Positions 1-64,000 of a stretch of 64,000 bases of DNA are shown in pieces (position 1 is the first letter of the stretch; the number at the start of each line of letters is the position of its first letter). The translations under genes and the position numbers were made by a program. This stretch comes from Planctomycetota bacterium (lineage in GTDB: Bacteria > Planctomycetota > Planctomycetia > Planctomycetales > Planctomycetaceae): the NCBI GenBank assembly GCA_030836185.1, contig JAURQH010000102.1, positions 1-64,000 of the forward strand, in the 5' to 3' direction. The notes beneath the pieces were generated by a model. It was not told the DNA's origin and did no database searches. It saw only the letters and a list, made by a program, of their open reading frames with translations.

Positions 1-99
1 ACAATGACAAAGAGAAATTTTGAAATGATTTGTTTGTACTTCTCGGGTTGGGCCGATGAAGATGAACTGTTGGAATCACTCGGTCAACGACCTCCATAA
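1..99 (+). CDS. possible C-terminal fragment of a gene cut by the left edge
   Basis: The frame starting at base 1 is open from the window edge to a TAA at 97-99 and reads 32 residues ending ...[13 protein letters not shown]. It has no start of its own that fits a full gene, so if real it is the tail of a gene beginning outside the window. The residue mix is protein-like, but 32 codons is too little to name a family. A second short frame in the same register (100-204) follows directly and may be chance. Confidence 0.3.
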
Positions 100-286
100 A
101 TGGTGCAAACAAAGTGCCGAACATCATTGGGCTCCCGCCTGACCTACAAATACTATGACTCACTGACACGACCAGATCCCTATGTGACGAAGAGAACCTG
201 AATGGCCACAAGAAACATCAATAGTCACAAGAGAGAGTATCCTTTTCGAGTCTTTTGTGGCGATTCTTTGACCAACTTATCTGTCT

Positions 287-1021
287 TCAATTCGGGAAGA
301 ATCGATCAAACTCATCATCATCGAGAAGTTGAAGACCAAACTTTTCGATTTGCTCCTGATCAAAATTGAATGCTGTTTCGTCAGGCTTTCGTTTCAACCA
401 GGAAATGCAGAAATCTTCAATACGATCATTCTCTGGTAAGAGATATATGAAGCCTCCCCAGGCTCCGACAATCCATTTTTGGCCTATTTGACTGACCCAG
501 AAACTGTTTCCCGAAAATCCGCCCGAGGGCAGTTTCTTTGAGCAGACGGTGATACGATCACAACCGAGCATCGGTTCCACCGAAGGTGCAAACAGCCCTG
601 CCTTTTCAATGGCTTCTCGCAACTCTGAATATTTTTGTTCCGCAGCAATCGCATCAAAGTTGACGTACGAATCGACTCGCTTTTGAATCCAATCCAAAAA
701 ATTCTGATGATCCTCAACAACTTCTCCAGTTCTTAAATTGACTTGCAGAACGGTAGACGGTGATATCTCGCAGTCGAGGACATAGTATGTATCCAAGCCA
801 ACAACGCCTGACACAAAATAAGTGTCCCTCCAGAACTCGGCGTTTGCGACTTCTTTTCGAACCTCAAGATTCTGATGAACGATATACTTTGCAGACCCGT
901 AGAGTTCCTCGCTCGGTCGTGAGTATTCCAAAAATGGATATTCGAGCATGAAGGAGCGATAATCTTCGGGAATAGTCAATTTGAGTTCTTGCTCGATATG
1001 ATCTAACTCCTCAAGATTCAT
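287..1021 (-). CDS. SMI1/KNR4 family protein
   Basis: This 244-residue protein opens like an SMI1/KNR4 (SUKH) domain, with an N-terminal helix ending ELKLTIPEDYRSFMLEYP and, around residues 65-95, strands that fit the same fold (VVGLDTYYVLDCE). SUKH proteins are often immunity proteins against contact-dependent toxins, but many are free-standing with unknown roles. No toxin gene is visible next to it. The C-terminal half (about 130-244) is not one I recognise and may be a second alpha/beta domain. The start has a good ribosome site (TAGGAGAG five bases upstream of ATG). It lies just upstream of, and on the same strand as, nothing clearly related. Family call fairly secure; function unknown. 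Confidence 0.75.
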   Translation of the reverse strand: MNLEELDHIEQELKLTIPEDYRSFMLEYPFLEYSRPSEELYGSAKYIVHQNLEVRKEVANAEFWRDTYFVSGVVGLDTYYVLDCEISPSTVLQVNLRTGEVVEDHQNFLDWIQKRVDSYVNFDAIAAEQKYSELREAIEKAGLFAPSVEPMLGCDRITVCSKKLPSGGFSGNSFWVSQIGQKWIVGAWGGFIYLLPENDRIEDFCISWLKRKPDETAFNFDQEQIEKFGLQLLDDDEFDRFFPN

Positions 1022-1044
1022 GATGACTCTCCTAAGCTTTTTAC

Positions 1045-2379
1045 CTACATCTCCAACCCTCGCACACTTTCTGCCGTGCTGCTGCCGAAGGTGTCTGTCT
1101 CGACGCCCATGCGTTGTGCCAACGAAACAAACATGTTCGCGAAACGCGTATTGTTCTTCGCATCGTGAGCAACGTAAGAACCGTGTTTGTATCCACCACC
1201 CGCCAGAACAATGGGTAGGTTGTGCCAGTCGTGAGCCGAGGCATTCCCTAAGTTCGACCCGAACAGGACCGCCGTATGATCGAGGAGAGGTTGATCGAAT
1301 TCTTCGAGTGCTTTCAGCTTGGTCAGGAAGGTGTTGAACTCATTAAGTTCGGCTTCTTCGATTAATCGCAATTCTTTGATTTTCTCTTCATCTTTCCCGT
1401 GATGCGACAGGTTGTGCCAGTCGGTCTTTACGCCGGGAATGTTGCTGGGGACGGCGTTCATGCCGCCGAGTGAGAGTGTCATCACGCGTGTGGAATCAGT
1501 TTGTAGCGCGAGAACCATCATGTCGTACATGAGTCGCTGTTTGGAGACGATGTCTTGTTTATCGGCGACATCTTTGGGGGGCTCATAATTGACGTCGGGT
1601 TTCGGTTTGAGGGTCCACTCTTGTGATTGCCCGATACGAGTTTCGAGATCACGAATGGCGGTGAAGTATTCGTGCAGTTTTTGTCGATCTTTGGGATCGA
1701 GTGTGCGGTCGAGTTTTTTGGCTTCGCCGACGACTGTATCGAGGATCGATCGTCCACGACGGAGTTCTCCCATCTTGGCTTCGATTTCCTGTTTCGTGCC
1801 GTCAATGAATAAGGTTTTGAACAATCGGGACGGAGAGTTCTCTGCCGGGATATTGATGCCGTTGGATGTCCACGCGAGCGATCCGCCATCATTGGCGAGT
1901 GATAAATATGGTAGTCGTGTTGTTCCTCCCAGATGCTGGGCCATCAACTGATCAAGTGAAATCGTGTTTCTGAATCCGGCTAAACCGGGGCGTTGTGCCG
2001 AGGTGAGCCAGGTGAGGCTCGATGCGTGGCCGTTGTTGCCATTCTGTTCGGGATGTGACAGCCCGGAGAAGACGGTGAAATCGTCTTTGTGATCTTTGAG
2101 GCGTTGCAGGTAAGGCGTGAGTTCGTAGTTTCTTCCTTCTTGATTCGGAAACAAATAGGGCGTATGAAAACCAAGTCCCCCGCAGATGGCGACGAAACGA
2201 GGCTGAGCGGCGACCTTCGTCGCGGCAGAACCGATAGTCGGTTGCATCGCGCCAAGCATCGGCAACGCGAGCGATGTCCCAGCCGCTTTGAGGAAGAAAC
2301 GCCGATCCATTGGCTGGTGGAGAGAACGGCGGGGATCGGGGGATGAGGTTTTGTGGGGATGGGGTGTAAACCAAGTCAT
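1045..2379 (-). CDS. DUF1552 domain protein, Tat-exported
   Basis: DUF1552 family protein of the planctomycete/verrucomicrobial type. An internal Met at residue 24 begins a twin-arginine-like signal (DRRFFLKAAGTSLALP), so the true start may be at 2310 and the first 23 residues may be untranslated. The body carries the usual family features: an early GG..FHTPYLFP segment, LSHPEQNGNNGHASSLTWLT, the central LDPKDRQKLHEYFTAIRDLE helix and the late HAWH-like HDWHNLPIVLAGG segment. These proteins resemble the alkaline-phosphatase-fold DUF1501 group and are nearly always encoded beside a DUF1592 cytochrome, as here. They are thought to act in the cell envelope; their reaction is unknown. It ends the leftward cluster that starts at 5289. 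Confidence 0.92.
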   Translation of the reverse strand: MTWFTPHPHKTSSPDPRRSLHQPMDRRFFLKAAGTSLALPMLGAMQPTIGSAATKVAAQPRFVAICGGLGFHTPYLFPNQEGRNYELTPYLQRLKDHKDDFTVFSGLSHPEQNGNNGHASSLTWLTSAQRPGLAGFRNTISLDQLMAQHLGGTTRLPYLSLANDGGSLAWTSNGINIPAENSPSRLFKTLFIDGTKQEIEAKMGELRRGRSILDTVVGEAKKLDRTLDPKDRQKLHEYFTAIRDLETRIGQSQEWTLKPKPDVNYEPPKDVADKQDIVSKQRLMYDMMVLALQTDSTRVMTLSLGGMNAVPSNIPGVKTDWHNLSHHGKDEEKIKELRLIEEAELNEFNTFLTKLKALEEFDQPLLDHTAVLFGSNLGNASAHDWHNLPIVLAGGGYKHGSYVAHDAKNNTRFANMFVSLAQRMGVETDTFGSSTAESVRGLEM

Positions 2380-2386
2380 CAGTTTC

Positions 2387-2806
2387 TCATTTCTTGAGGA
2401 GCCAAGGTTTGGGGTTGATTATCAAAGCAACCAGCATTCCTAATACCTTATCATACTCTGTGTAGAGTTGGGTGGCTTGTTCTCGGGTGATGTACTCACA
2501 TTTGACTGCAAACTGTATCCAGACCTGAGTTTCCGCCGCCTCGGTTTCGGAATCGCTCAATTTACTCACAAATGCGGCTTCATATCGTCTTTTTCTCCAC
2601 GCTTCTGCCATGTTGGCACAAACGGAACGGGAAGATCGCCGAATCTGATCTGTCAGTGAATAAGTTTCTGCTTTCGGAAAAGATTTAGAGACTTGAAAAA
2701 TTTCCATCGAAAGATCAAACGCGAGTTGATAGACCTCCAAGTCGGTATGAGTACGCACTAAACCCGCACGAGGTTTCTGTTGTTCTTGATCTTCTGTTTC
2801 AATCAT
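2387..2806 (-). CDS. four helix bundle protein (S23/IVP type)
   Basis: A small all-helical protein of the family first seen in 23S rRNA intervening sequences and related to the Avd accessory protein of diversity-generating retroelements. Typical segments are LEVYQLAFDLSMEIFQVSK, LTDQIRRSSRSVCANMAEAW and the closing LGMLVALI helix. The frame is open to 2833, but ATG at 2804-2806 has GGGAG eight bases upstream and gives 139 residues, so I prefer it. The gene sits inside the DUF1592/DUF1552 cluster, 7 bases before the DUF1552 gene, although in most planctomycetes those two genes are adjacent. There is no rRNA or reverse transcriptase nearby. The role of free-standing members is unknown; they may bind nucleic acid as pentamers. 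Confidence 0.88.
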   Translation of the reverse strand: MIETEDQEQQKPRAGLVRTHTDLEVYQLAFDLSMEIFQVSKSFPKAETYSLTDQIRRSSRSVCANMAEAWRKRRYEAAFVSKLSDSETEAAETQVWIQFAVKCEYITREQATQLYTEYDKVLGMLVALIINPKPWLLKK

Positions 2807-2853
2807 TATTTCATCTCCCTCTCCCCCCATCACTCCACTCCCTATCTTCCCAT

Positions 2854-5289
2854 CTATTTGCTTTGGAAGATTTCACTCGCAACCGCAAGATGAATCATCT
2901 CACGCACGCCATAATTATGCTGTGAGGACTGTTTCACGATCTCGTCTATGAGGGGACGATCAGAGAATCCAAGTTCTCGACCGGTGGCGAAGGTGAGAAA
3001 ATTTTCAGTCAAGGTTTTTGCGAGCAGCTCTTTTTCTTCGGCAAGTTGGTCGCGGAACTTCTGGAAACCGGCAAATTGGCGACCGTCGGGAAGTTGGCCG
3101 GAGGCATCGACATCAGGGCCGAGTCGATAGCGGACATTGCGACCAACAATCTGAAGGTTGATTCGTTCCCCTTCTCCCAGTGAGCGGTATCGTTCCCGAT
3201 AACCGCCGATGGGATTGAACGCTTCCAGCGCGAAGCCGGGAGGATCGATTTTCTCGTGACATGCCTTGCAACTGATTGAGTCGCGGTGTTTATCCAACAA
3301 TTCTCTCAACGTGGAAGCACCTCGGATATCGGGTTCGACGCCGGGGATACCGGGTGGAGGTGGCGGCGGTATCTCACCTAGAATTCGTTCCATGACCCAC
3401 GCACCACGCGTGACGGGAGAACTGTTCGTGCCGTTGGCGGTCACTTTCAAAATCGCGGATTGAGTGAGAAACCCTCCGCGCGGAGAATCTTTCGGCAATG
3501 AAACTTTCTGAAGTTTCGAACCATTGACGACGGGGAGTTCGTACAACTGAGCCAACCGACTATTGAGCATGGCGAAGCCAGACTTCACAAGGTTCGTGAC
3601 GGCAAGATTCGAGCGAATGAGTTCTTTGAGGAATTCTTTGGTTTCGAGGGGCATCGAGTATCGAAGATACTCATCGTATTCGGGAAACAATTGAGAATCG
3701 GGTGCGGTGAAGTCCATTTCACGCAAGTCGAGCCAGTTGTCTGTGAAGTCGTCGATAAATCGCTCGTGACGTTCATCTTTCAGAAGCCGTTCGGTTTGAG
3801 CACGCAAAACTTGCGGGTCGGAAGTCAATTTGCCCGCGGCGGCGAGTCGCAGAAGCTCTCCGTCGGGAGTCGTTCGAGTGAGAAAGTACGAAAGGCGTGA
3901 GGCGAGTTGGTAATCGTTGAGTTTGCCGGGAGATTCTTGCAGATAGAGAAAATTGGGTGAGCAAAAAACCGCGATGATCGCCGTCTTCAATGAGTCTTCA
4001 ATGGACGACCCGTACTCTCGCTCGGCTTTGTATAAATCAAAATAGGGGGTAATGTCTTGCTGGGTGACGGGGCGACGGAACGCCTTTTCGGCCACCCGCA
4101 ATAACGATTTCCGAATGTCGGCATCTTCGTTGTTCGTTTTGATCTCGAATTTTGGCTGGTACCAACTCTTCTTACGATCATTGGGATTCCGTGGTGGTAT
4201 TTCTTCGCGGCTGATGCCGTCAAAGATGAGTTTGTGGCCGCGGGACGGGAACTCTCCCACCAATGGTCCTTCGATTTCGACTTTCAGAATGGCCAGACCG
4301 GGGCCTTTGTAATCGTCGATCGTTTGACCATCTTTGTAACGATTGGGATTGGCGATCCGGTAAGGTTCGATCTGAATCATATACCGCTCTTCGATCCAGG
4401 TTTCAAATTCGATGGAGGTCAGTTTGTCGGGAGGGAACGAATAGAAGCCGTAAATCGGTTTCTCGGAACCGCGTGCGAAACTGGTGCCGCCCACAGAGAA
4501 CGTCATCGGAGTGTCTGATTGATGGGCGTAACCGCTCACTTTGACGCGATAGCGCCCCCGTTCCCGGACTCCGCTGCCTCGCATCATCCCGGATGGATAC
4601 CCGCCGCTATCGAAACGGACGACGGCTCCATCAGGAAGTTCCTTCCAGCGTGTGCCGATGAACTGATTCCCTTCCCGTTCGCCTTTGTAACTTGCGACAA
4701 GTATTTTCGTCTCCGGCTTTTCGGTGGTCTTTGAAATGGCCGCGTCGAGAACTTGTGTCGCACCGTCCATATATTTCTGTAAGTGAACGAGTGAAAGCCC
4801 CAACGAGTCACCCACGTTGTCAAACTCTCCCGAGCGTCCATCTTCGGGCAGCATTTTTTCGAGATCGACGTTCGTGCCGAACAGATCGTTCATCGTGTTT
4901 TGGTATTCGCGACGATTGAGGCGACGCAGGACGGTCCCTTTGGTTTTTTCATGAGCGAGCGTTAATGCCGGGCGTAATGATCTCAGGAAATTGTCCCGAT
5001 CAGATTGCGCCGGTTGGTCGGCGTCCTGGGGCGGCATCTCGCCCGTGCGAACACGATCAAACAATCGTTCCCATTTCGCGAAGGTCGCCGCGTCAGAGAG
5101 ATTGTCTCCCAATTTCCCGAGATCGAGCCCCCCTTCCGTGGCACCGTTGCTATGACAGTCGGCACAATGTTGAGTGAGGAACGGCTGAATGCCTTGTCGA
5201 AATTGTTGAGCGGATAACGAACACATTAAAGCTGGGCAGGTATGAAATACCAACAAGGCGAGAACAATGAGCGACTTACTACGAATCAT
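2854..5289 (-). CDS. DUF1592-type planctomycete cytochrome (DUF1587/1595/1592/1588/1585)
   Basis: A large secreted c-type cytochrome-like protein. ATG at 5289 begins a signal peptide (MIRSKSLIVLALLVFHTC) with AAGGA upstream; the frame is open to 5364 but the extra 25 residues spoil the signal, so I use 5289 (811 residues). After the signal come a PSCyt1-like heme motif (CADCH), DUF1587 (LRRLNRREYQNTMNDLFG), a beta-rich carbohydrate-binding-like stretch, DUF1595 (AFRRPVTQQDI), DUF1592 (LASRLSYFLTRTTPD), DUF1588 (GGFLTQSAILKVTANG, then IPPPPPPGIPG) with a second heme-like CKACH, and DUF1585 (NFLTFATGRELGFSDR). The family is a planctomycete hallmark, presumed periplasmic electron carriers or oxidoreductases; the substrate is unknown. 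It is the first gene of the leftward cluster with the helix-bundle and DUF1552 genes. Confidence 0.93.
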   Translation of the reverse strand: MIRSKSLIVLALLVFHTCPALMCSLSAQQFRQGIQPFLTQHCADCHSNGATEGGLDLGKLGDNLSDAATFAKWERLFDRVRTGEMPPQDADQPAQSDRDNFLRSLRPALTLAHEKTKGTVLRRLNRREYQNTMNDLFGTNVDLEKMLPEDGRSGEFDNVGDSLGLSLVHLQKYMDGATQVLDAAISKTTEKPETKILVASYKGEREGNQFIGTRWKELPDGAVVRFDSGGYPSGMMRGSGVRERGRYRVKVSGYAHQSDTPMTFSVGGTSFARGSEKPIYGFYSFPPDKLTSIEFETWIEERYMIQIEPYRIANPNRYKDGQTIDDYKGPGLAILKVEIEGPLVGEFPSRGHKLIFDGISREEIPPRNPNDRKKSWYQPKFEIKTNNEDADIRKSLLRVAEKAFRRPVTQQDITPYFDLYKAEREYGSSIEDSLKTAIIAVFCSPNFLYLQESPGKLNDYQLASRLSYFLTRTTPDGELLRLAAAGKLTSDPQVLRAQTERLLKDERHERFIDDFTDNWLDLREMDFTAPDSQLFPEYDEYLRYSMPLETKEFLKELIRSNLAVTNLVKSGFAMLNSRLAQLYELPVVNGSKLQKVSLPKDSPRGGFLTQSAILKVTANGTNSSPVTRGAWVMERILGEIPPPPPPGIPGVEPDIRGASTLRELLDKHRDSISCKACHEKIDPPGFALEAFNPIGGYRERYRSLGEGERINLQIVGRNVRYRLGPDVDASGQLPDGRQFAGFQKFRDQLAEEKELLAKTLTENFLTFATGRELGFSDRPLIDEIVKQSSQHNYGVREMIHLAVASEIFQSK

Positions 5290-5324
5290 GGGGTTATGAA
5301 TCCTTGGGTGTAATGAACTCAATT

Positions 5325-5399
5325 GTAGGCTGGGACTGGTCCCAGCAACTGACCACAAATGCACATCGCTATGAAATGCTGGGTCACGACCCAGCCTAC
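5325..5399. repeat. REP/BIME-like composite element A (two facing GTAG hairpins)
   Basis: The element begins GTAG followed at once by the palindrome GCTGGGACTGGTCCCAGC (5329-5346, 8-base arms, 2-base loop). It ends with GCTGGGTCACGACCCAGC (5378-5395) followed by CTAC, the complement of GTAG. Each hairpin therefore carries a GTAG foot and the two face each other across a 31-base spacer. This is the layout of REP and inverted REP in a BIME. It lies 36 bases upstream of the DUF1592 start, so it would be in that gene's leader or promoter. Confidence 0.8.
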
Positions 5400-5508
5400 T
5401 CAGAATCGCGACCTGTCGATTGTCTCATGCAGTCGCTGATAACTCAAAGCGAATTATGTAGGAAAATGTGGAGAGAATTACGAGCTGAATGGTCGCTTCA
5501 TAAAAATT

Positions 5509-5537
5509 CTCAGCGCCTCTGTGCCTCCGCGTGAGTC
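5509..5537. repeat. short G/C-rich dispersed repeat, copy 1
   Basis: The stretch CTCAGCGCCTCT followed by GTGCCTCCGCGTGAGTC resembles the stretch at 61689-61717 (CTCTGCGCC...GCTGCGTGAGTC): same length, same ends, differing inside. Both copies lie in intergenic DNA next to GTAG or related hairpins. Function unknown. Confidence 0.45.
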
Positions 5538-5728
5538 TATTTTCTTCAACAACGGCCTGAACAGCTTGAACTATCTGCCGCCACGGAAACCAGTACGGCC
5601 AGTCGGTATCGTAAACTCGAATATCACTCCAGATTGCTTGAAGATCACTCGATCAGTAGACTGGCACATGACCAGTCAACGGTGATTCATTCATTCGACC
5701 ACACATTATTATAAGTCAAACGATTCCT

Positions 5729-6892
5729 ATGCAATCCCACTTCAATTCTGAATACTCGTCTGTCGAATTTTTGCGTGCGAAGGCCCAGTCGCGCATGCCA
5801 CGCTTTGCTTACGAATATCTGGCGGCGGGTTGCTTCTCAGAAGTCAATCTGGCCCGCAACAATAGCGACATTCGTCAGGTCCAACTCAAGCCGTGGTATC
5901 TGCGGGATTTTGCCGGTGCGGATCAAACGACCGAATTGTTCGGTGAAACCTATGATGCTCCTTTTGGAATCGCACCAGTCGGCTTGCAAGGACTGATGTG
6001 GCCGAAGGCCTGTGAGTATCTCGCTCAGGCTGCGACCGATCACAATGTACCGTTCACTCTCTCAACGGTCAGTACCGCCAGCATCGAGACTGTTTCAGAG
6101 ATCACGAATGGCAAATTCTGGTTTCAACTTTATCATCCTGCCGAAACGGAATTGCGGGACAAATTATTGGAACGAGCGTGGGAAGCGGGATGCCGAACAT
6201 TGGTGATCTTGGCCGATACGCCGACCTTCGCTTATCGTCCCAAAGAGATTCGGAATGGGTTGTCGATTCCTCCCCAGATGTCGTTACGGAATGTCGTGCA
6301 AATGTGTGGTAGTCCAGCCTGGGCATGGGGACAACTGATCGCCGGGAAACCCGAGTTCAAAACCATGAAGCAATACATCCCGAAAGGGTTGAGCATGAAG
6401 CATCTCGGCCTCTTCATGAACAAAACATTTTCAGGTCGGCTGACCGAAGACAAAATTGCACCGATTCGTGACAAGTGGCAGGGCAACCTGGTCGTCAAAG
6501 GGATCGTCAATCCCGAAGATGCCGAGATCGCCGTGAAACATGGTTTGGATGGTTTGATTGTGTCCAATCATGGCGGTCGTCAACTTGACCGCGGACAATC
6601 GACCATCGTGCCGCTTCACAAACTGGTCCCGGAATTTGGGAGCAAGTTGAAGATGATGATTGATGGCGGGATGTATTCGGGAGCCGATATTGCGGCCTGC
6701 CTGGCTTGTGGTGCCGACTTGGCATTCATGGGACGGACTCCCATGTTTGGTGTTTGTGCTCTTGGAAAATATGGAGGTCACCACACGCTGGAAATGCTCA
6801 AGAAACAATTACAGCAAGTCATGGAGCAGGTTGGCTGTGCGAACCCACAGAAATTAAGAGAGCATTTGCTGTCGGAGAGCGTTCCTGCATGA
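5729..6892 (+). CDS. FMN-dependent alpha-hydroxy-acid oxidizing protein
   Basis: A 387-residue TIM-barrel flavoprotein of the L-lactate dehydrogenase / glycolate oxidase family, which oxidises 2-hydroxyacids to 2-oxoacids with FMN. Visible family marks are the N-terminal RMPRFAYEYLAAGC segment, DAPFGIAPVGLQGLMWP (flavin site), FQLYHPAE, the substrate/FMN lysine in LVVKGIVNPEDAE, and the catalytic signature VSNHGGRQLDRG containing the active-site His and Arg, then MIDGGMYSGADIAACLACGAD for the FMN phosphate. Length fits the family. No membrane anchor is apparent. The actual substrate (lactate, glycolate, mandelate or other) cannot be read from sequence. There is no clear Shine-Dalgarno before the ATG. 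It is followed after 200 bases by a sugar-phosphate isomerase-like gene, which may or may not be co-transcribed because element B lies between. Confidence 0.9.
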   Translation: MQSHFNSEYSSVEFLRAKAQSRMPRFAYEYLAAGCFSEVNLARNNSDIRQVQLKPWYLRDFAGADQTTELFGETYDAPFGIAPVGLQGLMWPKACEYLAQAATDHNVPFTLSTVSTASIETVSEITNGKFWFQLYHPAETELRDKLLERAWEAGCRTLVILADTPTFAYRPKEIRNGLSIPPQMSLRNVVQMCGSPAWAWGQLIAGKPEFKTMKQYIPKGLSMKHLGLFMNKTFSGRLTEDKIAPIRDKWQGNLVVKGIVNPEDAEIAVKHGLDGLIVSNHGGRQLDRGQSTIVPLHKLVPEFGSKLKMMIDGGMYSGADIAACLACGADLAFMGRTPMFGVCALGKYGGHHTLEMLKKQLQQVMEQVGCANPQKLREHLLSESVPA

Positions 6893-6920
6893 AGTGACTT
6901 GTTTATAGTGAGTCGTAGTC

Positions 6921-7055
6921 GTAGGGCCGGTTCCACCGGCCAGCCCTGTCGATAGACTCAAATCGCGTTTGAAGAGAGAAAAACTCTGGATGTTCGTGAC
7001 ATCGAAGTGCATATGAGAGAGTGAATTGTTTTCAGGCCGGTAGAACCGGCCCTAC
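6921..7055. repeat. REP/BIME-like composite element B
   Basis: GTAG (6921-6924) is followed directly by GGCCGGT TCC ACCGGCC (6925-6941). The right end is GGCCGGT AGA ACCGGCC (7035-7051) followed directly by CTAC. Layout is identical to element A: two hairpins with GTAG feet facing each other, here with 3-base loops and a 93-base spacer. It fills most of the gap between the hydroxyacid oxidase and the isomerase-like gene. Confidence 0.8.
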
Positions 7056-7095
7056 TTCTCAATTGTGTCAACAGAGAATCAGGAAAGCACACATC

Positions 7096-7917
7096 ATGAA
7101 ATTGGGATTAATCAACTCCGCTTGGGTTCAGGCAGGTCGAGACACGGCTTGGGGACTGCAAAAAACCAAAGAGCTCGGCTTCGATACGGTCGATATCTTC
7201 ACCGATCCGCTCGATATCGATGTGCGGGAAAAGTTGCTCATCAAGCGAGAATGCGACCGGCTCGAGTTACCCATCGTCAGTGTCTGCTGTGTGGCGGTTG
7301 GTTTGATCGATTTCAATCCGAGCGTGCAGCGTTTTCATCTCGACCGTTGCAAACAGTATCTTGACTTGTGTTATGAATTCGAAGCTGACAATTTGCTGTT
7401 GGTCTTGGGGGAATACATCTGGAATCGGGAAGTGATCCCGCCCGAAGAGCAATGGCAGACCGGCGTGGAAAACTGCAAACAACTGGCCGACTATGCTGAC
7501 AACTTGGGATTAAAGATTGCGTTGGAACTCGAACCGTTCCCTTTGTCGCTCTTGAACGACGTGGACAGCATGGCACGGTTCATCGACGATGTCGGACACC
7601 CGGCGTTACAAGCGAATATTGATGTTTCGCATTTGCTTCTTGCCGATGTGGGAGCCGAAGAACTCCGCAAGCTGGCTGGTAAAGCAATTCACGTCCATAT
7701 CTCCGACTGCGATGGCAAAGTCCACGGCGACTTGCCTCCCGGACGAGGAGTAGTCGAGTTTGAACCGTACTTACAGGAGATCAAGGATCTCGGTATCGAC
7801 GGTGCTGTTTCGATTGAACTCGAGTACTCCCCCGAGCCGGACAAAATTGTCGAGTGGGTCACCGAAGCCTACGAATCGACCGACAAGTTGATGCAGGCAG
7901 TCGGCTTGCGCGGATGA
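7096..7917 (+). CDS. sugar phosphate isomerase/epimerase-like TIM barrel protein
   Basis: Xylose-isomerase-like TIM barrel (AP endonuclease 2 superfamily; IolE/UlaE-type). ATG at 7096 with AGGAAAG upstream gives 273 residues starting MKLGLINSAW; the frame is open from 7021, but that stretch overlaps element B. The metal-binding acidic and histidine residues of the fold are visible in IALELEPFPLSL, ANIDVSHLLL, HVHISDCDG and AVSIELEYSP. Such enzymes isomerise or epimerise ketoses, or dehydrate inosose, with a divalent metal. The exact substrate is unknown. It ends 5 bases from the stop of plsY, which runs the other way. Confidence 0.86.
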   Translation: MKLGLINSAWVQAGRDTAWGLQKTKELGFDTVDIFTDPLDIDVREKLLIKRECDRLELPIVSVCCVAVGLIDFNPSVQRFHLDRCKQYLDLCYEFEADNLLLVLGEYIWNREVIPPEEQWQTGVENCKQLADYADNLGLKIALELEPFPLSLLNDVDSMARFIDDVGHPALQANIDVSHLLLADVGAEELRKLAGKAIHVHISDCDGKVHGDLPPGRGVVEFEPYLQEIKDLGIDGAVSIELEYSPEPDKIVEWVTEAYESTDKLMQAVGLRG

Positions 7918-7922
7918 GAAGA

Positions 7923-8579
7923 TCAATCGCTCTTGATTTCCTCGGCTCGTTTCTCTTTCTTGGTCTTGAAGCGGGATTCTTCCCCACGCCATAGCCGAAC
8001 GATGTTGGTTCGATGTCGCAGAATGATTAAAGCAGGAATAAAAAGGCTGAATGCGGCCAATGACCAGGTTTCCATGACGAAGGGGTTAGGGCGCAGTAAC
8101 CAGAGTTGTAATCCCCCGAAGGCAGCGGACGCCAAGATCGAACTGAGTGAGACGTAACGAGTATAGACGACTGTTCCTGCAAACACGAAGAAGGCCAGCA
8201 GTGTCGCCCAGGGGCCAAGCATCAAGACGACACCAAGAGACGTGGCAACCCCTTTGCCTCCTTTGAATCCTAGGTAACAGGGAAACATGTGACCGATGAT
8301 GGTGGCCAAGCCGCAGGCGACTTTGAGATGCAGGAAGTTGGGATCGTCGGGAGACATCACCAATAACGGCAAGCCCCAAACAGGTAGCAGACCTTTGCAA
8401 GCATCGAGGATGAGAACGATCAACCCCCATTTGCCACCCAGCACTCGGCTGACATTCGTCGCGCCAATGTTGCCGCTCCCCAATGTGCGGATATCCTGAC
8501 CACTCACCAGTTTGGCGGTGATGAAGCCGAACGGCAGCGCACCGATCAGATAGGCAAGGACGACAATCAAATAAGGCAT
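7923..8579 (-). CDS. plsY: acyl-phosphate:glycerol-3-phosphate acyltransferase PlsY
   Basis: PlsY transfers the acyl group from acyl-phosphate to glycerol-3-phosphate, the first step of phospholipid synthesis, in the inner membrane. The 218-residue protein is strongly hydrophobic with about six to seven membrane segments and carries the family motifs: GALPFGFITAKL, the serine/glycine motif SGNIGATNVSR, and the second cytoplasmic motif GFKGGKGVATSLG. The charged C-terminal tail is cytoplasmic and slightly longer than in E. coli. It is the second gene after the nucleotidyltransferase-like gene, whose stop lies 10 bases upstream, so both are probably one transcript. Confidence 0.95.
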   Translation of the reverse strand: MPYLIVVLAYLIGALPFGFITAKLVSGQDIRTLGSGNIGATNVSRVLGGKWGLIVLILDACKGLLPVWGLPLLVMSPDDPNFLHLKVACGLATIIGHMFPCYLGFKGGKGVATSLGVVLMLGPWATLLAFFVFAGTVVYTRYVSLSSILASAAFGGLQLWLLRPNPFVMETWSLAAFSLFIPALIILRHRTNIVRLWRGEESRFKTKKEKRAEEIKSD

Positions 8580-8589
8580 GAAATTTCAA

Positions 8590-9660
8590 TCAACGTGTGT
8601 GGGATTCGACCAGCATACAAAGTGGAGGCCCCATGTTCGACTCTCCGCGTAACCAGGCCTCGCGAACGGAGGTTGATGAGATATCTTCCTCGAATAAATC
8701 CGGCGGTATTTTTGCAAAAAGATCACGGAACTTGTGTGGAATATCGATATCGCCGAGTGTTTGTAATCGACCTCGTTCACGACGAGCGGCCACCAGGAAT
8801 CGGCACTCGTGTTCGGCGAATTTCCCCAAAGCGGCTTCTAAGTCTCCCGCTTCATAAAATCGACGATCCAACACGCGAACAGCCGTATCCCAGCCAATGA
8901 CAAAGGTGCTTTCGGGGAACAAATTTGCTTTTTCACGGAACGTCGGCACGGAAGTCAGTAGGAGTTCACCCGACGAAAATTGTCCGGCACGCGCTGAGAG
9001 ACTGAGATAATCGAGCGGAGGCTTGTCGGCATTGCGTAGCGTCATTTCATAAAGAACATCGCAGCCCAGAATCTCCGCAGCAGCTACTCGCATTTTTCGA
9101 TGTCCCGAGTGCAGAGGATTGAACGAGCCCGAAAGAATGCCCGTTCCGGGAGATGCCGATGATGAATGGAATTTTCGGTTTTCGTTGAGTCTCCAAAATT
9201 CCGATTTATTGTGAAGATCGGAAAACAGTTGCCGGCGACTTGTGACATGTCGTTGGTCAGATGGGATCGAATAGTTTGTCGAGGTGATTTGAGAGACCGT
9301 TACGACGAGAAATTCTATTGCTGCTTTAGAACTATCGAGCGACCAGAGAAGTAACTCCGTTTGTTCGTCATGATGAATGGCCAGTGTGACCATGATGCCG
9401 GGTAGGTCTTCTGTGAAAACAATCGCTGCACCCATTGAATCAGTGTTGTGTGCTGCCTCGGCAGCCAGAGTGACAGCTTGTTCGGCTTGAAGTTGTTTTA
9501 ACCGAGAGACGATCCCCGATTTTTGCTGATTGGAATATCGAAATTGGGTGTTGGCATTCTTCAAGGCGGCATGAATCTGCTGTTTCCACGTCTCGGGAGC
9601 CTGTACAATGACCGACGATTGATCGAGGTGTTGGTTGGTTTGTCCTTCTCTCTGAGACAT
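8590..9660 (-). CDS. nucleotidyltransferase-like protein with an extra N-terminal domain
   Basis: The C-terminal half is a cytidylyltransferase / NMN-adenylyltransferase-type Rossmann domain. It has the nucleotide motif SGSFNPLHSGHRKM (HxGH), the FVIGWDTAVRVLD segment and the ISSTSVRE motif near the end. The N-terminal about 150 residues include AAIVFTEDLPGIMVTLAIH and LDSSKAAIEFLVVTVS. They resemble weakly the second half of the CinA/PncC fold that accompanies this nucleotidyltransferase in some bacteria and plants, but the TAESCTGG motif of active CinA is absent. The frame is open to 10035, but upstream of Met at 9660 it overlaps the FloA-like gene and looks non-coding, so I use 9660 (356 residues). 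The substrate is unknown. It is divergent from the FloA-like gene, with 18 bases between starts. Confidence 0.75.
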   Translation of the reverse strand: MSQREGQTNQHLDQSSVIVQAPETWKQQIHAALKNANTQFRYSNQQKSGIVSRLKQLQAEQAVTLAAEAAHNTDSMGAAIVFTEDLPGIMVTLAIHHDEQTELLLWSLDSSKAAIEFLVVTVSQITSTNYSIPSDQRHVTSRRQLFSDLHNKSEFWRLNENRKFHSSSASPGTGILSGSFNPLHSGHRKMRVAAAEILGCDVLYEMTLRNADKPPLDYLSLSARAGQFSSGELLLTSVPTFREKANLFPESTFVIGWDTAVRVLDRRFYEAGDLEAALGKFAEHECRFLVAARRERGRLQTLGDIDIPHKFRDLFAKIPPDLFEEDISSTSVREAWLRGESNMGPPLCMLVESHTR

Positions 9661-9678
9661 TAGCGGGAGACCTGATTC

Positions 9679-10071
9679 ATGGGAAACGAAACTTTTTTCA
9701 TTGTTGCGATCGGCATCATGTTCTGCATCATGCTGGTGCCGCTTTTCATCGTCGGGCCACTGATTCGTCTGTGGATGATGTGTACCATGTCGGGGGCTCA
9801 AATCTCGCTGTTTCAATTGGTGGGAATGAAGCTTTGCCGTAGCCCGGTCAAGCATCTTTGCGAATTGTACATTATGTCGACTCAGGCAGGACTGGATATC
9901 AAGCTCACTCAGATCGAACGCGCCTATCGTGCCGGTGGCGATGTCGAACTGGTCGTGCGTGCTATGATAAAGGCATCTCGAACAGAGCAGAACCTCACGT
10001 GGGAAGAAGCTCTCCAAAAAACAATGAAAGATCAATACGACGATTACGTCGAGGATAACTATGAACGCTGA
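9679..10071 (+). CDS. short FloA-like protein (flotillin-like, N-terminal part only)
   Basis: This 130-residue protein matches the N-terminal part of FloA (UPF0365): a hydrophobic hairpin at about residues 5-35, the segment AQISLFQLVGMKL, LCELYIMSTQAGLDIKLTQIERAYRAGGDVELVVRAMIKA (here corresponding to the conserved KAGL..LEAHYLAGG..VV.A.I.A stretch), then a short acidic tail. Full FloA is about 330 residues and includes an SPFH-like core and a C-terminal helix region; those are missing here. There is a clean stop and the next gene overlaps, so it looks like a real short protein, not a broken gene. FloA scaffolds functional membrane microdomains; this form could anchor or cap such assemblies (inference). 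The CbiX-like gene begins 11 bases before its stop. Confidence 0.8.
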   Translation: MGNETFFIVAIGIMFCIMLVPLFIVGPLIRLWMMCTMSGAQISLFQLVGMKLCRSPVKHLCELYIMSTQAGLDIKLTQIERAYRAGGDVELVVRAMIKASRTEQNLTWEEALQKTMKDQYDDYVEDNYER

Positions 10072-10456
10072 CAGTCCCGATCACGACCTCGAGAAAACGG
10101 CTGCTTTATTGATTGCACATGGTTCGAGACGCGCTGAAGCTAACGCGGACTTAGTGAAACTGGCCGAGGCCGTTCGCGAGACAAATCATTTTGGCATCGT
10201 GGAAATTGCGTATCTGGAGTTGGCAGAGCCCGATATTCCTGCGGGAGCCGCGAACTGTCTCTCACGCGGCGCGAATCGTATCCTGATGATGCCTTACTTT
10301 CTCTCTGCGGGAGTGCATGTGCGGAATGACTTACAGGAGTTTCAGTCGCAGTTCCGGGAACAGTATCCTAACGTGACGGTCGAAGTCTGCGAACATCTTG
10401 GGCTACACCCAAAATTGGTCGAGGTTGTCATCGAACGGCTCACGGAAGCGATTTAG
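10061..10456 (+). CDS. cbiX: sirohydrochlorin chelatase-like protein (CbiX/SirB small form)
   Basis: A single-domain class II chelatase of 131 residues, the size of the small CbiX that works as a homodimer. It inserts a metal (Co or Fe) into sirohydrochlorin for cobalamin or siroheme. Seen features are the N-terminal ALLIAHGSRR with the catalytic His, AYLELAEPDIPAG, and MMPYFLSAGVHVRNDL, which holds the second catalytic His. Metal specificity cannot be told from sequence. It overlaps the FloA-like gene by 11 bases, which suggests translational coupling. No other tetrapyrrole gene is in the window. Confidence 0.85.
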   Translation: MNADSPDHDLEKTAALLIAHGSRRAEANADLVKLAEAVRETNHFGIVEIAYLELAEPDIPAGAANCLSRGANRILMMPYFLSAGVHVRNDLQEFQSQFREQYPNVTVEVCEHLGLHPKLVEVVIERLTEAI

Positions 10457-10485
10457 AGAGGGCTTTTTTGACAAGAGAGGGGTCA

Positions 10486-11847
10486 TCACTCTGTTTTCAA
10501 CGCGTCCACTTGTGATTGCACAACATTGACGATTTTGTCTTCCAGTCCCGCTTTCCAAACAGATGGTTTCTGGTAATACCGCATCGACGTGGCTCCTTCG
10601 TAGCCCCCTTCTTTCAGAACTCGCTCTGAGGGAATGTAGCACATCACATCGTTGGCGTAGCCGGTGACCCATGTGCTCTCGTTGCCGAGCTTGGCTTTGA
10701 GCCGCAAGGCATAATCGATGACCACTTCGCCCCCCAAAGCAATCCAAGTCAACTCGTCACCAAGTCGCCAAGTCTGGACAGGATACGCATAGGTCAGCTC
10801 GATTTTGCCATCATCCTCTAAATCGGCCAATTGATTCTTAGCCCAGTTTTTGTCATAGCCATCTCCGTTTTTGAGTTTCAGTTCGATTTGCTCACGTGTG
10901 GGAGCTTCGGCAAATTCGAGAGAGACGGTTTCGAATCGTCCCGACATCGTTGAAGCCAGCGGTTGCATGGACTCTTTCACGACATCTTGCACGGCAACAG
11001 AAAGTAAGCGTCCATATTTTTCGCAGAGTTCCATCGTCCGACGTGGGAGAGGATTTTGATCGGCTCCACATCCGGTAAAGAACATTGCAACTGCATCAGG
11101 GTAGGTATCTTCGAGATTCAGTTGAGCGAACCCCGCGTAATCTCCACACCACTGTTGAATTCCCAAAGTCGTGTTGTGACAGGCATAGCCAAAAATGACT
11201 CCCTGGATCGTCCCTTGCTTGTCACTAATCCGTAGGACCGGTACGGAGTGATCGATGGGGCCTTCACCAATCGGTGGGCGTCGATTCGTGGCAAAGCCGC
11301 AAGTTCCATTGCCATAATGGATTTGGGCCGGCTTCAGGTCGGTAATGGCATTTTTCACGGCAGACCGAATCCGGTCGTTCAACCATTTTTGATAGTCGCG
11401 GACCTGCTTCCAGTCTTTGTCATCCATCGCCAGCATCCAGGACAAATCGTGATCCAGTGCGGGACCACAATGTGTATGACTACAGGCGAGCATGATGTTC
11501 TCTCGCGGAATCCCATACAGCTTGGCAAATTCCGCACTCAGTTTTGTGGCCATTTCGACGGGGACACCAACCAGATCGAGGCTGACAAACAGAAATTTGG
11601 GAGTCTTCGGCTCGGGTTGGAGGCAAGCGACGCGAACATAGAGGTCGTGAATTTTGCCATCTGCGGGGGCTTTTCGGCCTCCATATCCCGACATCCACAT
11701 ATATTCAGGGGGCGTGATGACATCTCGCGAGACACCGGCGTGCCAAGTCTCGCTTTGCTGGGCTTCGAGAGTTGCACACGAGATAAGACACACCAGGAAA
11801 ATGGCAATCATCCGGGCCTGAGAGTCAAAGAAAGTCGAAAAAGGCAT
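10486..11847 (-). CDS. neutral/alkaline non-lysosomal ceramidase N-terminal domain protein, secreted
   Basis: A 453-residue exported protein. After a signal peptide (MIAIFLVCLISCATLEAQ, from residue 13) it has the N-terminal catalytic fold of neutral ceramidases: HAGVSRDVITPP, WMSGYGGRKAPADGKIHDLYVRV, and the metal-binding IMLACSHTHCGPALD, which matches the ceramidase SxTHxHxGP pattern, then a later FTGCGADQNPLPRR. Planctomycetes have many such paralogues, usually of the N-terminal domain alone, as here. The natural substrate is probably not ceramide in every case. The start at 11847 has GGAG six bases upstream. It is convergent with the CbiX-like gene, 29 bases between stops. Confidence 0.88.
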   Translation of the reverse strand: MPFSTFFDSQARMIAIFLVCLISCATLEAQQSETWHAGVSRDVITPPEYMWMSGYGGRKAPADGKIHDLYVRVACLQPEPKTPKFLFVSLDLVGVPVEMATKLSAEFAKLYGIPRENIMLACSHTHCGPALDHDLSWMLAMDDKDWKQVRDYQKWLNDRIRSAVKNAITDLKPAQIHYGNGTCGFATNRRPPIGEGPIDHSVPVLRISDKQGTIQGVIFGYACHNTTLGIQQWCGDYAGFAQLNLEDTYPDAVAMFFTGCGADQNPLPRRTMELCEKYGRLLSVAVQDVVKESMQPLASTMSGRFETVSLEFAEAPTREQIELKLKNGDGYDKNWAKNQLADLEDDGKIELTYAYPVQTWRLGDELTWIALGGEVVIDYALRLKAKLGNESTWVTGYANDVMCYIPSERVLKEGGYEGATSMRYYQKPSVWKAGLEDKIVNVVQSQVDALKTE

Positions 11848-11977
11848 ATGTCGCTCCGAATTTGGGTGAACTGAGGCTCATCCACGCGGTTAAGTAAGTA
11901 ACAAAAGGGATTGTAAGGTGGTGAATTCTGAAAGTGTAGAAGCATTTGGAATTCGTTACTCCCGAACAGCTACAGGC

Positions 11978-12006
11978 TTGTCGCTGTTTACGTCGCTATT
12001 TATAGT
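11978..12006 (+). promoter_or_regulatory. putative sigma-70-type promoter of moaC
   Basis: TTGTCG (11978-11983) and TATAGT (12001-12006) are separated by 17 bases, and the moaC start lies 25 bases further on. Both boxes are close to consensus (TTGACA/TATAAT). A second TTGTCG box occurs in the promoter proposed for the DUF1501 gene at 50049. Sequence match only. Confidence 0.5.
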
Positions 12007-12031
12007 TTGTACGTAAGAATTCATAGAGAAA

Positions 12032-12547
12032 ATGACAGTTATGGCCGATCTCACACATTTTGACGAATCCGGTGCCAGCCGCATGGTCGATGTGGGGGGG
12101 AAAACTGAAACCAGCCGATCTGCGTGTGCAGAAAGTTGGGTTAAGATGCAGCCCCATACATTGCGTCTGATTCTCGACAAAGAACTCGCCAAAGGGGATG
12201 TGCTGGAAGTGGCCCGGTTAGCCGGTATCATGGCCGCCAAAAAGACGAGTGATTTAATTCCACTCTGCCATCCGCTGGCATTGTCGTCGGTGGCGGTCGA
12301 ATTGGCCCCTCATGATGAAAACCTGTTACATATTACAGCTACAGTGAAGTTGACGGGGAAAACGGGTATTGAGATGGAAGCATTGACGGCCGTTTCTGTT
12401 GCCGCGCTGACGGTCTATGACATGTGTAAAGCCGTTGATCGGGGAATGGTATTAGGGCCTGCCCGTTTGCTGGAAAAATCAGGGGGAAAGTCGGGAGATT
12501 TTCATCATTCCTCCGTACCGCCTGTTGAGGAGCATGACCCCGCATGA
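12032..12547 (+). CDS. moaC: cyclic pyranopterin monophosphate synthase MoaC
   Basis: MoaC converts 3',8-cyclo-GTP (made by MoaA) to cyclic pyranopterin monophosphate in molybdenum cofactor synthesis. The 171-residue protein has [21 protein letters not shown] at the start, the [29 protein letters not shown] core and [21 protein letters not shown], including the catalytic Lys/Asp region near KAVDRGMV. A second ATG three codons in (12041) is an equally possible start. Its stop overlaps the next start (ATGA). Other Mo-cofactor genes in the window (moaB at 52.7 kb, MobA-like at 39.9 kb) are far away, so the pathway is dispersed. Confidence 0.95.
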
Positions 12548-13536
12548 AACAGCCTGCCACCGCACATCATTTGTTGAGTCGGGTCGAAGAACTGATTGGC
12601 CCCGATCTGATCCGAGTCGAGAAGCAGTTCGATGAGGAGTTACAACACACCGAACCGTTCGTCAAAGACTTACTCTCGCATATCGGCCAGTTTCGAGGAA
12701 AACGATTACGTCCCATTCTCGTATTACTTTCGGCACAAGCGGCGGGAGGAATTCGTCCCGAGCACACTATTCTTGCTGCCGTCACCGAAATGATTCACAC
12801 GGCAACTCTCGTGCATGATGATATTCTCGACGAAGCCGATATTCGCCGACACGTTGCCACCATCAACAATCGTTGGAATAACGAAACCAGCGTGCTGCTG
12901 GGGGATTACCTGTTTACGCACGCTTTCCATCTCGCGGCGAGCCTCGACACGACGCTGGCGTGTCGGTTGATTGGCGCTTCAACCAATAAGGTGTGTGTCG
13001 GTGAATTGATGCAGATTCATGAACGTGGAAATCACGAGCTGACTGAAGAGCAGTACCTGCGGATCGTCGATGGCAAAACTGCGGAACTCTGTGCACTGTG
13101 TGGAGAGCTAGGTGCCCAATATGCGGGAGCCGACGAGAGTGTCAGCCAATCGCTTAGGGAATACGGGCGTTCTTTGGGGATTGCGTTTCAAATTGCTGAT
13201 GACGTATTGGATGTGATGGGTGACGAAGCCAAAACGGGGAAATCGCTGGGAAGCGATCTCGTCAAACAAAAACTCACACTTCCTTTGATTCGTTTACTCG
13301 AATCGTCCACCCCCGAGAAGAGAGAACAATTGACGGCTTGGCTGGAACAGGGAGATATGGCGTCTCGAAAGAGCTTACGGGACGAGTTGAATGCAGGAAA
13401 TGCGATTGAAGAGGCCCATCACCGAGCTTTGGAGTTCGCTCAGCAGGCGAGAGTTTCTCTCAGTGGTCTTGCGGACAGCCCGGCACGTCGTCTTCTAGAA
13501 GATCTGACGGAATTTGCCGTACAACGCTCCTTTTGA
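12544..13536 (+). CDS. polyprenyl diphosphate synthase (trans-type)
   Basis: An all-helical prenyltransferase that condenses isopentenyl diphosphate units to a long all-trans chain, for example the side chain of menaquinone. Both aspartate-rich motifs are intact: [14 protein letters not shown] (first, DDxxD) and [13 protein letters not shown] (second). [18 protein letters not shown] supplies the substrate Lys/Arg. At 330 residues it fits octaprenyl/heptaprenyl synthases (IspB/HepT type) better than short FPP synthases, but chain length cannot be fixed by eye. It overlaps moaC by ATGA, which implies coupled translation although the pathways differ. Confidence 0.9.
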
Positions 13537-13685
13537 CCTTCCCAGTAGAACTCTTTAGAACTCGTGCAACGAAAACGCGACAGTTAAGTTTGTGTGCTCT
13601 GGTCAACGCTTGACTTCCGTGCCCCGAATGGTGAGAACAGGTCTTAAGGTAGAACCTCCCTCCGACTTCACGCAGGACCGCGTCG

Positions 13686-14633
13686 ATGTACGAAAACTTA
13701 ACCATTCTCGGTGGACGCACCAACCAACCGCTCGCGCAAGAGATTTCCGATTATCTCGGCGTCGATCTGGGGCGTGTTGATATCAGCAATTTCCCGGATG
13801 GCGAAATCTTTGTGCAGTTGGAGCAGAACGTCCGCGGTTGCGATGTTTTTCTCGTTCAGCCAACAGGTCCACCCGTCAACGAATCGTTGATGGAACTACT
13901 TATCCTCATGGATGCGGTCCGAAGGGCTTCTGCCGCAAGAATCACCGCCGTGATTCCATATTTTGGTTACGCACGCCAGGACCGCAAAGATTCGGGTCGT
14001 GTCCCCATTACGGCAAAGATGGTAGCAAATTTGATTGTGGAAGCGGGAGCTGATCGCGTTTTGACGATGGATTTACATGCGGCTCAAATTCAAGGTTTTT
14101 TTGACCTTCCTGTGGATCATCTGTATGCCGCACCGGTTGTCGATGATTACTTCAAATCACTTGGAATTCCCGAGGAAGAGTTGGTGATCGTCTCGCCTGA
14201 TGAGGGAAGCATCAAACGTTCATTGCAACATCTCGATCATTTGGGTGGCTCTTTTGCGATTGTCGACAAACGCCGGTCGTCTGCGACGGAAACCAAGCAA
14301 GCGAATCTGATCGGTGGCCCTATCGAGGGAAAAACAGTGCTCATGTTCGACGATATGATCACAACAGCCGGCTCCATTTGTGGAGCAGCGGAAGTTGCCC
14401 ACAAACATGGAGCGAAAGATATCTATGTATCTGCATCACACGCAGTTTTTTGTGGCCCGGCGACGGAAAGATTGCAAAAGGCTCCTATCAAAGAAGTCGT
14501 CGTGACGAATAGTCTGACACTTTCCGCTGAACAATCGCTGCCGAACCTACGTGTCGTCTCCATCGCTCCCTTGTTGGGCGAAGCGATTCGACGAATTCAC
14601 CGCAATGAATCGGTCAGCTATCTCTTCGATTAA
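13686..14633 (+). CDS. prs: ribose-phosphate pyrophosphokinase
   Basis: PRPP synthase: ribose-5-phosphate plus ATP gives PRPP and AMP, feeding purine, pyrimidine, NAD, His and Trp synthesis. Visible are the N-terminal LTILGGRTNQPLAQEIS, the ATP-site region YFGYARQDRKDSGR, the Mg/ATP signature VLTMDLHAAQIQGFFD with the catalytic His, and the PRPP-binding loop MFDDMITTAGS. The 315-residue length is typical of class I enzymes. The ATG has AGGA eight bases upstream. About 150 bases separate it from the prenyl synthase, so it may have its own promoter. Confidence 0.96.
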   Translation: MYENLTILGGRTNQPLAQEISDYLGVDLGRVDISNFPDGEIFVQLEQNVRGCDVFLVQPTGPPVNESLMELLILMDAVRRASAARITAVIPYFGYARQDRKDSGRVPITAKMVANLIVEAGADRVLTMDLHAAQIQGFFDLPVDHLYAAPVVDDYFKSLGIPEEELVIVSPDEGSIKRSLQHLDHLGGSFAIVDKRRSSATETKQANLIGGPIEGKTVLMFDDMITTAGSICGAAEVAHKHGAKDIYVSASHAVFCGPATERLQKAPIKEVVVTNSLTLSAEQSLPNLRVVSIAPLLGEAIRRIHRNESVSYLFD

Positions 14634-15007
14634 GTCATTTCTCGACCACTTAATCTTTCTCTCCCCGGCCTGATTTGCCAGATTCCCTGCGATTTGTGCT
14701 GCGCTGGTTCAGTTTATGAGGCAGATTCAGTCGAATTCTGACAAAATCCTAAAGATGACCGTTATGGATGTTATGTAAGTTGTAATAAGACGGTTTCATA
14801 CGCACTGACGGAATTCAAATCTGAAATATTTAAGGCATACACAAGGTTTTTACCCATTTTCTTAAAAGTGAACGATTTGAACGAATTTTGGGTTGCCGCA
14901 ATCCACTCCTAAGTGTAAAAAGATAAATGAACGATTTGGACGTTATTGTTCAGCTCATTCATTTCTTTCTGACTCATCCTGCTGTTCAATTCCTGGAGAA
15001 CCGATTG
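14634..15007 (+). other. A/T-rich intergenic region upstream of the sigma factor gene
   Basis: This 374-base gap between prs and the sigma factor is noticeably richer in A and T than its neighbours. The sigma frame is open back to ATG at 14927, but that stretch lacks a ribosome site and reads as a poor N-terminus. I saw no strong terminator after prs and no clear -35/-10 pair. It may hold the regulatory region of the sigma gene. Confidence 0.5.
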
Positions 15008-16033
15008 ATGCCAAAACCTGCAACGACATCACGAGCCAAATCACAAAAAGCGACGAACTCGAGGATCAAGTCGGCTCAAACGCGAAAAACCACTAAAATT
15101 AAAAACAAACACTCGTCGCAACTTCTCGCTCAAGCAGAGCTGATTTCCGAGCTTGATATCGATTTCATCAACAATGACGAGTTTCCGAATTCGGACAGTT
15201 ACGACCGCATGGAAGCGATCTTAGTCAAAGAATATGAAAACAAGCGAAAGCCGCGTGTGAAGCCATCCAAAGATCTGCCCTCGTACTTTGCCAAATTGTA
15301 TGAGACACCTCTTCTCACGCCACAAGAAGAGCACGATTTATTCTGGGCCATGAACTTTCTGAAGTATCGGGCCAATCTGTTAAAAGTCTCACTCGATGTG
15401 ACTAAGCCTGATAAGCATCTGATCGAAGAAATTCAGAAATGTCTGGGGCGTTCGGAACAGGTTCGTGATCGTATTGTCCAAGCAAATCTGCGATTGGTTG
15501 TTTCACTGGCTCGAAAGTTTTGTGACCATTACTCCACCTTCGAAGAACTTGTCAGTGATGGGAATATCACACTGATGAACGCCGCTCTCAAATTTGATTG
15601 TGCTCGCGGATTCAGGTTTAGTACCTACGCGACTCACGCGACTCAACGTGATTATTATCGGCAGATTCAGAAACGTCGCAAGAATGCACAACGAATCACC
15701 GGCGATCAAAATGAATTTTTAGGCGACATCGGCCAAGAGAATGACGAAGAAGAAGTGCCAATGAAAACTCAGGCTTTGCTCTATCAGAAAGTCATGGAGG
15801 TTTTTGAGCACGAGTTGGATGAGCGTGAGCAACATATCATCTGTGCCAGGTTTGGAATCAACGAGCAAGAATCGGGACAGACATTACGATCCGTCGGCGA
15901 ACAGCTCGGTATCAGCAAAGAGCGAGTTCGACAATTGCAAATATTGGCTGTCGAAAAATTGCAGCAAGTCCTCCTTGAAAAGCAAAACATCCTGCAACTG
16001 ATCGATAACATGCCCGTTTCTGCAACGGCTTGA
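15008..16033 (+). CDS. divergent sigma-70 family RNA polymerase sigma factor
   Basis: A 341-residue sigma factor with a basic, low-complexity N-terminus (about 1-40), a region 1.2-like part (LYETPLLTPQEEHDLFWAM), region 2 (RIVQANLRLVVSLARKF; EELVSDGNITLMNAALKFD; GFRFSTYAT) and region 4 with a helix-turn-helix (LRSVGEQLGISKERVRQLQ). I chose ATG at 15008 because GGAG lies nine bases upstream. Region 2.3/2.4 is odd. Housekeeping sigmas continue FSTYATWWIRQA, but here it is FSTYATHATQRDYYRQ, so the tryptophan pair that helps melt the -10 element is replaced (about residues 210-211). Region 3 looks short. It is likely an alternative sigma factor typical of planctomycetes; its target promoters are unknown. 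Confidence 0.88.
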   Translation: MPKPATTSRAKSQKATNSRIKSAQTRKTTKIKNKHSSQLLAQAELISELDIDFINNDEFPNSDSYDRMEAILVKEYENKRKPRVKPSKDLPSYFAKLYETPLLTPQEEHDLFWAMNFLKYRANLLKVSLDVTKPDKHLIEEIQKCLGRSEQVRDRIVQANLRLVVSLARKFCDHYSTFEELVSDGNITLMNAALKFDCARGFRFSTYATHATQRDYYRQIQKRRKNAQRITGDQNEFLGDIGQENDEEEVPMKTQALLYQKVMEVFEHELDEREQHIICARFGINEQESGQTLRSVGEQLGISKERVRQLQILAVEKLQQVLLEKQNILQLIDNMPVSATA

Positions 16034-16066
16034 AAATTGAAGTTTGATCACTTTTTTGGGTTCGGA

Positions 16067-17863
16067 TCAGGAGACGACTTGATTCAATGCGTTCAGTTTG
16101 GGTGTGTGCTCAGCAATTATGAAGCTTTGATAGCCGAGTAATTCATTGGCAACATGAGAGGTCGATTTCGATTGTATGTTGATACTTGGGAAGGCGATTT
16201 TCAGGGAATTGCCCTGTTTTCTCCAAGCATTCTTGCCACTTTTTTTACCAAAGAACGAACGGTCGAGACGCTCTTTCAAATTGAGAGTCTCCCCCACGTA
16301 CAATTGTTTCTTGCCAGATTGAATCACATATAAGCCGGGATTACTGTCGCAGTCTTCTAAATCGAGCTTTTCCAGTTTAATGGGTTTACCTGTTTCGATC
16401 TTCGTGGAGTTTCGGTCTCGTGCGATTTTTTCGGAACGTGATCGCGCGAGTTTGGATTGTTTTCGGACGGTCAATGCTGCCCAACGATAATCGATGGATT
16501 GGAAACCGGGAGCAAACTGAGCAGCCGTCCGATCAAACTCTGCTGCGAGAACAGGATCACAATAGAGATCATCCAAGCTGACTCGATGCTCATCGACTGT
16601 CAGTTTCCAGGCGATCTCGGCAGCATCAAAATACTTGTCGAGTTCGTCCCAGGAATAGCTTGTGCGTTTCTCTGTCTCAATGCCGGCTAATTTGATTTTC
16701 CCCGACTTTCTCAGTCGGAACAAATATCGATTGAGGTCGAGTGGAGTTCCTTCCAGACTTTTTCGTAAACAACTATCGAGAAACGCTTGATTGAGCTTGG
16801 GGTCAAGAACCAAGCGGTCCACCGAATATCCCTCATGAGCTTCTGCAAACGCGGCAATCAGTTCTGACTCAAAGGATTCTTTCAGTTGTTTGTCGGTCAT
16901 TGGTTTGTCGGTCGCTTTAGAAAGCTGTTTCCCACGACCATCAACGGGATAAGTGACAGGTGCTGATAACTTGGGATCTTCTGCTCCGTCGAGAGGATCG
17001 CCCGGTTGAACGGCATCGATTCGTTCTTGTCCCTTCTCGGCGTATTCTTCAGACAGTTCCATCGTCAGGAAATTCCGATGCAGTTTCTTGGCCACAACAC
17101 TTGTGCTCGCGCTGCCGGAAAAGGGATCAAAGACCGTTTCACCGGCCCTCGAACAACAGCGAATAATTCGACCGAGTAATTGTTCGGGCATCTGACAACC
17201 GTGAAAACCGGCCCGTTCTTTGAACGTCCCGGCAACTCGTGGAAAGTACCAGCAATTTTCATCGGGATTGAAACCATCCTGACAATCTTGTGGTCTGAGA
17301 ATCCAGGTGTCGTCCGGGACACGACCTTTGGGGTTGGCGCGTTTGTCGTTATAAACAAGTTGTCGCGCCGAAGGGACGGCAACTGCGTCACGATTGAATG
17401 TGAATTCTTTGGGGTTCTTGACGAAGTAGAGTAGGTGGGTGTGTGATCGAGTGAATTTCGATTCGCAATGGACGCCAAACGTGTAGTACCAGATCACCCA
17501 ATTCCGAGAGTGAAAGCCAAGCTGATGAGCAAGAATTTTGAGTTCCGCGGCAAAATCATCGCCGATGGCCAACCAGAAAGCGCCATCGTCTTTGAGTAAT
17601 CGATGGACTTCAGTCATCCATTGTTTCGACCATTCAAGATAATCGTCGACCGTTTTTCGATCATCATAGACATCGTATTTGTAACCGATGTTGAACGGTG
17701 GGTCGGCAAACGCCAAGTCGATAGAACCTTCGGGCAAGGCCTGCATCATTTCGATGCAATCGCCTGTTAGTATCGTATTCAGAGAGGCAGTTTCCTGACT
17801 CTTGTTATTTTTGGGCTTGCCGTTGGATTTTTTTTTGGAAGTTTTCTTGTTCTTCTTGGCCAC
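16067..17863 (-). CDS. beta-class DNA methyltransferase fused to a GIY-YIG domain
   Basis: Residues about 25-290 form an amino (N6-adenine or N4-cytosine) DNA methyltransferase. Motif IV DPPFNIGYKY lies at 54-63 and motif I VFDPFSGSAST at 244-254, so the order (IV before I) is that of beta-class enzymes. Residues about 330-480 are a helical region I do not recognise, possibly for target recognition. Residues 510-598 are a GIY-YIG domain: GLYVIQSGKKQLYVGET carries both halves of the name motif, an Arg follows in NLKERLDR, and ANELLGYQ with TPKLNALN matches the late Glu and Asn of this nuclease fold. The N-terminus is Lys/Asn-rich. The start is GTG with GGGAGG six bases upstream. No restriction or specificity gene is adjacent. 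It could be a solitary methylase with an added nuclease or a single-chain system; this is undecided. Confidence 0.88.
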   Translation of the reverse strand: MAKKNKKTSKKKSNGKPKNNKSQETASLNTILTGDCIEMMQALPEGSIDLAFADPPFNIGYKYDVYDDRKTVDDYLEWSKQWMTEVHRLLKDDGAFWLAIGDDFAAELKILAHQLGFHSRNWVIWYYTFGVHCESKFTRSHTHLLYFVKNPKEFTFNRDAVAVPSARQLVYNDKRANPKGRVPDDTWILRPQDCQDGFNPDENCWYFPRVAGTFKERAGFHGCQMPEQLLGRIIRCCSRAGETVFDPFSGSASTSVVAKKLHRNFLTMELSEEYAEKGQERIDAVQPGDPLDGAEDPKLSAPVTYPVDGRGKQLSKATDKPMTDKQLKESFESELIAAFAEAHEGYSVDRLVLDPKLNQAFLDSCLRKSLEGTPLDLNRYLFRLRKSGKIKLAGIETEKRTSYSWDELDKYFDAAEIAWKLTVDEHRVSLDDLYCDPVLAAEFDRTAAQFAPGFQSIDYRWAALTVRKQSKLARSRSEKIARDRNSTKIETGKPIKLEKLDLEDCDSNPGLYVIQSGKKQLYVGETLNLKERLDRSFFGKKSGKNAWRKQGNSLKIAFPSINIQSKSTSHVANELLGYQSFIIAEHTPKLNALNQVVS

Positions 17864-17912
17864 AGTGGGCCTCCCTGCTGTTACTTGGCAATCGAAAGCC
17901 GATCAATTGGTA

Positions 17913-18785
17913 TTATTTATTGTTCGAAAGTATGGGCAATGTGAGCCATTCCTCTTTAATGCTGACATTGACACCTTCGGTGGGAATTTCTTCTTCCAAG
18001 GTCCACAGGATACCTTGCAAAATGAGTCTGCGGTAGACCTCCTCGCTCCAGTTGCCGTGATAGTGTAGTCCGCTGAAGCCGAAAGAGCGCCCTCCTTGTG
18101 GGCGTTCCCAAGCCCAGGCGGTCATGGACCAGCCATCTTTCATTTTTGATTCCATGATGGGAATGATGGGTGAGGGTGATTTGAATTGTTTGAGATTGTA
18201 GTAAAACTCATCTTCGATCTCGATCGGTCGCAATCCATATTGGATCGGATGATTCTCGGTGGTGGGACGGAAACGGGTTTTCAGGAAATCGTACTTGCGA
18301 TCTTTTCCGCCGTGAGTCGCACCGAGCAGCGGAAGAAAGGCGGCAATATCTTCATCGGCTTTACTACCAATGGCCCAATGAAAAGCGACCAAACCTCCTC
18401 CCCGGTGTGCATAATCCTGGAACAGTTTTAATCGCGCGGGTGTTTGTTGAATCCAGCGCGAGCCTTGTGAGATGAACATGACAACCGTGTCAGCACGCTC
18501 CAATAGTTCTGGGCCGTCTTCCCACTTTTCGTCAGCCTTGGAAAGGATCACATGATGCCGGGTGTGCCGCTGAAGCATATTGCCAAGTAAGCGAATGCCG
18601 GCTTCAAATTCGTGCGTCGTTGGTTTATGTCCATCGGGGCCTTGCCACAAAAGCACGACTCGTTTGGGGAGAAGGGCTTTGGTTTTCTGGCAATTCGCAC
18701 GGGCGTCAGAATCACTCAAACCACCAAGGATCGGCCCCAGACTGCAGAGTAGCCAGATGGCGATTCGATTTTTCGAGAAAATCAT
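17913..18785 (-). CDS. ThuA-like domain protein, exported (1)
   Basis: A 290-residue secreted protein with a signal peptide (IAIWLLCSLGPILGGLSDS) and a ThuA-like glutamine-amidotransferase fold: VVLLWQGPDGHKPTTHEFE, ADTVVMFISQGSRW, GGGLVAFHWAIG, HPIQYGLRPIEIEDEFYY and GFSGLHYHGNWSEEVYRR. ThuA-like proteins are common in planctomycete secreted repertoires and are linked to trehalose/sugar use in rhizobia; the chemistry is not established. I start at 18785, where AGGGA lies upstream; the frame is open to 18839. A second, separate ThuA-like gene lies at 45159. Confidence 0.86.
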   Translation of the reverse strand: MIFSKNRIAIWLLCSLGPILGGLSDSDARANCQKTKALLPKRVVLLWQGPDGHKPTTHEFEAGIRLLGNMLQRHTRHHVILSKADEKWEDGPELLERADTVVMFISQGSRWIQQTPARLKLFQDYAHRGGGLVAFHWAIGSKADEDIAAFLPLLGATHGGKDRKYDFLKTRFRPTTENHPIQYGLRPIEIEDEFYYNLKQFKSPSPIIPIMESKMKDGWSMTAWAWERPQGGRSFGFSGLHYHGNWSEEVYRRLILQGILWTLEEEIPTEGVNVSIKEEWLTLPILSNNK

Positions 18786-18940
18786 TATTCTTCCCTGTTT
18801 GTTGCAAGATATCGGCGTACGACTGCCACATATACTCATGGAGGCGTCAGTTCCTGGCCACTCAGTTTATCAGGATCGAAGCAGGAAATCCCTCTGTAAA
18901 TCATGATTCATAACATTACCGATCAATAGGTAAGTACAAA

Positions 18941-21076
18941 ATGAGACTCACTTTACGAACCCTGCTGGCTTATTTGGAAGACGAATTGAAGCCTTCCGAA
19001 TCCAAAGAAATTGGTCAGAAAATTGCCGAGAGCCCGGTCGCCACTTCACTCGCTCAAAGAATCCGGGAAGTGATGCGACGTCGTCGTCTTTCTGCGGAAG
19101 ATTTGAACGAAACGGGACTCGATCCGAATTTGGTCGCTGAGTACCTCGATGGGTCCTTAACTCCTCAGGAAGTGGCCGATGTGGAGCGTGTTTGTCTGGG
19201 TTCTGATGCTCATCTGGCGGAAGTCGCCGCCTGTCATCAGATCCTCACGCTTGTCTTGGGAGAGCCGATTGAGATCAGTGAGTCGAGCCGAGAGCGAATG
19301 TTTGCACTCGCGGATGACGGGACGGTCGCCAAGTCCGACATTCCGATGCCGGTCACATCTTCGCCTGCTCCCGTTGAACAAGCCGAGCCGACACCATTCC
19401 CGGCTCACCTGCAACGGAATTCGCGTTGGCAGTCTGCATTACCTTTGTTGATTCCTGTCGTGCTCATCGGAATGTGGGTTGCCTTGATTCGTTTCGACCC
19501 CTCTTTGAACTTTTTTGCGGCAGCCCCCGGAGATGGTGAGAATGGGATGACCATCGCAGCCGCTGACCCGGACGACATTGAAGAGAACGGTCAAGCACCT
19601 GACTTTGTTCCGCAGCAAAAACAAGAACCCGATACCGTTTCGATCTCTGCTTCGCCGGGTGATCCTGAACCGGGAATTGATCCTCCACCACCGCCCGACA
19701 TGCCTGAGCCAGAGGTGACAGTTGTTGAATCGGTAGAGGGGAAGACTAATCCTGTTGTGGCCAATAGTCCCACTGATGAGCCAGCGGGCAATGTTCCCGA
19801 GACTCCCGCCGCTCAACCACAACCTGCCGTCCCCGTTCCTCCTTTACCGGGAAAACCTGCCGAACGCAAAACCGTGGGACGATATCGTTCCACGGCGGGC
19901 ATTCTCTTGTCGTTTGATGAAACGAAACGAGGCTGGTACCCGGTCCCTTATGAACTGGAATTGTTAGAACAGACCTCTCTGGTAGTGCCGGTCCCCTTCT
20001 CTGCCATTCTTGAAATGGAGAATGAAGCACCGTTGCTTGATTTGAAGGGTGGTACGAAAGCTCAATTGATTACCAATTCTCAAGCGGCCGATTTGGGAGT
20101 CAGGCTGCATGAAGGGCGTGTTGTTCTGGAGGCACTCAATCCTCAACCAACCTCATTTGCGTGTAAAACCGGAACACTCGATTGGAGATTCGAGTTGAAT
20201 GAGTCTGGTACACGTGTTGGCATCGAGATGGAGCCGCTTCAAGTTTATGGTGCGGAACAATCCCTACCTGAAAACTACTTTCGATTAACGGTCATTGTGA
20301 CCAGTGGAGCCGTTCGACTCGCAAGTGAAACAAGCCAAGTGACATTGTCTGAAGGGCAAGAGATTGTGCTGCACGATCCCACTCGTTCGATTCAGGCAAG
20401 TGCAGATCCTTCCGTCCCGGCTGTCGACTTCTCGGTCCCCGGAATGCTAAAACCAGAGATGGTTCATCCTTACGATTTGACTCCTGACTGGATGAAGCCG
20501 GAATCGGGGATCATCTCGACCATTCAGCAGATGTATATTGATGAGTTTGCAACTCGGTTTCGCCCCGGTTTGCCTGCGGCAGAAAGTTTGGAGCCATTAT
20601 TGGAAGACCCGCGTCCCAGAATGGCTCAATACACGGTGATTTGTCTGGGATTGATTGACCATGTTCAGGATCTCATCAAGACAATGCGAGTCAGCCAATT
20701 CGAAGATGCACGATTGGCGGCAGCCAGCGAAGTTCGTCTGTGGTTGCCACGTCATCCCGAACAAGGGGAAGAATATCTCTCACGTCTGGAGTTGTCGTTT
20801 CCCGGAGATGATGCGGATCAATTGGATAGATTACTGTGGGGGTTCTCTACCGATGATGCTCGCGACCCCATTGCCTCACAGTCGCTGATTGGACTACTCG
20901 ATCACGACCGTCCAATTCTGAGCGAGCTTGCATTCCTGGAGATGGCGAGATTGACGGGACTGGAAGAGAGTTACAAGGCGTTGATTACGCCGACTCAAAG
21001 ACGGGCCTGGACGAATCGTTGGAAGAGAATGGTTCGTGATCAGGGGACTATTCTTCCCGCGCAAGCTGACGAATAA
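18941..21076 (+). CDS. large single-pass membrane protein with anti-sigma-like N-terminus
   Basis: A 711-residue protein I do not recognise as a named family. The N-terminus has two segments of the LxxYLdgxL type usual in anti-sigma factors (LLAYLEDELKPSE near 8-20 and VAEYLDGSLTPQE near 65-77), but without the zinc-binding His/Cys set. A membrane segment lies at about 166-184, followed by a Pro/Glu-rich linker (about 195-310) and a beta-rich part. Within this, at about 330-490, there is a FecR-like stretch (GTRVGIEME...VTSGAVRL...LSEGQEIVLHD). The C-terminal about 180 residues are helical, perhaps HEAT-like. The N-terminus would be cytoplasmic and the rest periplasmic. It may sense envelope signals and bind a sigma factor (inference). 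A good AGGTAAG ribosome site precedes the ATG. Confidence 0.65.
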   Translation: MRLTLRTLLAYLEDELKPSESKEIGQKIAESPVATSLAQRIREVMRRRRLSAEDLNETGLDPNLVAEYLDGSLTPQEVADVERVCLGSDAHLAEVAACHQILTLVLGEPIEISESSRERMFALADDGTVAKSDIPMPVTSSPAPVEQAEPTPFPAHLQRNSRWQSALPLLIPVVLIGMWVALIRFDPSLNFFAAAPGDGENGMTIAAADPDDIEENGQAPDFVPQQKQEPDTVSISASPGDPEPGIDPPPPPDMPEPEVTVVESVEGKTNPVVANSPTDEPAGNVPETPAAQPQPAVPVPPLPGKPAERKTVGRYRSTAGILLSFDETKRGWYPVPYELELLEQTSLVVPVPFSAILEMENEAPLLDLKGGTKAQLITNSQAADLGVRLHEGRVVLEALNPQPTSFACKTGTLDWRFELNESGTRVGIEMEPLQVYGAEQSLPENYFRLTVIVTSGAVRLASETSQVTLSEGQEIVLHDPTRSIQASADPSVPAVDFSVPGMLKPEMVHPYDLTPDWMKPESGIISTIQQMYIDEFATRFRPGLPAAESLEPLLEDPRPRMAQYTVICLGLIDHVQDLIKTMRVSQFEDARLAAASEVRLWLPRHPEQGEEYLSRLELSFPGDDADQLDRLLWGFSTDDARDPIASQSLIGLLDHDRPILSELAFLEMARLTGLEESYKALITPTQRRAWTNRWKRMVRDQGTILPAQADE

Positions 21077-21105
21077 AGTCTCTTGGAAGAATGGACCGCG
21101 CATAG

Positions 21106-21137
21106 AGAAAGGCCCGGCTTTGACACCGGGCCTTTCT
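21106..21137. terminator. bidirectional hairpin terminator
   Basis: AGAAAGGCCCGG and CCGGGCCTTTCT form a perfect 12-base stem with an 8-base loop between two convergent genes: the 711-residue membrane protein ends 29 bases before it, and the DUF1571 gene ends from the other side. The 3' arm provides a short T-run within the stem on both strands. It is a likely factor-independent terminator for both. Confidence 0.8.
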
Positions 21138-21288
21138 CATGAGGTAAGAAAGCGATTTCGGCCGTCCCTGACCGTCTTCTCTCTCCACTCTGCCGATATG
21201 CCCTCCTCGCAATCGGCGAGTGCCTCCATCAAAAACGGTTAGCCACTCGAATCTGGGATGAGTCTGGAGTGAGCAAACCTGTCGCAAA

Positions 21289-22098
21289 TCAAAAGTTGTA
21301 GTTCGGGTTTTCGATATCAAAATCGATATCTTTGAATCCCTGGTTGGGTTCGAACTCAAGGAATGTGTATTCTTCATATAAGTCGGGTTCGGCACCCGGC
21401 TTCGTGGGAAAACTATAATGTTGTAAACGCACGGGAATATTCGTTTTGGCGTCGAGATAAAATCGTGTGATATGGAAAGAGGCACCGGCGATCTCTTTGG
21501 GGTGGACGACTTCAATCGCCTTGCATGCCATCTCGCCAATTTTTGCTTTGGGATAATATTTGACTTCGATATTCGGCAAGTGGGCTTCAGCAATCCACAA
21601 GTCGGCTAATTCTGTGACCAGGTTTTTGATGCCGAATTTGTTGATGGAATGGTGATTACCTTTCATCGCCAGCGACCCATGAGGGTCGAGCGATAAAGTG
21701 CCAGCCAAAGATTTGATTCCCGTTTCATGCACGAGGATTTCGTTATTGTTTATGCCTTCGACAAAGATCACTTCACGACCTTCGTAGGGTTTTCCGAACA
21801 GCATATAGACACTTAAAGGATCTTGCCGGACTTTCACTTTCATCACGGCTTCGTTCATCTTGCGACCAATTAACTCGCGTTTGATAAACACCGCCTCATA
21901 GTCATCATACTTTTCCAGCAACTCTTCGCACTGTCGGCACAGTTTGATGGGCGCTTTCAGCTTGGAATTTTCCAAGGCGGCCGCCACTTTGACTGGCTCT
22001 GCACCTGTCAAATGGAGTGGGTTCGCAAAAACGAGAGACGTTCCTACGGAAGAAAGAACAAGATTAACGAATTGTCGGCGTTCCATAGTTTTGTCCAT
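21289..22098 (-). CDS. DUF1571 domain protein, exported
   Basis: A 269-residue protein with an N-terminal RR-containing signal (MERRQFVNLVLSSVGTSLVFA, from the internal Met at 22086) that could be Tat- or Sec-type. Next is a DUF1571 domain: YDDYEAVFIKRELIGRKMNEAVMKVKVR, the VYMLFGKPYEGREVIFVEG strand pair, and GSLAMKGNHHSINKFGI. It resembles LolA/LolB-like outer-membrane lipid carriers in overall beta arrangement, so an envelope role is plausible (inference). The CRQC pair near residue 54 may form a disulfide. It is the only gene between the transporter and the terminator at 21106. Confidence 0.85.
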   Translation of the reverse strand: MDKTMERRQFVNLVLSSVGTSLVFANPLHLTGAEPVKVAAALENSKLKAPIKLCRQCEELLEKYDDYEAVFIKRELIGRKMNEAVMKVKVRQDPLSVYMLFGKPYEGREVIFVEGINNNEILVHETGIKSLAGTLSLDPHGSLAMKGNHHSINKFGIKNLVTELADLWIAEAHLPNIEVKYYPKAKIGEMACKAIEVVHPKEIAGASFHITRFYLDAKTNIPVRLQHYSFPTKPGAEPDLYEEYTFLEFEPNQGFKDIDFDIENPNYNF

Positions 22099-22301
22099 CC
22101 ATAGACTGAAGACGCTGCATAGTCCCTATTTGGGAATGCCCGATAACCGGCATTAATCACTGATGCGCTATTTGGGATACAACCATTATCGACCGAATAA
22201 ATGGTCTCCTGTGGACCTTCCGACAGAGGCCGAGTATTCGGAAGACGCGCAACAAATACACTGTTATTCAAAGTCGTGGATAGATTACCCAAACCAACAG
22301 G

Positions 22302-23831
22302 CTACTCTTCAAGCATGGTCGGTTTCTTGCGTAAGGCGGCAGAAATTGCCGGTGTGAGCCAGATCAACAAGCAGGCAATTCCCAAAACGGCTGCCAAAGG
22401 TCGCGAGAAGAAGGCAAGTAATGAGCGATCTTTGGTCAGGTTTTGAACAAAGCTGGCTTCCAGATCGGCTCCCAATAATAACCCCAGGACTACGGGGCCG
22501 AGTGGATAACGATATCTTTCTAACAAAAAGCCCAGGAGCCCAAAGAATAACATGAGAGCGACATCAAACAGGCTGCTGCTGATGGCATAGGAACCCACGA
22601 TGCAAAACAAAAGGATCAAGGGTAACAAAACACGCTGCGGTACTTTCAAAATGAATCCGCTGGCACGAATCCCCAAATAACCGAGTGGGATCAAGAAAAG
22701 ATTTGCCACAATAAACGAGATGTAGATCCCATAAATGAGCGTGACCTGTTCAGGCTGCGTAAAAATATCGGGACCAGGATTGATGTTTTTCATCATCAAG
22801 ACACCGATTAGGATCGCTGTAACAGAATCACCCGGTATTCCCAATACGAGCGCGGGAATCCAGGCACCCGCCAATGATGAGTTATTTGCGGCAGACGCAT
22901 CGGCAAGTCCATCTTCAGAACCCTTGCCATATTCTTCCGGGCTTGATGATGAGCGTTTTGAGAATGTGTAAGACATCCACGCCGCGATGTCGGCTCCTGC
23001 GCCGGGAATCATTCCGATGAGTGTTCCCAATGAGCAGGAACGAAGCGTCTGCCACGGACGCCGGGAGATCCGAGAGAGCCAATGAGAGATTTGTTGGGCA
23101 AACGAGAATCCCTTTTGTTGGACATTCGACAAGTCGGCGTTTGTGGTGACCGCATTTTTGTCTCCTGACGCCCACAACCCTCGCAACACTTCGGAGACAC
23201 CGAATAAACCAATCAAAGCGGGGATGAAATGCACTCCACTGATCAACTCTTCTGAACCAAATGCAAATCGGGGTTCGGAATGGACCTCACTGAGTCCAAC
23301 CAACGAAAACAGAATTCCCACAAGTAAAGCGATTGCACCTTTCAAGCGAGAATCTCCCGACACAATCGCCGCACAGCTTAAGCCCAAGGCATACAACCAA
23401 AAGTATTCGTAAGTTCCAAATTGTCTTGCCAGGACAGCCAGCTGTGGAGCGCACAGAAAAAGTATCAGAGTTCCAAAGAGTCCACCCGTCACACTGAACA
23501 TCAAAGATGTCGATAGCGCATCTGCGTAGCGTCCCTTCTGACGCAGCGCATACGCATCATCAACATATGCCGCCGAGGAGGGAGTTCCCGGAATTCGTAA
23601 CAGCGTGGTGGGTATATCGCCCGAGAAAATACAGACCGCCGTGAGAGTGACTATGGCGGCAATCGCGGAAATGTCGCTGAGATAAAAAGTGACAGGGACG
23701 ATCAGCGCCACCGCCATGGTGGCTGTCAGTCCGGGGATTGAGCCCACAAACAAACCGAACACGCCACACAATAATATCGTCAGCAAAGTTTCCAATGACA
23801 GCACATCGAGTAAAGCGGTTTGAAGTTCCAT
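22302..23831 (-). CDS. tctA: tripartite tricarboxylate transporter large permease TctA
   Basis: TctA is the large membrane subunit (about 12 segments) of TTT family secondary transporters that import carboxylates with a periplasmic binding protein. The signature SIPGLTATMAVALIVP and the second GMIPGAGADIAAWMSY repeat are both present, plus the LGIPGDSVTAILIGVLMMKNINPGP segment. ATG at 23831 follows the stop of the upstream gene (23833-23835) with a single base between, so translation is coupled; a frame open to 23867 inside the previous gene is not used. The substrate (citrate, tartrate or other) is unknown. Confidence 0.93.
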   Translation of the reverse strand: MELQTALLDVLSLETLLTILLCGVFGLFVGSIPGLTATMAVALIVPVTFYLSDISAIAAIVTLTAVCIFSGDIPTTLLRIPGTPSSAAYVDDAYALRQKGRYADALSTSLMFSVTGGLFGTLILFLCAPQLAVLARQFGTYEYFWLYALGLSCAAIVSGDSRLKGAIALLVGILFSLVGLSEVHSEPRFAFGSEELISGVHFIPALIGLFGVSEVLRGLWASGDKNAVTTNADLSNVQQKGFSFAQQISHWLSRISRRPWQTLRSCSLGTLIGMIPGAGADIAAWMSYTFSKRSSSSPEEYGKGSEDGLADASAANNSSLAGAWIPALVLGIPGDSVTAILIGVLMMKNINPGPDIFTQPEQVTLIYGIYISFIVANLFLIPLGYLGIRASGFILKVPQRVLLPLILLFCIVGSYAISSSLFDVALMLFFGLLGFLLERYRYPLGPVVLGLLLGADLEASFVQNLTKDRSLLAFFSRPLAAVLGIACLLIWLTPAISAALRKKPTMLEE

Positions 23832-23832
23832 C

Positions 23833-25206
23833 TCACACTCCCCACCAGCCGCGAGGCAACGGAACACGTAGAATCACTGCAAACAAGTAATAGACAAGCG
23901 GGACCAGGATGATGGAGATTGCCGCCGCCGAAGTGAGTTTTGTCCCCAGTCTCCAGAGAAACAGGACGAGAAGTCCCGCTGTAAGAATGAGGAAGCCGAC
24001 AGTTTCTGCCAATAGAATGTAGAGCAACACCATTCCGAGACCAAACAGAACATTGATGGAGGAACTGATGTTTTCGGGTGTGGTACTTGTTTCTCCTATT
24101 TTCTGGTCAGTCATTGCCGGAGTCTGTGTGCGTCTCGCGATGACAACTTGTGCGATGGCCAGTCCCGAAAGCAGTATTCCCAACATCATCGGGAAGTCGT
24201 ACGGACCGACCGCTCCTTCGGCGAGCGAAGCGAATGCCTCCGAGTTTAAGAGTTTTCCCAGAGACTGGTCATTGCGTGCGAGAAATTCATGGAAATCGTC
24301 ACTCGTTCTCCAACGATTGTTAAACCCACGCTGATCCATAAACTTGGGAAAGCTATCCTCTTCGACCACGACCTCTCCACGGACAATCTTCTGCATTGCA
24401 GTTCGTAACACATCTACTCGGTCCTTAGGAGTTCCGGGAGGAACGGCGAAGCCGCGCCAGCCGATAAGTACCCAATCATAATCTTGTTCGCGCATCGTTT
24501 TGATGTCTTCAAATCCTGGCACCGTTTCTTCGGCCATGACACCCAATGCTCGAAGCTCTCCACGACCATAATACTGCTTCGCTTCCGGCAAAGAACAACA
24601 AACCAAATCGATTCCACCGCTCATTAGCTCTTGAATGGAAGGGTCGGCTCCCCCTTTGGGGATCCATTTCACCGCAGCGGTTTCTAATCCCGCGGATTGT
24701 AACCAACCGGCAAAAGCAAGATGCCAGGCTCCTCCGGTCGCGGTGCCAGACGCGGTGAGTGATCCCGGTTTGGATTTGATGTCGGTGACCAGGTCGTCGA
24801 GCGTTTGCCAGGGAGATTCTGCTGGCACCCAAATTGCGGCCGCATCTTCGTTGACCGAAATCAACGGTATCATGTCTTCATAGGTTAATGTCGTCAGGCT
24901 TTGATGATGCAGCGTGTTTAATTCAAAGGTGACGACGGCAATCGTGTATCCATCCGGTCTTGCCATCATCCCACGACGATGCCCGGTGACTCCTTGCCCT
25001 CCCGTCGCATTGATCACCGTGCATGGTGTTCCCAATTCGGCTTCCAGAAAATAGGCCATCTGGCGAGAAACCTGATCGGTTCCTCCTCCCGGAGACCACG
25101 GGCAAACTAATGTGATCGGTCGGTTGGGGAACGCTTCTTGCCTATCACACCCCATCAAAAGAGAGGAAAATAGGAGGCTCCAGCCAAAGAGAGTCCGCAA
25201 GTTCAT
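23833..25206 (-). CDS. TctC-TctB fusion: substrate-binding lipoprotein joined to small permease
   Basis: Residues 1-20 are a lipoprotein signal with a lipobox ending at Cys20 (SSLLMGC). Residues about 27-320 are the TctC/Bug solute-binding protein: ITLVCPWSPGGGTDQVSR, GGQGVTGHRRG, TGGAWHLA and GWRGFAVPPGTPKDR are family marks. Residues about 330-457 are the TctB (DUF1468) small permease with about four membrane helices, for example MLGILLSGLAIAQVVIA and NVLFGLGMVLLYILLAETVG, ending PRGWWGV. TctC and TctB are normally separate proteins; here no second copy of either exists beside tctA. The fusion tethers the binding protein to the membrane part. It is directly upstream of tctA in a two-gene operon. 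Confidence 0.88.
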   Translation of the reverse strand: MNLRTLFGWSLLFSSLLMGCDRQEAFPNRPITLVCPWSPGGGTDQVSRQMAYFLEAELGTPCTVINATGGQGVTGHRRGMMARPDGYTIAVVTFELNTLHHQSLTTLTYEDMIPLISVNEDAAAIWVPAESPWQTLDDLVTDIKSKPGSLTASGTATGGAWHLAFAGWLQSAGLETAAVKWIPKGGADPSIQELMSGGIDLVCCSLPEAKQYYGRGELRALGVMAEETVPGFEDIKTMREQDYDWVLIGWRGFAVPPGTPKDRVDVLRTAMQKIVRGEVVVEEDSFPKFMDQRGFNNRWRTSDDFHEFLARNDQSLGKLLNSEAFASLAEGAVGPYDFPMMLGILLSGLAIAQVVIARRTQTPAMTDQKIGETSTTPENISSSINVLFGLGMVLLYILLAETVGFLILTAGLLVLFLWRLGTKLTSAAAISIILVPLVYYLFAVILRVPLPRGWWGV

Positions 25207-25536
25207 AGATTGCTGCCTGTGATAAGTTGAACGCTGACAGGATCTTAACGCGAGAAGGCCCCGAATTCCCCACTATTCCTGTGGATATTTTTTTCGCTGG
25301 CAGTTTACGTTAGCCGGATATTACGGACAAATCTCGAAAGATTGGGCGTAACTTACTTGGACTGCCGATGTTAAATAACATTTGGAACAGAGACTCACCT
25401 GTCGTACAATAGTCCACAGGGACATGGCAGGAGACCTTGTTCCCTCACCCACCTACCACGACCCACCACATTGATGACGCGGCTGAGTCTTGCCGCGTTA
25501 TTTGATTCAAAACCGGCTCAGCGTTGAGCGAACACC
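25207..25536 (+). other. intergenic region between divergent operons
   Basis: This 330-base gap divides the leftward tct operon from the rightward DUF1592 gene. It holds one hairpin with 7-base arms, ACGCGGC/GCCGCGT (25477-25498), 38 bases before the DUF1592 start and not followed by a T-run, so probably not a terminator. I see no coding frame and no clear promoter. Confidence 0.5.
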
Positions 25537-28200
25537 ATGCCCATTGATATCACCTGTGAAACCTGCTTTAAGCAATTCAAAGTGGCCGACCGTTTTGCAG
25601 GCCGCAAGGGTCGCTGTCCGAATACTGACTGTCAGGCCGTCTTTCGTGTCCCTCAAGTCGAAAATGATTGGACCGATGAACCCCCAATGTCGCCTCCCCG
25701 GAAGTCGGGCTCGAAATCAAAACCGTCAAAAGTGGCGAACAGTGGGAGTTGGAAGCTGCCGGCTTCAATGGGAGCAGGAGTTGTCGCAGTTGCATTCATC
25801 GTTGTGATGATGATGAACCGTGAGTCGCCCAACGAATTACCTTCGATCAATAAAACCGTCAATGCAGAGTCTTCTCCGGCTTCTACGGTTTCGACACAAA
25901 CGGTGGCTTTTCAAGGACCGGAAGGAAACGTCAATCGCCTTGATGTAGCCTCTCTCAAAAACGACCTCTCGTTTGAGAAAAAAGTCGTCCCGTTTCTCAC
26001 GAAGTATTGCTTCGAATGTCACGAAGGAGAATTCGCAGAAGAAGGCGTGCAACTTGATCTCTATAAATCGACCGCCGATGTTTTGAAGTCCCGCAAGAAA
26101 TGGGAAAAAATCCTGAGCATTCTGGAGATTGGCGCGATGCCTCCCAGTGATGCCGACCAACCGACGGAAGACGAGAGGCTTCCGGTTCTCGCTTGGCTAG
26201 ACAATACTCTTTACAATATTGATTGTGAAGCCATTAACGATCCCGGTCGTGAGACAATCCAACGTCTTAACTTGGCAGAATACACGAACACCATTCGCGA
26301 CCTGTTCGGCATTGATGATTTGAATCCCGGCCGTAACTTTCCAGCAGACGATGTGGGAGAAGGGTTCGACAACATCGGCGATGTTTTGTCACTGCCTTCA
26401 TTGCTGATGGAAAAGTATCTCGCCGCCGCGGAAGAAATTACATCGCGTGTCATTGTCGATACGCAAATCGTTCCCGTCTTGCGCAAGGAAGGGGACAAGT
26501 TTAAAACCAAAGATTCGGCCAGTGCCTCGAAGGGCGGGATTTCTTTTCCCTCAAAGGGAACGGCGACTGCGAGATTTAAGTTCGCCGAAAAGGGAGATTA
26601 TATTCTCCGCGTAAGTGCCAGAGCGACTCAAGCAGGGCGCGACCCCGCAGAGATGGGGGTTTATATTGATGAAAAACCCTTCAAACTCGAAAAAATCAAA
26701 GAACACAATCAGTCTCAAGTTTACGTGTACGACTTTAAGGCCGTTGAAGGTGAGTTCCCTATTGCCGTCTCGTTCCTCAATGATTTCTATGACAAGGACG
26801 CGAAGGATTCGAACCGTCGAGATCGAAACCTGTTTGTGAGTTGGGTCGAATTGGAAGGTCCATTGTCCGGCGTGAAAGTCGATCCTCCCGAACATCATAA
26901 GCGAATCGTGATCGCCGAACCGGGAGAGAATCAATCTGTCGAAGAAGCCGCCACTAAAGTATTTGATGCGATCCTGCCGAAAATTTTTCGTCGCCCGGTC
27001 CAATCTGAGGAAGTCCAGCAGTTCGTCGCTTTAGTCAAAAAGACCGTTGAAGAATTCGACGAGTCCTATGAAGAAGGGATCCGACTCGGCCTTCAAGCTG
27101 CGTTGGTTTCTCCCAGCTTTCTGTTTCGTATCGAGGCCGACCCGCGTCCCGACGACCCGAACTTCAAACGCGAACTCGACGACTTCGAATTGGCATCTCG
27201 GCTTTCTTACTTCTTGTGGAGCAGTACACCTGATGAGGAGTTACTGGAAACTGCTCGCAATAAACAGTTGAATGATCCAAAGGTCCTCGAACAACAGGTT
27301 CGCCGAATGTTGGCTCACCCCAAGTCAAACGCATTGGTCGAGAATTTTGGTGGGCAATGGTTGAATCTCAGAAATTTGGACGAGATTACCTTTGATCGAA
27401 GACGATTCAAAACATTCGATGATAAGCTACGACGAGATATGATTTCGGAGACATTGACCTTCTTCGATTATATCGTCCGCGAAGATCGCAGCATTCTCGA
27501 CTTCCTGAATGCCGACTACACGTTCGTGAACGAGAGACTTGCCGAACATTACGGAATCAAAGAAATCAAAGGCGAGTCGCTTCAAAAAGTCTCTTTGCAA
27601 GGAACTCCGCGAGCCGGTGTGCTCACACAATCGAGCATTCTGGCTTTGACCTCGAATCCCACTCGAACTTCCCCCGTCAAACGGGGAAAATGGATTATGG
27701 AGAATATCTTGGGGACACCCCCGCCCCCTCCTCCTCCCGGTGTTCCCGAATTGGAAGAGACCGCGAAAGCTTCACCCGATGCGACATTAGCCGAACAATT
27801 GGCTCTTCATCGAGAAGACCCCGGTTGTGCGTCGTGCCACAATCAGATGGACCCACTCGGGCTGGCTTTTGAAAAATTCGACGCTGTTGGACAGTTTCGA
27901 GAACGGGAAGGCAAAAAAACCATCGACGACTCGGGAGTTCTCCCCGATGGTCAGAAGTTCGCTGGTGCCAAGGAGTTGATAGAGATTCTCTCGCAGCGTG
28001 AGGAGCAGTTCACGCGAAATTTGACAGAAAAAATGCTGACATATGCACTCGGTCGAGGTCTAAAATATTACGACCGTTGTGCCATTGATGAAATGATTGC
28101 CAATCTGGAAAACGATCACCACAAATTTTCTCGCCTCGTACTCGGAGTGGTCAATAGCGACCCGTTCCGTATGCGACGTGGCGATGGAGGAATTGAATAA
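25537..28200 (+). CDS. DUF1592-type cytochrome with zinc-ribbon and membrane anchor
   Basis: A second member of the family at 2854, but built differently at the N-terminus. Residues 1-40 carry a zinc-ribbon-like CETC (7-10) and CPNTDC (27-32), a linker follows, and a membrane segment (GAGVVAVAFIVVMMM) lies near 76-92. After it come a heme motif CFECH in the PSCyt1-like segment, DUF1587 (IQRLNLAEYTNTIRDLFG), a beta-rich insert, DUF1595 (IFRRPVQSEEVQQF), DUF1592 (ASRLSYFLWSSTPDEELL), DUF1588 (AGVLTQSSILALTSNPTRTS; PPPPPPPGVPE), a second CASCH, and DUF1585 (MLTYALGRGLKYYDR). The protein is thus anchored with the ribbon inside the cytoplasm and the heme part outside. The stop overlaps the DUF1552 start (TAATG). 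Confidence 0.93.
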   Translation: MPIDITCETCFKQFKVADRFAGRKGRCPNTDCQAVFRVPQVENDWTDEPPMSPPRKSGSKSKPSKVANSGSWKLPASMGAGVVAVAFIVVMMMNRESPNELPSINKTVNAESSPASTVSTQTVAFQGPEGNVNRLDVASLKNDLSFEKKVVPFLTKYCFECHEGEFAEEGVQLDLYKSTADVLKSRKKWEKILSILEIGAMPPSDADQPTEDERLPVLAWLDNTLYNIDCEAINDPGRETIQRLNLAEYTNTIRDLFGIDDLNPGRNFPADDVGEGFDNIGDVLSLPSLLMEKYLAAAEEITSRVIVDTQIVPVLRKEGDKFKTKDSASASKGGISFPSKGTATARFKFAEKGDYILRVSARATQAGRDPAEMGVYIDEKPFKLEKIKEHNQSQVYVYDFKAVEGEFPIAVSFLNDFYDKDAKDSNRRDRNLFVSWVELEGPLSGVKVDPPEHHKRIVIAEPGENQSVEEAATKVFDAILPKIFRRPVQSEEVQQFVALVKKTVEEFDESYEEGIRLGLQAALVSPSFLFRIEADPRPDDPNFKRELDDFELASRLSYFLWSSTPDEELLETARNKQLNDPKVLEQQVRRMLAHPKSNALVENFGGQWLNLRNLDEITFDRRRFKTFDDKLRRDMISETLTFFDYIVREDRSILDFLNADYTFVNERLAEHYGIKEIKGESLQKVSLQGTPRAGVLTQSSILALTSNPTRTSPVKRGKWIMENILGTPPPPPPPGVPELEETAKASPDATLAEQLALHREDPGCASCHNQMDPLGLAFEKFDAVGQFREREGKKTIDDSGVLPDGQKFAGAKELIEILSQREEQFTRNLTEKMLTYALGRGLKYYDRCAIDEMIANLENDHHKFSRLVLGVVNSDPFRMRRGDGGIE

Positions 28201-29531
28201 TGACACTTTCAATCGACCGACGAACATTTTTACACGGTTTGGGAGCCGCCATTACATTGCCGGCGTTGGAGATCATGCGTCCTGCCACCAAAGCACACGC
28301 CTTGATGACGGCCGAATCAGGTCATCCCGTACGAATGGCCTATGTCTTTTTCCCCAATGGAGCCATCATGCCTTCCTGGAAACCGGAAGGAAAAGGGAGT
28401 GACTACAAGCTCTCCGACACGATTTCAAAAATTGAACGCCATCGTAATGATTTCAATGTCATCACGGGACTCGCTCAGGACAATGGTCGCGCTAAAGGAG
28501 ACGGAGCGGGTGACCACGCACGCTGTGCTTCGACGTTTTTGACCGGTGAACATCCGGTGAAAAGTTCTGACCGAGTGCAAGTTGGCATCTCAGTCGATCA
28601 GGCGGCCGCCCAGCATATCGGTCATCTCACACGGCTCCCCTCGTTAGAACTCGGCATCGAACGAGGAAAGAATGCCGGTAGCTGTGATTCTGGTTACAGT
28701 TGCGCTTACTCGGGCAACATTTCCTGGAAGACAGCCACGACACCAACCGCGAAAGAGATCAATCCGCGTCAGGCATTCGAACGTCTATTCGGCACCGGAG
28801 ACGAGCAGACACGCAAAGAGCGGATGCGCAACCGCAAATCGATTTTGGACATCGTAGCGGCTGACGCAAATCGTCTGAAACAGAAACTGGGACAAACAGA
28901 TCGACAGAAGCTGGACGAATATTTCACCAGTATTCGTGATATCGAACAACGCATTGTCCGTGCAGAGACTGCACCAAAAATCGAGCCACCCGATCTCAAA
29001 CTTCCCTCAGGTGTCCCAAGTGACTTGCAGGAACATATTCGGCTCATGTTTGATATCTTGGTGGTCGCCTTCGAAACGGATGCCACCCGCGTTTCCACAT
29101 TCATGCTCGCGAATGCGGGGAGCAACCGTAGTTACACAAATGTTGGTGTCAAACAAGGCCATCATTCGCTATCTCATCACCGAGATAATGAAGAGTGGAT
29201 TGATAACATTCGCAAAATTGACGGGTTTCTCATCGATCAATACGGTTACTTCCTTGATCGTCTCAAAGCGACTCCTGAAGGGGAAGGAAACCTGCTCGAC
29301 AACAGCATGATTGTTTACGGTAGCGGTTTGTCCGACGGCAATCGTCATCAACATCACGATTTACCGTTGATCATGGCGGGCCAGGCAGGAGGCACGATCA
29401 GCACCGGTCGACATCTGCAATACGATGTCGAAACTCCGATGAACAATTTGTTCTTGTCGATGTTGGACCGAGTCGGCGCGAAAGTCGATTCCATTGGCGA
29501 CAGTAAAAGTCGATTAGACGAATTATCGTAG
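28200..29531 (+). CDS. DUF1552 domain protein, Tat-exported (2)
   Basis: Partner of the preceding cytochrome, read by a TAATG overlap. The N-terminus has a clear twin-arginine signal (SIDRRTFLHGLGAAITLP). The body matches the 1045-2379 protein: AYVFFPNGAIMPSWKPEG, FNVITGLAQDNGRAKG, DHARCASTFLTGEHPVK, KLDEYFTSIRDIEQRI, TNVGVKQGHHSLSHHRDN and the NRHQHHDLPLIMAGQAGG ending. Tat export suggests a folded, possibly metal-bearing protein. It may receive or donate electrons with the adjacent cytochrome (inference from constant pairing). Function not established. Confidence 0.93.
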   Translation: MTLSIDRRTFLHGLGAAITLPALEIMRPATKAHALMTAESGHPVRMAYVFFPNGAIMPSWKPEGKGSDYKLSDTISKIERHRNDFNVITGLAQDNGRAKGDGAGDHARCASTFLTGEHPVKSSDRVQVGISVDQAAAQHIGHLTRLPSLELGIERGKNAGSCDSGYSCAYSGNISWKTATTPTAKEINPRQAFERLFGTGDEQTRKERMRNRKSILDIVAADANRLKQKLGQTDRQKLDEYFTSIRDIEQRIVRAETAPKIEPPDLKLPSGVPSDLQEHIRLMFDILVVAFETDATRVSTFMLANAGSNRSYTNVGVKQGHHSLSHHRDNEEWIDNIRKIDGFLIDQYGYFLDRLKATPEGEGNLLDNSMIVYGSGLSDGNRHQHHDLPLIMAGQAGGTISTGRHLQYDVETPMNNLFLSMLDRVGAKVDSIGDSKSRLDELS

Positions 29532-29621
29532 ACATCGGCCCTTGGAGCGGTCAAAATCAGGTCTACATCTTCACCAACATCTCCGCTCACGTCAGTCCTG
29601 TGAAATAGTCAGAGAGCAGTT

Positions 29622-30641
29622 TCAGTCTTTTGACCGGGCTTTCATGCCACCGCGAATCGCTCCGGGGGCGGTCGCTCCGTAGTTGCCTGCAAAGTCGGGA
29701 TGGAGTGGTCTGCTGTTCAGCATAGAGAGCCAGATTCGCAGCAGATGTCGTCGTTCATCGAGATCGTCAAAGTCTACGAACTCATTGCGGCGATGTAACA
29801 GGACCCAGTTGTTAACCAGCAATAAATCTCCTGGCTCCTGACGAAAAGTGACGTGGTTATCCGGCTCGGCGGCGACTTCTTCGAGAAAATCGAGTGCCTC
29901 GGCCTGCTTGTCAGAGAGGTCGGGTAAATCGTCAGAGTTGGCCGCCCGCTCAATTAACACTCTCAAAAAATTACAAGCAAAATGATTTTCGTACAGAGAG
30001 AAGATCGGCTGGCGACACCACGGTCTGTCATTTCCTTGATCGACGTTATGGCGCAGGTAATAAAACGGCTGTTGCAAAACTTCTAACAAATCAGGTCGGC
30101 GTGTTCCGATTTCATTGTATAGGTGCATTGAGCTAACAAGTTGATTTTCGCCGCCCGACTTCGCCTGTTTCATTGTCAGGAAAGAAATCACATCGCAACG
30201 GTCGGTATGAAAGCTGAGCTTTTTGGAAGTATTCGGGCCGCGAGCCAGAATATCGCCCATCTTGAAACCTTCATCGCGCACGCTGAAAATACGTGCTCCG
30301 TCGGCACTTTGAGAGACCGGCGTGCCAATATGACACATCAGTCCCCAAAAAAGTTTCTGGCTTTGTTCTGTCGTTAAGTTCGAAAGATCAGTACCGCGAA
30401 TGAAACAGGCACCACAACCATGTTCGAGATTCTGCTGAATCTGTTCCAGCTTGCTTGATAACGCTGGAATCGCAAAATCCTCTTTCGCAAATTGCTCAGG
30501 AAGCTGCTCTTCAACACCTGATAACGCGGTTCGAATTTCCGCACGGTCAGTGTCAGTCAGATGAACTTCCCAATCTGGGCGGGAGAAGAGTTCCGTACCG
30601 CGCCAGACGGCGGGATGATCGAGTGGTTTGAAAGAAGTCAT
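29622..30641 (-). CDS. TauD/TfdA family Fe(II)/2-oxoglutarate dioxygenase
   Basis: A 339-residue cytosolic enzyme of the clavaminate-synthase-like fold. The iron ligands are visible: the HxD pair in LSFHTDRCDVISFL and the distal His in LLLVNNWVLLHRRNEF, with an Arg for 2-oxoglutarate shortly after (HLLRIWLSM). The N-terminal part has the family's NLEHGCGACFIRGTDL strand, where the common GFGVV-type motif sits. Members hydroxylate taurine, small acids, amino acids or sulfonates; the substrate here is unknown. It follows the DUF1573 gene on the same strand with about 57 bases between. Confidence 0.88.
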   Translation of the reverse strand: MTSFKPLDHPAVWRGTELFSRPDWEVHLTDTDRAEIRTALSGVEEQLPEQFAKEDFAIPALSSKLEQIQQNLEHGCGACFIRGTDLSNLTTEQSQKLFWGLMCHIGTPVSQSADGARIFSVRDEGFKMGDILARGPNTSKKLSFHTDRCDVISFLTMKQAKSGGENQLVSSMHLYNEIGTRRPDLLEVLQQPFYYLRHNVDQGNDRPWCRQPIFSLYENHFACNFLRVLIERAANSDDLPDLSDKQAEALDFLEEVAAEPDNHVTFRQEPGDLLLVNNWVLLHRRNEFVDFDDLDERRHLLRIWLSMLNSRPLHPDFAGNYGATAPGAIRGGMKARSKD

Positions 30642-30698
30642 GCAGTCATCATGTCAAATGGTGCCCTGCCCCGTAAAGTCTGCAACAGTGAAAGTTGC

Positions 30699-31799
30699 TC
30701 AGGGAGCTTGAATGACGACGGGAACTTCCAGTCGAGGTTGCAGTTGAGAATCGGTTTCGATCACAAGTAAACCTTTTTGTTCCTGCATATTCTCGGGGAT
30801 TCGAAGAGACAATTTGATGGTACGTTGTTTGACGAGAGGACCGAGTGTGCTTGTTTTGGCTTCCCCGGTATCGACCGTTCCTTCGATTGAATTCAGAGTG
30901 ACCGTTTTCAAATTCGCAGGGGTGGGTTGGAAATCGTAAAACGTGACAGAACTCGTCACGGTTCCATCTGCGTCTGCTTTCAAAAATAATGACGAAGGGT
31001 CGACTTTCAACGGCAAATCGTCTTTTGAAACTTTTGGTTTCGGACCGCTGACCAGAATCGGTAACTGTAAGAGATTAAATTGTGGATCATCGGTGCGAAT
31101 ATTGATCAAAGCGCGACTCGTTCCGGGGGGAACATCCCCTTTCACGACGACTTTGAGTTCATGATGCCGATTGCCAGAATCGTCATCCTTTTCGTTGACC
31201 AACATCGCACGTACCAGTGGTGACGTGGATTCCATCGAGAGAATCTTGAAATGCTCTGACCGGTAATCAGAGATTTTCACATCCTGGACGGTCTCTGCTG
31301 TGTTGCCATCCAGTTGATAGAAAACTAACGCTTTGGGGGTGATCTCAACACTACGAGCGGGCAACACCAATTTATAGGTGACGCGAATTTCGTGAGGATC
31401 GGGATCTTCATAGACGACATCGACAAAGTACTCGCGCGGTCCTGGCTTTTCTTTGGTCGGATCAACGCGGATCATAAACTTTCCTTCTTCACCCGGCAGG
31501 TATTCCCGTTTTTCAAGTTGAGGATTTAAACAACCACAACTCGGTCGCAGCTCTTTGATGGTGACGGGATGATCGCTCGTGTTCTGGAAATAGTAATGAG
31601 CACGATAGACGGGGCTGACTTCTGGCTCTCCGTCATCGACAAGATATTGAGAAAACGCCAACGCGGGTAACTCGCGCGTTTCCAACGCGGCTTGCGCCTG
31701 AGGACCAACCCAATGAGCGACCATGGCCAATAGCAGAGGCAGCAGTGCTCCCGCCCAGCAGCACCAAGTCTTCCATTTCGTCGTTGATTGTGTGGACAT
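30699..31799 (-). CDS. DUF1573 domain membrane protein
   Basis: A 366-residue protein with one N-terminal membrane segment (about 12-32), then an Ig-like DUF1573 domain. Its signature is HPVTIKELRPSCGCLNPQLEKREYLPGEEGKFMIRVDPT, which includes the conserved CGC pair. Two or three further beta-sandwich repeats follow (VLPARSVEITPKALVFYQLDGN; LPLKVDPSSLFLKAD). DUF1573 proteins are common in planctomycete and Bacteroidetes envelopes, of unknown role. A strong ribosome site (GGAGAGGAC) precedes ATG. Confidence 0.9.
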   Translation of the reverse strand: MSTQSTTKWKTWCCWAGALLPLLLAMVAHWVGPQAQAALETRELPALAFSQYLVDDGEPEVSPVYRAHYYFQNTSDHPVTIKELRPSCGCLNPQLEKREYLPGEEGKFMIRVDPTKEKPGPREYFVDVVYEDPDPHEIRVTYKLVLPARSVEITPKALVFYQLDGNTAETVQDVKISDYRSEHFKILSMESTSPLVRAMLVNEKDDDSGNRHHELKVVVKGDVPPGTSRALINIRTDDPQFNLLQLPILVSGPKPKVSKDDLPLKVDPSSLFLKADADGTVTSSVTFYDFQPTPANLKTVTLNSIEGTVDTGEAKTSTLGPLVKQRTIKLSLRIPENMQEQKGLLVIETDSQLQPRLEVPVVIQAP

Positions 31800-31936
31800 C
31801 GTTGTCCTCTCCGTCAGTTTTCCAAAGGCGTTTCTGAAGCGGGAGTTGTATCAAAGTCCGGTCACACGAGCAAGATCATTAGAAGACAGCGAAAATGATA
31901 TAAGGTTCTTACCCAAAACAGTTTAGAGATCATCTC

Positions 31937-34669
31937 TCAGGGGAGCGGATAGGTAAGAATCTCTTTCCGATCACTGGCCAAGATCAAAGACTTTTCATCG
32001 GCAGACAGGCATCCAGAGTACAACACATAAGGGACATCCAGGGTGCCGGTTGTTTTCTTCTGACGTACCGAAAAATTTTCGATGTGACCGTTGTACCCAA
32101 CCGCAAACAAATTTTCGTCCGCCTGATCGAATTGGAGAGCATAGATGCTGTCAGTTTTCATGGGCAAGGTGAAGAGTGGCTGCGAGCCTCCGACATTCCA
32201 GATCAGAATTTCTCTGTCTGGGCCAAGTCCTGTACCGGCAGCGCAGATCTGTTTGCCGTCATTGGTGATGTCAATTGTATAAAGCGTTTCATCGTTTCCT
32301 TCGTAGTTCTGTTTAAGCTGCCCTGACTCAGCATCGATTTCTCGGACAACACGATCTGCTCCACAGACGAAGATTGACTTTCCATCTGGCGAGTAGACAA
32401 CGTCATAGAGCACTTGATCATAAGTCGCGAGAGTTTTGATCGCTTTCTTTTCAGCAGGATCCCAGAGTCGCACAGACTTATCACTCGAAACGGAGACCAA
32501 CCGAGTGCCGTCAGGAGAAAATGCAACGCCATAAACCTGCCCTCCATGTCCTCTCAAACGAGCGACAGACTTGGAGTCTGCCATCCTCCATTCCTGCACT
32601 TTTCCATCGGGTGTGATGCTCCACCCGGTTTCATGGTCTTCGCGGATTCCGTACGATAAAGGGGCGTTAGTTGTGAAGGTTAACTCCTGAACTGTAGGAG
32701 AAAGTTTCTGAGGGTCGATGCGTTCGTTCTGTTCGGCCCGCTCCACAGGATAGCAGCGAATTTCCTGCCCCTCGGTTGTGGCAATCAAGCGGCTGGAATC
32801 CCGTGTCAATTGTAAATCGCGGATCGGTTTTCCAACGCCGTAGGCTTGTTCGAGACGATGGTTGGATGTTCGCCATTCATAAATCATTCCCTTTTGATTG
32901 GCGGCATAAAAATGATTGTTGCTGGGAGCATAGGCAATGGCAGTGATCGTTCCGTCGTGTCCCCCATACTCTTTTCCTGGAGTTCCGTTATTGCCGTTAA
33001 ATGTTTTCAGACTTCCATCTTCACACAGAATCGTGACTTCGTTCATGTTGTCGGAGAGAGTCATCAAACGGGCAGAGCTCTCCCCAATATTTGCTATAAA
33101 ATTGACGAGTGGTTTCTGACGCGAAATTTCTCCCGTGGAGGCCACTGTGAGTGAGGAGCCATCTCCTAACCGTACGCTAGAGAGCAGAGTCTCCTTTGCA
33201 AATGCATAATGTTCGCGAGGAATCGACGTTTTTGTCTCCCAGATTGTGATAAGTCCATCAGCATCTGACGAGATGAGAGTGTCGCCATTGGAACGCAAGT
33301 CCACATGAGTTACGAAGACCGCGTGTGTGTGAAACTCAGTGACTAACTCCAGTTTCTCTGCTGAAAGCGTCAACAGCTTTCCCTGTCTTGATCCGACAGC
33401 CAGTTGCTTTTGACGCGAGTTGTACTTCATGGCCGTGATAGGAGAATCTGTGGACCACTCGGCCAACTGCGCGGCTTTGGAGACTTCCCAGCGTTGGACC
33501 TGACCTGTTTCTGACGCGGTAAAGAGTTGTTGAGAACTCTGGTGCCAATCAAGCTGAGAGACCGCCTTAGTACCTGTTGAGAATTTATGGAGTTCTTTCC
33601 CCTCGGTCGTTTCAATGACACTCACGCTGCCATCTGCAAACCCGGCGGCCAGTTGTGTCTTGTTGGGGGCAAGGGCCAGAGCCGTCACGGGAGCGGTGAA
33701 TTTCGGCAGGGATCTCAGGATTTTTCCGTCAGACATCTGAATGACGTGAGGTGTCTGCTTGTCTGTGAGCAGGATGAGTAACTGTGTATCTATTGAGATG
33801 ACCGGCTGTGTAACCGCACCACTGAGTTCTTTGACCTCGCCAATTGGCTTGCCCTGATTCACGTCCCAGATTTGGACCTTGTTGTTTTTACTGATGGTGA
33901 CGAGTCGGTTGCCATTCTCATCAACGACCGCAACAGAAAACTGTTCGCCCGACGTTTCCCAGCGAGTCGTTTCTTGAGGGCTGATGGGCCAGCGACGTAA
34001 ATAATTGTCTGGCCCAACGGTGAAATAATAACTCGAACCGGAACTCAACAATCCCGTGACCCCACCACGATGTGATCGCAAACGTGTGCGTGTCTGCAAC
34101 TCCTCACCGCTGAAGACTTCCATCTCACCGGCAGCGTTTGCGATGGCGATTGATTTTCCATCCTGATGGATGGCCATCAATTGTGGGTCGGTAATGATAG
34201 ACTCTAACTCAGCAACGATCGTCTGCTCCATCGTGTCCCAGAGAATAATTTTTCCCTCGGCTCCTGCGAGTGCGAGAAATTTTCCTTCGCGCCCAAACAC
34301 TGCCGTCGTGACGGGAAATTTTGCAACGTCATAAACGGTGACCGGTTCAGATTTGGGGACGTCCCACAAACGGATATCTCGGTCGAGTCCTCCTGAAGCA
34401 AGCATTGTTTCATCGGGACTGAATGCCGCGGTCAGCACGATACCGGTGTGTTCCTGAAACGATGTGATCATCGATTGGGTGTTATGGTTCCAGATACGAA
34501 CCGTTCCATCAAAACCAGTGCTCGCCATTCGTTGGCCGGAAGGACTAAGTATCACCGAATAGGCGGCCGATTCGTGGCCGATGTACTTGTTGCTCGGTTG
34601 TTGTGCCTCGGCTTGCGTCATCAGCAGCAAACAGAGGATCACCGACACAATTCGTGGAGACTTCATCAT
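31937..34669 (-). CDS. WD40-repeat beta-propeller protein, exported
   Basis: A 910-residue protein with a signal peptide (VSVILCLLLMTQAEAQ) and about twelve to fourteen WD40 blades, enough for two propellers. Clear repeats include GHESAAYSVILSPSGQRMAS with FDGTVRIWN near the start, FQEHTGIVLTAAFSPDETML with DRDIRLWD, and, late, RGHGGQVYGVAFSPDGTRL with DKSVRLWDP. Such secreted WD40 proteins are common in planctomycetes and usually serve as binding platforms. The partner is unknown. AGGAG lies just before a double ATG, so the start may be 34669 or 34666. Confidence 0.92.
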   Translation of the reverse strand: MMKSPRIVSVILCLLLMTQAEAQQPSNKYIGHESAAYSVILSPSGQRMASTGFDGTVRIWNHNTQSMITSFQEHTGIVLTAAFSPDETMLASGGLDRDIRLWDVPKSEPVTVYDVAKFPVTTAVFGREGKFLALAGAEGKIILWDTMEQTIVAELESIITDPQLMAIHQDGKSIAIANAAGEMEVFSGEELQTRTRLRSHRGGVTGLLSSGSSYYFTVGPDNYLRRWPISPQETTRWETSGEQFSVAVVDENGNRLVTISKNNKVQIWDVNQGKPIGEVKELSGAVTQPVISIDTQLLILLTDKQTPHVIQMSDGKILRSLPKFTAPVTALALAPNKTQLAAGFADGSVSVIETTEGKELHKFSTGTKAVSQLDWHQSSQQLFTASETGQVQRWEVSKAAQLAEWSTDSPITAMKYNSRQKQLAVGSRQGKLLTLSAEKLELVTEFHTHAVFVTHVDLRSNGDTLISSDADGLITIWETKTSIPREHYAFAKETLLSSVRLGDGSSLTVASTGEISRQKPLVNFIANIGESSARLMTLSDNMNEVTILCEDGSLKTFNGNNGTPGKEYGGHDGTITAIAYAPSNNHFYAANQKGMIYEWRTSNHRLEQAYGVGKPIRDLQLTRDSSRLIATTEGQEIRCYPVERAEQNERIDPQKLSPTVQELTFTTNAPLSYGIREDHETGWSITPDGKVQEWRMADSKSVARLRGHGGQVYGVAFSPDGTRLVSVSSDKSVRLWDPAEKKAIKTLATYDQVLYDVVYSPDGKSIFVCGADRVVREIDAESGQLKQNYEGNDETLYTIDITNDGKQICAAGTGLGPDREILIWNVGGSQPLFTLPMKTDSIYALQFDQADENLFAVGYNGHIENFSVRQKKTTGTLDVPYVLYSGCLSADEKSLILASDRKEILTYPLP

Positions 34670-34800
34670 GACTCTCCTGTGAGGCAGGTGTTATCTCAGA
34701 GGTGCCTCAATATAGGTCGTAAAAACTTGACTGAGTCTTCAGTCTCTCTCTGGTATCGCTTGTAGTCAACTACGAAATTGCTGAGGAACGCAATCACCCT

Positions 34801-36054
34801 TTATTGCTTGGCCATTTCAACAAGTTGAGAACCGGGATAATAGATTTGCAGAATTTTTTGGGCATCGTGCCCTTGCTTGTCCTGTCCGCGCGCTCCCCAT
34901 TGGCAAAAACCCGCACCGTGGCCATGTCCACGACCACGGAACACCACGTCAGTTCCTTGTAGTATCACCTGAAATAGCGGGCTCGGCAGAACGTGTGCGC
35001 CTAAGCGTTGTTGAATGTTGTGTCGTTGGAGTTCAATCGTCGTATCATCCTGCTGAATCAGAATCGTATCTTTAGGATTCGCTTCGAGTGCTGAAGTGGC
35101 CATATCGTTGACCGCGAGAGCATTCTCGCTCAAGATCAGTTTTTGCGAATCAAACAATTTCAGAAATCGCTCAGTCGTCACACGGCGTTCCCAGCGATGC
35201 AATTTTGCATCTCCACACCACTCACACATGACGGGACTGACCGGTGATGCCGCGTCCGCAAACAGATCGGTGCCTTGAATGGTTTTTCCTCCACAGGCCG
35301 CACTGAAATATGTGCAGAAAATTGTGTCGTTATAAATGCACACAATCCCACGCGTTTCATTCACAATTCGACGACTGGATTTTGATTCACCCGCCCAGCG
35401 TTGTCCCTGCGGACCAGGGTATTCGACTCCCAAGTACATTTGACTGCGCGTGCTGTCATACAGATCGAAATACGGATGTGAGTTTCGTTGCTGTTGTTGG
35501 TAGAGCGCATAGGTTCGAGCGGCTATGCACTGGGCTTTTCTGGCCTCTTGCCCAAACTCTCTTGGCATCTCGCTATCAACGACGCTTGCGAGATAGTCTT
35601 CCAAGCGAACGACATTGACGACGCGCAGGCGACCGTCACGCATTCGGTACAGATGAATCTTACCTCGATAGAGATGGTTATTGACGCGTATTCCCGGTTC
35701 GCGATCAACGGCGATCTCGATTCGTGTCGCGGGAACGTGAAGATTGCCAATCTGGATTCCATTTGGTGTTGAGGAGACTTTTGAAACGGAGATTTTATCA
35801 GCACGCTGCAAAACATCGGACGAGTTGGCGGATGAAATTGTGACCGCTCCGTGGCATCGCAATTCAACTGACCTGACAGGAGAGTTTGTTAGCGCCACCC
35901 GTATCCAGGGATTGTAAGTTGTCTCGGATATCACAGGTGGGACGGCGACCGTTGGCAACATTGCCACCCTGCCCCAATAGAGAGACGCACCAATCACCAG
36001 AAGTCCACATAGAATTGTAAACCGTTGGAATTTGCGGAATGGTTGCAAACGCAT
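34801..36054 (-). CDS. SpoIID/LytB domain protein
   Basis: A 417-residue membrane-anchored or secreted protein (hydrophobic segment about 11-28) of the SpoIID/LytB family. Conserved parts are RVVNVVRLEDYLASVVDSEMP, AQCIAARTYALYQQQ, the Tyr/Asp-rich DLYDSTRSQMYLGVEY, the AACGGKT turn with its Cys, and the C-terminal GHGHGAGFCQWGARGQD. In Bacillus SpoIID is a lytic transglycosylase acting on denuded glycan during sporulation. Non-sporulating bacteria, planctomycetes among them, keep the domain, probably for peptidoglycan remodelling (inference). It follows a small membrane protein by 11 bases, so they form one unit. Confidence 0.92.
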   Translation of the reverse strand: MRLQPFRKFQRFTILCGLLVIGASLYWGRVAMLPTVAVPPVISETTYNPWIRVALTNSPVRSVELRCHGAVTISSANSSDVLQRADKISVSKVSSTPNGIQIGNLHVPATRIEIAVDREPGIRVNNHLYRGKIHLYRMRDGRLRVVNVVRLEDYLASVVDSEMPREFGQEARKAQCIAARTYALYQQQQRNSHPYFDLYDSTRSQMYLGVEYPGPQGQRWAGESKSSRRIVNETRGIVCIYNDTIFCTYFSAACGGKTIQGTDLFADAASPVSPVMCEWCGDAKLHRWERRVTTERFLKLFDSQKLILSENALAVNDMATSALEANPKDTILIQQDDTTIELQRHNIQQRLGAHVLPSPLFQVILQGTDVVFRGRGHGHGAGFCQWGARGQDKQGHDAQKILQIYYPGSQLVEMAKQ

Positions 36055-36065
36055 TTTGAAACTCT

Positions 36066-36440
36066 CTAACGGAATTTGATCTTGAGCATCATGGTGATCT
36101 TGTTGGCTTCCGAAACGGTACCCTTGCCGAAATAACTCCAGTAAGTTTCGAGAGAGTCATACCATTGAGTGTTGTCCGAACGAGTCAGGTCGATGGCTCC
36201 CACTTTTTCAATCATGGATCGATTTCGAAGTTGGTAATTGAGCCACATGACGGGAGCGACATAATAGATGACGCCTTTCTTCCACTGTTTGTTAGAGATT
36301 TGAGATCGGCTCCATAAGGCCGGGCCACTTCCCAGCAGATAGATCACCGGAGAAAAGATCAACAGGAGGATCAGCTTCCGTTTGCGGGATTTTCTTCTCT
36401 GAATCGCTTCTTTGTCCTTCTTGGAAACAAATCCAAACAT
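36066..36440 (-). CDS. small hypothetical membrane protein upstream of SpoIID/LytB
   Basis: ATG at 36440 has GGAG upstream and gives 124 residues: a basic N-terminus (KDKEAIQRRKSRKRKLI), one membrane segment (LLLIFSPVIYLLGSGPAL, about 27-44), then a soluble tail with Trp- and Tyr-rich patches (TQWYDSLETYWSYFGKG). No family recognised. The frame is open to 36686, but upstream of 36440 the reading is not protein-like. Its position 11 bases before the SpoIID/LytB gene suggests it may help that protein at the membrane (inference). Confidence 0.75.
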   Translation of the reverse strand: MFGFVSKKDKEAIQRRKSRKRKLILLLIFSPVIYLLGSGPALWSRSQISNKQWKKGVIYYVAPVMWLNYQLRNRSMIEKVGAIDLTRSDNTQWYDSLETYWSYFGKGTVSEANKITMMLKIKFR

Positions 36441-36614
36441 TTTCTTCTCCTGATGATACGAATTGAGGGGAGATCGTCGGCAGAAGTGTAATGATCGGGC
36501 CAGATTTGGGCGAGACGGATTTCCCCACCAATTCTCGCTTCTCCCCCGATTGCTGACGGCATAGAATGATGCCAGATGCAAAATTGATACGTTCGAGACA
36601 GAAAGTAAAGAAAG

Positions 36615-36938
36615 ATGCCGTTCTACATCTATGAGGTGATTGGCGAAGACGGTCAGCGTGGGGAACAGTTTGAGGTTTTTCAGCAAATGTCAGATAAACC
36701 TCTGACGAAACATCCCGAGACCGGTGAGGCGGTTGAGAAAGTGATTACCGGTTGCTTTATCGGTGGTTCGTGGTCCGATTCTGCGATGCAGAAAAACAGC
36801 TCAGACAATAAGAAACTCGACAAACTGGGTTTCACAAAATATGAAAAAGCAGGCGACGGATACTACGAGAAAAAAGCCGGGAAAGGGCCTGATGTCATCC
36901 ACAAAGATAACCCGATCCAAGCGAAAGATTTGAAGTAG
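36615..36938 (+). CDS. FmdB-like protein lacking the zinc-ribbon cysteines
   Basis: A 107-residue protein that begins like the FmdB/CxxC_CXXC_SSSS zinc-ribbon family (MPFYIYEV...FEVFQQMSDKPLT...G.AVEKVITG). All four expected Cys are replaced: the first CxxCG reads IGEDG and the second CPxCG reads HPETG. The single Cys (residue 47) is outside the usual ligand sites. The C-terminal part (KLDKLGFTKYEKAGDGYYEKKAG) is Lys- and Tyr-rich, as in normal members. So it keeps the shape-giving residues but cannot bind zinc in the known way. The frame is clean and full length. It runs rightward and shares a terminator with the YTV gene. Confidence 0.75.
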   Translation: MPFYIYEVIGEDGQRGEQFEVFQQMSDKPLTKHPETGEAVEKVITGCFIGGSWSDSAMQKNSSDNKKLDKLGFTKYEKAGDGYYEKKAGKGPDVIHKDNPIQAKDLK

Positions 36939-36977
36939 ATCGTTTGGTGCTTTTGAATTCCTGCAACCCAAAAAAAT

Positions 36978-37013
36978 AACCCTGGCCGATCATAAGATCG
37001 ACCAGGGTTTTCT
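36978..37013. terminator. bidirectional terminator between FmdB-like and YTV genes
   Basis: AACCCTGG pairs with CCAGGGTT; inside, a C/A mismatch is followed by CGATC/GATCG around an ATAA loop. TTTTC follows on the plus strand, and seven T (opposite the A-run at 36970-36976) follow on the minus strand. It sits 40 bases after the FmdB-like stop and 52 bases beyond the YTV stop, so it can end both convergent genes. Confidence 0.85.
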
Positions 37014-37064
37014 CACAGCGGGAGAGTCTAATCTTCGACCGTGAGGAGAATTCTCGTTTCAGCT

Positions 37065-38354
37065 TTATGCTTCCGCATTCGCTTTAGGAGGATTATCGGG
37101 AGTGGGAGTCGGCTTGGCCGATTCCTGTTGGACTCCTGAGTCTCCATTGCAGGTGTTGCAGTTTGAAGTCGGACAGACTTGAACTGGCACCATCTTGCAA
37201 ACCGTGTAAGGGACTTGTTTCTGGACGCATTTCGCAACCATCCGGGTGCAAGTCACATCTTCGTTGCAGGCCACCATTTTGCAAACTCGTTGAGTCACGT
37301 TGTAAGGGACTTTTCGAGTCGTGCAGACAGGAACCTTGCAGGTTTTTTGTTCGCACACCATTTTGCAGCTACGCACAGGAACTTTGCAGGTCTTCTGCTC
37401 GCACACCATTTTGCAGGTACGAATCGGAATTTTGCAGGTTTTCTGTTCGCAAACCATGCGACACGTGCGGTAGGGCACTTTGCAAACCTGGACGGTCGGA
37501 ACCATCTTGCAGACATTGTAGCTGACGGTTTCGGTGACTTGTCGAGGAACGACTTTACAAACTGTCACAGGGCAATTTTGACGAACGACTTCGGGTCGCA
37601 TGACCGTGCAGTTGTACGTTTCGTTGACGACGTTCGCACACCAGTTTCGTTTGGTGGTACAGAATCCCGGAGTCTGAACCATCTGGATGCGCGGTCCGTA
37701 ACAGGTTTGCACACATCGTGGAACACACGGGCCGGGGTGATAGACTTTTTGAGTCACCCAGCGACCACGATCAACGCAGCGTGTTTTCTGTACGGTGTGA
37801 GGCTTCATGACCGTGTAACAGCGTTGGACGTTGACCGTCTCTTCGACACGATCCATGACGGTTTTGCAGACTTGTCGTTGGACGACTTCCGTCGTCGGCT
37901 TCATGACGGTACGACGAATTTCACGTTCGCAGGTTTCCCAGACCGGTCGCTGAACCGTATAGTTCTTTTCGACGTAGCTGGTTTCATAGACGGGACGTTG
38001 AACCGTGTAGCTCTTTTCGACATAGCTGGTCTCGTAAACGGGGCGTTGAACCGTGTAACTCTTTTCGACGTACGCGGTCTCTGTCACGTTACGATAGCAG
38101 GTGACTTGATTCTCTTCCCAAGTCGGTTTGTAGGTGGTTCGTTGGACCGTGTACTGTTCTGGTTCGTAAACGGTTTCCTGAACCGTGCGATAGCAGGTTT
38201 GTCGATCAACTTTGTAAGACGTGTAACAGCAAGTCGGTTGGCAAGGTTGTGGGCAACAACGATAACTGGTCGCTCCACAGTACCAGCCTGCTTCGACCGG
38301 TCCCCCGGCTAGACAGGCCATTACCATCACCGTTGTGGCGATGAAACTTCTCAT
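37065..38354 (-). CDS. cysteine-rich YTV-type cell-wall protein
   Basis: A 429-residue secreted protein starting at ATG 38354 (GGGAG upstream) with a signal peptide (SFIATTVMVMACLAGGPVEA). It is very rich in Cys, Val, Thr, Lys and Tyr, and is built from short YTV-type units such as SYTVQRPVYET and CKMVCEQKTC. Two tandem blocks are evident, both of 16-residue period: three copies of the Y-V-E-K type around residues 95-141 and three of the C-K-M-V-C type around 298-345 (from 38354). Related cysteine-patterned YTV proteins are reported as major components of the SDS-resistant cell wall of Rhodopirellula baltica (recalled from the literature). Disulfide cross-linking is the likely role. The C-terminal tail is Pro-rich and free of Cys. 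Confidence 0.85.
   Translation of the reverse strand: MRSFIATTVMVMACLAGGPVEAGWYCGATSYRCCPQPCQPTCCYTSYKVDRQTCYRTVQETVYEPEQYTVQRTTYKPTWEENQVTCYRNVTETAYVEKSYTVQRPVYETSYVEKSYTVQRPVYETSYVEKNYTVQRPVWETCEREIRRTVMKPTTEVVQRQVCKTVMDRVEETVNVQRCYTVMKPHTVQKTRCVDRGRWVTQKVYHPGPCVPRCVQTCYGPRIQMVQTPGFCTTKRNWCANVVNETYNCTVMRPEVVRQNCPVTVCKVVPRQVTETVSYNVCKMVPTVQVCKVPYRTCRMVCEQKTCKIPIRTCKMVCEQKTCKVPVRSCKMVCEQKTCKVPVCTTRKVPYNVTQRVCKMVACNEDVTCTRMVAKCVQKQVPYTVCKMVPVQVCPTSNCNTCNGDSGVQQESAKPTPTPDNPPKANAEA
37320..37463 (-). repeat. three tandem 48-base (16-residue) Cys repeats in the YTV gene
   Basis: Three in-frame copies of a 16-residue unit with C-[RK]-M-V-C-E-Q-K-T-C-K at its core follow one another without spacing. 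Differences between copies are mostly conservative (I/V, T/S). The DNA copies are similar enough for slippage or recombination to change the number. Confidence 0.85.
37932..38072 (-). repeat. three tandem 48-base (16-residue) YVEK repeats in the YTV gene
   Basis: Three in-frame copies of a unit Y-V-E-K-[SN]-Y-T-V-Q-R-P-V-[YW]-E-T-[SC], the last ending where the repeat stops. Same 16-residue period as the Cys repeats further on, though the two units differ in sequence. Confidence 0.85.
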
Positions 38355-38742
38355 AATGTTCTCCCGTTTCAAATGACTCTTGATGTGGTTCGTGGTTTAG
38401 ACTCTTCCCGCCTCTTCCCCGATTATGAACAAAATCGTGCGAGCAAGTAAAACAGCTACAGTAGTCACAGCCGGAATTACCCTCAGCTCGCCCCGGTTCT
38501 TCGGGTTACTCCTTTAGCATAAGCCTGAGAAGAGAGTGTTGTCAGGAGGTTTGGGTAAGATTCGGTCGTTCGCGCGCCAAGTAAATTTCGCGAGGCCCGT
38601 TAATCCGAACGACCCTCAGAGTTTCGCCAGTTTGACAACGTTGGAAAAATGGCGCAAAGAGCGATCATCAAATCACTTGCGAATCTGAACGTGAAGACGT
38701 AGCGCGTCTTGTCGATCATCGGGAACTTAACGCGCGAAGCAA
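38355..38742 (-). other. intergenic region upstream of the YTV gene
   Basis: This 388-base gap between the HEAT protein stop and the YTV gene contains a candidate promoter (38422-38451) for the YTV gene. It also has a small perfect hairpin AAGACG/CGTCTT (about 38694-38711) without a T-run near the HEAT stop. The rest shows no coding frame. Confidence 0.5.
38422..38451 (-). promoter_or_regulatory. possible promoter of the YTV gene
   Basis: On the minus strand, TTTACT (38451-38446) and CATAAT (38427-38422) are 18 bases apart, matching four and five of six consensus positions. The YTV start lies about 70 bases downstream. Sequence match only. Confidence 0.35.
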
Positions 38743-39798
38743 TTAAAGCGATTTCAACACGTTTTGGGCGGCCAGCTTAATGCTCGGCTCGCGGAAGTTC
38801 TCCGACAAATCTTTGATGAGAGGTCGGATTCGGTCTTTCTCTGAGTCAGAGAGTTGAGGAGCCAGTTCCTGGATCGCAATCACGACATACTTGGTTTTCA
38901 GAACCAGCTCGATTTCTGCGATGTTGGCCGCTTTACTGGCATCGAGATCGGCAGCATTTGTCTCTTTGATGGGTTCCGATTTTGTCGCTGTGGTGAGAAG
39001 CTGTTCGAGAACACCGATTCCCGCGGTCGACTTTTGGCGTGACAAAGCCAAGGCCGCATTCACACGGACAAACTCGTCTTTATCTTGCAGTAAGACCCTC
39101 AGTCGCTGATCGACCTGATCGTCATCTAATAACCCGAGAGAAAATGCCGCCGCGCGTCGTATGACTGGATCTTCATCACGCGATCCAGTTACCAAGGCTG
39201 CTGTGATTTTGTCGTTCTGGAGCGGATCACCTTCCTCAAAATCACGGCCTGCAATGAATGAGATCGCTGTCATGGCGTTCTGCCGTGTTTCCAGATCGAA
39301 CTCAGGTTTCATGGCCTCGATCAACACCGGGAATGTCACCGTATCAACATCGAGCCAGCCAAGGGCGCGAATCAGATAGGAGCGAAGTTTGACATCCTCT
39401 TCCGACTGCGACGGAACCATGAGATTGTCGTTGAGGACGTCGACCAATTGTGTGGCAAGTTGCTCATTTTCTTTGAGGTTGGCCGACTCTTCGCCAGCAT
39501 GTAGATCGGCTTGCATCATTTGGGTCAAGCTATAGGCGGCTCGAAAGCGACGATTGTTATTATCGACGCGCAATTCGTTGACCTGACGTTCCCAGTCCTG
39601 ATCGTTGGTTGCGAGTCGTCCAAATAATAGCCAAACACCAATCACCGCACCGACAATCAATGCAGGGACGACGAACAATTGGATGATAAATCCCGCCGAA
39701 GGAGGTTCAACGGGAGGAAGATTCTCGGGAGATTCAATGGTTCCACCGGGGTTCATGGGGGAATCATTGGATGCGGAATTGTTTTCGGAGGCAGCCAT
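38743..39798 (-). CDS. HEAT-repeat membrane protein
   Basis: A 351-residue protein with one membrane segment (about 36-58, IIQLFVVPALIVGAVIGVWLLFG) after an acidic/Asn-rich N-terminus. It continues with a helical solenoid of HEAT-like repeats (RSYLIRALGWLDVDTVTFPVLIEAM; RRAAAFSLGLLDDDQVDQRLRVLL; VRVNAALALSRQKS). It probably displays the solenoid on the periplasmic side as a protein-binding surface; the partner is unknown. It stands apart from its neighbours by about 80 bases on one side and about 390 on the other. Confidence 0.85.
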   Translation of the reverse strand: MAASENNSASNDSPMNPGGTIESPENLPPVEPPSAGFIIQLFVVPALIVGAVIGVWLLFGRLATNDQDWERQVNELRVDNNNRRFRAAYSLTQMMQADLHAGEESANLKENEQLATQLVDVLNDNLMVPSQSEEDVKLRSYLIRALGWLDVDTVTFPVLIEAMKPEFDLETRQNAMTAISFIAGRDFEEGDPLQNDKITAALVTGSRDEDPVIRRAAAFSLGLLDDDQVDQRLRVLLQDKDEFVRVNAALALSRQKSTAGIGVLEQLLTTATKSEPIKETNAADLDASKAANIAEIELVLKTKYVVIAIQELAPQLSDSEKDRIRPLIKDLSENFREPSIKLAAQNVLKSL

Positions 39799-39881
39799 GA
39801 ACTGTCAGTCTAAAAAAGTGGATCACTGGATTACAGTTTAGAATGATCGGTGCAGGATTCAAGCAGGCGGCTCAAGAGAGT

Positions 39882-40520
39882 TTAGTCACCTATGTGTCGT
39901 TGCGACCACCATTGGCGTACCCGTTCCAGATCTTCGGGGGTATCCAGATCGAACAACAGCTCTTCCGCATTGGATGGCCAATTGACAACCCGGCTTGGAT
40001 GAGATCGAACAATTGAGTTTAACCCTTCATCGGAAGGTAATCTGGCGACTTCTTCCGAGACCGGCCAGCGAAAAAATGTCGGATGTCCCCCTTTTTCGTT
40101 CACCGTTGGAATCAGAATTTCTGCCGCGGAGTCTTTCCACCCTTGGCAAAGATTCTGGAAGGTTTCTGGTGTGATGAGAGGATGATCGGCAGGCAGAAGT
40201 GCCCAAGAATCTTCCCAAGTCGGAGATTCCCACAGATCGAGGGCTGCGAGTGCCAATTCGACGCTGTCTCGCATTTCGGGAGGCTCCTCGACAGGCGTAA
40301 TGACTGTCAGCCGCTTGTGAGCATGTTGTTTCAGGACTTCCAACAGATCGCTATCATCCGATCTGGCGACGATGACAATTCGACTCACATCCGAAGACGC
40401 TTGCAGCGTTTCGAGCAGATGGGCAATCATCGGCTTGCCACCCAAATCGATGAGAAGTTTGGGTTCTCCCATCCGTCGAGATAGGCCGGCAGCAGGAATC
40501 ACAACAAACAGACGAGACAT
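39882..40520 (-). CDS. MobA/MocA-like nucleotidyltransferase
   Basis: A 212-residue NTP-transferase (NTP_transf_3). The N-terminal VIPAAGLSRRMGEPKLLIDLGGKPMIAHLLE has the GxxxRxG...PK loop that binds the nucleotide, and LLPADHPLITPETFQ supplies the metal Asp. It is closer to MocA/CoxI-type transferases that attach CMP or GMP to molybdopterin than to sugar-nucleotide enzymes, but the substrate is not certain. Its start is 14 bases beyond the panD stop, so it is probably co-transcribed after panD. Confidence 0.85.
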   Translation of the reverse strand: MSRLFVVIPAAGLSRRMGEPKLLIDLGGKPMIAHLLETLQASSDVSRIVIVARSDDSDLLEVLKQHAHKRLTVITPVEEPPEMRDSVELALAALDLWESPTWEDSWALLPADHPLITPETFQNLCQGWKDSAAEILIPTVNEKGGHPTFFRWPVSEEVARLPSDEGLNSIVRSHPSRVVNWPSNAEELLFDLDTPEDLERVRQWWSQRHIGD

Positions 40521-40534
40521 CGTCGAACCTCAAA

Positions 40535-40921
40535 TCAACACTCGTGCCGGTCTGCTTCAGAGACCAGCGAGGGGGCGGCTGCGATGTTATTTTCATCCAC
40601 ATGGACGACTAACGGACGATGAGTCTCAATGTCTGATTCATCATACTCTGCGTAGGTCGCGAGAATCACCAAGTCGCCTTCCGTTGCCAGATGGGCGGCC
40701 GCACCATTGATACAAATGACTCCCGAACCAGATTCGCCGTGAATGGCATAAGTTGTCAGGCGGTTGCCATTGGTGATGTTGTAGATTTGCACTTGTTCGT
40801 GCTCAACGATATTGGCGGCTTTCATCAATGCTTGATCAATCGTCACACTGCCGACATAGTCGAGGTCGGCTTGCGTCACGGTGGCGCGATGAATTTTGGA
40901 TTTGAGCAATGTGCGTCGCAT
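40535..40921 (-). CDS. panD: aspartate 1-decarboxylase PanD
   Basis: PanD makes beta-alanine from aspartate for pantothenate and CoA. It is a pyruvoyl enzyme made as a pro-protein that cuts itself between Gly24 and Ser25; both are present in [13 protein letters not shown] at 40921 gives 127 residues, the family length ([19 protein letters not shown]), with Lys9 and Tyr58-region ([13 protein letters not shown]) catalytic residues in place. The frame is open to 41005, but that extension is not part of the family. No panB or panC is nearby. Confidence 0.97.
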
Positions 40922-41044
40922 GAATAACCAATTAACAATAAGAGTCTTTGTCGTCTCTAGTATCGGCGCTTTTGAGTGTGATGTCCAGAATCCCCGGATG
41001 GTCACTCTGTACAGATTTGAGGAAAAGTCGAGAAAGTGGGGCTG

Positions 41045-41974
41045 TTATGCCGTTTCAGGCATGAATGTCGGAAAGAGGACACCTTGAAACCCTGCGCGAC
41101 CACCACGCACTTGACCGAAATGCAATTCACAGTTTCGCGCACCCCAAGAGTAGAGCGTCTGAGCCAGAGACTGACATTCGGTCGGGATCAACCAGACGGG
41201 TGTTTCTCCCGCATGTTGATTAAGTTCGGATAATAATAACGCTGCGGCAATATCTTCATCTCTTGCAACACCAGGACCAATCATTCGGCTTGCGGGATCG
41301 GCAATGGAAGCGATGACTCCCGAAAGTTCATTGTCTGGTGTTTCGTAGGCCGAGACATGCCAGATCCCCTCTGAGTTGCCCAGAAAGTATCGCCAATCTT
41401 TCTCCCGATTGATGCCGGCTAGCTTGGCTTCCAATTTCACGATTTCTACAAGATCGTCGAGAGTCGCATCGCGGACGTGATTCACTCCCGGAACGCTGAC
41501 AGCCAATCCCTCCGCGGGGACATCGAGAAACATATCCTGGAATGAGGCATAAGGAGAAAACCCCGCACGATTGTAGAGCGAATACGAGTCCAGATTCATG
41601 GCTGAGGAAAAAAGTCGCAACGGAAGTTGCCGTTCATCGGCGATTTGACAAATTTCTTCCAGAAGCTTGCGGGCCACTCCGATCCCGAAATAACTGGGAT
41701 GAGCGTTCATGATTCCCAGCGAAATATGTGTCTCACGCGGATGATAAAAACAACTGCCGATGATGCGTCCTGTTTCAGGATGTTCGACCACCAGACAACA
41801 GCCGGGATCAAGATCTTCGTACACACGGCAAAAAAGAGCGACCTGATCGGGTCGGCATCGAAAGATCCGCATGTTGCGATTGGCTTCGTACCAGTAATTG
41901 GTCGAAACGTGGATTAACTCGGCAACATCGGGCCAGTCCTCACGGGTCATCGTGCGGATTTGTAATTCGCTCAC
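41045..41974 (-). CDS. GNAT family N-acetyltransferase, two-domain
   Basis: A 309-residue protein. The first about 150 residues are a complete GNAT domain (IRTMTREDWPDVAELIHVS; ISLGIMNAHPSYFGIGVARKLLEEIC, with the acetyl-CoA loop G-I-G-V-A; LYNRAGFSPYASFQDMFL). The second part (about 165-300) has a degenerate GNAT-like layout (VRDATLDDLVEIVKLEA; GVIASIADPASRMIGPG) without the Q/RxxGxG/A loop, so it is probably structural. The acceptor substrate is unknown. Same strand as VanZ, 25 bases after it. Confidence 0.84.
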   Translation of the reverse strand: MSELQIRTMTREDWPDVAELIHVSTNYWYEANRNMRIFRCRPDQVALFCRVYEDLDPGCCLVVEHPETGRIIGSCFYHPRETHISLGIMNAHPSYFGIGVARKLLEEICQIADERQLPLRLFSSAMNLDSYSLYNRAGFSPYASFQDMFLDVPAEGLAVSVPGVNHVRDATLDDLVEIVKLEAKLAGINREKDWRYFLGNSEGIWHVSAYETPDNELSGVIASIADPASRMIGPGVARDEDIAAALLLSELNQHAGETPVWLIPTECQSLAQTLYSWGARNCELHFGQVRGGRAGFQGVLFPTFMPETA

Positions 41975-41999
41975 TCCAGCCTCATTTCAAAAAATCGAG

Positions 42000-42455
42000 T
42001 CACGCTTCCGCGGAAGAAACTCGTCCAGCCAATTGTGTCATAACGGTTCTGGCCAAAAGAAAACAAGCCAGACCGATGAGCACTCCACACCAGTCCGCGA
42101 AGCAGTCCATCAGGTCGGCAGAGCGTCGTACGGGGATTTGCAGCAGCTCATCGAGAATTGCATACAGTCCCGGTATGACAAGCGTTAGGCGAATCAGACG
42201 ACGGTCATCAACGCCGCGGAGCCACTGGCAAAACGCAAACAGAAATGACAAACCAGCATACGCAATGAAATGCATTACTTTATCATTGCCATTTGCGAGC
42301 ATCTGTTCGGAGGAGGAAAACCCTCGTAACAGCAATTCGGGCGGCAGATGGGTCAACACGAACAGGGCGAACCAATAGACCCCCAGCGCGGCTCCAACAG
42401 CGAGGAGCAGATTGGGAATCGGGTTTTGGCGATTGAGTGGCACAATACTGTTCAT
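42000..42455 (-). CDS. VanZ family membrane protein
   Basis: A 151-residue protein with about four membrane segments. The VanZ-like region KVMHFIAYAGLSFLFAFCQW carries the conserved KxxHFxxY motif and DELLQIPVRRSADLMDCFADWCGVLIG carries the DE.xQ.....R..d..D...n..G pattern. In glycopeptide-resistance clusters VanZ gives low-level teicoplanin resistance; chromosomal homologues have unknown housekeeping roles. No van genes are near. Confidence 0.88.
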   Translation of the reverse strand: MNSIVPLNRQNPIPNLLLAVGAALGVYWFALFVLTHLPPELLLRGFSSSEQMLANGNDKVMHFIAYAGLSFLFAFCQWLRGVDDRRLIRLTLVIPGLYAILDELLQIPVRRSADLMDCFADWCGVLIGLACFLLARTVMTQLAGRVSSAEA

Positions 42456-42491
42456 GTCGGCGATTTTGTACCTGTTTCTTGACTCAATCCA

Positions 42492-43760
42492 TCATGCCGG
42501 TTCGGGATAAGGATCTGCAAGACGATACTGGGGGCGTTCCTCTAAAAATGCCTGAATCCTCTCAGTTCGGCTGATCGCTTCGGGCAGGAATTCGACCGCT
42601 TGTAACAACCTTTCGTTCGCTTCCGCACAACTGAATCGCAAGAAACCATGCCCGGCATCTCCAAAGCACTCTCCCCCCAAACAAGCGACGCCGAACTTGT
42701 CATCAGCGCCTTCCAGCAGATAAAGGGCTAAGCCATGACTGGTAATCCCCAATCGATTGCAGATGGGGGCCACATTGGGAAAGACATAAAATGTGGCCAG
42801 GGGAGGTAATGTTTCGACGCCATCAATTTTGTTCAAACCATCGGTCAGTAATTCGACCTTCTGTCGAAACTTCTGCATCACTTCATCACGTTCGCTACTG
42901 TCTTTCTCGAGCGCGGCTTTACCGGCGAGTTGGACAATCGGTGGGGTGCATGAGAGTGTTGTATTGATCATCTTACTGATCGCTGTTGTGATCTCGGGAG
43001 ATGAAACGGAAAACCCGAGACGCCAACCGCTCATACTGTACGACTTGCTGAAAGTAAACGCAGCCACCGACTGTTCGAGCATCTCTGGTTGGGCACAGAT
43101 GGAATGATGCTGTCCTTGCCAAACCATGTGACAATAAGGTTCGTCACTGAAGACGGCAGTGTTTTTTCCTCGCACCAGGTCGGCGAGATTCTGCATATCT
43201 TCTTCAGTGGCGACACCCCCGGTCGGGTTGTGTGGTGTGTTGAGAAAAATTGCTTTTGGCTGTTCGTCCTCGTTGATGAATTTTTCGATATCATCAAGGC
43301 TGGGGCGAAACGCATTTTCACGTTTTAAGTCAGAAAGAACGATCCGTGCTCCACGTCGTTCGATGTTGGGAACGTATGTTGGAAAATAAGGACTGAAAAC
43401 AAGAACGCCATCACCGGGGTTCAGAAAGGCTTCACAGAAAAATTGCTCGAAGACTTTCGCACCGGGGCCGACAGCAATGTTTTCTGCCTTCGCAGGAATA
43501 TTGAATTCACGATTCACAAAATCGGCCGCGGCGGCACGAAACTCGGGAAGACCGGGGGAGGGGCAATAATGCGATTGGTTATTATTGATCGCATCGAGTC
43601 CCGATGATTTCGCCGAGAGGGTACTATCAAACGGACTGTCTCCCACCTCGAGTTCGACGACATCTTTGCCTTCCGCTTTCAGTTGTTTGGCGATGGCCAG
43701 AACCGTAAATGCGGTTTCGACGGTCAAAGATTGTGCAAAGTCACTCAGTTGAACAGACAC
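42492..43760 (-). CDS. pyridoxal-phosphate-dependent aminotransferase, class I/II
   Basis: An aspartate-aminotransferase-fold enzyme. Seen: the N-terminal VVELEVGDSPFD, YCPSPGLPEFRAAAADFV, the AVGPGAKVFEQFFCEAFLNPGD cofactor loop, LNTPHNPTGGV, FSDEPYCHMV with the PLP-phosphate Tyr/Asp, and the Schiff-base Lys in FSKSYSMSGWRLGF. The late FLRFSCAEANERL holds the substrate Arg. The best start is GTG at 43760, which has GCAGGAG seven bases upstream (422 residues); the frame is open to 43790. The amino donor and acceptor are unknown. Confidence 0.92.
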   Translation of the reverse strand: MSVQLSDFAQSLTVETAFTVLAIAKQLKAEGKDVVELEVGDSPFDSTLSAKSSGLDAINNNQSHYCPSPGLPEFRAAAADFVNREFNIPAKAENIAVGPGAKVFEQFFCEAFLNPGDGVLVFSPYFPTYVPNIERRGARIVLSDLKRENAFRPSLDDIEKFINEDEQPKAIFLNTPHNPTGGVATEEDMQNLADLVRGKNTAVFSDEPYCHMVWQGQHHSICAQPEMLEQSVAAFTFSKSYSMSGWRLGFSVSSPEITTAISKMINTTLSCTPPIVQLAGKAALEKDSSERDEVMQKFRQKVELLTDGLNKIDGVETLPPLATFYVFPNVAPICNRLGITSHGLALYLLEGADDKFGVACLGGECFGDAGHGFLRFSCAEANERLLQAVEFLPEAISRTERIQAFLEERPQYRLADPYPEPA

Positions 43761-43848
43761 GAGAAACGCTCCTGCAAGAAGATCAAACAATTCGGTGAAG
43801 CAGCGATTATGGAAAGACGTTCGCCGCGAAGCAAGCGGGAGAATTCGA

Positions 43849-45033
43849 TTAGAACTTGAGCAGTGCAGGGCGGGACAGGGTTTCTCCTTTAATCTCCACT
43901 TGAAACAAAGGCCATTGTTCGGTTTTGGTCAGCCATTCTGGCCCTTGATCTGTCACCAAAATGGTATCGCTGAGCGAGCAGGGGCCAACTTGCGACCTCC
44001 AATTGACGAGCATACCAGGTTTGAGACGTATCGGACTGTTGGGAACGATGCGATGTTCGCACGGTCGCTGGGCCAAAAGTCCTCCTTGTTCGTTCAACCT
44101 CCACTCATCGGGAAAATCATTGACTTCATAACTGCGCGTGACTCGCTCCCAAATCTTTTCGAGCATCATTTCTGGCTGCGACCAGTAAATCCCTGTCGCC
44201 TGACTGATGGCGGCTGCCTGGTACGCGGGGGGGACTGTTTTCTCAGAAATCTCAAAACACATGATTCGACTCACTGTGACGCAAATTCCGTCGCGACGAC
44301 CTGTTGCCGTGATGGTCGCAAAACGATTAATGGGCTGAGGGCGTGGGATTGATTCCCGATATCGTTCATTCTCGCCATCACCACTCACCCAAACACCCAC
44401 CGGTTCAATTCCCGCAGCCATCAATCGATGTGTTACTGCACCGGCGACTTCCAGCTCTGTTTGCCCAGGTTGGGACTTCAGAGCCGACCTCTCGACACAA
44501 CCGGTCAAATCCTGTCCGAGTGTTCTGGCAAGAGATTGCTCCCGCGAGGAAAGCCTCACCCGTAATTTCTGTAAATCGCCGTCAATATTCTTTGTGCTGG
44601 CGACTCCGGTATCACTCACAACTTGCCGACCACGACACAGATCGTTGGCGAGATCTTCGGGTTGTTCTGTCCAATTGCGTTCCTTGACATAAAACCCCAG
44701 TTGTGGAATCTGAGTGTCAAAAATCCACGGGGCATCGGCATTACTGGTCAGCAAAACACGAGTGTCCTTCGTGATATACAACGCGGCACAAAGGCGACCA
44801 TCGGGAGCCTGATTCGTACCGCCCGAAGTCAACCATTGAAAATTCCACGGCTGTTGGATGATCAGGGCCGTCTGTTGATTTTTCTCAAGCAAATCGGCGA
44901 TCAATTGCTGTTTACGGTCGATCTCCAGATATCTTGGGTCGGTCACCACGGGAATTTCTGAGGAAGAGTCAGCGCTGGGCATTTCTGAGATCGAGGAAGA
45001 CATGTTACGGCTAGTCTGTTGGTGCAGATTCAT
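43849..45033 (-). CDS. M24 (prolidase/creatinase) fold protein with lost metal ligands
   Basis: A 394-residue protein laid out like X-Pro aminopeptidases. An N-terminal creatinase-like domain (RKQQLIADLLEKNQQTALIIQ; VLLTSNADAPWIFDTQIPQLG) leads into a C-terminal pita-bread domain (SQPGQTELEVAGAVTHRLMAAG; RLKPGMLVNWRSQVG; SLSDTILVTDQGPEWLT). The metal-binding residues of M24 enzymes (two Asp, one His, two Glu) are not in their places: the DxG..gy.sD.tR stretch reads ATGRRDGICVTVSR, no H is seen in the G-H-G-x-G position, and the late iEDtvlVT reads LSDTILVT. So it is probably not a peptidase. A start at Met11 (45003) is possible. Confidence 0.72.
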   Translation of the reverse strand: MNLHQQTSRNMSSSISEMPSADSSSEIPVVTDPRYLEIDRKQQLIADLLEKNQQTALIIQQPWNFQWLTSGGTNQAPDGRLCAALYITKDTRVLLTSNADAPWIFDTQIPQLGFYVKERNWTEQPEDLANDLCRGRQVVSDTGVASTKNIDGDLQKLRVRLSSREQSLARTLGQDLTGCVERSALKSQPGQTELEVAGAVTHRLMAAGIEPVGVWVSGDGENERYRESIPRPQPINRFATITATGRRDGICVTVSRIMCFEISEKTVPPAYQAAAISQATGIYWSQPEMMLEKIWERVTRSYEVNDFPDEWRLNEQGGLLAQRPCEHRIVPNSPIRLKPGMLVNWRSQVGPCSLSDTILVTDQGPEWLTKTEQWPLFQVEIKGETLSRPALLKF

Positions 45034-45158
45034 ACTGCCAAGTTCTGATAATACGGGAAGATCCCAGAACCCAAACTTAGCTCACCGAACTGTCAAAGTC
45101 TGATCTTTTTGAGAGATTGCTCAATTCTTCTTCCCTCAGAACAGGCCAGTTACAGTGA

Positions 45159-46034
45159 TTATGGCTTTTTGGTTTTCTTTTTGAATTTCGGATCGGCTTT
45201 GGGAGTTGGTTTGGCCAGCACAATCGGCTTTTTGCCCGTTCCTTCGTAACCGGGAGCAGTGGTTCCATCATCATTTAAGTGCCCCGTTGTCCACAATAAG
45301 CCGCGCGAAACCAAATCGAGCCACACATCGTTATTCATGGTCTCGTTATGATGCCCCAAAGAGGTGCCAAACACCTTGGCTTTTCCGAAGGTGTTCGCCC
45401 AGATCACGGTATGGTCTTTTTTTGTATCTTCGCCGTATGCTTTGGCGAGTGGGATACAGTTGGGCCATTCTTTCTCAATTTTATAGAGCTCACCGTTGGG
45501 AGTCTGCCACTCGGTTGGAAATCCCTGCATGATGGGATGCTCGGCATTTTGGTTTTTGACGAGGACTGATCGTTTCCCTTCATGACTCCGCGATGTGACG
45601 CCGATTAATTCGCGCCAACCTTCCGCCCCTGCACCCGCATTCCGATAGCTGTGGAGTGAACAGTGGATAAAGATGCCAGGAACACCCGCATGGTGGGCAT
45701 TCACAATGCCTTGAATGAAATCGGGATCGGTGACACCACCAAAACATTCGTTATGGACAATCACGTCGTATTGTTTCGCCCAATCGGGGCTTTTGTAAAC
45801 CGAAATTTTGTGTTCCCGTCCGCCGTCTCCTTCAACAACAATGTCCCACGAAATACTGACACGCTGACTCATACCTTCAGAGATAATCGTCGATTGATTG
45901 GGATAATCATGACAGCAACCACCGGCGATGATTAAGCCTTTGAGCTTTGTCGGTTTGTCGTCCGCTTGGAGTTGAACCGTTACAACCAATAACAGAACCA
46001 ACACAAAACCATTCAGCTTGCAACTCAAACGCAT
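45159..46034 (-). CDS. ThuA-like domain protein, exported (2)
   Basis: A 291-residue protein with a signal peptide (LNGFVLVLLLVVTVQLQA) and a ThuA-like domain: LKGLIIAGGCCHDYPNQSTIIS at the start of the fold, YDVIVHNECFGGVTDPDFIQG, GVPGIFIHCSLHSYRN, HPIMQGFPTEWQT and VFGTSLGHHNETMNNDVW. It is closer to the common secreted planctomycete ThuA type than the one at 17913. A Lys/Pro-rich tail follows. Substrate unknown. Confidence 0.9.
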   Translation of the reverse strand: MRLSCKLNGFVLVLLLVVTVQLQADDKPTKLKGLIIAGGCCHDYPNQSTIISEGMSQRVSISWDIVVEGDGGREHKISVYKSPDWAKQYDVIVHNECFGGVTDPDFIQGIVNAHHAGVPGIFIHCSLHSYRNAGAGAEGWRELIGVTSRSHEGKRSVLVKNQNAEHPIMQGFPTEWQTPNGELYKIEKEWPNCIPLAKAYGEDTKKDHTVIWANTFGKAKVFGTSLGHHNETMNNDVWLDLVSRGLLWTTGHLNDDGTTAPGYEGTGKKPIVLAKPTPKADPKFKKKTKKP

Positions 46035-46269
46035 GCGGATACCCAGTCAGTAGAGTGTGTGAAATTCGAATTCTTGAAGACCCTAAGTTAACGCGAATGT
46101 CTTCTCGGAATCCACAAAAAAACGAAGTTGATTCCGGGATCGAACAGAAGCCCCTCTCTGATGGTGAGTATTGCGGGGTCATCAGAGAAAGTGGGGGCGA
46201 CGGAGAACCAAGCGAATCTTCGTCAATTTTGAGAACGCTTGCGGGACACAGTGATTCGGTCAAGACATC

Positions 46270-46734
46270 TCAGTCTGACAGCACAGCGATTAATTGTTCG
46301 CTTAATGGACCGTTGGCCGTCATCTCGAATTGTCGTTGAGTCTCTCCCAGAATCTGGATCTCGATTCGCAATAAGTCTTCGGGGAAAAGTTTTTGGAAGC
46401 GGTCTCCCCATTCGACCAGGCAGACACCGTCACCGAAGAAGTATTCGTCGACGCCGAGGTCTTCGAATTCGTGGATGTCTTTGAGGCGATAAGTATCGAA
46501 GTGGTAGAGTGGAAGGCGTCCCTGATATTCCTGAATCAACATGAATGTCGGGCTGGAAACCTCATCAGGGTTGATGCCGAGCCCCGTCGCGATGGCGGTC
46601 GTCAATTGGGTTTTACCGGCTCCCAGATTGCCGACCAGCGAGATGACGGTTCCCGGTTGCACGGCTTTCCCCAAACGTCTTCCGAGACGCTGGGTCTGTT
46701 CCAGCGAGTCACATTGAAACGACTGTGAATTCAT
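46270..46734 (-). CDS. tsaE: tRNA threonylcarbamoyladenosine biosynthesis ATPase TsaE
   Basis: TsaE is the ATPase that supports TsaB-TsaD-TsaC in making t6A37 of ANN-reading tRNAs. The P-loop is GNLGAGKTQL and the family marks SPTFMLIQEYQGRLPLYHFDTYRL and DGVCLVEWGDRF are clear. I use Met at 46734 (MNSQSFQCD, 154 residues), which fits the family length; the frame is open to 46797. The partners are not in the window. Confidence 0.95.
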   Translation of the reverse strand: MNSQSFQCDSLEQTQRLGRRLGKAVQPGTVISLVGNLGAGKTQLTTAIATGLGINPDEVSSPTFMLIQEYQGRLPLYHFDTYRLKDIHEFEDLGVDEYFFGDGVCLVEWGDRFQKLFPEDLLRIEIQILGETQRQFEMTANGPLSEQLIAVLSD

Positions 46735-47210
46735 GAAATGAAGGCTTAAATGGATTGAAAACGATGTTGACCACAAGATCTTGGGGGTCAGATCCATTGC
46801 AAGGTCGATTATCTACTAAATCGTCAAAATGCTTTACAGAATGGATCTGTGACTATAGGGTTAGTTCAAGTTTGGTGTTTGAAAACTCCATTTCAGCCAA
46901 TTTCCAAGAACGCGGCCTCTCAACTTGTTGTTGACAGGAATCTCGGAAATCATCGCTGACACCGAACGACGGATCAAGGGAATGATCTGGAAAACAGGAA
47001 CAGGATGTTCATCTTTGCGGGTTCATAAGATTTCCGTCACGCTCATTGTACGGACTCTGCCCCACATTGCCGACTCCTTTTCTGCAACCGATTTTTCCTG
47101 CGGTCAGCAGAATTAGCTCGTCACAACACAGGATTGGTCTGAAATGTCTCAGGCTAATCAACTCCACAAAACGCACAAGGAGTGCGTTGGTTTCAGGAAA
47201 AGGATTTCAC
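46735..47210 (+). other. intergenic region between tsaE and the PuuD-like gene
   Basis: This 476-base gap between divergent genes contains a hairpin with 7-base arms, AACGCAC-AAGGA-GTGCGTT (47170-47188), 22 bases before the PuuD-like ATG. Its loop shows a Shine-Dalgarno-like AAGGA separate from the real AGGAAAAGGA site. It may matter for translation control (inference). The frame upstream of the PuuD-like start is open to 47046 but is not protein-like. No promoter was chosen. Confidence 0.45.
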
Positions 47211-47975
47211 ATGAACAAGCCAGTCATCGGTATCAGCGGCGATTTTCGTGCAGCACGTCAAGAGACTCACGCTCTCAGTTGGTTTAATACCGGCTACTAC
47301 GATTCAGTCACCAAAGCGGGTGGACTTCCGATTCTCATTCCTCCTTACAACGATGATGATGACCTGAAGCAGGTTTTGAGCCAGTTGGATGGAATTGTGA
47401 TGGCAGGTTGCTCAATGGATATCGACCCCTCTCGCATGGGACTCGAAAAACATCCCGCTGTTCGACCGATGCCCTTACGTCGTGAAGACTTTGATCGTCG
47501 GCTGTGTAAGTTGGCTGCAGAAATGAAGATGCCAATTCTCGCGATCGGATCCGGTATGCAAACACTGAATGTGATCATGGGTGGAACGCTCATTCAACAT
47601 CTTCCTGAAGAGCAACCTAAACCATTGCCTCACTTCGATCAGCAAGAATCCAACACACGCCACGTACTGGAAATCATTCCAGAAACACGGATGGATGCGA
47701 TTTACGGACCGGGAGAGATTCGTGTCAACTCACAACATCATATGGCCGTGGATGCGGTGGCACCGATGTTCCGCGTTTCGGCCACTTGTCCTGACGGAGT
47801 GATCGAAGCCTACGAATCGATCGAACGTGATTGGTTCTGCTTGGGAACCCAGTTCCATCCCGAAAACGAGTCAGCCTCGGCTCTCGATATGCAGGTCTTC
47901 GAAGCGTTTCTGGATGCGACTCAATCTGCCGAAGAACCGACAATTCTTCAAATGCCACAACGTCAAGCGGCGTAA
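47211..47975 (+). CDS. PuuD-like class I glutamine amidotransferase fold protein lacking the catalytic Cys
   Basis: A 254-residue protein of the gamma-glutamyl-gamma-aminobutyrate hydrolase (peptidase C26) type. Fold marks are MNKPVIGISGDFR, the TGYYDSVTKAGGLPILIPP segment, DGIVMAGCSMDIDPS (family: LPGG.DV.P), VNSQHHMAVD and CLGTQFHPENE with the catalytic His216 and Glu218. The nucleophile motif GICRGxQ is replaced by AIGSGMQ, so Gly113 stands where Cys should be and Ser114 replaces the Arg. No other Cys is next to it, so hydrolysis by the known mechanism is not possible. Start fixed by AGGAAAAGGA just before ATG. It may bind a gamma-glutamyl ligand instead (inference). Confidence 0.82.
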   Translation: MNKPVIGISGDFRAARQETHALSWFNTGYYDSVTKAGGLPILIPPYNDDDDLKQVLSQLDGIVMAGCSMDIDPSRMGLEKHPAVRPMPLRREDFDRRLCKLAAEMKMPILAIGSGMQTLNVIMGGTLIQHLPEEQPKPLPHFDQQESNTRHVLEIIPETRMDAIYGPGEIRVNSQHHMAVDAVAPMFRVSATCPDGVIEAYESIERDWFCLGTQFHPENESASALDMQVFEAFLDATQSAEEPTILQMPQRQAA

Positions 47976-48078
47976 GACTCTTGGTTGGGGGAGTAGATTC
48001 ACCCTGATCAATACATTAACATTGTTAATAAAGTGAATGATCTTTCTCTTGGCAGACAGAGATCATTTCTCTTCTAGG

Positions 48079-48113
48079 CGGCAGTCGGAATTTCCGGCTG
48101 TCGCTGTTTTTTT
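48079..48113 (+). terminator. terminator after the PuuD-like gene
   Basis: CGGCAGTCGG and CCGGCTGTCG form a 10-base stem (two G-T pairs) with a 5-base loop, followed by CTG and seven T. It is about 104 bases past the PuuD-like stop and before the aspartokinase start, so it likely separates the two genes. A leader hairpin controlling lysC is the alternative. Confidence 0.75.
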
Positions 48114-48226
48114 GGTCCCGCAGGCATAAACTCCTCGGTGCGTGGGACTTGAGACAATCAACATGAACAGTACACTGAGTAATCTCGCTGTTTTCGCGTC
48201 TTGACCCAAAATTTGAAAGATCTGCT

Positions 48227-50023
48227 GTGGCCATCATTGTTCAAAAATTCGGAGGCACCTCTGTCGCCGATGCCACTAAAATTCGTCGTGCTGCCGAACG
48301 AGCCGTCGCTGCAAAAAAAGCCGGTCATCAAGTCGTGATGGTGGTCAGCGCCCGCGGAAAAAAGACCGATGAACTGGTCAGCCTGGCGGCGGAAATTACT
48401 GATCAGCCCCATCCTCGCGAAATGGACATGTTGCTTTCTACCGGTGAACAAGAGTCCGTTTCACTGATGGCGATGGCGGTTCACTCACTCGGAGAGCAAG
48501 CGGTCAGTCTCACGGGTGGTCAGGTCGGTGTGTTGACAGATTCATCGCATACGAAAGCCCGTATCGAGCGGATTGCTACCGAGCGGATGAAACGGCATCT
48601 CGACAATGGATCGATTGTTGTTGTCTGTGGATTTCAAGGGACAGACGACGACTTCAATATTACAACGCTCGGTCGTGGTGGTTCCGACACGACTGCGACC
48701 GCATTGGCGACCGTTCTTCAAGCTGATGTCTGTGAAATTTATACCGACGTGGAAGGAGTCTTTTCCACCGACCCACGACTCGTTCCCGAAGCGCGGAAGC
48801 TGAGTCGGATTTCGTATGACGAAATGCTGGAGCTGGCAAGTGTCGGTGCTGGCGTGATGCACTCGCGTTCCATTGAATTTGCCAAAAAATTTCGCGTGCC
48901 GTTGCGCGTGCGTCCTTCTTATTCCGATGCCGAAGGAACATTGATTACACCCGCGTCCGATGAAGAAGAATCCGTTGTGAATGGGGTGGCACTCATTCGT
49001 AACGAAGCGCGTGTGACCATTGGAGAAATTCCTGACAGGCCGGGAGTTCTCAGTGTGATCTTTTCGCAAATGGCCGAACGAAAAATTCCCATCGATCTCG
49101 TCGTACAGGATGTCAGTTCTGGGGGAGTCGCAGAAATTTCGTTCACCGTTCCACAAGACGATCTTGCGGAAACGCTCACTGCAGCACAAGCAGCGGTTGA
49201 TGAATTAGGTGCAGGAGAAATTCAATCAGGGACCAATGTTTCCAAAGTGTCAGCAGTCGGTGTGGGAATGCGAACTCATACGGGCGTGGCTGCGGAAATG
49301 TTCTCAATACTTGCAGCGGCCAGCATCAATATTGGCATGGTGACGACCAGCGATATTAAAATATCGGTCTTGGTGGACAGAAACTCCGCCGACGATGCCG
49401 TCTTGGCCGTGCATCGTGGGTTTGGGTTAGAGCAAGATCATCATCCGACGCCACGAATCGGTTTCGTCAAGAAAATCTCGGAAGCGAATAATGACCAAGA
49501 GAAGCAAGCCCAGCTAGAGCAGGATGTTGTCGCCCGCTTAACGAACATGGAAGACATTGTGGTGAGTGATGTGAACCTTGATCAGGCACAATCACGGGTC
49601 ACGATCAGCAATCTTCCGAACTCTCCCGGCGTTGCCTCGCAACTTTTTTCGGCAGTTGCCGATGGTGCAATCATGGTCGATATGATTGTGCAGAATGTCG
49701 GAGCGAAAAACCGGACTAATATTTCGTTCACCGTACCCAGAGAAGACCTCGATCAATGCTTGCTCCTCGTGCGTGCGGTACTGGAAGATTGGCCCGATTC
49801 AGATCTCAGCTATGAAAAAGAGATCGCCAAACTATCGGTGCGTGGCATCGGATTGCGGAGTCACACCGATGTCGGGCGCAAGATGTTTCAGGCACTTTTT
49901 CAGGCGGGCATCAATGTCACGATGCTCAACACGTCCGAAATCTTGATGAGTGTGGTGGTGGGAAGTGCTGATGGCGAAAAGGCCCACGACTGTTTGCATC
50001 GAGCCTTTGACCTGAATTCCTGA
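48227..50023 (+). CDS. lysC: aspartate kinase with four ACT domains
   Basis: Aspartokinase phosphorylates aspartate as the first step to lysine, threonine and methionine. The kinase domain (about 1-260) shows [19 protein letters not shown], the [16 protein letters not shown] loop, [22 protein letters not shown] and [14 protein letters not shown] first ACT pair (about 268-405) gives [18 protein letters not shown] and [16 protein letters not shown] second pair (about 435-590) gives [18 protein letters not shown] and [15 protein letters not shown]. Typical aspartokinases carry two ACT domains (about 400-450 residues), so 598 residues with two pairs is long. The extra pair is probably for additional feedback ligands (inference). 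Start is GTG (48227); no asd or dapA lies near. Confidence 0.94.
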
Positions 50024-50048
50024 AACCTTGACGAGAGGATTCTGCATC

Positions 50049-50078
50049 TTGTCGCCGACTTATATGATAGGGTATAAT
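50049..50078 (+). promoter_or_regulatory. putative sigma-70-type promoter of the DUF1501 gene
   Basis: TTGTCG (50049-50054) and a perfect TATAAT (50073-50078) are 18 bases apart, 47 bases before the DUF1501 start. No gene lies between. It resembles the moaC promoter at 11978. Confidence 0.55.
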
Positions 50079-50125
50079 TAAAGTCTACGCGGAAGTTCTC
50101 TCCTTTCCACCAGAATGGTGCCAAT

Positions 50126-51541
50126 ATGTCAGTTCCTCTTTCTCGTCGTGAAATGCTTGGAAGATCGGGACTGGGAATGGGAGCCGTCGCTCTCTCCAGT
50201 TTATTCTCCGAAGCCGGGCTGCTCTCGGCTGATGAGGAGAAGCCTGTTTTCTCGTCACTGGCACCCAAAGAACCGCACTTTCCGGCCAAGGTCAAACGTG
50301 TGATTCACCTGTTTATGAATGGTGGCCCTTCGCAGGTCGATACATTCGATCCCAAGCCGCTCCTTGAAAAATATCATGGCAAGCAGTTATTGGACGGGAA
50401 ATATAAGAACGATAAACGGATGGGGGGGGCTGCGTTTGCATCACCTTTCAAATTCAAAAAACGAGGACAAAGTGGCATCGAGGTCAGTGAGCTACTTCCT
50501 AAAATCGCCGACCACATTGACGACATCTGCGTAATTCGATCCATGGTGACCGATGTACCGAATCATGAGCCCGGCTTGATGATGATGAACTGCGGCAACA
50601 TTGCTCAGTCGCGACCTTCCCTCGGTTCGTGGACTTTGTACGGTTTAGGAACCGAGAATCAATCATTGCCGGGCTTCGTAGTGATGTGCCCCACCGGGTT
50701 ACCGACCGCACAATCTGCCAACTGGCGGAGCAGTTTTCTACCCGGCATCTATCAGGGAACGTACATCGATTCCCAGTTTACTGAGCCAGAAGAGCTGGTC
50801 GCCAATACTCAAAACGATTACCTGGTTCCCGATCAGCAGAAGAAGCAGCTCAGCTTCATCCAACAACTCAATGAGATTCATCGCCGGGACCGAGTCGGTG
50901 ATGAAAAACTCGATGCGCGAATTCAATCACTGGAACTTGCATTCCGTATGCAATCGGAAGCGGACGAGGCGTTTGATATTGCGCGTGAGCCGAAACACAT
51001 TCGCGAAGCCTACGGCGACCACGTTCAGGGACGACAGACATTGATCGCCCGCCGACTTTGCGAACGAGGTGTCCGTTATGTGCAGGTCTATCATGGTAAA
51101 GGTCAGCCATGGGATTCTCACAACAATTTGGAAGGTTCACACAAACGCTTGTGTCGAGAATCAGATCAACCGATTGCCGCTTTGTTACAAGATCTTAAAG
51201 ACCGCGATATGCTCAAAGACACATTGGTTATTTGGGGTGGTGAGATGGGCCGCACTCCCACAGTTCAACTTCCCGTCACCAAAACACAGGGACGCGATCA
51301 TCACGCCGACGGATTCACCGTCTGGATGGCGGGAGGCGGTATGAAAGCCGGTCATGTTCATGGAGTGACCGACGAGTTGGGGCTGAAAGCCGTCGAAGAT
51401 CGTGTTCACGTTCACGACTTGCACGCGACGATTTTACATCTGTTAGGATTCGATCACGAACAACTGACATTCCGTTATGCGGGGCGCGACTTCCGTTTGA
51501 CCGACGTTCACGGCGAAGTTGTGAGCGGCATTCTCGCATAG
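50126..51541 (+). CDS. DUF1501 domain protein, Tat-exported
   Basis: A 471-residue planctomycete family protein, related in fold to sulfatases/alkaline phosphatases. The N-terminus carries a twin-arginine-type signal (LSRREMLGRSGLGMGAVALSS). Family segments are KRVIHLFMNGGPSQVDTFDPKP, SGIEVSELLPKIADHID, VTDVPNHEPGLMMMNCG, RYVQVYHGKGQPWDSHNN, VIWGGEMGRTPTVQ with GRDHHADGFTVWMAGGGMKAG, and HDLHATILHLLGFDHEQLTFRYAGRDFRLTDVHG. DUF1501 genes usually pair with DUF1549/DUF1553 cytochromes; that partner is absent here, so this one is solitary within the window. Confidence 0.94.
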   Translation: MSVPLSRREMLGRSGLGMGAVALSSLFSEAGLLSADEEKPVFSSLAPKEPHFPAKVKRVIHLFMNGGPSQVDTFDPKPLLEKYHGKQLLDGKYKNDKRMGGAAFASPFKFKKRGQSGIEVSELLPKIADHIDDICVIRSMVTDVPNHEPGLMMMNCGNIAQSRPSLGSWTLYGLGTENQSLPGFVVMCPTGLPTAQSANWRSSFLPGIYQGTYIDSQFTEPEELVANTQNDYLVPDQQKKQLSFIQQLNEIHRRDRVGDEKLDARIQSLELAFRMQSEADEAFDIAREPKHIREAYGDHVQGRQTLIARRLCERGVRYVQVYHGKGQPWDSHNNLEGSHKRLCRESDQPIAALLQDLKDRDMLKDTLVIWGGEMGRTPTVQLPVTKTQGRDHHADGFTVWMAGGGMKAGHVHGVTDELGLKAVEDRVHVHDLHATILHLLGFDHEQLTFRYAGRDFRLTDVHGEVVSGILA

Positions 51542-51622
51542 TTCGTCAATGGATGTATGTGCTAACAAAGCGGAATATCTTTTTTGGCAGGGGAAGCCGC
51601 AGGCATCGGGTGAATTTCAGCG

Positions 51623-51725
51623 GTAGGCTGGGACTGGTCCCAGCACAAATCTTTCGGCGGGTTTATGCTCGCTGGCGGCTCAAAAAAAGTCGCACATTGT
51701 TTCTGTCCGGTGGAACCGGACCTAC
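51623..51725. repeat. REP/BIME-like composite element C (mixed arms)
   Basis: GTAG is followed directly by GCTGGGACTGGTCCCAGC (51627-51644), the same hairpin as the left arm of element A. The right end is GTCCGGT GGA ACCGGAC (51705-51721) followed directly by CTAC, which is like the arms of element B. So one element combines both arm types, with a 60-base spacer. It lies between the convergent DUF1501 and flippase-like genes, ending 5 bases before the latter's stop codon. Confidence 0.8.
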
Positions 51726-51729
51726 TATT

Positions 51730-52713
51730 CTATGTGGATTGTCGCCGGTCGTTCCATCGTAGTAGCAACCAAAACAGGCAGAACGCTGCCACTTCCGTCA
51801 GAAGCCAGACGGCTCGCAACATCCATGAAGCGATTGCCGCATCTTCGGTTGAGATGCTCGGCTGAATGCGCAAAACTTCCAGCATAATGCCTTCGCGAAC
51901 TCCGAGTCCTCCCGGAGTGAAAATCGCGAAAAATCCAATCACAGTTGAAGCCGAAATGGCCGCCATCCAGAGCGGTAAGTCAGAGAGCGACAACCAATCC
52001 TCTGACAGGCTCTGTAATGCTGCCCCTAAGCTGAGTCCCAAGAGTGTCCAGGAAACCAGAAAGACGGCATACCCTTTGAGAAGCTGAGTGGGTGTGATGC
52101 GAGCAATCTCTGCTCTGGAAGGGGAAAATTTCCCCGCAACTTTCGACAGTAACCATGTAATCATGGGGATTGCCAGCATAGCAGACGACACCAGAATTGC
52201 TGCCGGTAACCATCTCCAGTTCAGAAGCTGGGGAGCATGTTCGATGAGTGCCGACTCGGGAACTAAAAGTGGTGCGAGACCTCCCGCGATGACCAATCCC
52301 ACTCCCATTATGATCAATGTTTCGTAGGCCGATGTCAGGACGGCAATCGCGAAATGATAACCACGCTCTTTCAAGATTGCCGACCGAATAAGTAGAACAC
52401 CGGCTTTGCCGGGAATGTACTTTCCCAAATGACCTGCAAAATAGGCTTTGCCAGACAGTAACCAATTTGGTTTCTGGTCGAGGCCGATCATCATGTTCCG
52501 CCAGAACCAAATCGATGGTAACCACCCAAATCCATAGCAGAGTGCAGAGACTGCCAGCCATCCGGGACAAACTGAAATTTCCGACAAGTCCTGATCTTTG
52601 ATTAACGACCAGCTACGTTGGCCCACAAAACCCAGCACTAACAGAGTCAGTCCGATTTTTAATACGGGCTTCCACAATCCCTTTGTGGATCGCTCCTTGG
52701 TAGGATCCGACAT
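51730..52713 (-). CDS. lysylphosphatidylglycerol synthase TM-region (flippase-like) protein
   Basis: A 327-residue inner-membrane protein with about eight segments, of the UPF0104/YbhN (LPG_synthase_TM) family. Conserved features include WLLSGKAYFAGHLGKYIPGKAG, LTPTQLLKGYAVFLVSWTLLGLSLG-type stretches and the FFAIFTPGGLGVREGIMLEVL loop near the C-terminus. Homologues flip lipids or form the flippase part of MprF. There is no lysyl-transferase domain here, so it is the membrane part only. Its ATG overlaps the stop of moaB by one base (TAATG), so the two are co-translated although their roles differ. Confidence 0.88.
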   Translation of the reverse strand: MSDPTKERSTKGLWKPVLKIGLTLLVLGFVGQRSWSLIKDQDLSEISVCPGWLAVSALCYGFGWLPSIWFWRNMMIGLDQKPNWLLSGKAYFAGHLGKYIPGKAGVLLIRSAILKERGYHFAIAVLTSAYETLIIMGVGLVIAGGLAPLLVPESALIEHAPQLLNWRWLPAAILVSSAMLAIPMITWLLSKVAGKFSPSRAEIARITPTQLLKGYAVFLVSWTLLGLSLGAALQSLSEDWLSLSDLPLWMAAISASTVIGFFAIFTPGGLGVREGIMLEVLRIQPSISTEDAAIASWMLRAVWLLTEVAAFCLFWLLLRWNDRRQST

Positions 52714-53261
52714 TACCCGAGGCCTCCGGGTAAATCCTTATTCAGTTCCTGAATGATGTGTCCCACTTGAGGAAGAATCAGTTGTTTCATTCCGAGACGA
52801 ACGGCATTTGACGAACCGGGGAGAGAAAACATCGCACGTCTTCCAATCGTTCCACCAATGGCACGAGACAGCATCGCGGCGGGACCAATTTCTTCGTAAG
52901 ACAAATTGCGAAACAGTTCGCCAAAACCCTTCAATTCTTTTTCCAGAAACTGTGAGACCACTTCTACCACGGTGTCTCGATAGGAAATGCCCGTGCTGCC
53001 GTTTGTGATGAGAACTTCAACGGAGCGATTTGCGAGGGCCTCGTTGATGGCCGCATCGATCCGTTCGGGATCGTCGGGGACGAGTTCGTAACAGACTGTT
53101 TGATGCCCAGCCTCATGGATCATCTGCTGGATGAGTTGACCACTTTTATCGTCGGCGGGAGTCCGCGTGTCGGAGAGCGTGATGACAGCAAATCCGATCC
53201 CCTGAACTTCGTTTGATTGTTTCTGATGATCACGATAGCTGCTCTCGATGCCCTTGTTCAT
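52713..53261 (-). CDS. moaB: molybdenum cofactor biosynthesis protein MoaB/MogA
   Basis: A 182-residue MogA/MoaB-type protein that adenylylates molybdopterin. Seen: IGFAVITLSDTRTPADDKSG at the N-terminus, EVLITNGSTGISYRDT (the MPT-binding TGG/STG loop), ELKGFGELFRNLSYEEIGPAAMLSRA, and MFSLPGSSNAVRLGMKQLILPQVGHI. The start at ATG 53261 is preferred; a TTG start at 53300 would overlap the usp stop. It sits between usp and the flippase-like gene. Confidence 0.93.
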   Translation of the reverse strand: MNKGIESSYRDHQKQSNEVQGIGFAVITLSDTRTPADDKSGQLIQQMIHEAGHQTVCYELVPDDPERIDAAINEALANRSVEVLITNGSTGISYRDTVVEVVSQFLEKELKGFGELFRNLSYEEIGPAAMLSRAIGGTIGRRAMFSLPGSSNAVRLGMKQLILPQVGHIIQELNKDLPGGLG

Positions 53262-53296
53262 TGTCTTTTCATTCCTGAATTTCCAGACAGCAAGAT

Positions 53297-54250
53297 TCAA
53301 TCCGGCTTGATCGGACAGACAAAACCTTCGGGCTTCACCGCCAACAAAGAGCAGGGGATTTGCGTCAGTAAACGCTCGGCAGTATTGCCGATTAGCATAC
53401 CGCTGATTCCCGTTCGTGCTCGAGTGCCCATTACGAGAACATCAATATGTTCTTCTTCGATGATTTTCAAAATGTGTTCATCGGGAGATCCAAACTCGAC
53501 ATAAGTTTTTACGCCGAGTTCCAACGTGCGGTAATCGAGGTCAGACAACCTTTGTTCCAGTTGTTGTTCAACCTCTTTCTTCTTTGCCTCGCGGAAACTC
53601 GCCAACTTCTCGTCACTGATTTGTGAGCGGAAAAAACTTCCTTGATCTTGTTCAATGACATTGAGGACGTGTGTTCGTGTACTAAAATATTGCCCACCAT
53701 TAATCGCCATTCTCAAGCATTGCAAACCGACATCACCCAGGTCATCAGCCACGAGAATATCGAGCTCGCTGAGATCCGAAAGACCCGGTTTCGTGACCCA
53801 AACAGGGCAGGGGGCATAGCGGAGCAATTTAGTTCCGGTCGTCCCGAACAAGGTTCGTCCGAGAGCAGTGTGCTGTTTGGTTCCGATAATCACCAAATCG
53901 TGATCGTCACGCATCACCTTGCGAATCATCTGCTCCCAGCCGTGGCCGTGCGAGAATTTACATTCTGCCTGAATTCCCTGGGCATCGGCGCGTTGCTTGA
54001 TATGTTCGAGAACTTTCAACGCTTCATTATCGACCGTTGCTCGTACACTCTCAGCATCGGCATCGAGGAGTTCCTCGGTTTGAGCACAAATATCGATGCC
54101 CGCGAAGAAGGTCAATTTGGCTCCCAAAGATTTTCCGAGAACCAAAGCTTGGTCAATCGCTTCTTGTGTGGCAGCACTCAATTCGTCAGCAGCAATCCGA
54201 TCACCTGATGAAAGATCAACGCCGACCAAAATGTTCTGAAATTGTTGCAT
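53297..54250 (-). CDS. tandem universal stress protein
   Basis: Two Usp domains in one 317-residue chain. Each has the ATP-binding G-2x-G-9x-G-(S/T)-type motif: IIGTKQHTALGRTLFGTTGTKLL in the first half and MGTRARTGISGMLIGNTAERLL in the second, both followed by PCPVWVTKP or PCSLLAVKP. ATG at 54250 is better than the TTG at 54268. Upstream is a pair of 15-base direct repeats (54265-54295) that may be an operator. Usp proteins respond to starvation and stress; the exact trigger is unknown. Confidence 0.92.
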   Translation of the reverse strand: MQQFQNILVGVDLSSGDRIAADELSAATQEAIDQALVLGKSLGAKLTFFAGIDICAQTEELLDADAESVRATVDNEALKVLEHIKQRADAQGIQAECKFSHGHGWEQMIRKVMRDDHDLVIIGTKQHTALGRTLFGTTGTKLLRYAPCPVWVTKPGLSDLSELDILVADDLGDVGLQCLRMAINGGQYFSTRTHVLNVIEQDQGSFFRSQISDEKLASFREAKKKEVEQQLEQRLSDLDYRTLELGVKTYVEFGSPDEHILKIIEEEHIDVLVMGTRARTGISGMLIGNTAERLLTQIPCSLLAVKPEGFVCPIKPD

Positions 54251-54264
54251 GGATAAATTCTTAA

Positions 54265-54295
54265 TCAAAATGACTCTGTCTCAAAATGACTCTGT
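54265..54295. repeat. two 15-base direct repeats upstream of usp
   Basis: TCAAAATGACTCTGT occurs twice (54265-54279 and 54281-54295) with one base between, a 16-base period, just upstream of the usp start on the minus strand. The spacing would put both copies on roughly the same DNA face offset by about half a turn, as in some activator or repressor sites; a simple local duplication is the other possibility. Confidence 0.6.
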
Positions 54296-54355
54296 GATGA
54301 TTTTATCATACAGCACAGTCGCGTAAAGAGTCCATGATATGACGACGATTGACTG

Positions 54356-57300
54356 TTAAAGGCTGTTCAAATAGGCGATTAAATCGGCCAAATCCTCGGG
54401 AGTGATGTCCTTGAGCAATCCCGCTGGCATCAACGAGTTTGGCATTTGTCGTTTCAGCTCAATTTCGGGAGCTTCAAATCGCCAGGTCTTGCTTTCCGCA
54501 TCGCGCAGAATCAGTCCATCCACCGATTGGTAGACAATAATTCCTGCGTAAGATTTTCCCTCATCCGTGACGATCATAGTCGTTTGGTAACGACTCGACA
54601 CATTTTGGTCGGGGTTGACCATCGCAATCACCAGATCGCGCTGAGCGAACCGTTTGGAAACACCCGATAAATCTGGCCCCAGTGCTGTTCGACCACCATG
54701 ACAGCGGGCGCATGCCCGTTTCTCGAAAATGGTACGCCCTCGTGCAATATCTCCCGATGACTCAATTTCAGCAGCCATCTTCATGACGGCATCAAGTTGA
54801 TCGGCGACTTGTCCGAGTTGTTGGCGGGCTGCCTCGGGGTATTTTTTGTTCAAGGCAGCGGCAATTTTTGACATCGTTTCAGCTTGCGGTTGATGCCCTT
54901 CTTTTCCAGTAACAAAACCAAAATCCTCGCCGAGAACGCCGGTCAAAATCTGCATGATGATTTCGCGCGCTTCAAATTCTCGACTCGCACGATTCAGTCT
55001 CTGTGCGGCAAACAGAAGAGCAAACAATTCCTGTGGATCGTCGGTGGGTCCTAATTTCTGGAGAGCTTGCGCGGAAGCGAGGACTCCTTCGACAAGGGGG
55101 GCTTCTAATCCTTTGATAAACCAGTCGCGGTCATCGGGGCTCGGGTCAGAGCCAATCACCGAGAGGACAGCGCTGCGAACTGAATAATTCTCAAATTGCT
55201 GACGAACTAATTCCCGGTGTTCGGGCTTTTCCGATTCCCCCAAGACAAAAATGACATCATTCGTCCAAAGGTATGAGGAGTGTTCACCAATTTGTCTGGC
55301 GAAACCTTCCACAGCTTCCGGCAGCGAACCGGGATCGGTAATCTTTCCAAGATACATCACATGGGGTGGAAGTCCGAAGCCTTCCTGATCGACAATCACA
55401 TCCGCCAAAATCGGATCGTGTTTCAGAAGTTCGGCAAAAAGCTCCTTCATCCGGTCGTCCCAGTTGGAATCCTGATTCAGGCCACGGTCTGCGATTTTGT
55501 GATCGATTTGGACAAGCGTTTTTGCAATTTTCTCGGTTTGTGGAAAACTTCGATCCACGGGAATTCGGGCAGCAGTAATTAGGCGATGAATGTCGTCGGT
55601 CGGATGAGACTCTTCCGTGATTCCTTCAAGAATACGGTCGAGTAATTCGATGTTATACGGCTGCAAAATCGCCAATACACGCAGTAACTCATGGTCAAGG
55701 TCAGCGTCACCACTCGGATAAATCTTAGCCGCACGCACCCGATATGGATCGAGTGAGCGCTCAATCGAACTGAGAGAATATTGCGGGGCATAGCCGTCAA
55801 GGACGGGAGCTCGATCTTTGAACGGTCCTACATCTCCGAGTGAAAGTTGCAGAAGCCTTACGGCTTGTTGTTTCAGTGATAGCTCAAACTCTCCTTCCAG
55901 AATTGCCAACCCGATTTCGATTCCTCCCCGAGAAGGACGGTCTCGATGCCAGGCGATTCCCAACTCACGACTGATTGCCGTTTGAGCACCGGAGTTCTGA
56001 GTGATCTCTCGCATACGGACGAGGTGGTCGGGCCACATGCGGGCGACAATTCTCGCGGCCGAGTGTCGAACAAAATGCTGTTTGGAATCGAGCTGTCGTG
56101 CGATGGCGGGTAAGGCCAGTTCGAGGTCGAGTTCGGGCGATGCTGTCAAAATGGCTTCGAGAGATGAGCGAACCACCAATGGATCTCCGTCATCGACAAA
56201 GGCAATCACTTGATTGAGTTGTTCCTGTGTTTTTAATGTCCGACCGAGCGACCAGACTGCTCGTGCACGAATTTGTGTGTCGGGGTCGTTCATGAGGACT
56301 TCCATTGTGGGAAGCTGAATGCCTTGAAAAAGCTCTGTCAATATTTCAATGGCGCGAACACGTTCTGCTGTCGAAAGTCGTCGATCAACAGCCGCACGAC
56401 GGAAATACGACTCTCCCAATTGTTGAGCGACAGGCATCCAACGCGCTCGCGACCAACTACACAAAGGCTGCGGAGCCTGTAAACACCAAGACATTTGGGC
56501 CCGACGATATTCTTGCCCTTCCAGTGTGTCGAACTCGGGGATCTCAGCAGCGGCGAGGTCCGATAGAAATTTCGTTCCCTGGTCCCACCATTCTGTAGAG
56601 GTCTCTCCTTTCCACGTGACACGAAAAACAGCCCCCCGTGTTCCGCGACCGCCAACGGTCAGGTACAAACTTCCGTCATGCCCGATCGCCATGTCGGTGG
56701 GAGCAAAACCGAATTGGCCTTTTGCCGTCATAAACTCGGTCGGTTTTGAAGTCCAGACTCCATCTTCAGAACGCATTGGCAATGCCAGGACTCGTCCGAA
56801 GGTCCAATCCATCGCGAACAGAGTGTTACGGTATTCTTCCGGGAAGGTGGTGTGTCGATAGGTGACGACGCCTGTGGGGGAACCGCGTCCAAAGGCACCC
56901 AATTCGGGAGGCATGTCGAGAAAAGAACTCGGTCGCTTCCAACTGCGACTGATCCAACCCGTGTGAGAACCTGGCAACAAATGAAAGACCCGTGTCGGAC
57001 GATACCACGGCAACGAAATATCTCGTTCGCCATCGGAATCGTAAGTGAAGAGATCACCCATATGGTTGAAATCAAAATCGTACGCGTTGCGCAGTCCGTC
57101 GGCGTAAATTTCTCCCCCCGTCAAATCGGGTTTGAGTCGCATCAACGCACCCGCAAATGGTTCTTTGACCGGAGAAGTCGGTAGCGTGGCATAGGCCGAC
57201 GTAATTCCCGCTCCGTTTCCCGCGATGATATACCACCAACCGTCCGGTCCTCGACGAATCGCATGCGAGTCGTGTTCGCCACCCGTTTTCATTTTCAGAA

Positions 57301-57841
57301 ATACGTCCGGTTCACCATCGGCACGGTCGTCCCGGTCGGTGTCTTTGTACCGCAGCAACCCTGCGTCTCCTGTGCAAATCAGATCGGGGCCGAGGAAATA
57401 CATTCCCATGGCACCATTTTTAGGGCCGTCCGCAAACTGGGTATAAGTTTCAGCAACCCCGTCCCCATTGTTATCTTTGAGGATGCGAACATAACCGGCA
57501 CCAGCGACGACAACTCGTCCTTGGCTATCAATCGTCATGGAATAGATGTCATGAGCTAAATCATCGTCGGCGTAGAGCGTGACCTCAAAACCCTCGGGAA
57601 CATTGAGTGCTTCGAAGATGGCACCAATCGGTTTTGGGATTGATGCCGGTGGTTTCTCATCAGCCTCAATCGGTAAAGGAGGAGGTGGGGGGATTTCGGC
57701 ATTTGACACCGCAGCATTTCCCAACCACGCAGCGAGCAAGACCAGAAGTGCAGTTCTCAAGCGGCTGCATTCATGTTGTGAAGATTGACTGAACGGACGG
57801 AAATGTTTGTAAGATGTTTTGTAGATAGTAGTTGAGGTCAT
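54356..57841 (-). CDS. PVC-type heme-binding CxxCH protein with propeller and HEAT repeats
   Basis: A very large secreted protein (1161 residues from Met at 57841; frame open to 57910). After a hydrophobic signal (RTALLVLLAAWLGNAA) and a Pro-rich linker comes the Piru_Ver/PVC membrane-bound dehydrogenase beta-propeller (about 80-430: FEVTLYADDDLAHDIYSM; DGVAETYTQFADG; GGEHDSHAIRRGPDGWWYII; GLRNAYDFDFNHMGDLFTYDSDGE; GLQ-like propeller ends). Then a long HEAT-like helical region (about 470-1000) follows, and last a cytochrome c domain, whose heme motif CARCH is followed by GPDLSGVSKRFAQRD and the distal-Met-type MPAGLLKDITPEDLADLIAYL ending. Typical of planctomycetes; presumed sugar or alcohol dehydrogenase activity is not proven. 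Confidence 0.93.
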   Translation of the reverse strand: MTSTTIYKTSYKHFRPFSQSSQHECSRLRTALLVLLAAWLGNAAVSNAEIPPPPPLPIEADEKPPASIPKPIGAIFEALNVPEGFEVTLYADDDLAHDIYSMTIDSQGRVVVAGAGYVRILKDNNGDGVAETYTQFADGPKNGAMGMYFLGPDLICTGDAGLLRYKDTDRDDRADGEPDVFLKMKTGGEHDSHAIRRGPDGWWYIIAGNGAGITSAYATLPTSPVKEPFAGALMRLKPDLTGGEIYADGLRNAYDFDFNHMGDLFTYDSDGERDISLPWYRPTRVFHLLPGSHTGWISRSWKRPSSFLDMPPELGAFGRGSPTGVVTYRHTTFPEEYRNTLFAMDWTFGRVLALPMRSEDGVWTSKPTEFMTAKGQFGFAPTDMAIGHDGSLYLTVGGRGTRGAVFRVTWKGETSTEWWDQGTKFLSDLAAAEIPEFDTLEGQEYRRAQMSWCLQAPQPLCSWSRARWMPVAQQLGESYFRRAAVDRRLSTAERVRAIEILTELFQGIQLPTMEVLMNDPDTQIRARAVWSLGRTLKTQEQLNQVIAFVDDGDPLVVRSSLEAILTASPELDLELALPAIARQLDSKQHFVRHSAARIVARMWPDHLVRMREITQNSGAQTAISRELGIAWHRDRPSRGGIEIGLAILEGEFELSLKQQAVRLLQLSLGDVGPFKDRAPVLDGYAPQYSLSSIERSLDPYRVRAAKIYPSGDADLDHELLRVLAILQPYNIELLDRILEGITEESHPTDDIHRLITAARIPVDRSFPQTEKIAKTLVQIDHKIADRGLNQDSNWDDRMKELFAELLKHDPILADVIVDQEGFGLPPHVMYLGKITDPGSLPEAVEGFARQIGEHSSYLWTNDVIFVLGESEKPEHRELVRQQFENYSVRSAVLSVIGSDPSPDDRDWFIKGLEAPLVEGVLASAQALQKLGPTDDPQELFALLFAAQRLNRASREFEAREIIMQILTGVLGEDFGFVTGKEGHQPQAETMSKIAAALNKKYPEAARQQLGQVADQLDAVMKMAAEIESSGDIARGRTIFEKRACARCHGGRTALGPDLSGVSKRFAQRDLVIAMVNPDQNVSSRYQTTMIVTDEGKSYAGIIVYQSVDGLILRDAESKTWRFEAPEIELKRQMPNSLMPAGLLKDITPEDLADLIAYLNSL

Positions 57842-58001
57842 TCGTTGTCCGTAACGCGGGCAGGAGGGAGGAGGCGGGAAACAAGGTCTCTCACTTGATT
57901 TTTGTATCATAGTTCATTTCCCTGTTCATCAGCAACGTGATTCATGGCTCCGGTCGAAATCACCTGCGTGATCGTTCTTCCTCCTGCCGAGAGACCAAAA
58001 C

Positions 58002-58223
58002 GTGACAAATTCCGACGAATTGACTCAAAAAATCGTCAACTTGGAGTCCCTGATTGCCCATGTTCAATATGAGTTAGAACAGCTCAATGCCGTTGTGATC
58101 GAGCAGAACCAGAAAATCGACCGACTCAGTTCGGCTCAGGAAAAATTTGAGCATCGGCTGGAAACGCTCTCGGAAGATCTGGAACAGCGAAGCCCTGAGG
58201 ATGAGCGACCGCCCCATTATTGA
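58002..58223 (+). CDS. slyX: SlyX-like protein
   Basis: A 73-residue coiled-coil protein: ELTQKIVNLESLIAHVQYELEQLNAVVIEQNQKIDRL followed by a short acidic tail ending PPHY, the usual SlyX end. The start is GTG (58002). Function unknown. It lies just upstream of the parvulin gene on the same strand. Confidence 0.85.
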   Translation: MTNSDELTQKIVNLESLIAHVQYELEQLNAVVIEQNQKIDRLSSAQEKFEHRLETLSEDLEQRSPEDERPPHY

Positions 58224-58334
58224 TGGCTGGAGATACGCGAAGAGTCCCGATTCACCTCGATCTCCAAACACGAGTCGGTTATCCTGAAACACACATTGAG
58301 TTCACACAAATTATCTTTGAAGTCGAGTTCTCAC

Positions 58335-59255
58335 ATGGATGTTACTTTTGCTCGCCCGCTCGTTCTCGCTTTGTTTTTCATGACGATGACAATGTCTGGT
58401 GTTGACGCCGACATTTTGGCGAAAGTCAATAACGAATCGATTACTGACTCCGATCTGGAATTGGAGATTCGCAGTCGGGGACAAGATCCGGCGGTATTAC
58501 CCGAAACTTTGAAAGCCAAAATTTTGGAGGATTTGATTGAACGCGAATTGATCTATCGGCATTTGCAGTCGCTGAAAGTTCCATCTGATCGCATTCAGAT
58601 TGAAAAGCAACTTCAATTGATCAAGCAGAAAATTGAAACCTCAGAAGAAGACCCTGAACTCGTCCTCAAAGATCTTGGTTTTAATGACGCACAACTTCGC
58701 AAGCGATTACGGTATGCCTCCATGTGGCAGACATACTTCGATAAATTGATTACGGAAAAAGAGATCGAACAATACTTCGATAACAACAAAGAAAAATTTG
58801 ACGGCACAGAAATTCGAGCGAGTCAGATTTTTATCAAACTTCCCGCCAAACCGACCGCAGAGCAAGTTGCCGATGCGAAGCAGAAACTCAGCAACTACAA
58901 ATCAGAGATCGAAGCGGGAAAAACAACCTTCGCCGATGCCGCCAAAAAGTGGTCCGAATCTCCTTCGGGAAAGAATGGCGGCGACTTGGGATTTGCTCAG
59001 TACCGCGGCACACGAACCGAACTCTATTCGAAGAAGTTGTTTCCGCTCAAAAAGGGAGAGTTGACCGAACCGTTTCAGACAAAATTTGGCATGCACCTGA
59101 TGACGGTGACCGACAAACGACCGGGAACTTTTATGTTCGTGGATGTACGGTCCATCGTGCTGGATCGTCTGAGGATCAAACTCTGGAATTCGTTAGTCGA
59201 TGAAAAACGAAAGTCGGCCAAGATTCAATACACGAAACTCGCACCGGGCCGATAG
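58335..59255 (+). CDS. peptidyl-prolyl isomerase, parvulin/SurA-like, exported
   Basis: A 306-residue periplasmic chaperone. ATG at 58335 begins a signal peptide (RPLVLALFFMTMTMSGVDA). The N-terminal helical part (ILAKVNNESITDSDLELEIRSRG; ILEDLIERELIYRHL) is SurA/PrsA-like, followed by one rotamase domain (IRASQIFIKLPAKPTAEQVADAKQKL; FADAAKKWSESPSGKNGGDLGF; PFQTKFGMHLMTVTDKRPG), whose GGDLG and FGxH motifs are intact. It assists folding of exported proteins. The frame is open to 58296, but the signal fits from 58335. Confidence 0.93.
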   Translation: MDVTFARPLVLALFFMTMTMSGVDADILAKVNNESITDSDLELEIRSRGQDPAVLPETLKAKILEDLIERELIYRHLQSLKVPSDRIQIEKQLQLIKQKIETSEEDPELVLKDLGFNDAQLRKRLRYASMWQTYFDKLITEKEIEQYFDNNKEKFDGTEIRASQIFIKLPAKPTAEQVADAKQKLSNYKSEIEAGKTTFADAAKKWSESPSGKNGGDLGFAQYRGTRTELYSKKLFPLKKGELTEPFQTKFGMHLMTVTDKRPGTFMFVDVRSIVLDRLRIKLWNSLVDEKRKSAKIQYTKLAPGR

Positions 59256-59430
59256 ATCAATTCGTTATCTGTCGAAATCGTCAGCCGGACTATGTTTCAA
59301 TTGCCAACAATGGCTATCGGTCAACAATGGTTATCAAACGCGAGAAGATGTGATTCCTTGCGTTGTGAACTCAGGTTGAGGCTCCTACGATGCTGGTGGA
59401 GCCCGACAGATCTCACAGAATTGCAACGAC

Positions 59431-61512
59431 ATGAATTCCGCTGATACTGAAAATCGTCCCGCCAATCGTCTTCTCGACGAAACGAGCCCCTACCTGCAAC
59501 AACATGCTTACAATCCCGTCGATTGGTTTCCTTGGGGCGAAGAAGCGATCACCAAAGCGCGAGCTGAAAACAAACCAATCTTTCTGTCCATCGGTTACTC
59601 GGCGTGTCATTGGTGCCATGTGATGGAACACGAAAGCTTCGAGAATGACGACATTGCCGCCATCATGAACGAGCACTTCGTGAACATCAAAGTGGATCGC
59701 GAAGAACGCCCCGATCTCGATCAAATCTATATGAACGCAGTCGTCGCCCTCACAAGACGCGGCGGTTGGCCGATGTCGGTCTTTCTGACACCCGACCTAA
59801 AACCATTCTTCGGCGGCACATACTGGCCCCCAAAAGCAAGGATGGGTATGCCGGGCTTCACCGATATTTTGAATCGCGTACAGACCGTCTGGAAAGATCG
59901 CGAAGCAGAGTTGATGCAAGGAGCGGACGAACTAACGTCGGCAGTGCAGGAGATGGGGCAGGTCCGTTCGGGAGAAGCAGTCCTCGACGAGTCGCTGCTG
60001 ACCAACGCCCTACAGGAATTGATCGCATCGACTGATACTGTAGACGGTGGCTTCGGAGAAGCTCCCAAGTTTCCGCATCCGATGGATCTTCGTGTTTTGC
60101 TACGAACAGCCCAACGAGAGCAGAATGAAGACGGACTGCGCATAGCTCGGCTGACGCTCGATAAAATGGCAGCGGGCGGCATTTACGATCATCTGGGAGG
60201 CGGCTTTCATCGATACGCGACTGATACCAAGTGGTTAATCCCCCACTTCGAAAAGATGCTCTATGACAACGCATTATTGATTCCCGGTTATCTGGAAGCT
60301 TGGCAGATCACTCGCGTGCCACGATACGAATCCGTGGTCCGCGAATCGCTCGATTACATCCTACGGGAGATGACTCAGCCAGAGGGCGGGTTTTATTCGA
60401 CTCAGGATGCCGATAGTGAAGGGGAGGAAGGCAAGTTCTTTGTCTGGCAACGTGGAGAAGTGGAGCAATTGCTGGGCGATGATGCGGAATTGTTTTGTGT
60501 CTGTTACGACGTGACGGCTCCCGGAAACTGGGAAGGCAAAACGATCCTGCAACGGATCATGAGTGATAATGACGCAGCCGATAAATTTGGTCTGACGTTT
60601 GAAGAGACTCAGTCGAAACTGGCTGAGTGTCGGGACAAATTGTTGGACCGACGGCAAACACGCATCGCTCCCGGTAGAGACGACAAAATTCTCGTCAGTT
60701 GGAACGGTTTGATGATCGCCGCGATGGCCAAAGCGGGAGCCGTGTTCAACGAGCCAGATTATGTTTTGACGGCTTGCGAGGCATATTCATTTATCAATGA
60801 AAACTTGTGCGACGAAAACGGTCGCTTGCAACATGCCTGGAAAGATGGACGGGCGCGGTTTGCCGGTTGTCTTGATGATTACAGCGGCTTGATTGACGGT
60901 TTGATCGAACTGTTTTTGGCCACATCTCAGCCGAACTATTTAGAAGACGCCGAACGATTTGCCAAAGAGATGTTGCGATCATTTCAAGACGAGAAGACCG
61001 GCGGATTGTTCTTTACGGCCGATGACCACGAACAATTGATCGCACGAAACATCGATACCCAGGACAACGCGACGCCGTCGGGAAATGGGCTTGCGGCAAC
61101 CGCGCTGCTGAAACTCGGTCGATTGACGGGAAACCAGGATTTCGAAAACGCCGCCGAGCGAATCTTGAAGCTGCTTTCAGGACAAATGGCACACATCCCG
61201 TTGGTCTCGGGCCAATCGTTAATAGCTTTTGATCTATATCAGGGACCGACGTACGAAGCGGTTTTCTTCCCCGGAACTGATGATGAAGAAAACGACGCCG
61301 TCCGCTCGGCATATCGGGAATTATTTTTGCCCAGAGTGTTATGGGTCGAAGCGACCGAAGAGTTACAGAGTTCGGAGAGTTTGCAGCCGTTGTTGGCGGA
61401 TCGCGAAGCCATTGATGGTCAACCAACATTGTACCTGTGTGAACAAGGTCGCTGCGAGTTACCGGTGAGCGGAGTGGAGAAGATTCAAGCGAGGTTGGGG
61501 GTGTTGGTCTAA
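59431..61512 (+). CDS. thioredoxin domain protein, YyaL/DUF255 family
   Basis: A 693-residue protein like YyaL and human SPATA20. The N-terminal thioredoxin-like domain has [14 protein letters not shown] and [20 protein letters not shown] with the CHWC active site, then [12 protein letters not shown] and [24 protein letters not shown]. The rest is an alpha/alpha-toroid as in N-acylglucosamine 2-epimerases ([72 protein letters not shown]). No signal peptide, so cytosolic. Function not settled; redox handling coupled to a sugar-like ligand is suspected. A long, repeat-rich gap follows. Confidence 0.94.
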
Positions 61513-61688
61513 GCGCAGTGTCACCCAACAAATGCGCAAGTGGCGACTATGCCGAGTGACATGCTCTCACTCACAATTCATCGGGGGCTTCTGTTTCACA
61601 GAGCACCCGCCGAGCAAAGCGAGGAAACAAGGCCAACTGCGTTAGAAGAAGCATCTCTTTTCACGAGCCGGGCGATCTATATTGACTT

Positions 61689-61717
61689 CTCTGCGCCGCC
61701 GCGCCGCTGCGTGAGTC
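61689..61717. repeat. short G/C-rich dispersed repeat, copy 2
   Basis: CTCTGCGCCGCC... ending GCTGCGTGAGTC; counterpart of 5509-5537. The middle is enriched in GCC/CGC steps. Confidence 0.45.
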
Positions 61718-61883
61718 AATGATAATCTAGTCCTGCCGACTTCCGTCGGCGGCGATTATCTCTTTCGTCCTTTTCGATTCTTCTACCTCTTTGCGACTTT
61801 TGTGTCAAAAAAATGATCTCTCGAATTCATCTTGCCAAACTCTCGTTACCAGAGTTAGCGTTCGATGGTGGATCTCATAAACC

Positions 61884-61978
61884 GTGGGCTAGCGCCCAGC
61901 GGCTGATTTGGTTGGATAACGATTCATGGTCAAAATATCTCCGACCCCATCAGCCGGAACGCGCTAGCGTCCGGTTCT
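61884..61978. repeat. two-arm palindromic element D
   Basis: The left arm contains GGGCTAGCGCCC and then GGCTGAT (61901-61907). The right arm begins ATCAGCC (61949-61955), the inverse of GGCTGAT, and continues CCGGAACGC-GCTA-GCGTCCGG. Overall it has the same two-facing-hairpin plan as elements A-C, but the foot is GTGG rather than GTAG, so it may be another family. Confidence 0.6.
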
Positions 61979-62284
61979 AATCCAAACAGAAACCCGATCT
62001 TTGGCAATTTGAACGTCATTACATCTCGATAGCGTGTTGATGAATGACGACCGCTGCAACGTGAGAAAGGAGGCGATCTCGCGTGGCGTAGAAGATACGC
62101 ACCCATAAAAAGTGACACACCCTCACAAAATGAAGATCGCCATAAACCGAACGATGCCAAAAACTTGCTCAAGAGTATGGAAGATTCGGAATCAAGATTC
62201 GGCAACATTTGATTCAAGATTTGATCAACATTCGGTCAAGGTGTGTCCCCGAATTTCCGAATCTTGACATCTTGAATCGGGTGT

Positions 62285-63490
62285 TCAATGTTTGGAAGAG
62301 ACATTCTTGGCCGTGACACGATCCAACAGATTTTGCACGCTTTGTTCGAGTTGCTGAGCCAGGTCGGCGGTGGCTGTTTTGCTTTTGGGGATCGCCGTCA
62401 CGTCAATTGGTTCGCCGAAGGAAACAACCGTCCGTCGGCGACCACGAATCGTGGCTGTTTTGTTGGACAGGATATCTTCCTCAAATTTGTCGAGGGTCTC
62501 GGCCATTCGTTCGATGCTGGGATTTTCGGCAACATAGTCTCCCGGATAGCTAAACATCTGGGTAACAAGGTAGAGGTCGTCCAAGTCGCGATAGCAGGTG
62601 TCGCGGGTGGGAGTCGGTTCGGTGAGAGTTTCCAGTTGTTCGATGGCTTTCTGTCGAACGGCTTTGACTCGTTCGGGAATGCGGTCGCTCGGATTCTCGA
62701 CACCGTATTTCGACTCCAGAGGTTTCACAATGGCATCCGAAAGATGTTGCACTCGCTCGGGAATACGGCCCGTCCGTGCAGCCCCCAGATATTCGAGTTC
62801 TTTCAGCGAGAGGATTCCTTCGGCGAGGCGATAAATTCGTTCGTGCAACGGGACATCGGGACGAGGTCGCCAATGCATGGAGACTTCAAGTTGGCTCATC
62901 AACTCTAATAGTTCTTCCGTGGGGTCTTCGGTGTAGAGATATCTCAATCCACACGGGATTGCGTAAATCGGTCGATCTGATCGTCTTGCCGCAGAGAGCG
63001 CAATGGCCGCCGCTCCTTCGCGAAACGGCGTCACCCGTTCGTTGATGTGATAAACTTCACCTTCGGGAAAGATGACCAAAGGATGTTTGCCGGTTTGCAA
63101 GATTTCGACGGCTTGCTTAAAGGCTCGCAAGTCGGTCCCCTCACGATCAACGCTGAAGCAGCCATGACTCCGCAGGAACCAGCTTCGCAGTTTGCTGCAG
63201 AGACCCAACACCTGCCAGGCAGTCATAAAGTAGAAACAGGTTTTTGCTTCGTGAGCCGTGTGATACATGATCACGGCATCGGCGTGAGCCGAGTGATTGG
63301 GAGTGATCAGGATGCCAGCGTTTTCATCGAGTATTTTTTGCAGATGTTCGAGACCGCGGATCTCGACCTCGTCCAGCTTCTGCGTTTTGACACGATAGTT
63401 GGTATGAGTGAATCGGCAGCAACGGACCAGCCACGGTTTGAGCAACGGAGACCACCAGCGGTCCGGTTTACGAAACTGTGTCGGGTCCAT
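62285..63490 (-). CDS. lysophospholipid acyltransferase-like protein (PlsC type)
   Basis: A 401-residue protein with a PlsC acyltransferase domain (about 60-250). Motif I is NHSAHAD (HX4D), motif II lies near REGTDLRAFKQAVEIL, motif III is VIFPEGEVYH, and IYAIPCGLRYLY fits motif IV. The C-terminal about 150 residues are helical and are not part of ordinary PlsC (AATRGRIPERVQHLSDAI-like; TVVSFGEPIDVTAIP). It could acylate lysophospholipids or other hydroxy lipids; the acceptor is unknown. Confidence 0.86.
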   Translation of the reverse strand: MDPTQFRKPDRWWSPLLKPWLVRCCRFTHTNYRVKTQKLDEVEIRGLEHLQKILDENAGILITPNHSAHADAVIMYHTAHEAKTCFYFMTAWQVLGLCSKLRSWFLRSHGCFSVDREGTDLRAFKQAVEILQTGKHPLVIFPEGEVYHINERVTPFREGAAAIALSAARRSDRPIYAIPCGLRYLYTEDPTEELLELMSQLEVSMHWRPRPDVPLHERIYRLAEGILSLKELEYLGAARTGRIPERVQHLSDAIVKPLESKYGVENPSDRIPERVKAVRQKAIEQLETLTEPTPTRDTCYRDLDDLYLVTQMFSYPGDYVAENPSIERMAETLDKFEEDILSNKTATIRGRRRTVVSFGEPIDVTAIPKSKTATADLAQQLEQSVQNLLDRVTAKNVSSKH

Positions 63491-63568
63491 AAGGCACGCT
63501 TTAAGGAATCAGTTTGTCATTGAAACAACAGGCGAAGTGGAAGCAATAACCTCACTTGGAATCTGAAA

Positions 63569-64000
63569 CTATTTCAGCGGCGTGCCGGACAACGGTTTGC
63601 CGTTGGTCGTCAGGACTTGAAAGTGGTGGACGCGATGTGGGCCAGAGTAATCCCAGACCATTTTCTTGTCGCGAGTCACTTCAAACAGTTTGATTCCTTT
63701 TTTCGCTGCATAACTGGCGATGACTGTGTTGCCGTTGGGTAGGCGTTGAGCACCGCACGGATCGGCAAACGGCTTGCCTTCAAAATCGTCGTTCGAGACT
63801 TTCCAGATTACTTTTCCAGTTGCGTCCATTTCGACCGTTTTGTTGCCGTGCGTTAAGTTGACGAGCGTGTTTCCATTTGCAAGACGAATTGCCGTGAAGG
63901 GCCAGTTTTCAGCCGGGCGTCCACCGAGTTCCGGTAGATCGGTCGGGAACTCATTCAGCACTCGACCATCGGGAGCGTACTCTTTGACTTTGAATGCCAA
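63569..64000 (-). CDS. beta-propeller protein, PQQ-like repeats, cut by the right edge
   Basis: The last 143 residues or so of a protein whose start lies outside the window; the frame is open to the edge. Repeated strand pairs (AIRLANGNTLVNLTHGNKTVEMDATGKVIW; AQRLPNGNTVIASYAAKKGIKLFEVTRDKKMVWDY) match a PQQ/arylsulfotransferase-like propeller common in planctomycete secreted proteins. Any signal peptide and exact family are off-window. Confidence 0.75.
   Translation of the reverse strand: MAFKVKEYAPDGRVLNEFPTDLPELGGRPAENWPFTAIRLANGNTLVNLTHGNKTVEMDATGKVIWKVSNDDFEGKPFADPCGAQRLPNGNTVIASYAAKKGIKLFEVTRDKKMVWDYSGPHRVHHFQVLTTNGKPLSGTPLK

Follow-up and report, generated by a model that had tools for sequence, protein, structure and literature searches.

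The window considered here is a 64,000-nucleotide stretch of planctomycete DNA, and the gene of interest fills a single uninterrupted minus-strand frame running from 17863 to 16067 (598 codons followed by TGA), with GGGAGG standing directly before its GTG start. A preliminary description of the window, drawn from the letters alone, had reported one clean 598-codon frame; this is borne out, the coding strand being the minus strand. The encoded protein joins a DNA methyltransferase (MTase) domain to a duplicated helical region and a C-terminal GIY-YIG fold (Table 1), and we refer to the last two parts together as the module. Identity over the whole frame is 91% to the relative G002 and 77% to G001. 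Because the frame is conserved in both, and 81 fused frames were found in all, the fusion is not a chance reading frame.

The ThuA-domain gene directly upstream is a syntenic neighbour and probably has no functional part in the MTase gene. The G002 locus keeps the order of polyprenyl synthetase, Prs, sigma factor, ThuA, a 711-residue frame, DUF1571, TctA and TctC, and the G001 locus is syntenic as far as its contig extends, so that the MTase-GIY-YIG gene looks like a fixed chromosomal gene rather than part of a mobile defence island. A scan of the 10 neighbouring genes returned no convincing defence gene, and the earlier remark that no other restriction gene lies nearby holds for these neighbours. 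Two candidates were rejected: the sigma factor as the defence gene MzaA (PADLOC), where the match falls on its sigma region, and Prs as ShosT, where the score is weak. The sigma-70-like factor, at 14927-16033, is convergent with the MTase gene and 33 bases separate the two gene ends. Searches of phages gave no match to the C-terminal part of the protein, and searches of plasmids gave none to the partner module described below. The whole protein matched 327 plasmid records, none of which covers 80% of it; the plasmid matches listed cover the MTase part, one of them (H11) extending to residue 367. Against a defence library, the MTase part drew generic MTase_II and similar matches and the C-terminal part weak matches only.

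Table 1. Features of the MTase-GIY-YIG locus (positions in the window; residues of the encoded protein)
Feature	Position	Strand	Details
Whole gene: MTase, duplicated helical domain, predicted pseudo-GIY-YIG	16067..17863	minus	598 aa, GTG start, TGA stop
Beta-class DNA amino-MTase domain, residues 25-300	16964..17791	minus	Pfam, structure matches, invariant motifs
Motif IV, DPPF, residues 54-57	17693-17704	minus	
Motif I, FDPFSGSAST, residues 245-254	17102-17131	minus	
Helical repeat 1, residues 323-392	16688..16897	minus	AlphaFold2 model, hhalign
Helical repeat 2, residues 411-484	16412..16633	minus	AlphaFold2 model, hhalign
GIY-YIG fold, residues 508-598, predicted catalytically dead	16070..16342	minus	PF01541, UvrC profile match, active-site counts
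Tyr512, GIY motif	16328..16330	minus	Retained
Tyr522, YIG motif	16298..16300	minus	Retained
Arg532	16268..16270	minus	Retained
Ser536, at Arg+4	16256..16258	minus	His in 23/23 intact stand-alone relatives of two clades
Glu574 codon	16142..16144	minus	Acid common to 52/84 fused rows
Gln579 codon, CAA	16127..16129	minus	At metal-binding Glu position (UvrC E76 / Eco29kI E142)
Asn591	16091..16093	minus	Retained
ThuA-domain gene	17913..18839	minus	Pfam ThuA; 49-base gap, directly upstream of MTase gene; synteny in G001, G002

Beta-class amino-MTases are defined by a motif IV that lies ahead of motif I. The window protein falls in this class: Pfam N6_N4_Mtase (PF01555) matches residues 48-277 well above its cut-off (E 5.7e-49, 167.5 bits against 26.7), and DPPF precedes FDPFSGS (245-251). 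Both motifs are present as the preliminary description had given them. In alignment A3 (61 rows) the D-P-P and N of motif IV and the D-P-F, G-S and T of motif I are invariant, and the F of DPPF is present at 90% or more. The predicted MTase fold is closest to M.MboIIA (Z 26.4) and CcrM (Z 25.9), and the protein probably methylates DNA, with N6-adenine as its probable target. CcrM and YhdJ share its fold and motif order, and the nearest plasmid matches listed are annotated yhdJ, at about 34% identity to the window protein. However, the protein scores far below the curated NCBIfam cut-offs for the CcrM equivalog NF050803 (124.6 against 830) and the YhdJ / PRK11524 equivalog NF008572 (154.3 against 292), and it carries approximately 280 additional residues that include the putative pseudo-nuclease. 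CcrM is described as widespread in its own group (PMC9973331), and the window MTase is likewise widespread in its group.

An AlphaFold2 model for which 61 fused proteins were aligned (mean pLDDT 81.7, pTM 0.54) consists of an MTase fold, a low-confidence linker at residues 299-317, some ten helices and, at the C-terminus, a domain of the alpha/beta type. The helical region that had been proposed to lie between the two domains is real and well predicted in this model, and it is a tandem duplication, repeat 1 aligning to repeat 2 with an hhalign probability of 97%. The repeats of the window protein match no Pfam family. In a scan of 23 modules, the sole family apart from GIY-YIG families to match two or more members was DUF7508 (3 members, best E 0.029). 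The helical part, searched within a whole-module model, gave no convincing fold match (best Z 5.6, to Nur), which is no evidence for a new fold.

The C-terminal domain had been called GIY-YIG in the preliminary description, and the fold is supported by profile and structure alike. Pfam GIY-YIG (PF01541) matches residues 509-552 at 23.2-26.7 bits against a cut-off of 22.6, over profile positions 2-45 of 78, and a profile of the module family matches UvrC at 2.5e-11. The modelled module of a stand-alone relative (L116, pLDDT 90.8) matches the UvrC GIY-YIG domain with a Z of 9.7, so that the assignment combines a profile above its cut-off with a fold match taken from the model of a partner protein. 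GIY-YIG proteins were also among the best matches of the viral structures, most of them aligned over approximately 85-130 columns.

Retention of the fold is not accompanied by retention of the complete active site. In Eco29kI the reported site comprises Y49, Y76, R104, H108, E142 and N154, and a single Glu holds the metal in GIY-YIG enzymes (PMC3161791). The Glu column of the family profile aligns with UvrC E76 (the residue being counted back from the printed alignment), and in the window protein this column holds Q579, 12 residues before the terminal Asn. Because the same 12-residue spacing to Asn is kept in 77/84 fused and 23/23 intact rows, we consider the column well placed. Across 122 modules from genomes of the same class, Glu occupied it in 0/81 fused and 29/41 stand-alone rows; after three rows at contig edges (L108, L158 and L189, which run off their contig ends) were counted as fused, the figure became 0/84. 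L108 and L158 fall among the fused rows in the module tree, and L189 resembles L130 by eye. The residues found in the 84 fused rows were Q (43), R (16), K (15), W (4), A (3), V (1), C (1) and M (1). Glu was kept in 6/6 partners encoded next to a fused gene, in 17/17 members of a second stand-alone clade and in 6/15 of the remaining rows (3 unaligned). The full Tyr-Tyr-Arg-His-Glu-Asn set is present in all 23 modules of the two stand-alone clades; His at Arg+4 occurs in 6/6 and 17/17 of these, respectively, and in 18/84 fused rows. The strict Tyr, Tyr, Arg, Asn set was found in 47/84 fused rows, including the window protein (Y512, Y522, R532 and N591), and Arg is lost in 19/84.

Since the metal-binding column lacks Glu in all 84 fused rows, we predict that the fused GIY-YIG domain does not cut. 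The Glu-to-Gln replacement at Q579 is the same change as Eco29kI E142Q (PDB 3mx4), which its PDB title calls an 'inactive variant'. Of the catalytic residues listed in the preliminary description, both Tyr, the Arg and the Asn therefore stand and the Glu does not, the catalytic place being taken by Gln579. That description had made its reading depend on the key Glu lying at a catalytic position; the alignment puts it elsewhere, and the suggestion that the domain cuts DNA is unsupported. Columns 541, 557 and 581 were considered as places for a replacement metal ligand and rejected, acids there having frequencies of 0.91-1.0 in the intact clades and 0.06-0.14 in the fused group.

The late Glu residues of the window protein are E574 and E585. 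Column 585 holds Glu in 10/84 fused rows, and column 574 is acidic in 52/84 fused rows compared with 0.13 of intact rows. E574 is therefore not a random residue. For 39 of these 52 rows the distance from the acid to column 579 is exactly five residues. Arg532 is retained in 45/52 fused rows that have the acid versus 20/32 that do not. On alignment evidence it is conceivable that E574 serves as a displaced metal ligand, at a position different from that of UvrC E76. This weakens the interpretation of the domain as a dead nuclease, which we nevertheless keep because 32/84 fused rows have no acid at column 574.

The distribution of the gene was examined in several sets of genomes. A search with the whole protein over 59 genomes, its own included, gave a match in 56 and a best E below 1e-60 in 53; three of the other six had no match, and three had a best E of 1e-29 or weaker. 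The fused form was present in 16/59 genomes, the window's included. A class-wide search for the module matched 330/397 genomes, with six candidates scored per genome, so that a weak second module could be missed. Many of these matches cover the UvrC-like part only, and 117 stretches were taken from among the matches listed that reach into the helical part (G194:C85, G267:C367, G349:C254 and G349:C693 were left out). The 122-row module alignment leaves out matches below 90 bits, namely those in L198, L199 and L201, that in the first piece of L167, and the UvrC-like matches in L135 and L178. The search for other proteins with the same domain order, which the preliminary description had proposed, thus yielded 81 fused frames within the class, the window's among them. 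Over the phylum (392 genomes, E up to 1e-12), the only module-wide match outside the class was a 341-residue frame in G728; other out-of-class matches start no earlier than position 134 of the 266-position model and therefore miss the greater part of the helical region, as would be expected of UvrC.

Trees were calculated for each half of the protein. The module tree comprised 120 rows with the Glu column removed (L155, a truncated frame, and L189, at a contig edge, were left out), and on it 3 changes suffice for the three labels used (fused, operon partner, other stand-alone). In this quick tree 40/117 inner branches are left open. When the 83 fused rows were constrained to a single clade, the log-likelihood was 7.17 above that of the free search (p-AU 0.67). 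A single fusion event with Glu already absent is compatible with these values, which fall short of proving it. The MTase tree (82 fused and 22 MTase-only rows) needs 12 changes between the two states; in it the MTase-only row L020 and the fused row L069 (G030) represent one gene, and the fused row L199 carries a remnant module. We read the 12 changes as repeated loss of the module, a reading that goes beyond the MTase tree, which by itself allows repeated gain as well. By profile, L199 keeps a remnant of the first repeat only, as does L021 by eye, and both look like truncated forms of the fused gene; the G006 match to the window protein extends to query residue 364.

Selection on the parts of the gene was estimated with a Nei-Gojobori style calculation (our own script) on the window gene and its G002 counterpart, which put dN/dS at 0.024 in the MTase, with higher values in the helical (0.091) and GIY-YIG (0.101) parts. 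Against G001, synonymous sites were saturated for the MTase, the helical part and the whole gene, and the GIY-YIG part gave 0.15. Because dN/dS is close to 0.1, the helical and GIY-YIG parts appear to be under purifying selection in the window's genus and are not simply decaying.

In six genomes from four families (G016, G037, G384, G101, G335 and G211), a gene for a full-site GIY-YIG module directly follows the fused gene. These partner modules carry the same helical domain as the fused protein. The two genes overlap by 4 bases at L057, L058 and L129 and by 1 base at L116 and L120, and are 6 bases apart at L131; the L129 partner starts with TTG. A seventh copy of the partner, L155, is truncated. 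The six partners form one clade (SH-aLRT 90) across the four families. In the module tree, L131, which has a partner, is the window's nearest kin outside its genus (SH-aLRT 89); the MTase tree does not group L131 with the window. Distances between MTases and between partners are weakly correlated over the 6 genomes (Mantel r 0.53, p 0.09). The partner as a local copy of the fused module was considered and rejected, the identity of a partner to its own fused module being 0.26-0.32 against a mean of 0.305 in non-matching pairs. In the window's own genome (G000) no partner was found among all 8 + 6 candidates scored: the other GIY-YIG match is a frame with the UvrC-like part only. The window MTase may be an orphan, with no cognate nuclease gene among its 10 neighbours and no second GIY-YIG module in G000. 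A separate stand-alone clade of 17 modules (L070, L071, L072, L074, L125, L142, L156, L175 and others) has the helical repeats and a complete GIY-YIG site, and N-termini resembling signal peptides in many of its members, judged by eye, suggest that these may be exported nucleases.

Taken together, we favour, with a probability of roughly 0.6, the interpretation that the gene encodes a solitary MTase, perhaps the relic of a pair, whose dead GIY-YIG tail holds or positions the enzyme on DNA instead of cutting it. The beta-class MTase, whose family occurs in nearly all relatives searched, would methylate DNA as a solitary enzyme. Its C-terminal half, two helical repeats and a GIY-YIG fold that lacks the metal-binding Glu, would be a pseudo-nuclease that keeps the MTase on DNA without cutting, and the gene itself may represent the modifying half of a former two-gene system resembling restriction-modification, the nuclease half being absent here. 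The proposed DNA-holding role has to be set beside the missing clear fold match for the helical part and beside net charge: a test for fused GIY-YIG domains being more basic than intact ones showed no difference (p = 0.44), although the window's own GIY-YIG domain has a net charge of +8. The relic origin is counted against by the partner lying beside 6 (or 7, with the truncated L155) of 84 fused modules and by the weak correlation between MTase and partner distances.

A possible but less probable account, which overlaps with the favoured one on the origin of the gene, is that of two-component restriction, in which the fused protein works with the separate GIY-YIG nuclease, the dead domain acts as a dimer half or recruiter, and the window gene is a relic of such a system. 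The six full-site modules directly after fused genes, in one clade across four families, argue for it, as does the partner beside L131, and the B. subtilis cluster dnmA-yeeB-yeeC is reported to be what remains of a restriction-modification system, its MTase being an orphan (PMC9973331). The scarcity of partners and their apparent absence from the window genome weigh against it, together with the weak distance correlation and an MTase tree that does not place L131 with the window. A broader version, tentative and slightly more doubtful, would have the MTase carry a disarmed nuclease half, this pseudo-module pairing with an active GIY-YIG partner or bringing it to shared sites; the module would have spread to a Type I S subunit and to Eco57I-like methylases, while the window's lineage and many others would have retained the MTase and its dead DNA-holding domain after losing the nuclease. 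The restriction-modification link drawn in the preliminary description thus survives for the six relatives with a full-site GIY-YIG gene after the fused gene; the compact, self-cutting enzyme that it also envisaged does not fare as well.

Such a self-contained enzyme resembling type IIC, in which one protein methylates and cuts, perhaps with E574 as displaced ligand, is the least probable of the readings weighed here and very unlikely. A non-canonical cutting site stays conceivable, because Hpy188I is reported to have substituted active-site residues (PMC2630997) and BtgZI, of a different fold, to cut with a Q-for-E variant (PMC4081073). The domain order would suit an MTase with its nuclease, an artificial Eco29kI restriction-modification fusion is reported to be functional (PMC3039593), and both Tyr, the Arg, the Asn and, in 52/84 fused rows, an acid at column 574 are present. 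Nevertheless, the canonical column is without Glu in 84/84 fused rows and has it in 23/23 stand-alone modules of two clades, 32/84 fused rows lack the alternative acid, and the class-wide occurrence at a fixed locus speaks against the idea as well. We also consider it unlikely that the tail has lost its function and is decaying: the low dN/dS of the helical and GIY-YIG parts and the 81 open fused frames argue against this, although many relatives consist of the MTase alone, the MTase tree needs its 12 changes, L199 and L021 are remnants and Arg is lost in 19/84 fused rows.

Comparison with known systems indicates both shared and distinguishing features. Eco29kI (Z 6.9) and Hpy188I (Z 4.9) have the GIY-YIG fold in common with the module, as measured on the partner's model, and Eco29kI has the same Tyr, Tyr, Arg and Asn as the window protein; in the latter, however, Glu is replaced by Gln, as in inactive Eco29kI E142Q, and the domain is fused to an MTase. 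Fusions of a COG4123 MTase to GIY-YIG in Lactobacillales, proposed to be restriction-modification-like, likewise place the MTase N-terminal to GIY-YIG (PMC1564403). These are described as an NPPY MTase with a Slx1-type GIY-YIG listed without the C-terminal Asn (PMC1564403), whereas the window protein has a UvrC-like GIY-YIG with Asn and a beta-class DNA MTase. The B. subtilis DnmA-YeeB-YeeC relic also has an orphan MTase with a GIY-YIG gene in its cluster; unlike the window gene it consists of separate genes together with a helicase, yeeC belonging to the T5orf172/GIY-YIG family (PMC9973331). Type IIC enzymes hold an MTase and a nuclease fold in one chain, as the window protein does, but are described mostly as PD-(D/E)XK nucleases with gamma-class MTases and with the nuclease active (PMC4081073), whereas the canonical nuclease site of the window protein has no Glu. 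No report of this planctomycete MTase-GIY-YIG fusion appeared among the titles and abstract openings listed in searches of an open-licence library. In all the fused copies examined the nuclease domain has no metal ligand, yet selection (as measured in the window's genus) maintains it within a widespread DNA-modifying enzyme; related modules retain the complete site, either in the gene adjoining the fused one or in proteins that appear to be exported. How a restriction pair may become a solitary MTase, and how dead nucleases are put to new use, can now be tested directly. For MTase-GIY-YIG fusions, the motif alone is insufficient ground for annotation as a restriction enzyme.

The module was also observed in other contexts. 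At L187:2311-4797 a Type I S subunit (Methylase_S), directly after an R gene (EcoEI_R_C), ends in the helical and putative pseudo-GIY-YIG module, and two Eco57I-like methylases (L194:1299-6107 and L195:3811-7152) have the same module at their end. The module profile additionally matches L198:3-4820, a 1605-residue frame. At L073:1731-2882 the module follows a HicB domain and has Leu in place of the catalytic Glu, and L146, L149 and L154 group with L073 in the module tree. Finally, a stand-alone module with Glu (L191:3881-5883) lies just ahead of an MTase-only gene and overlaps it, an order opposite to that of the operon partners.
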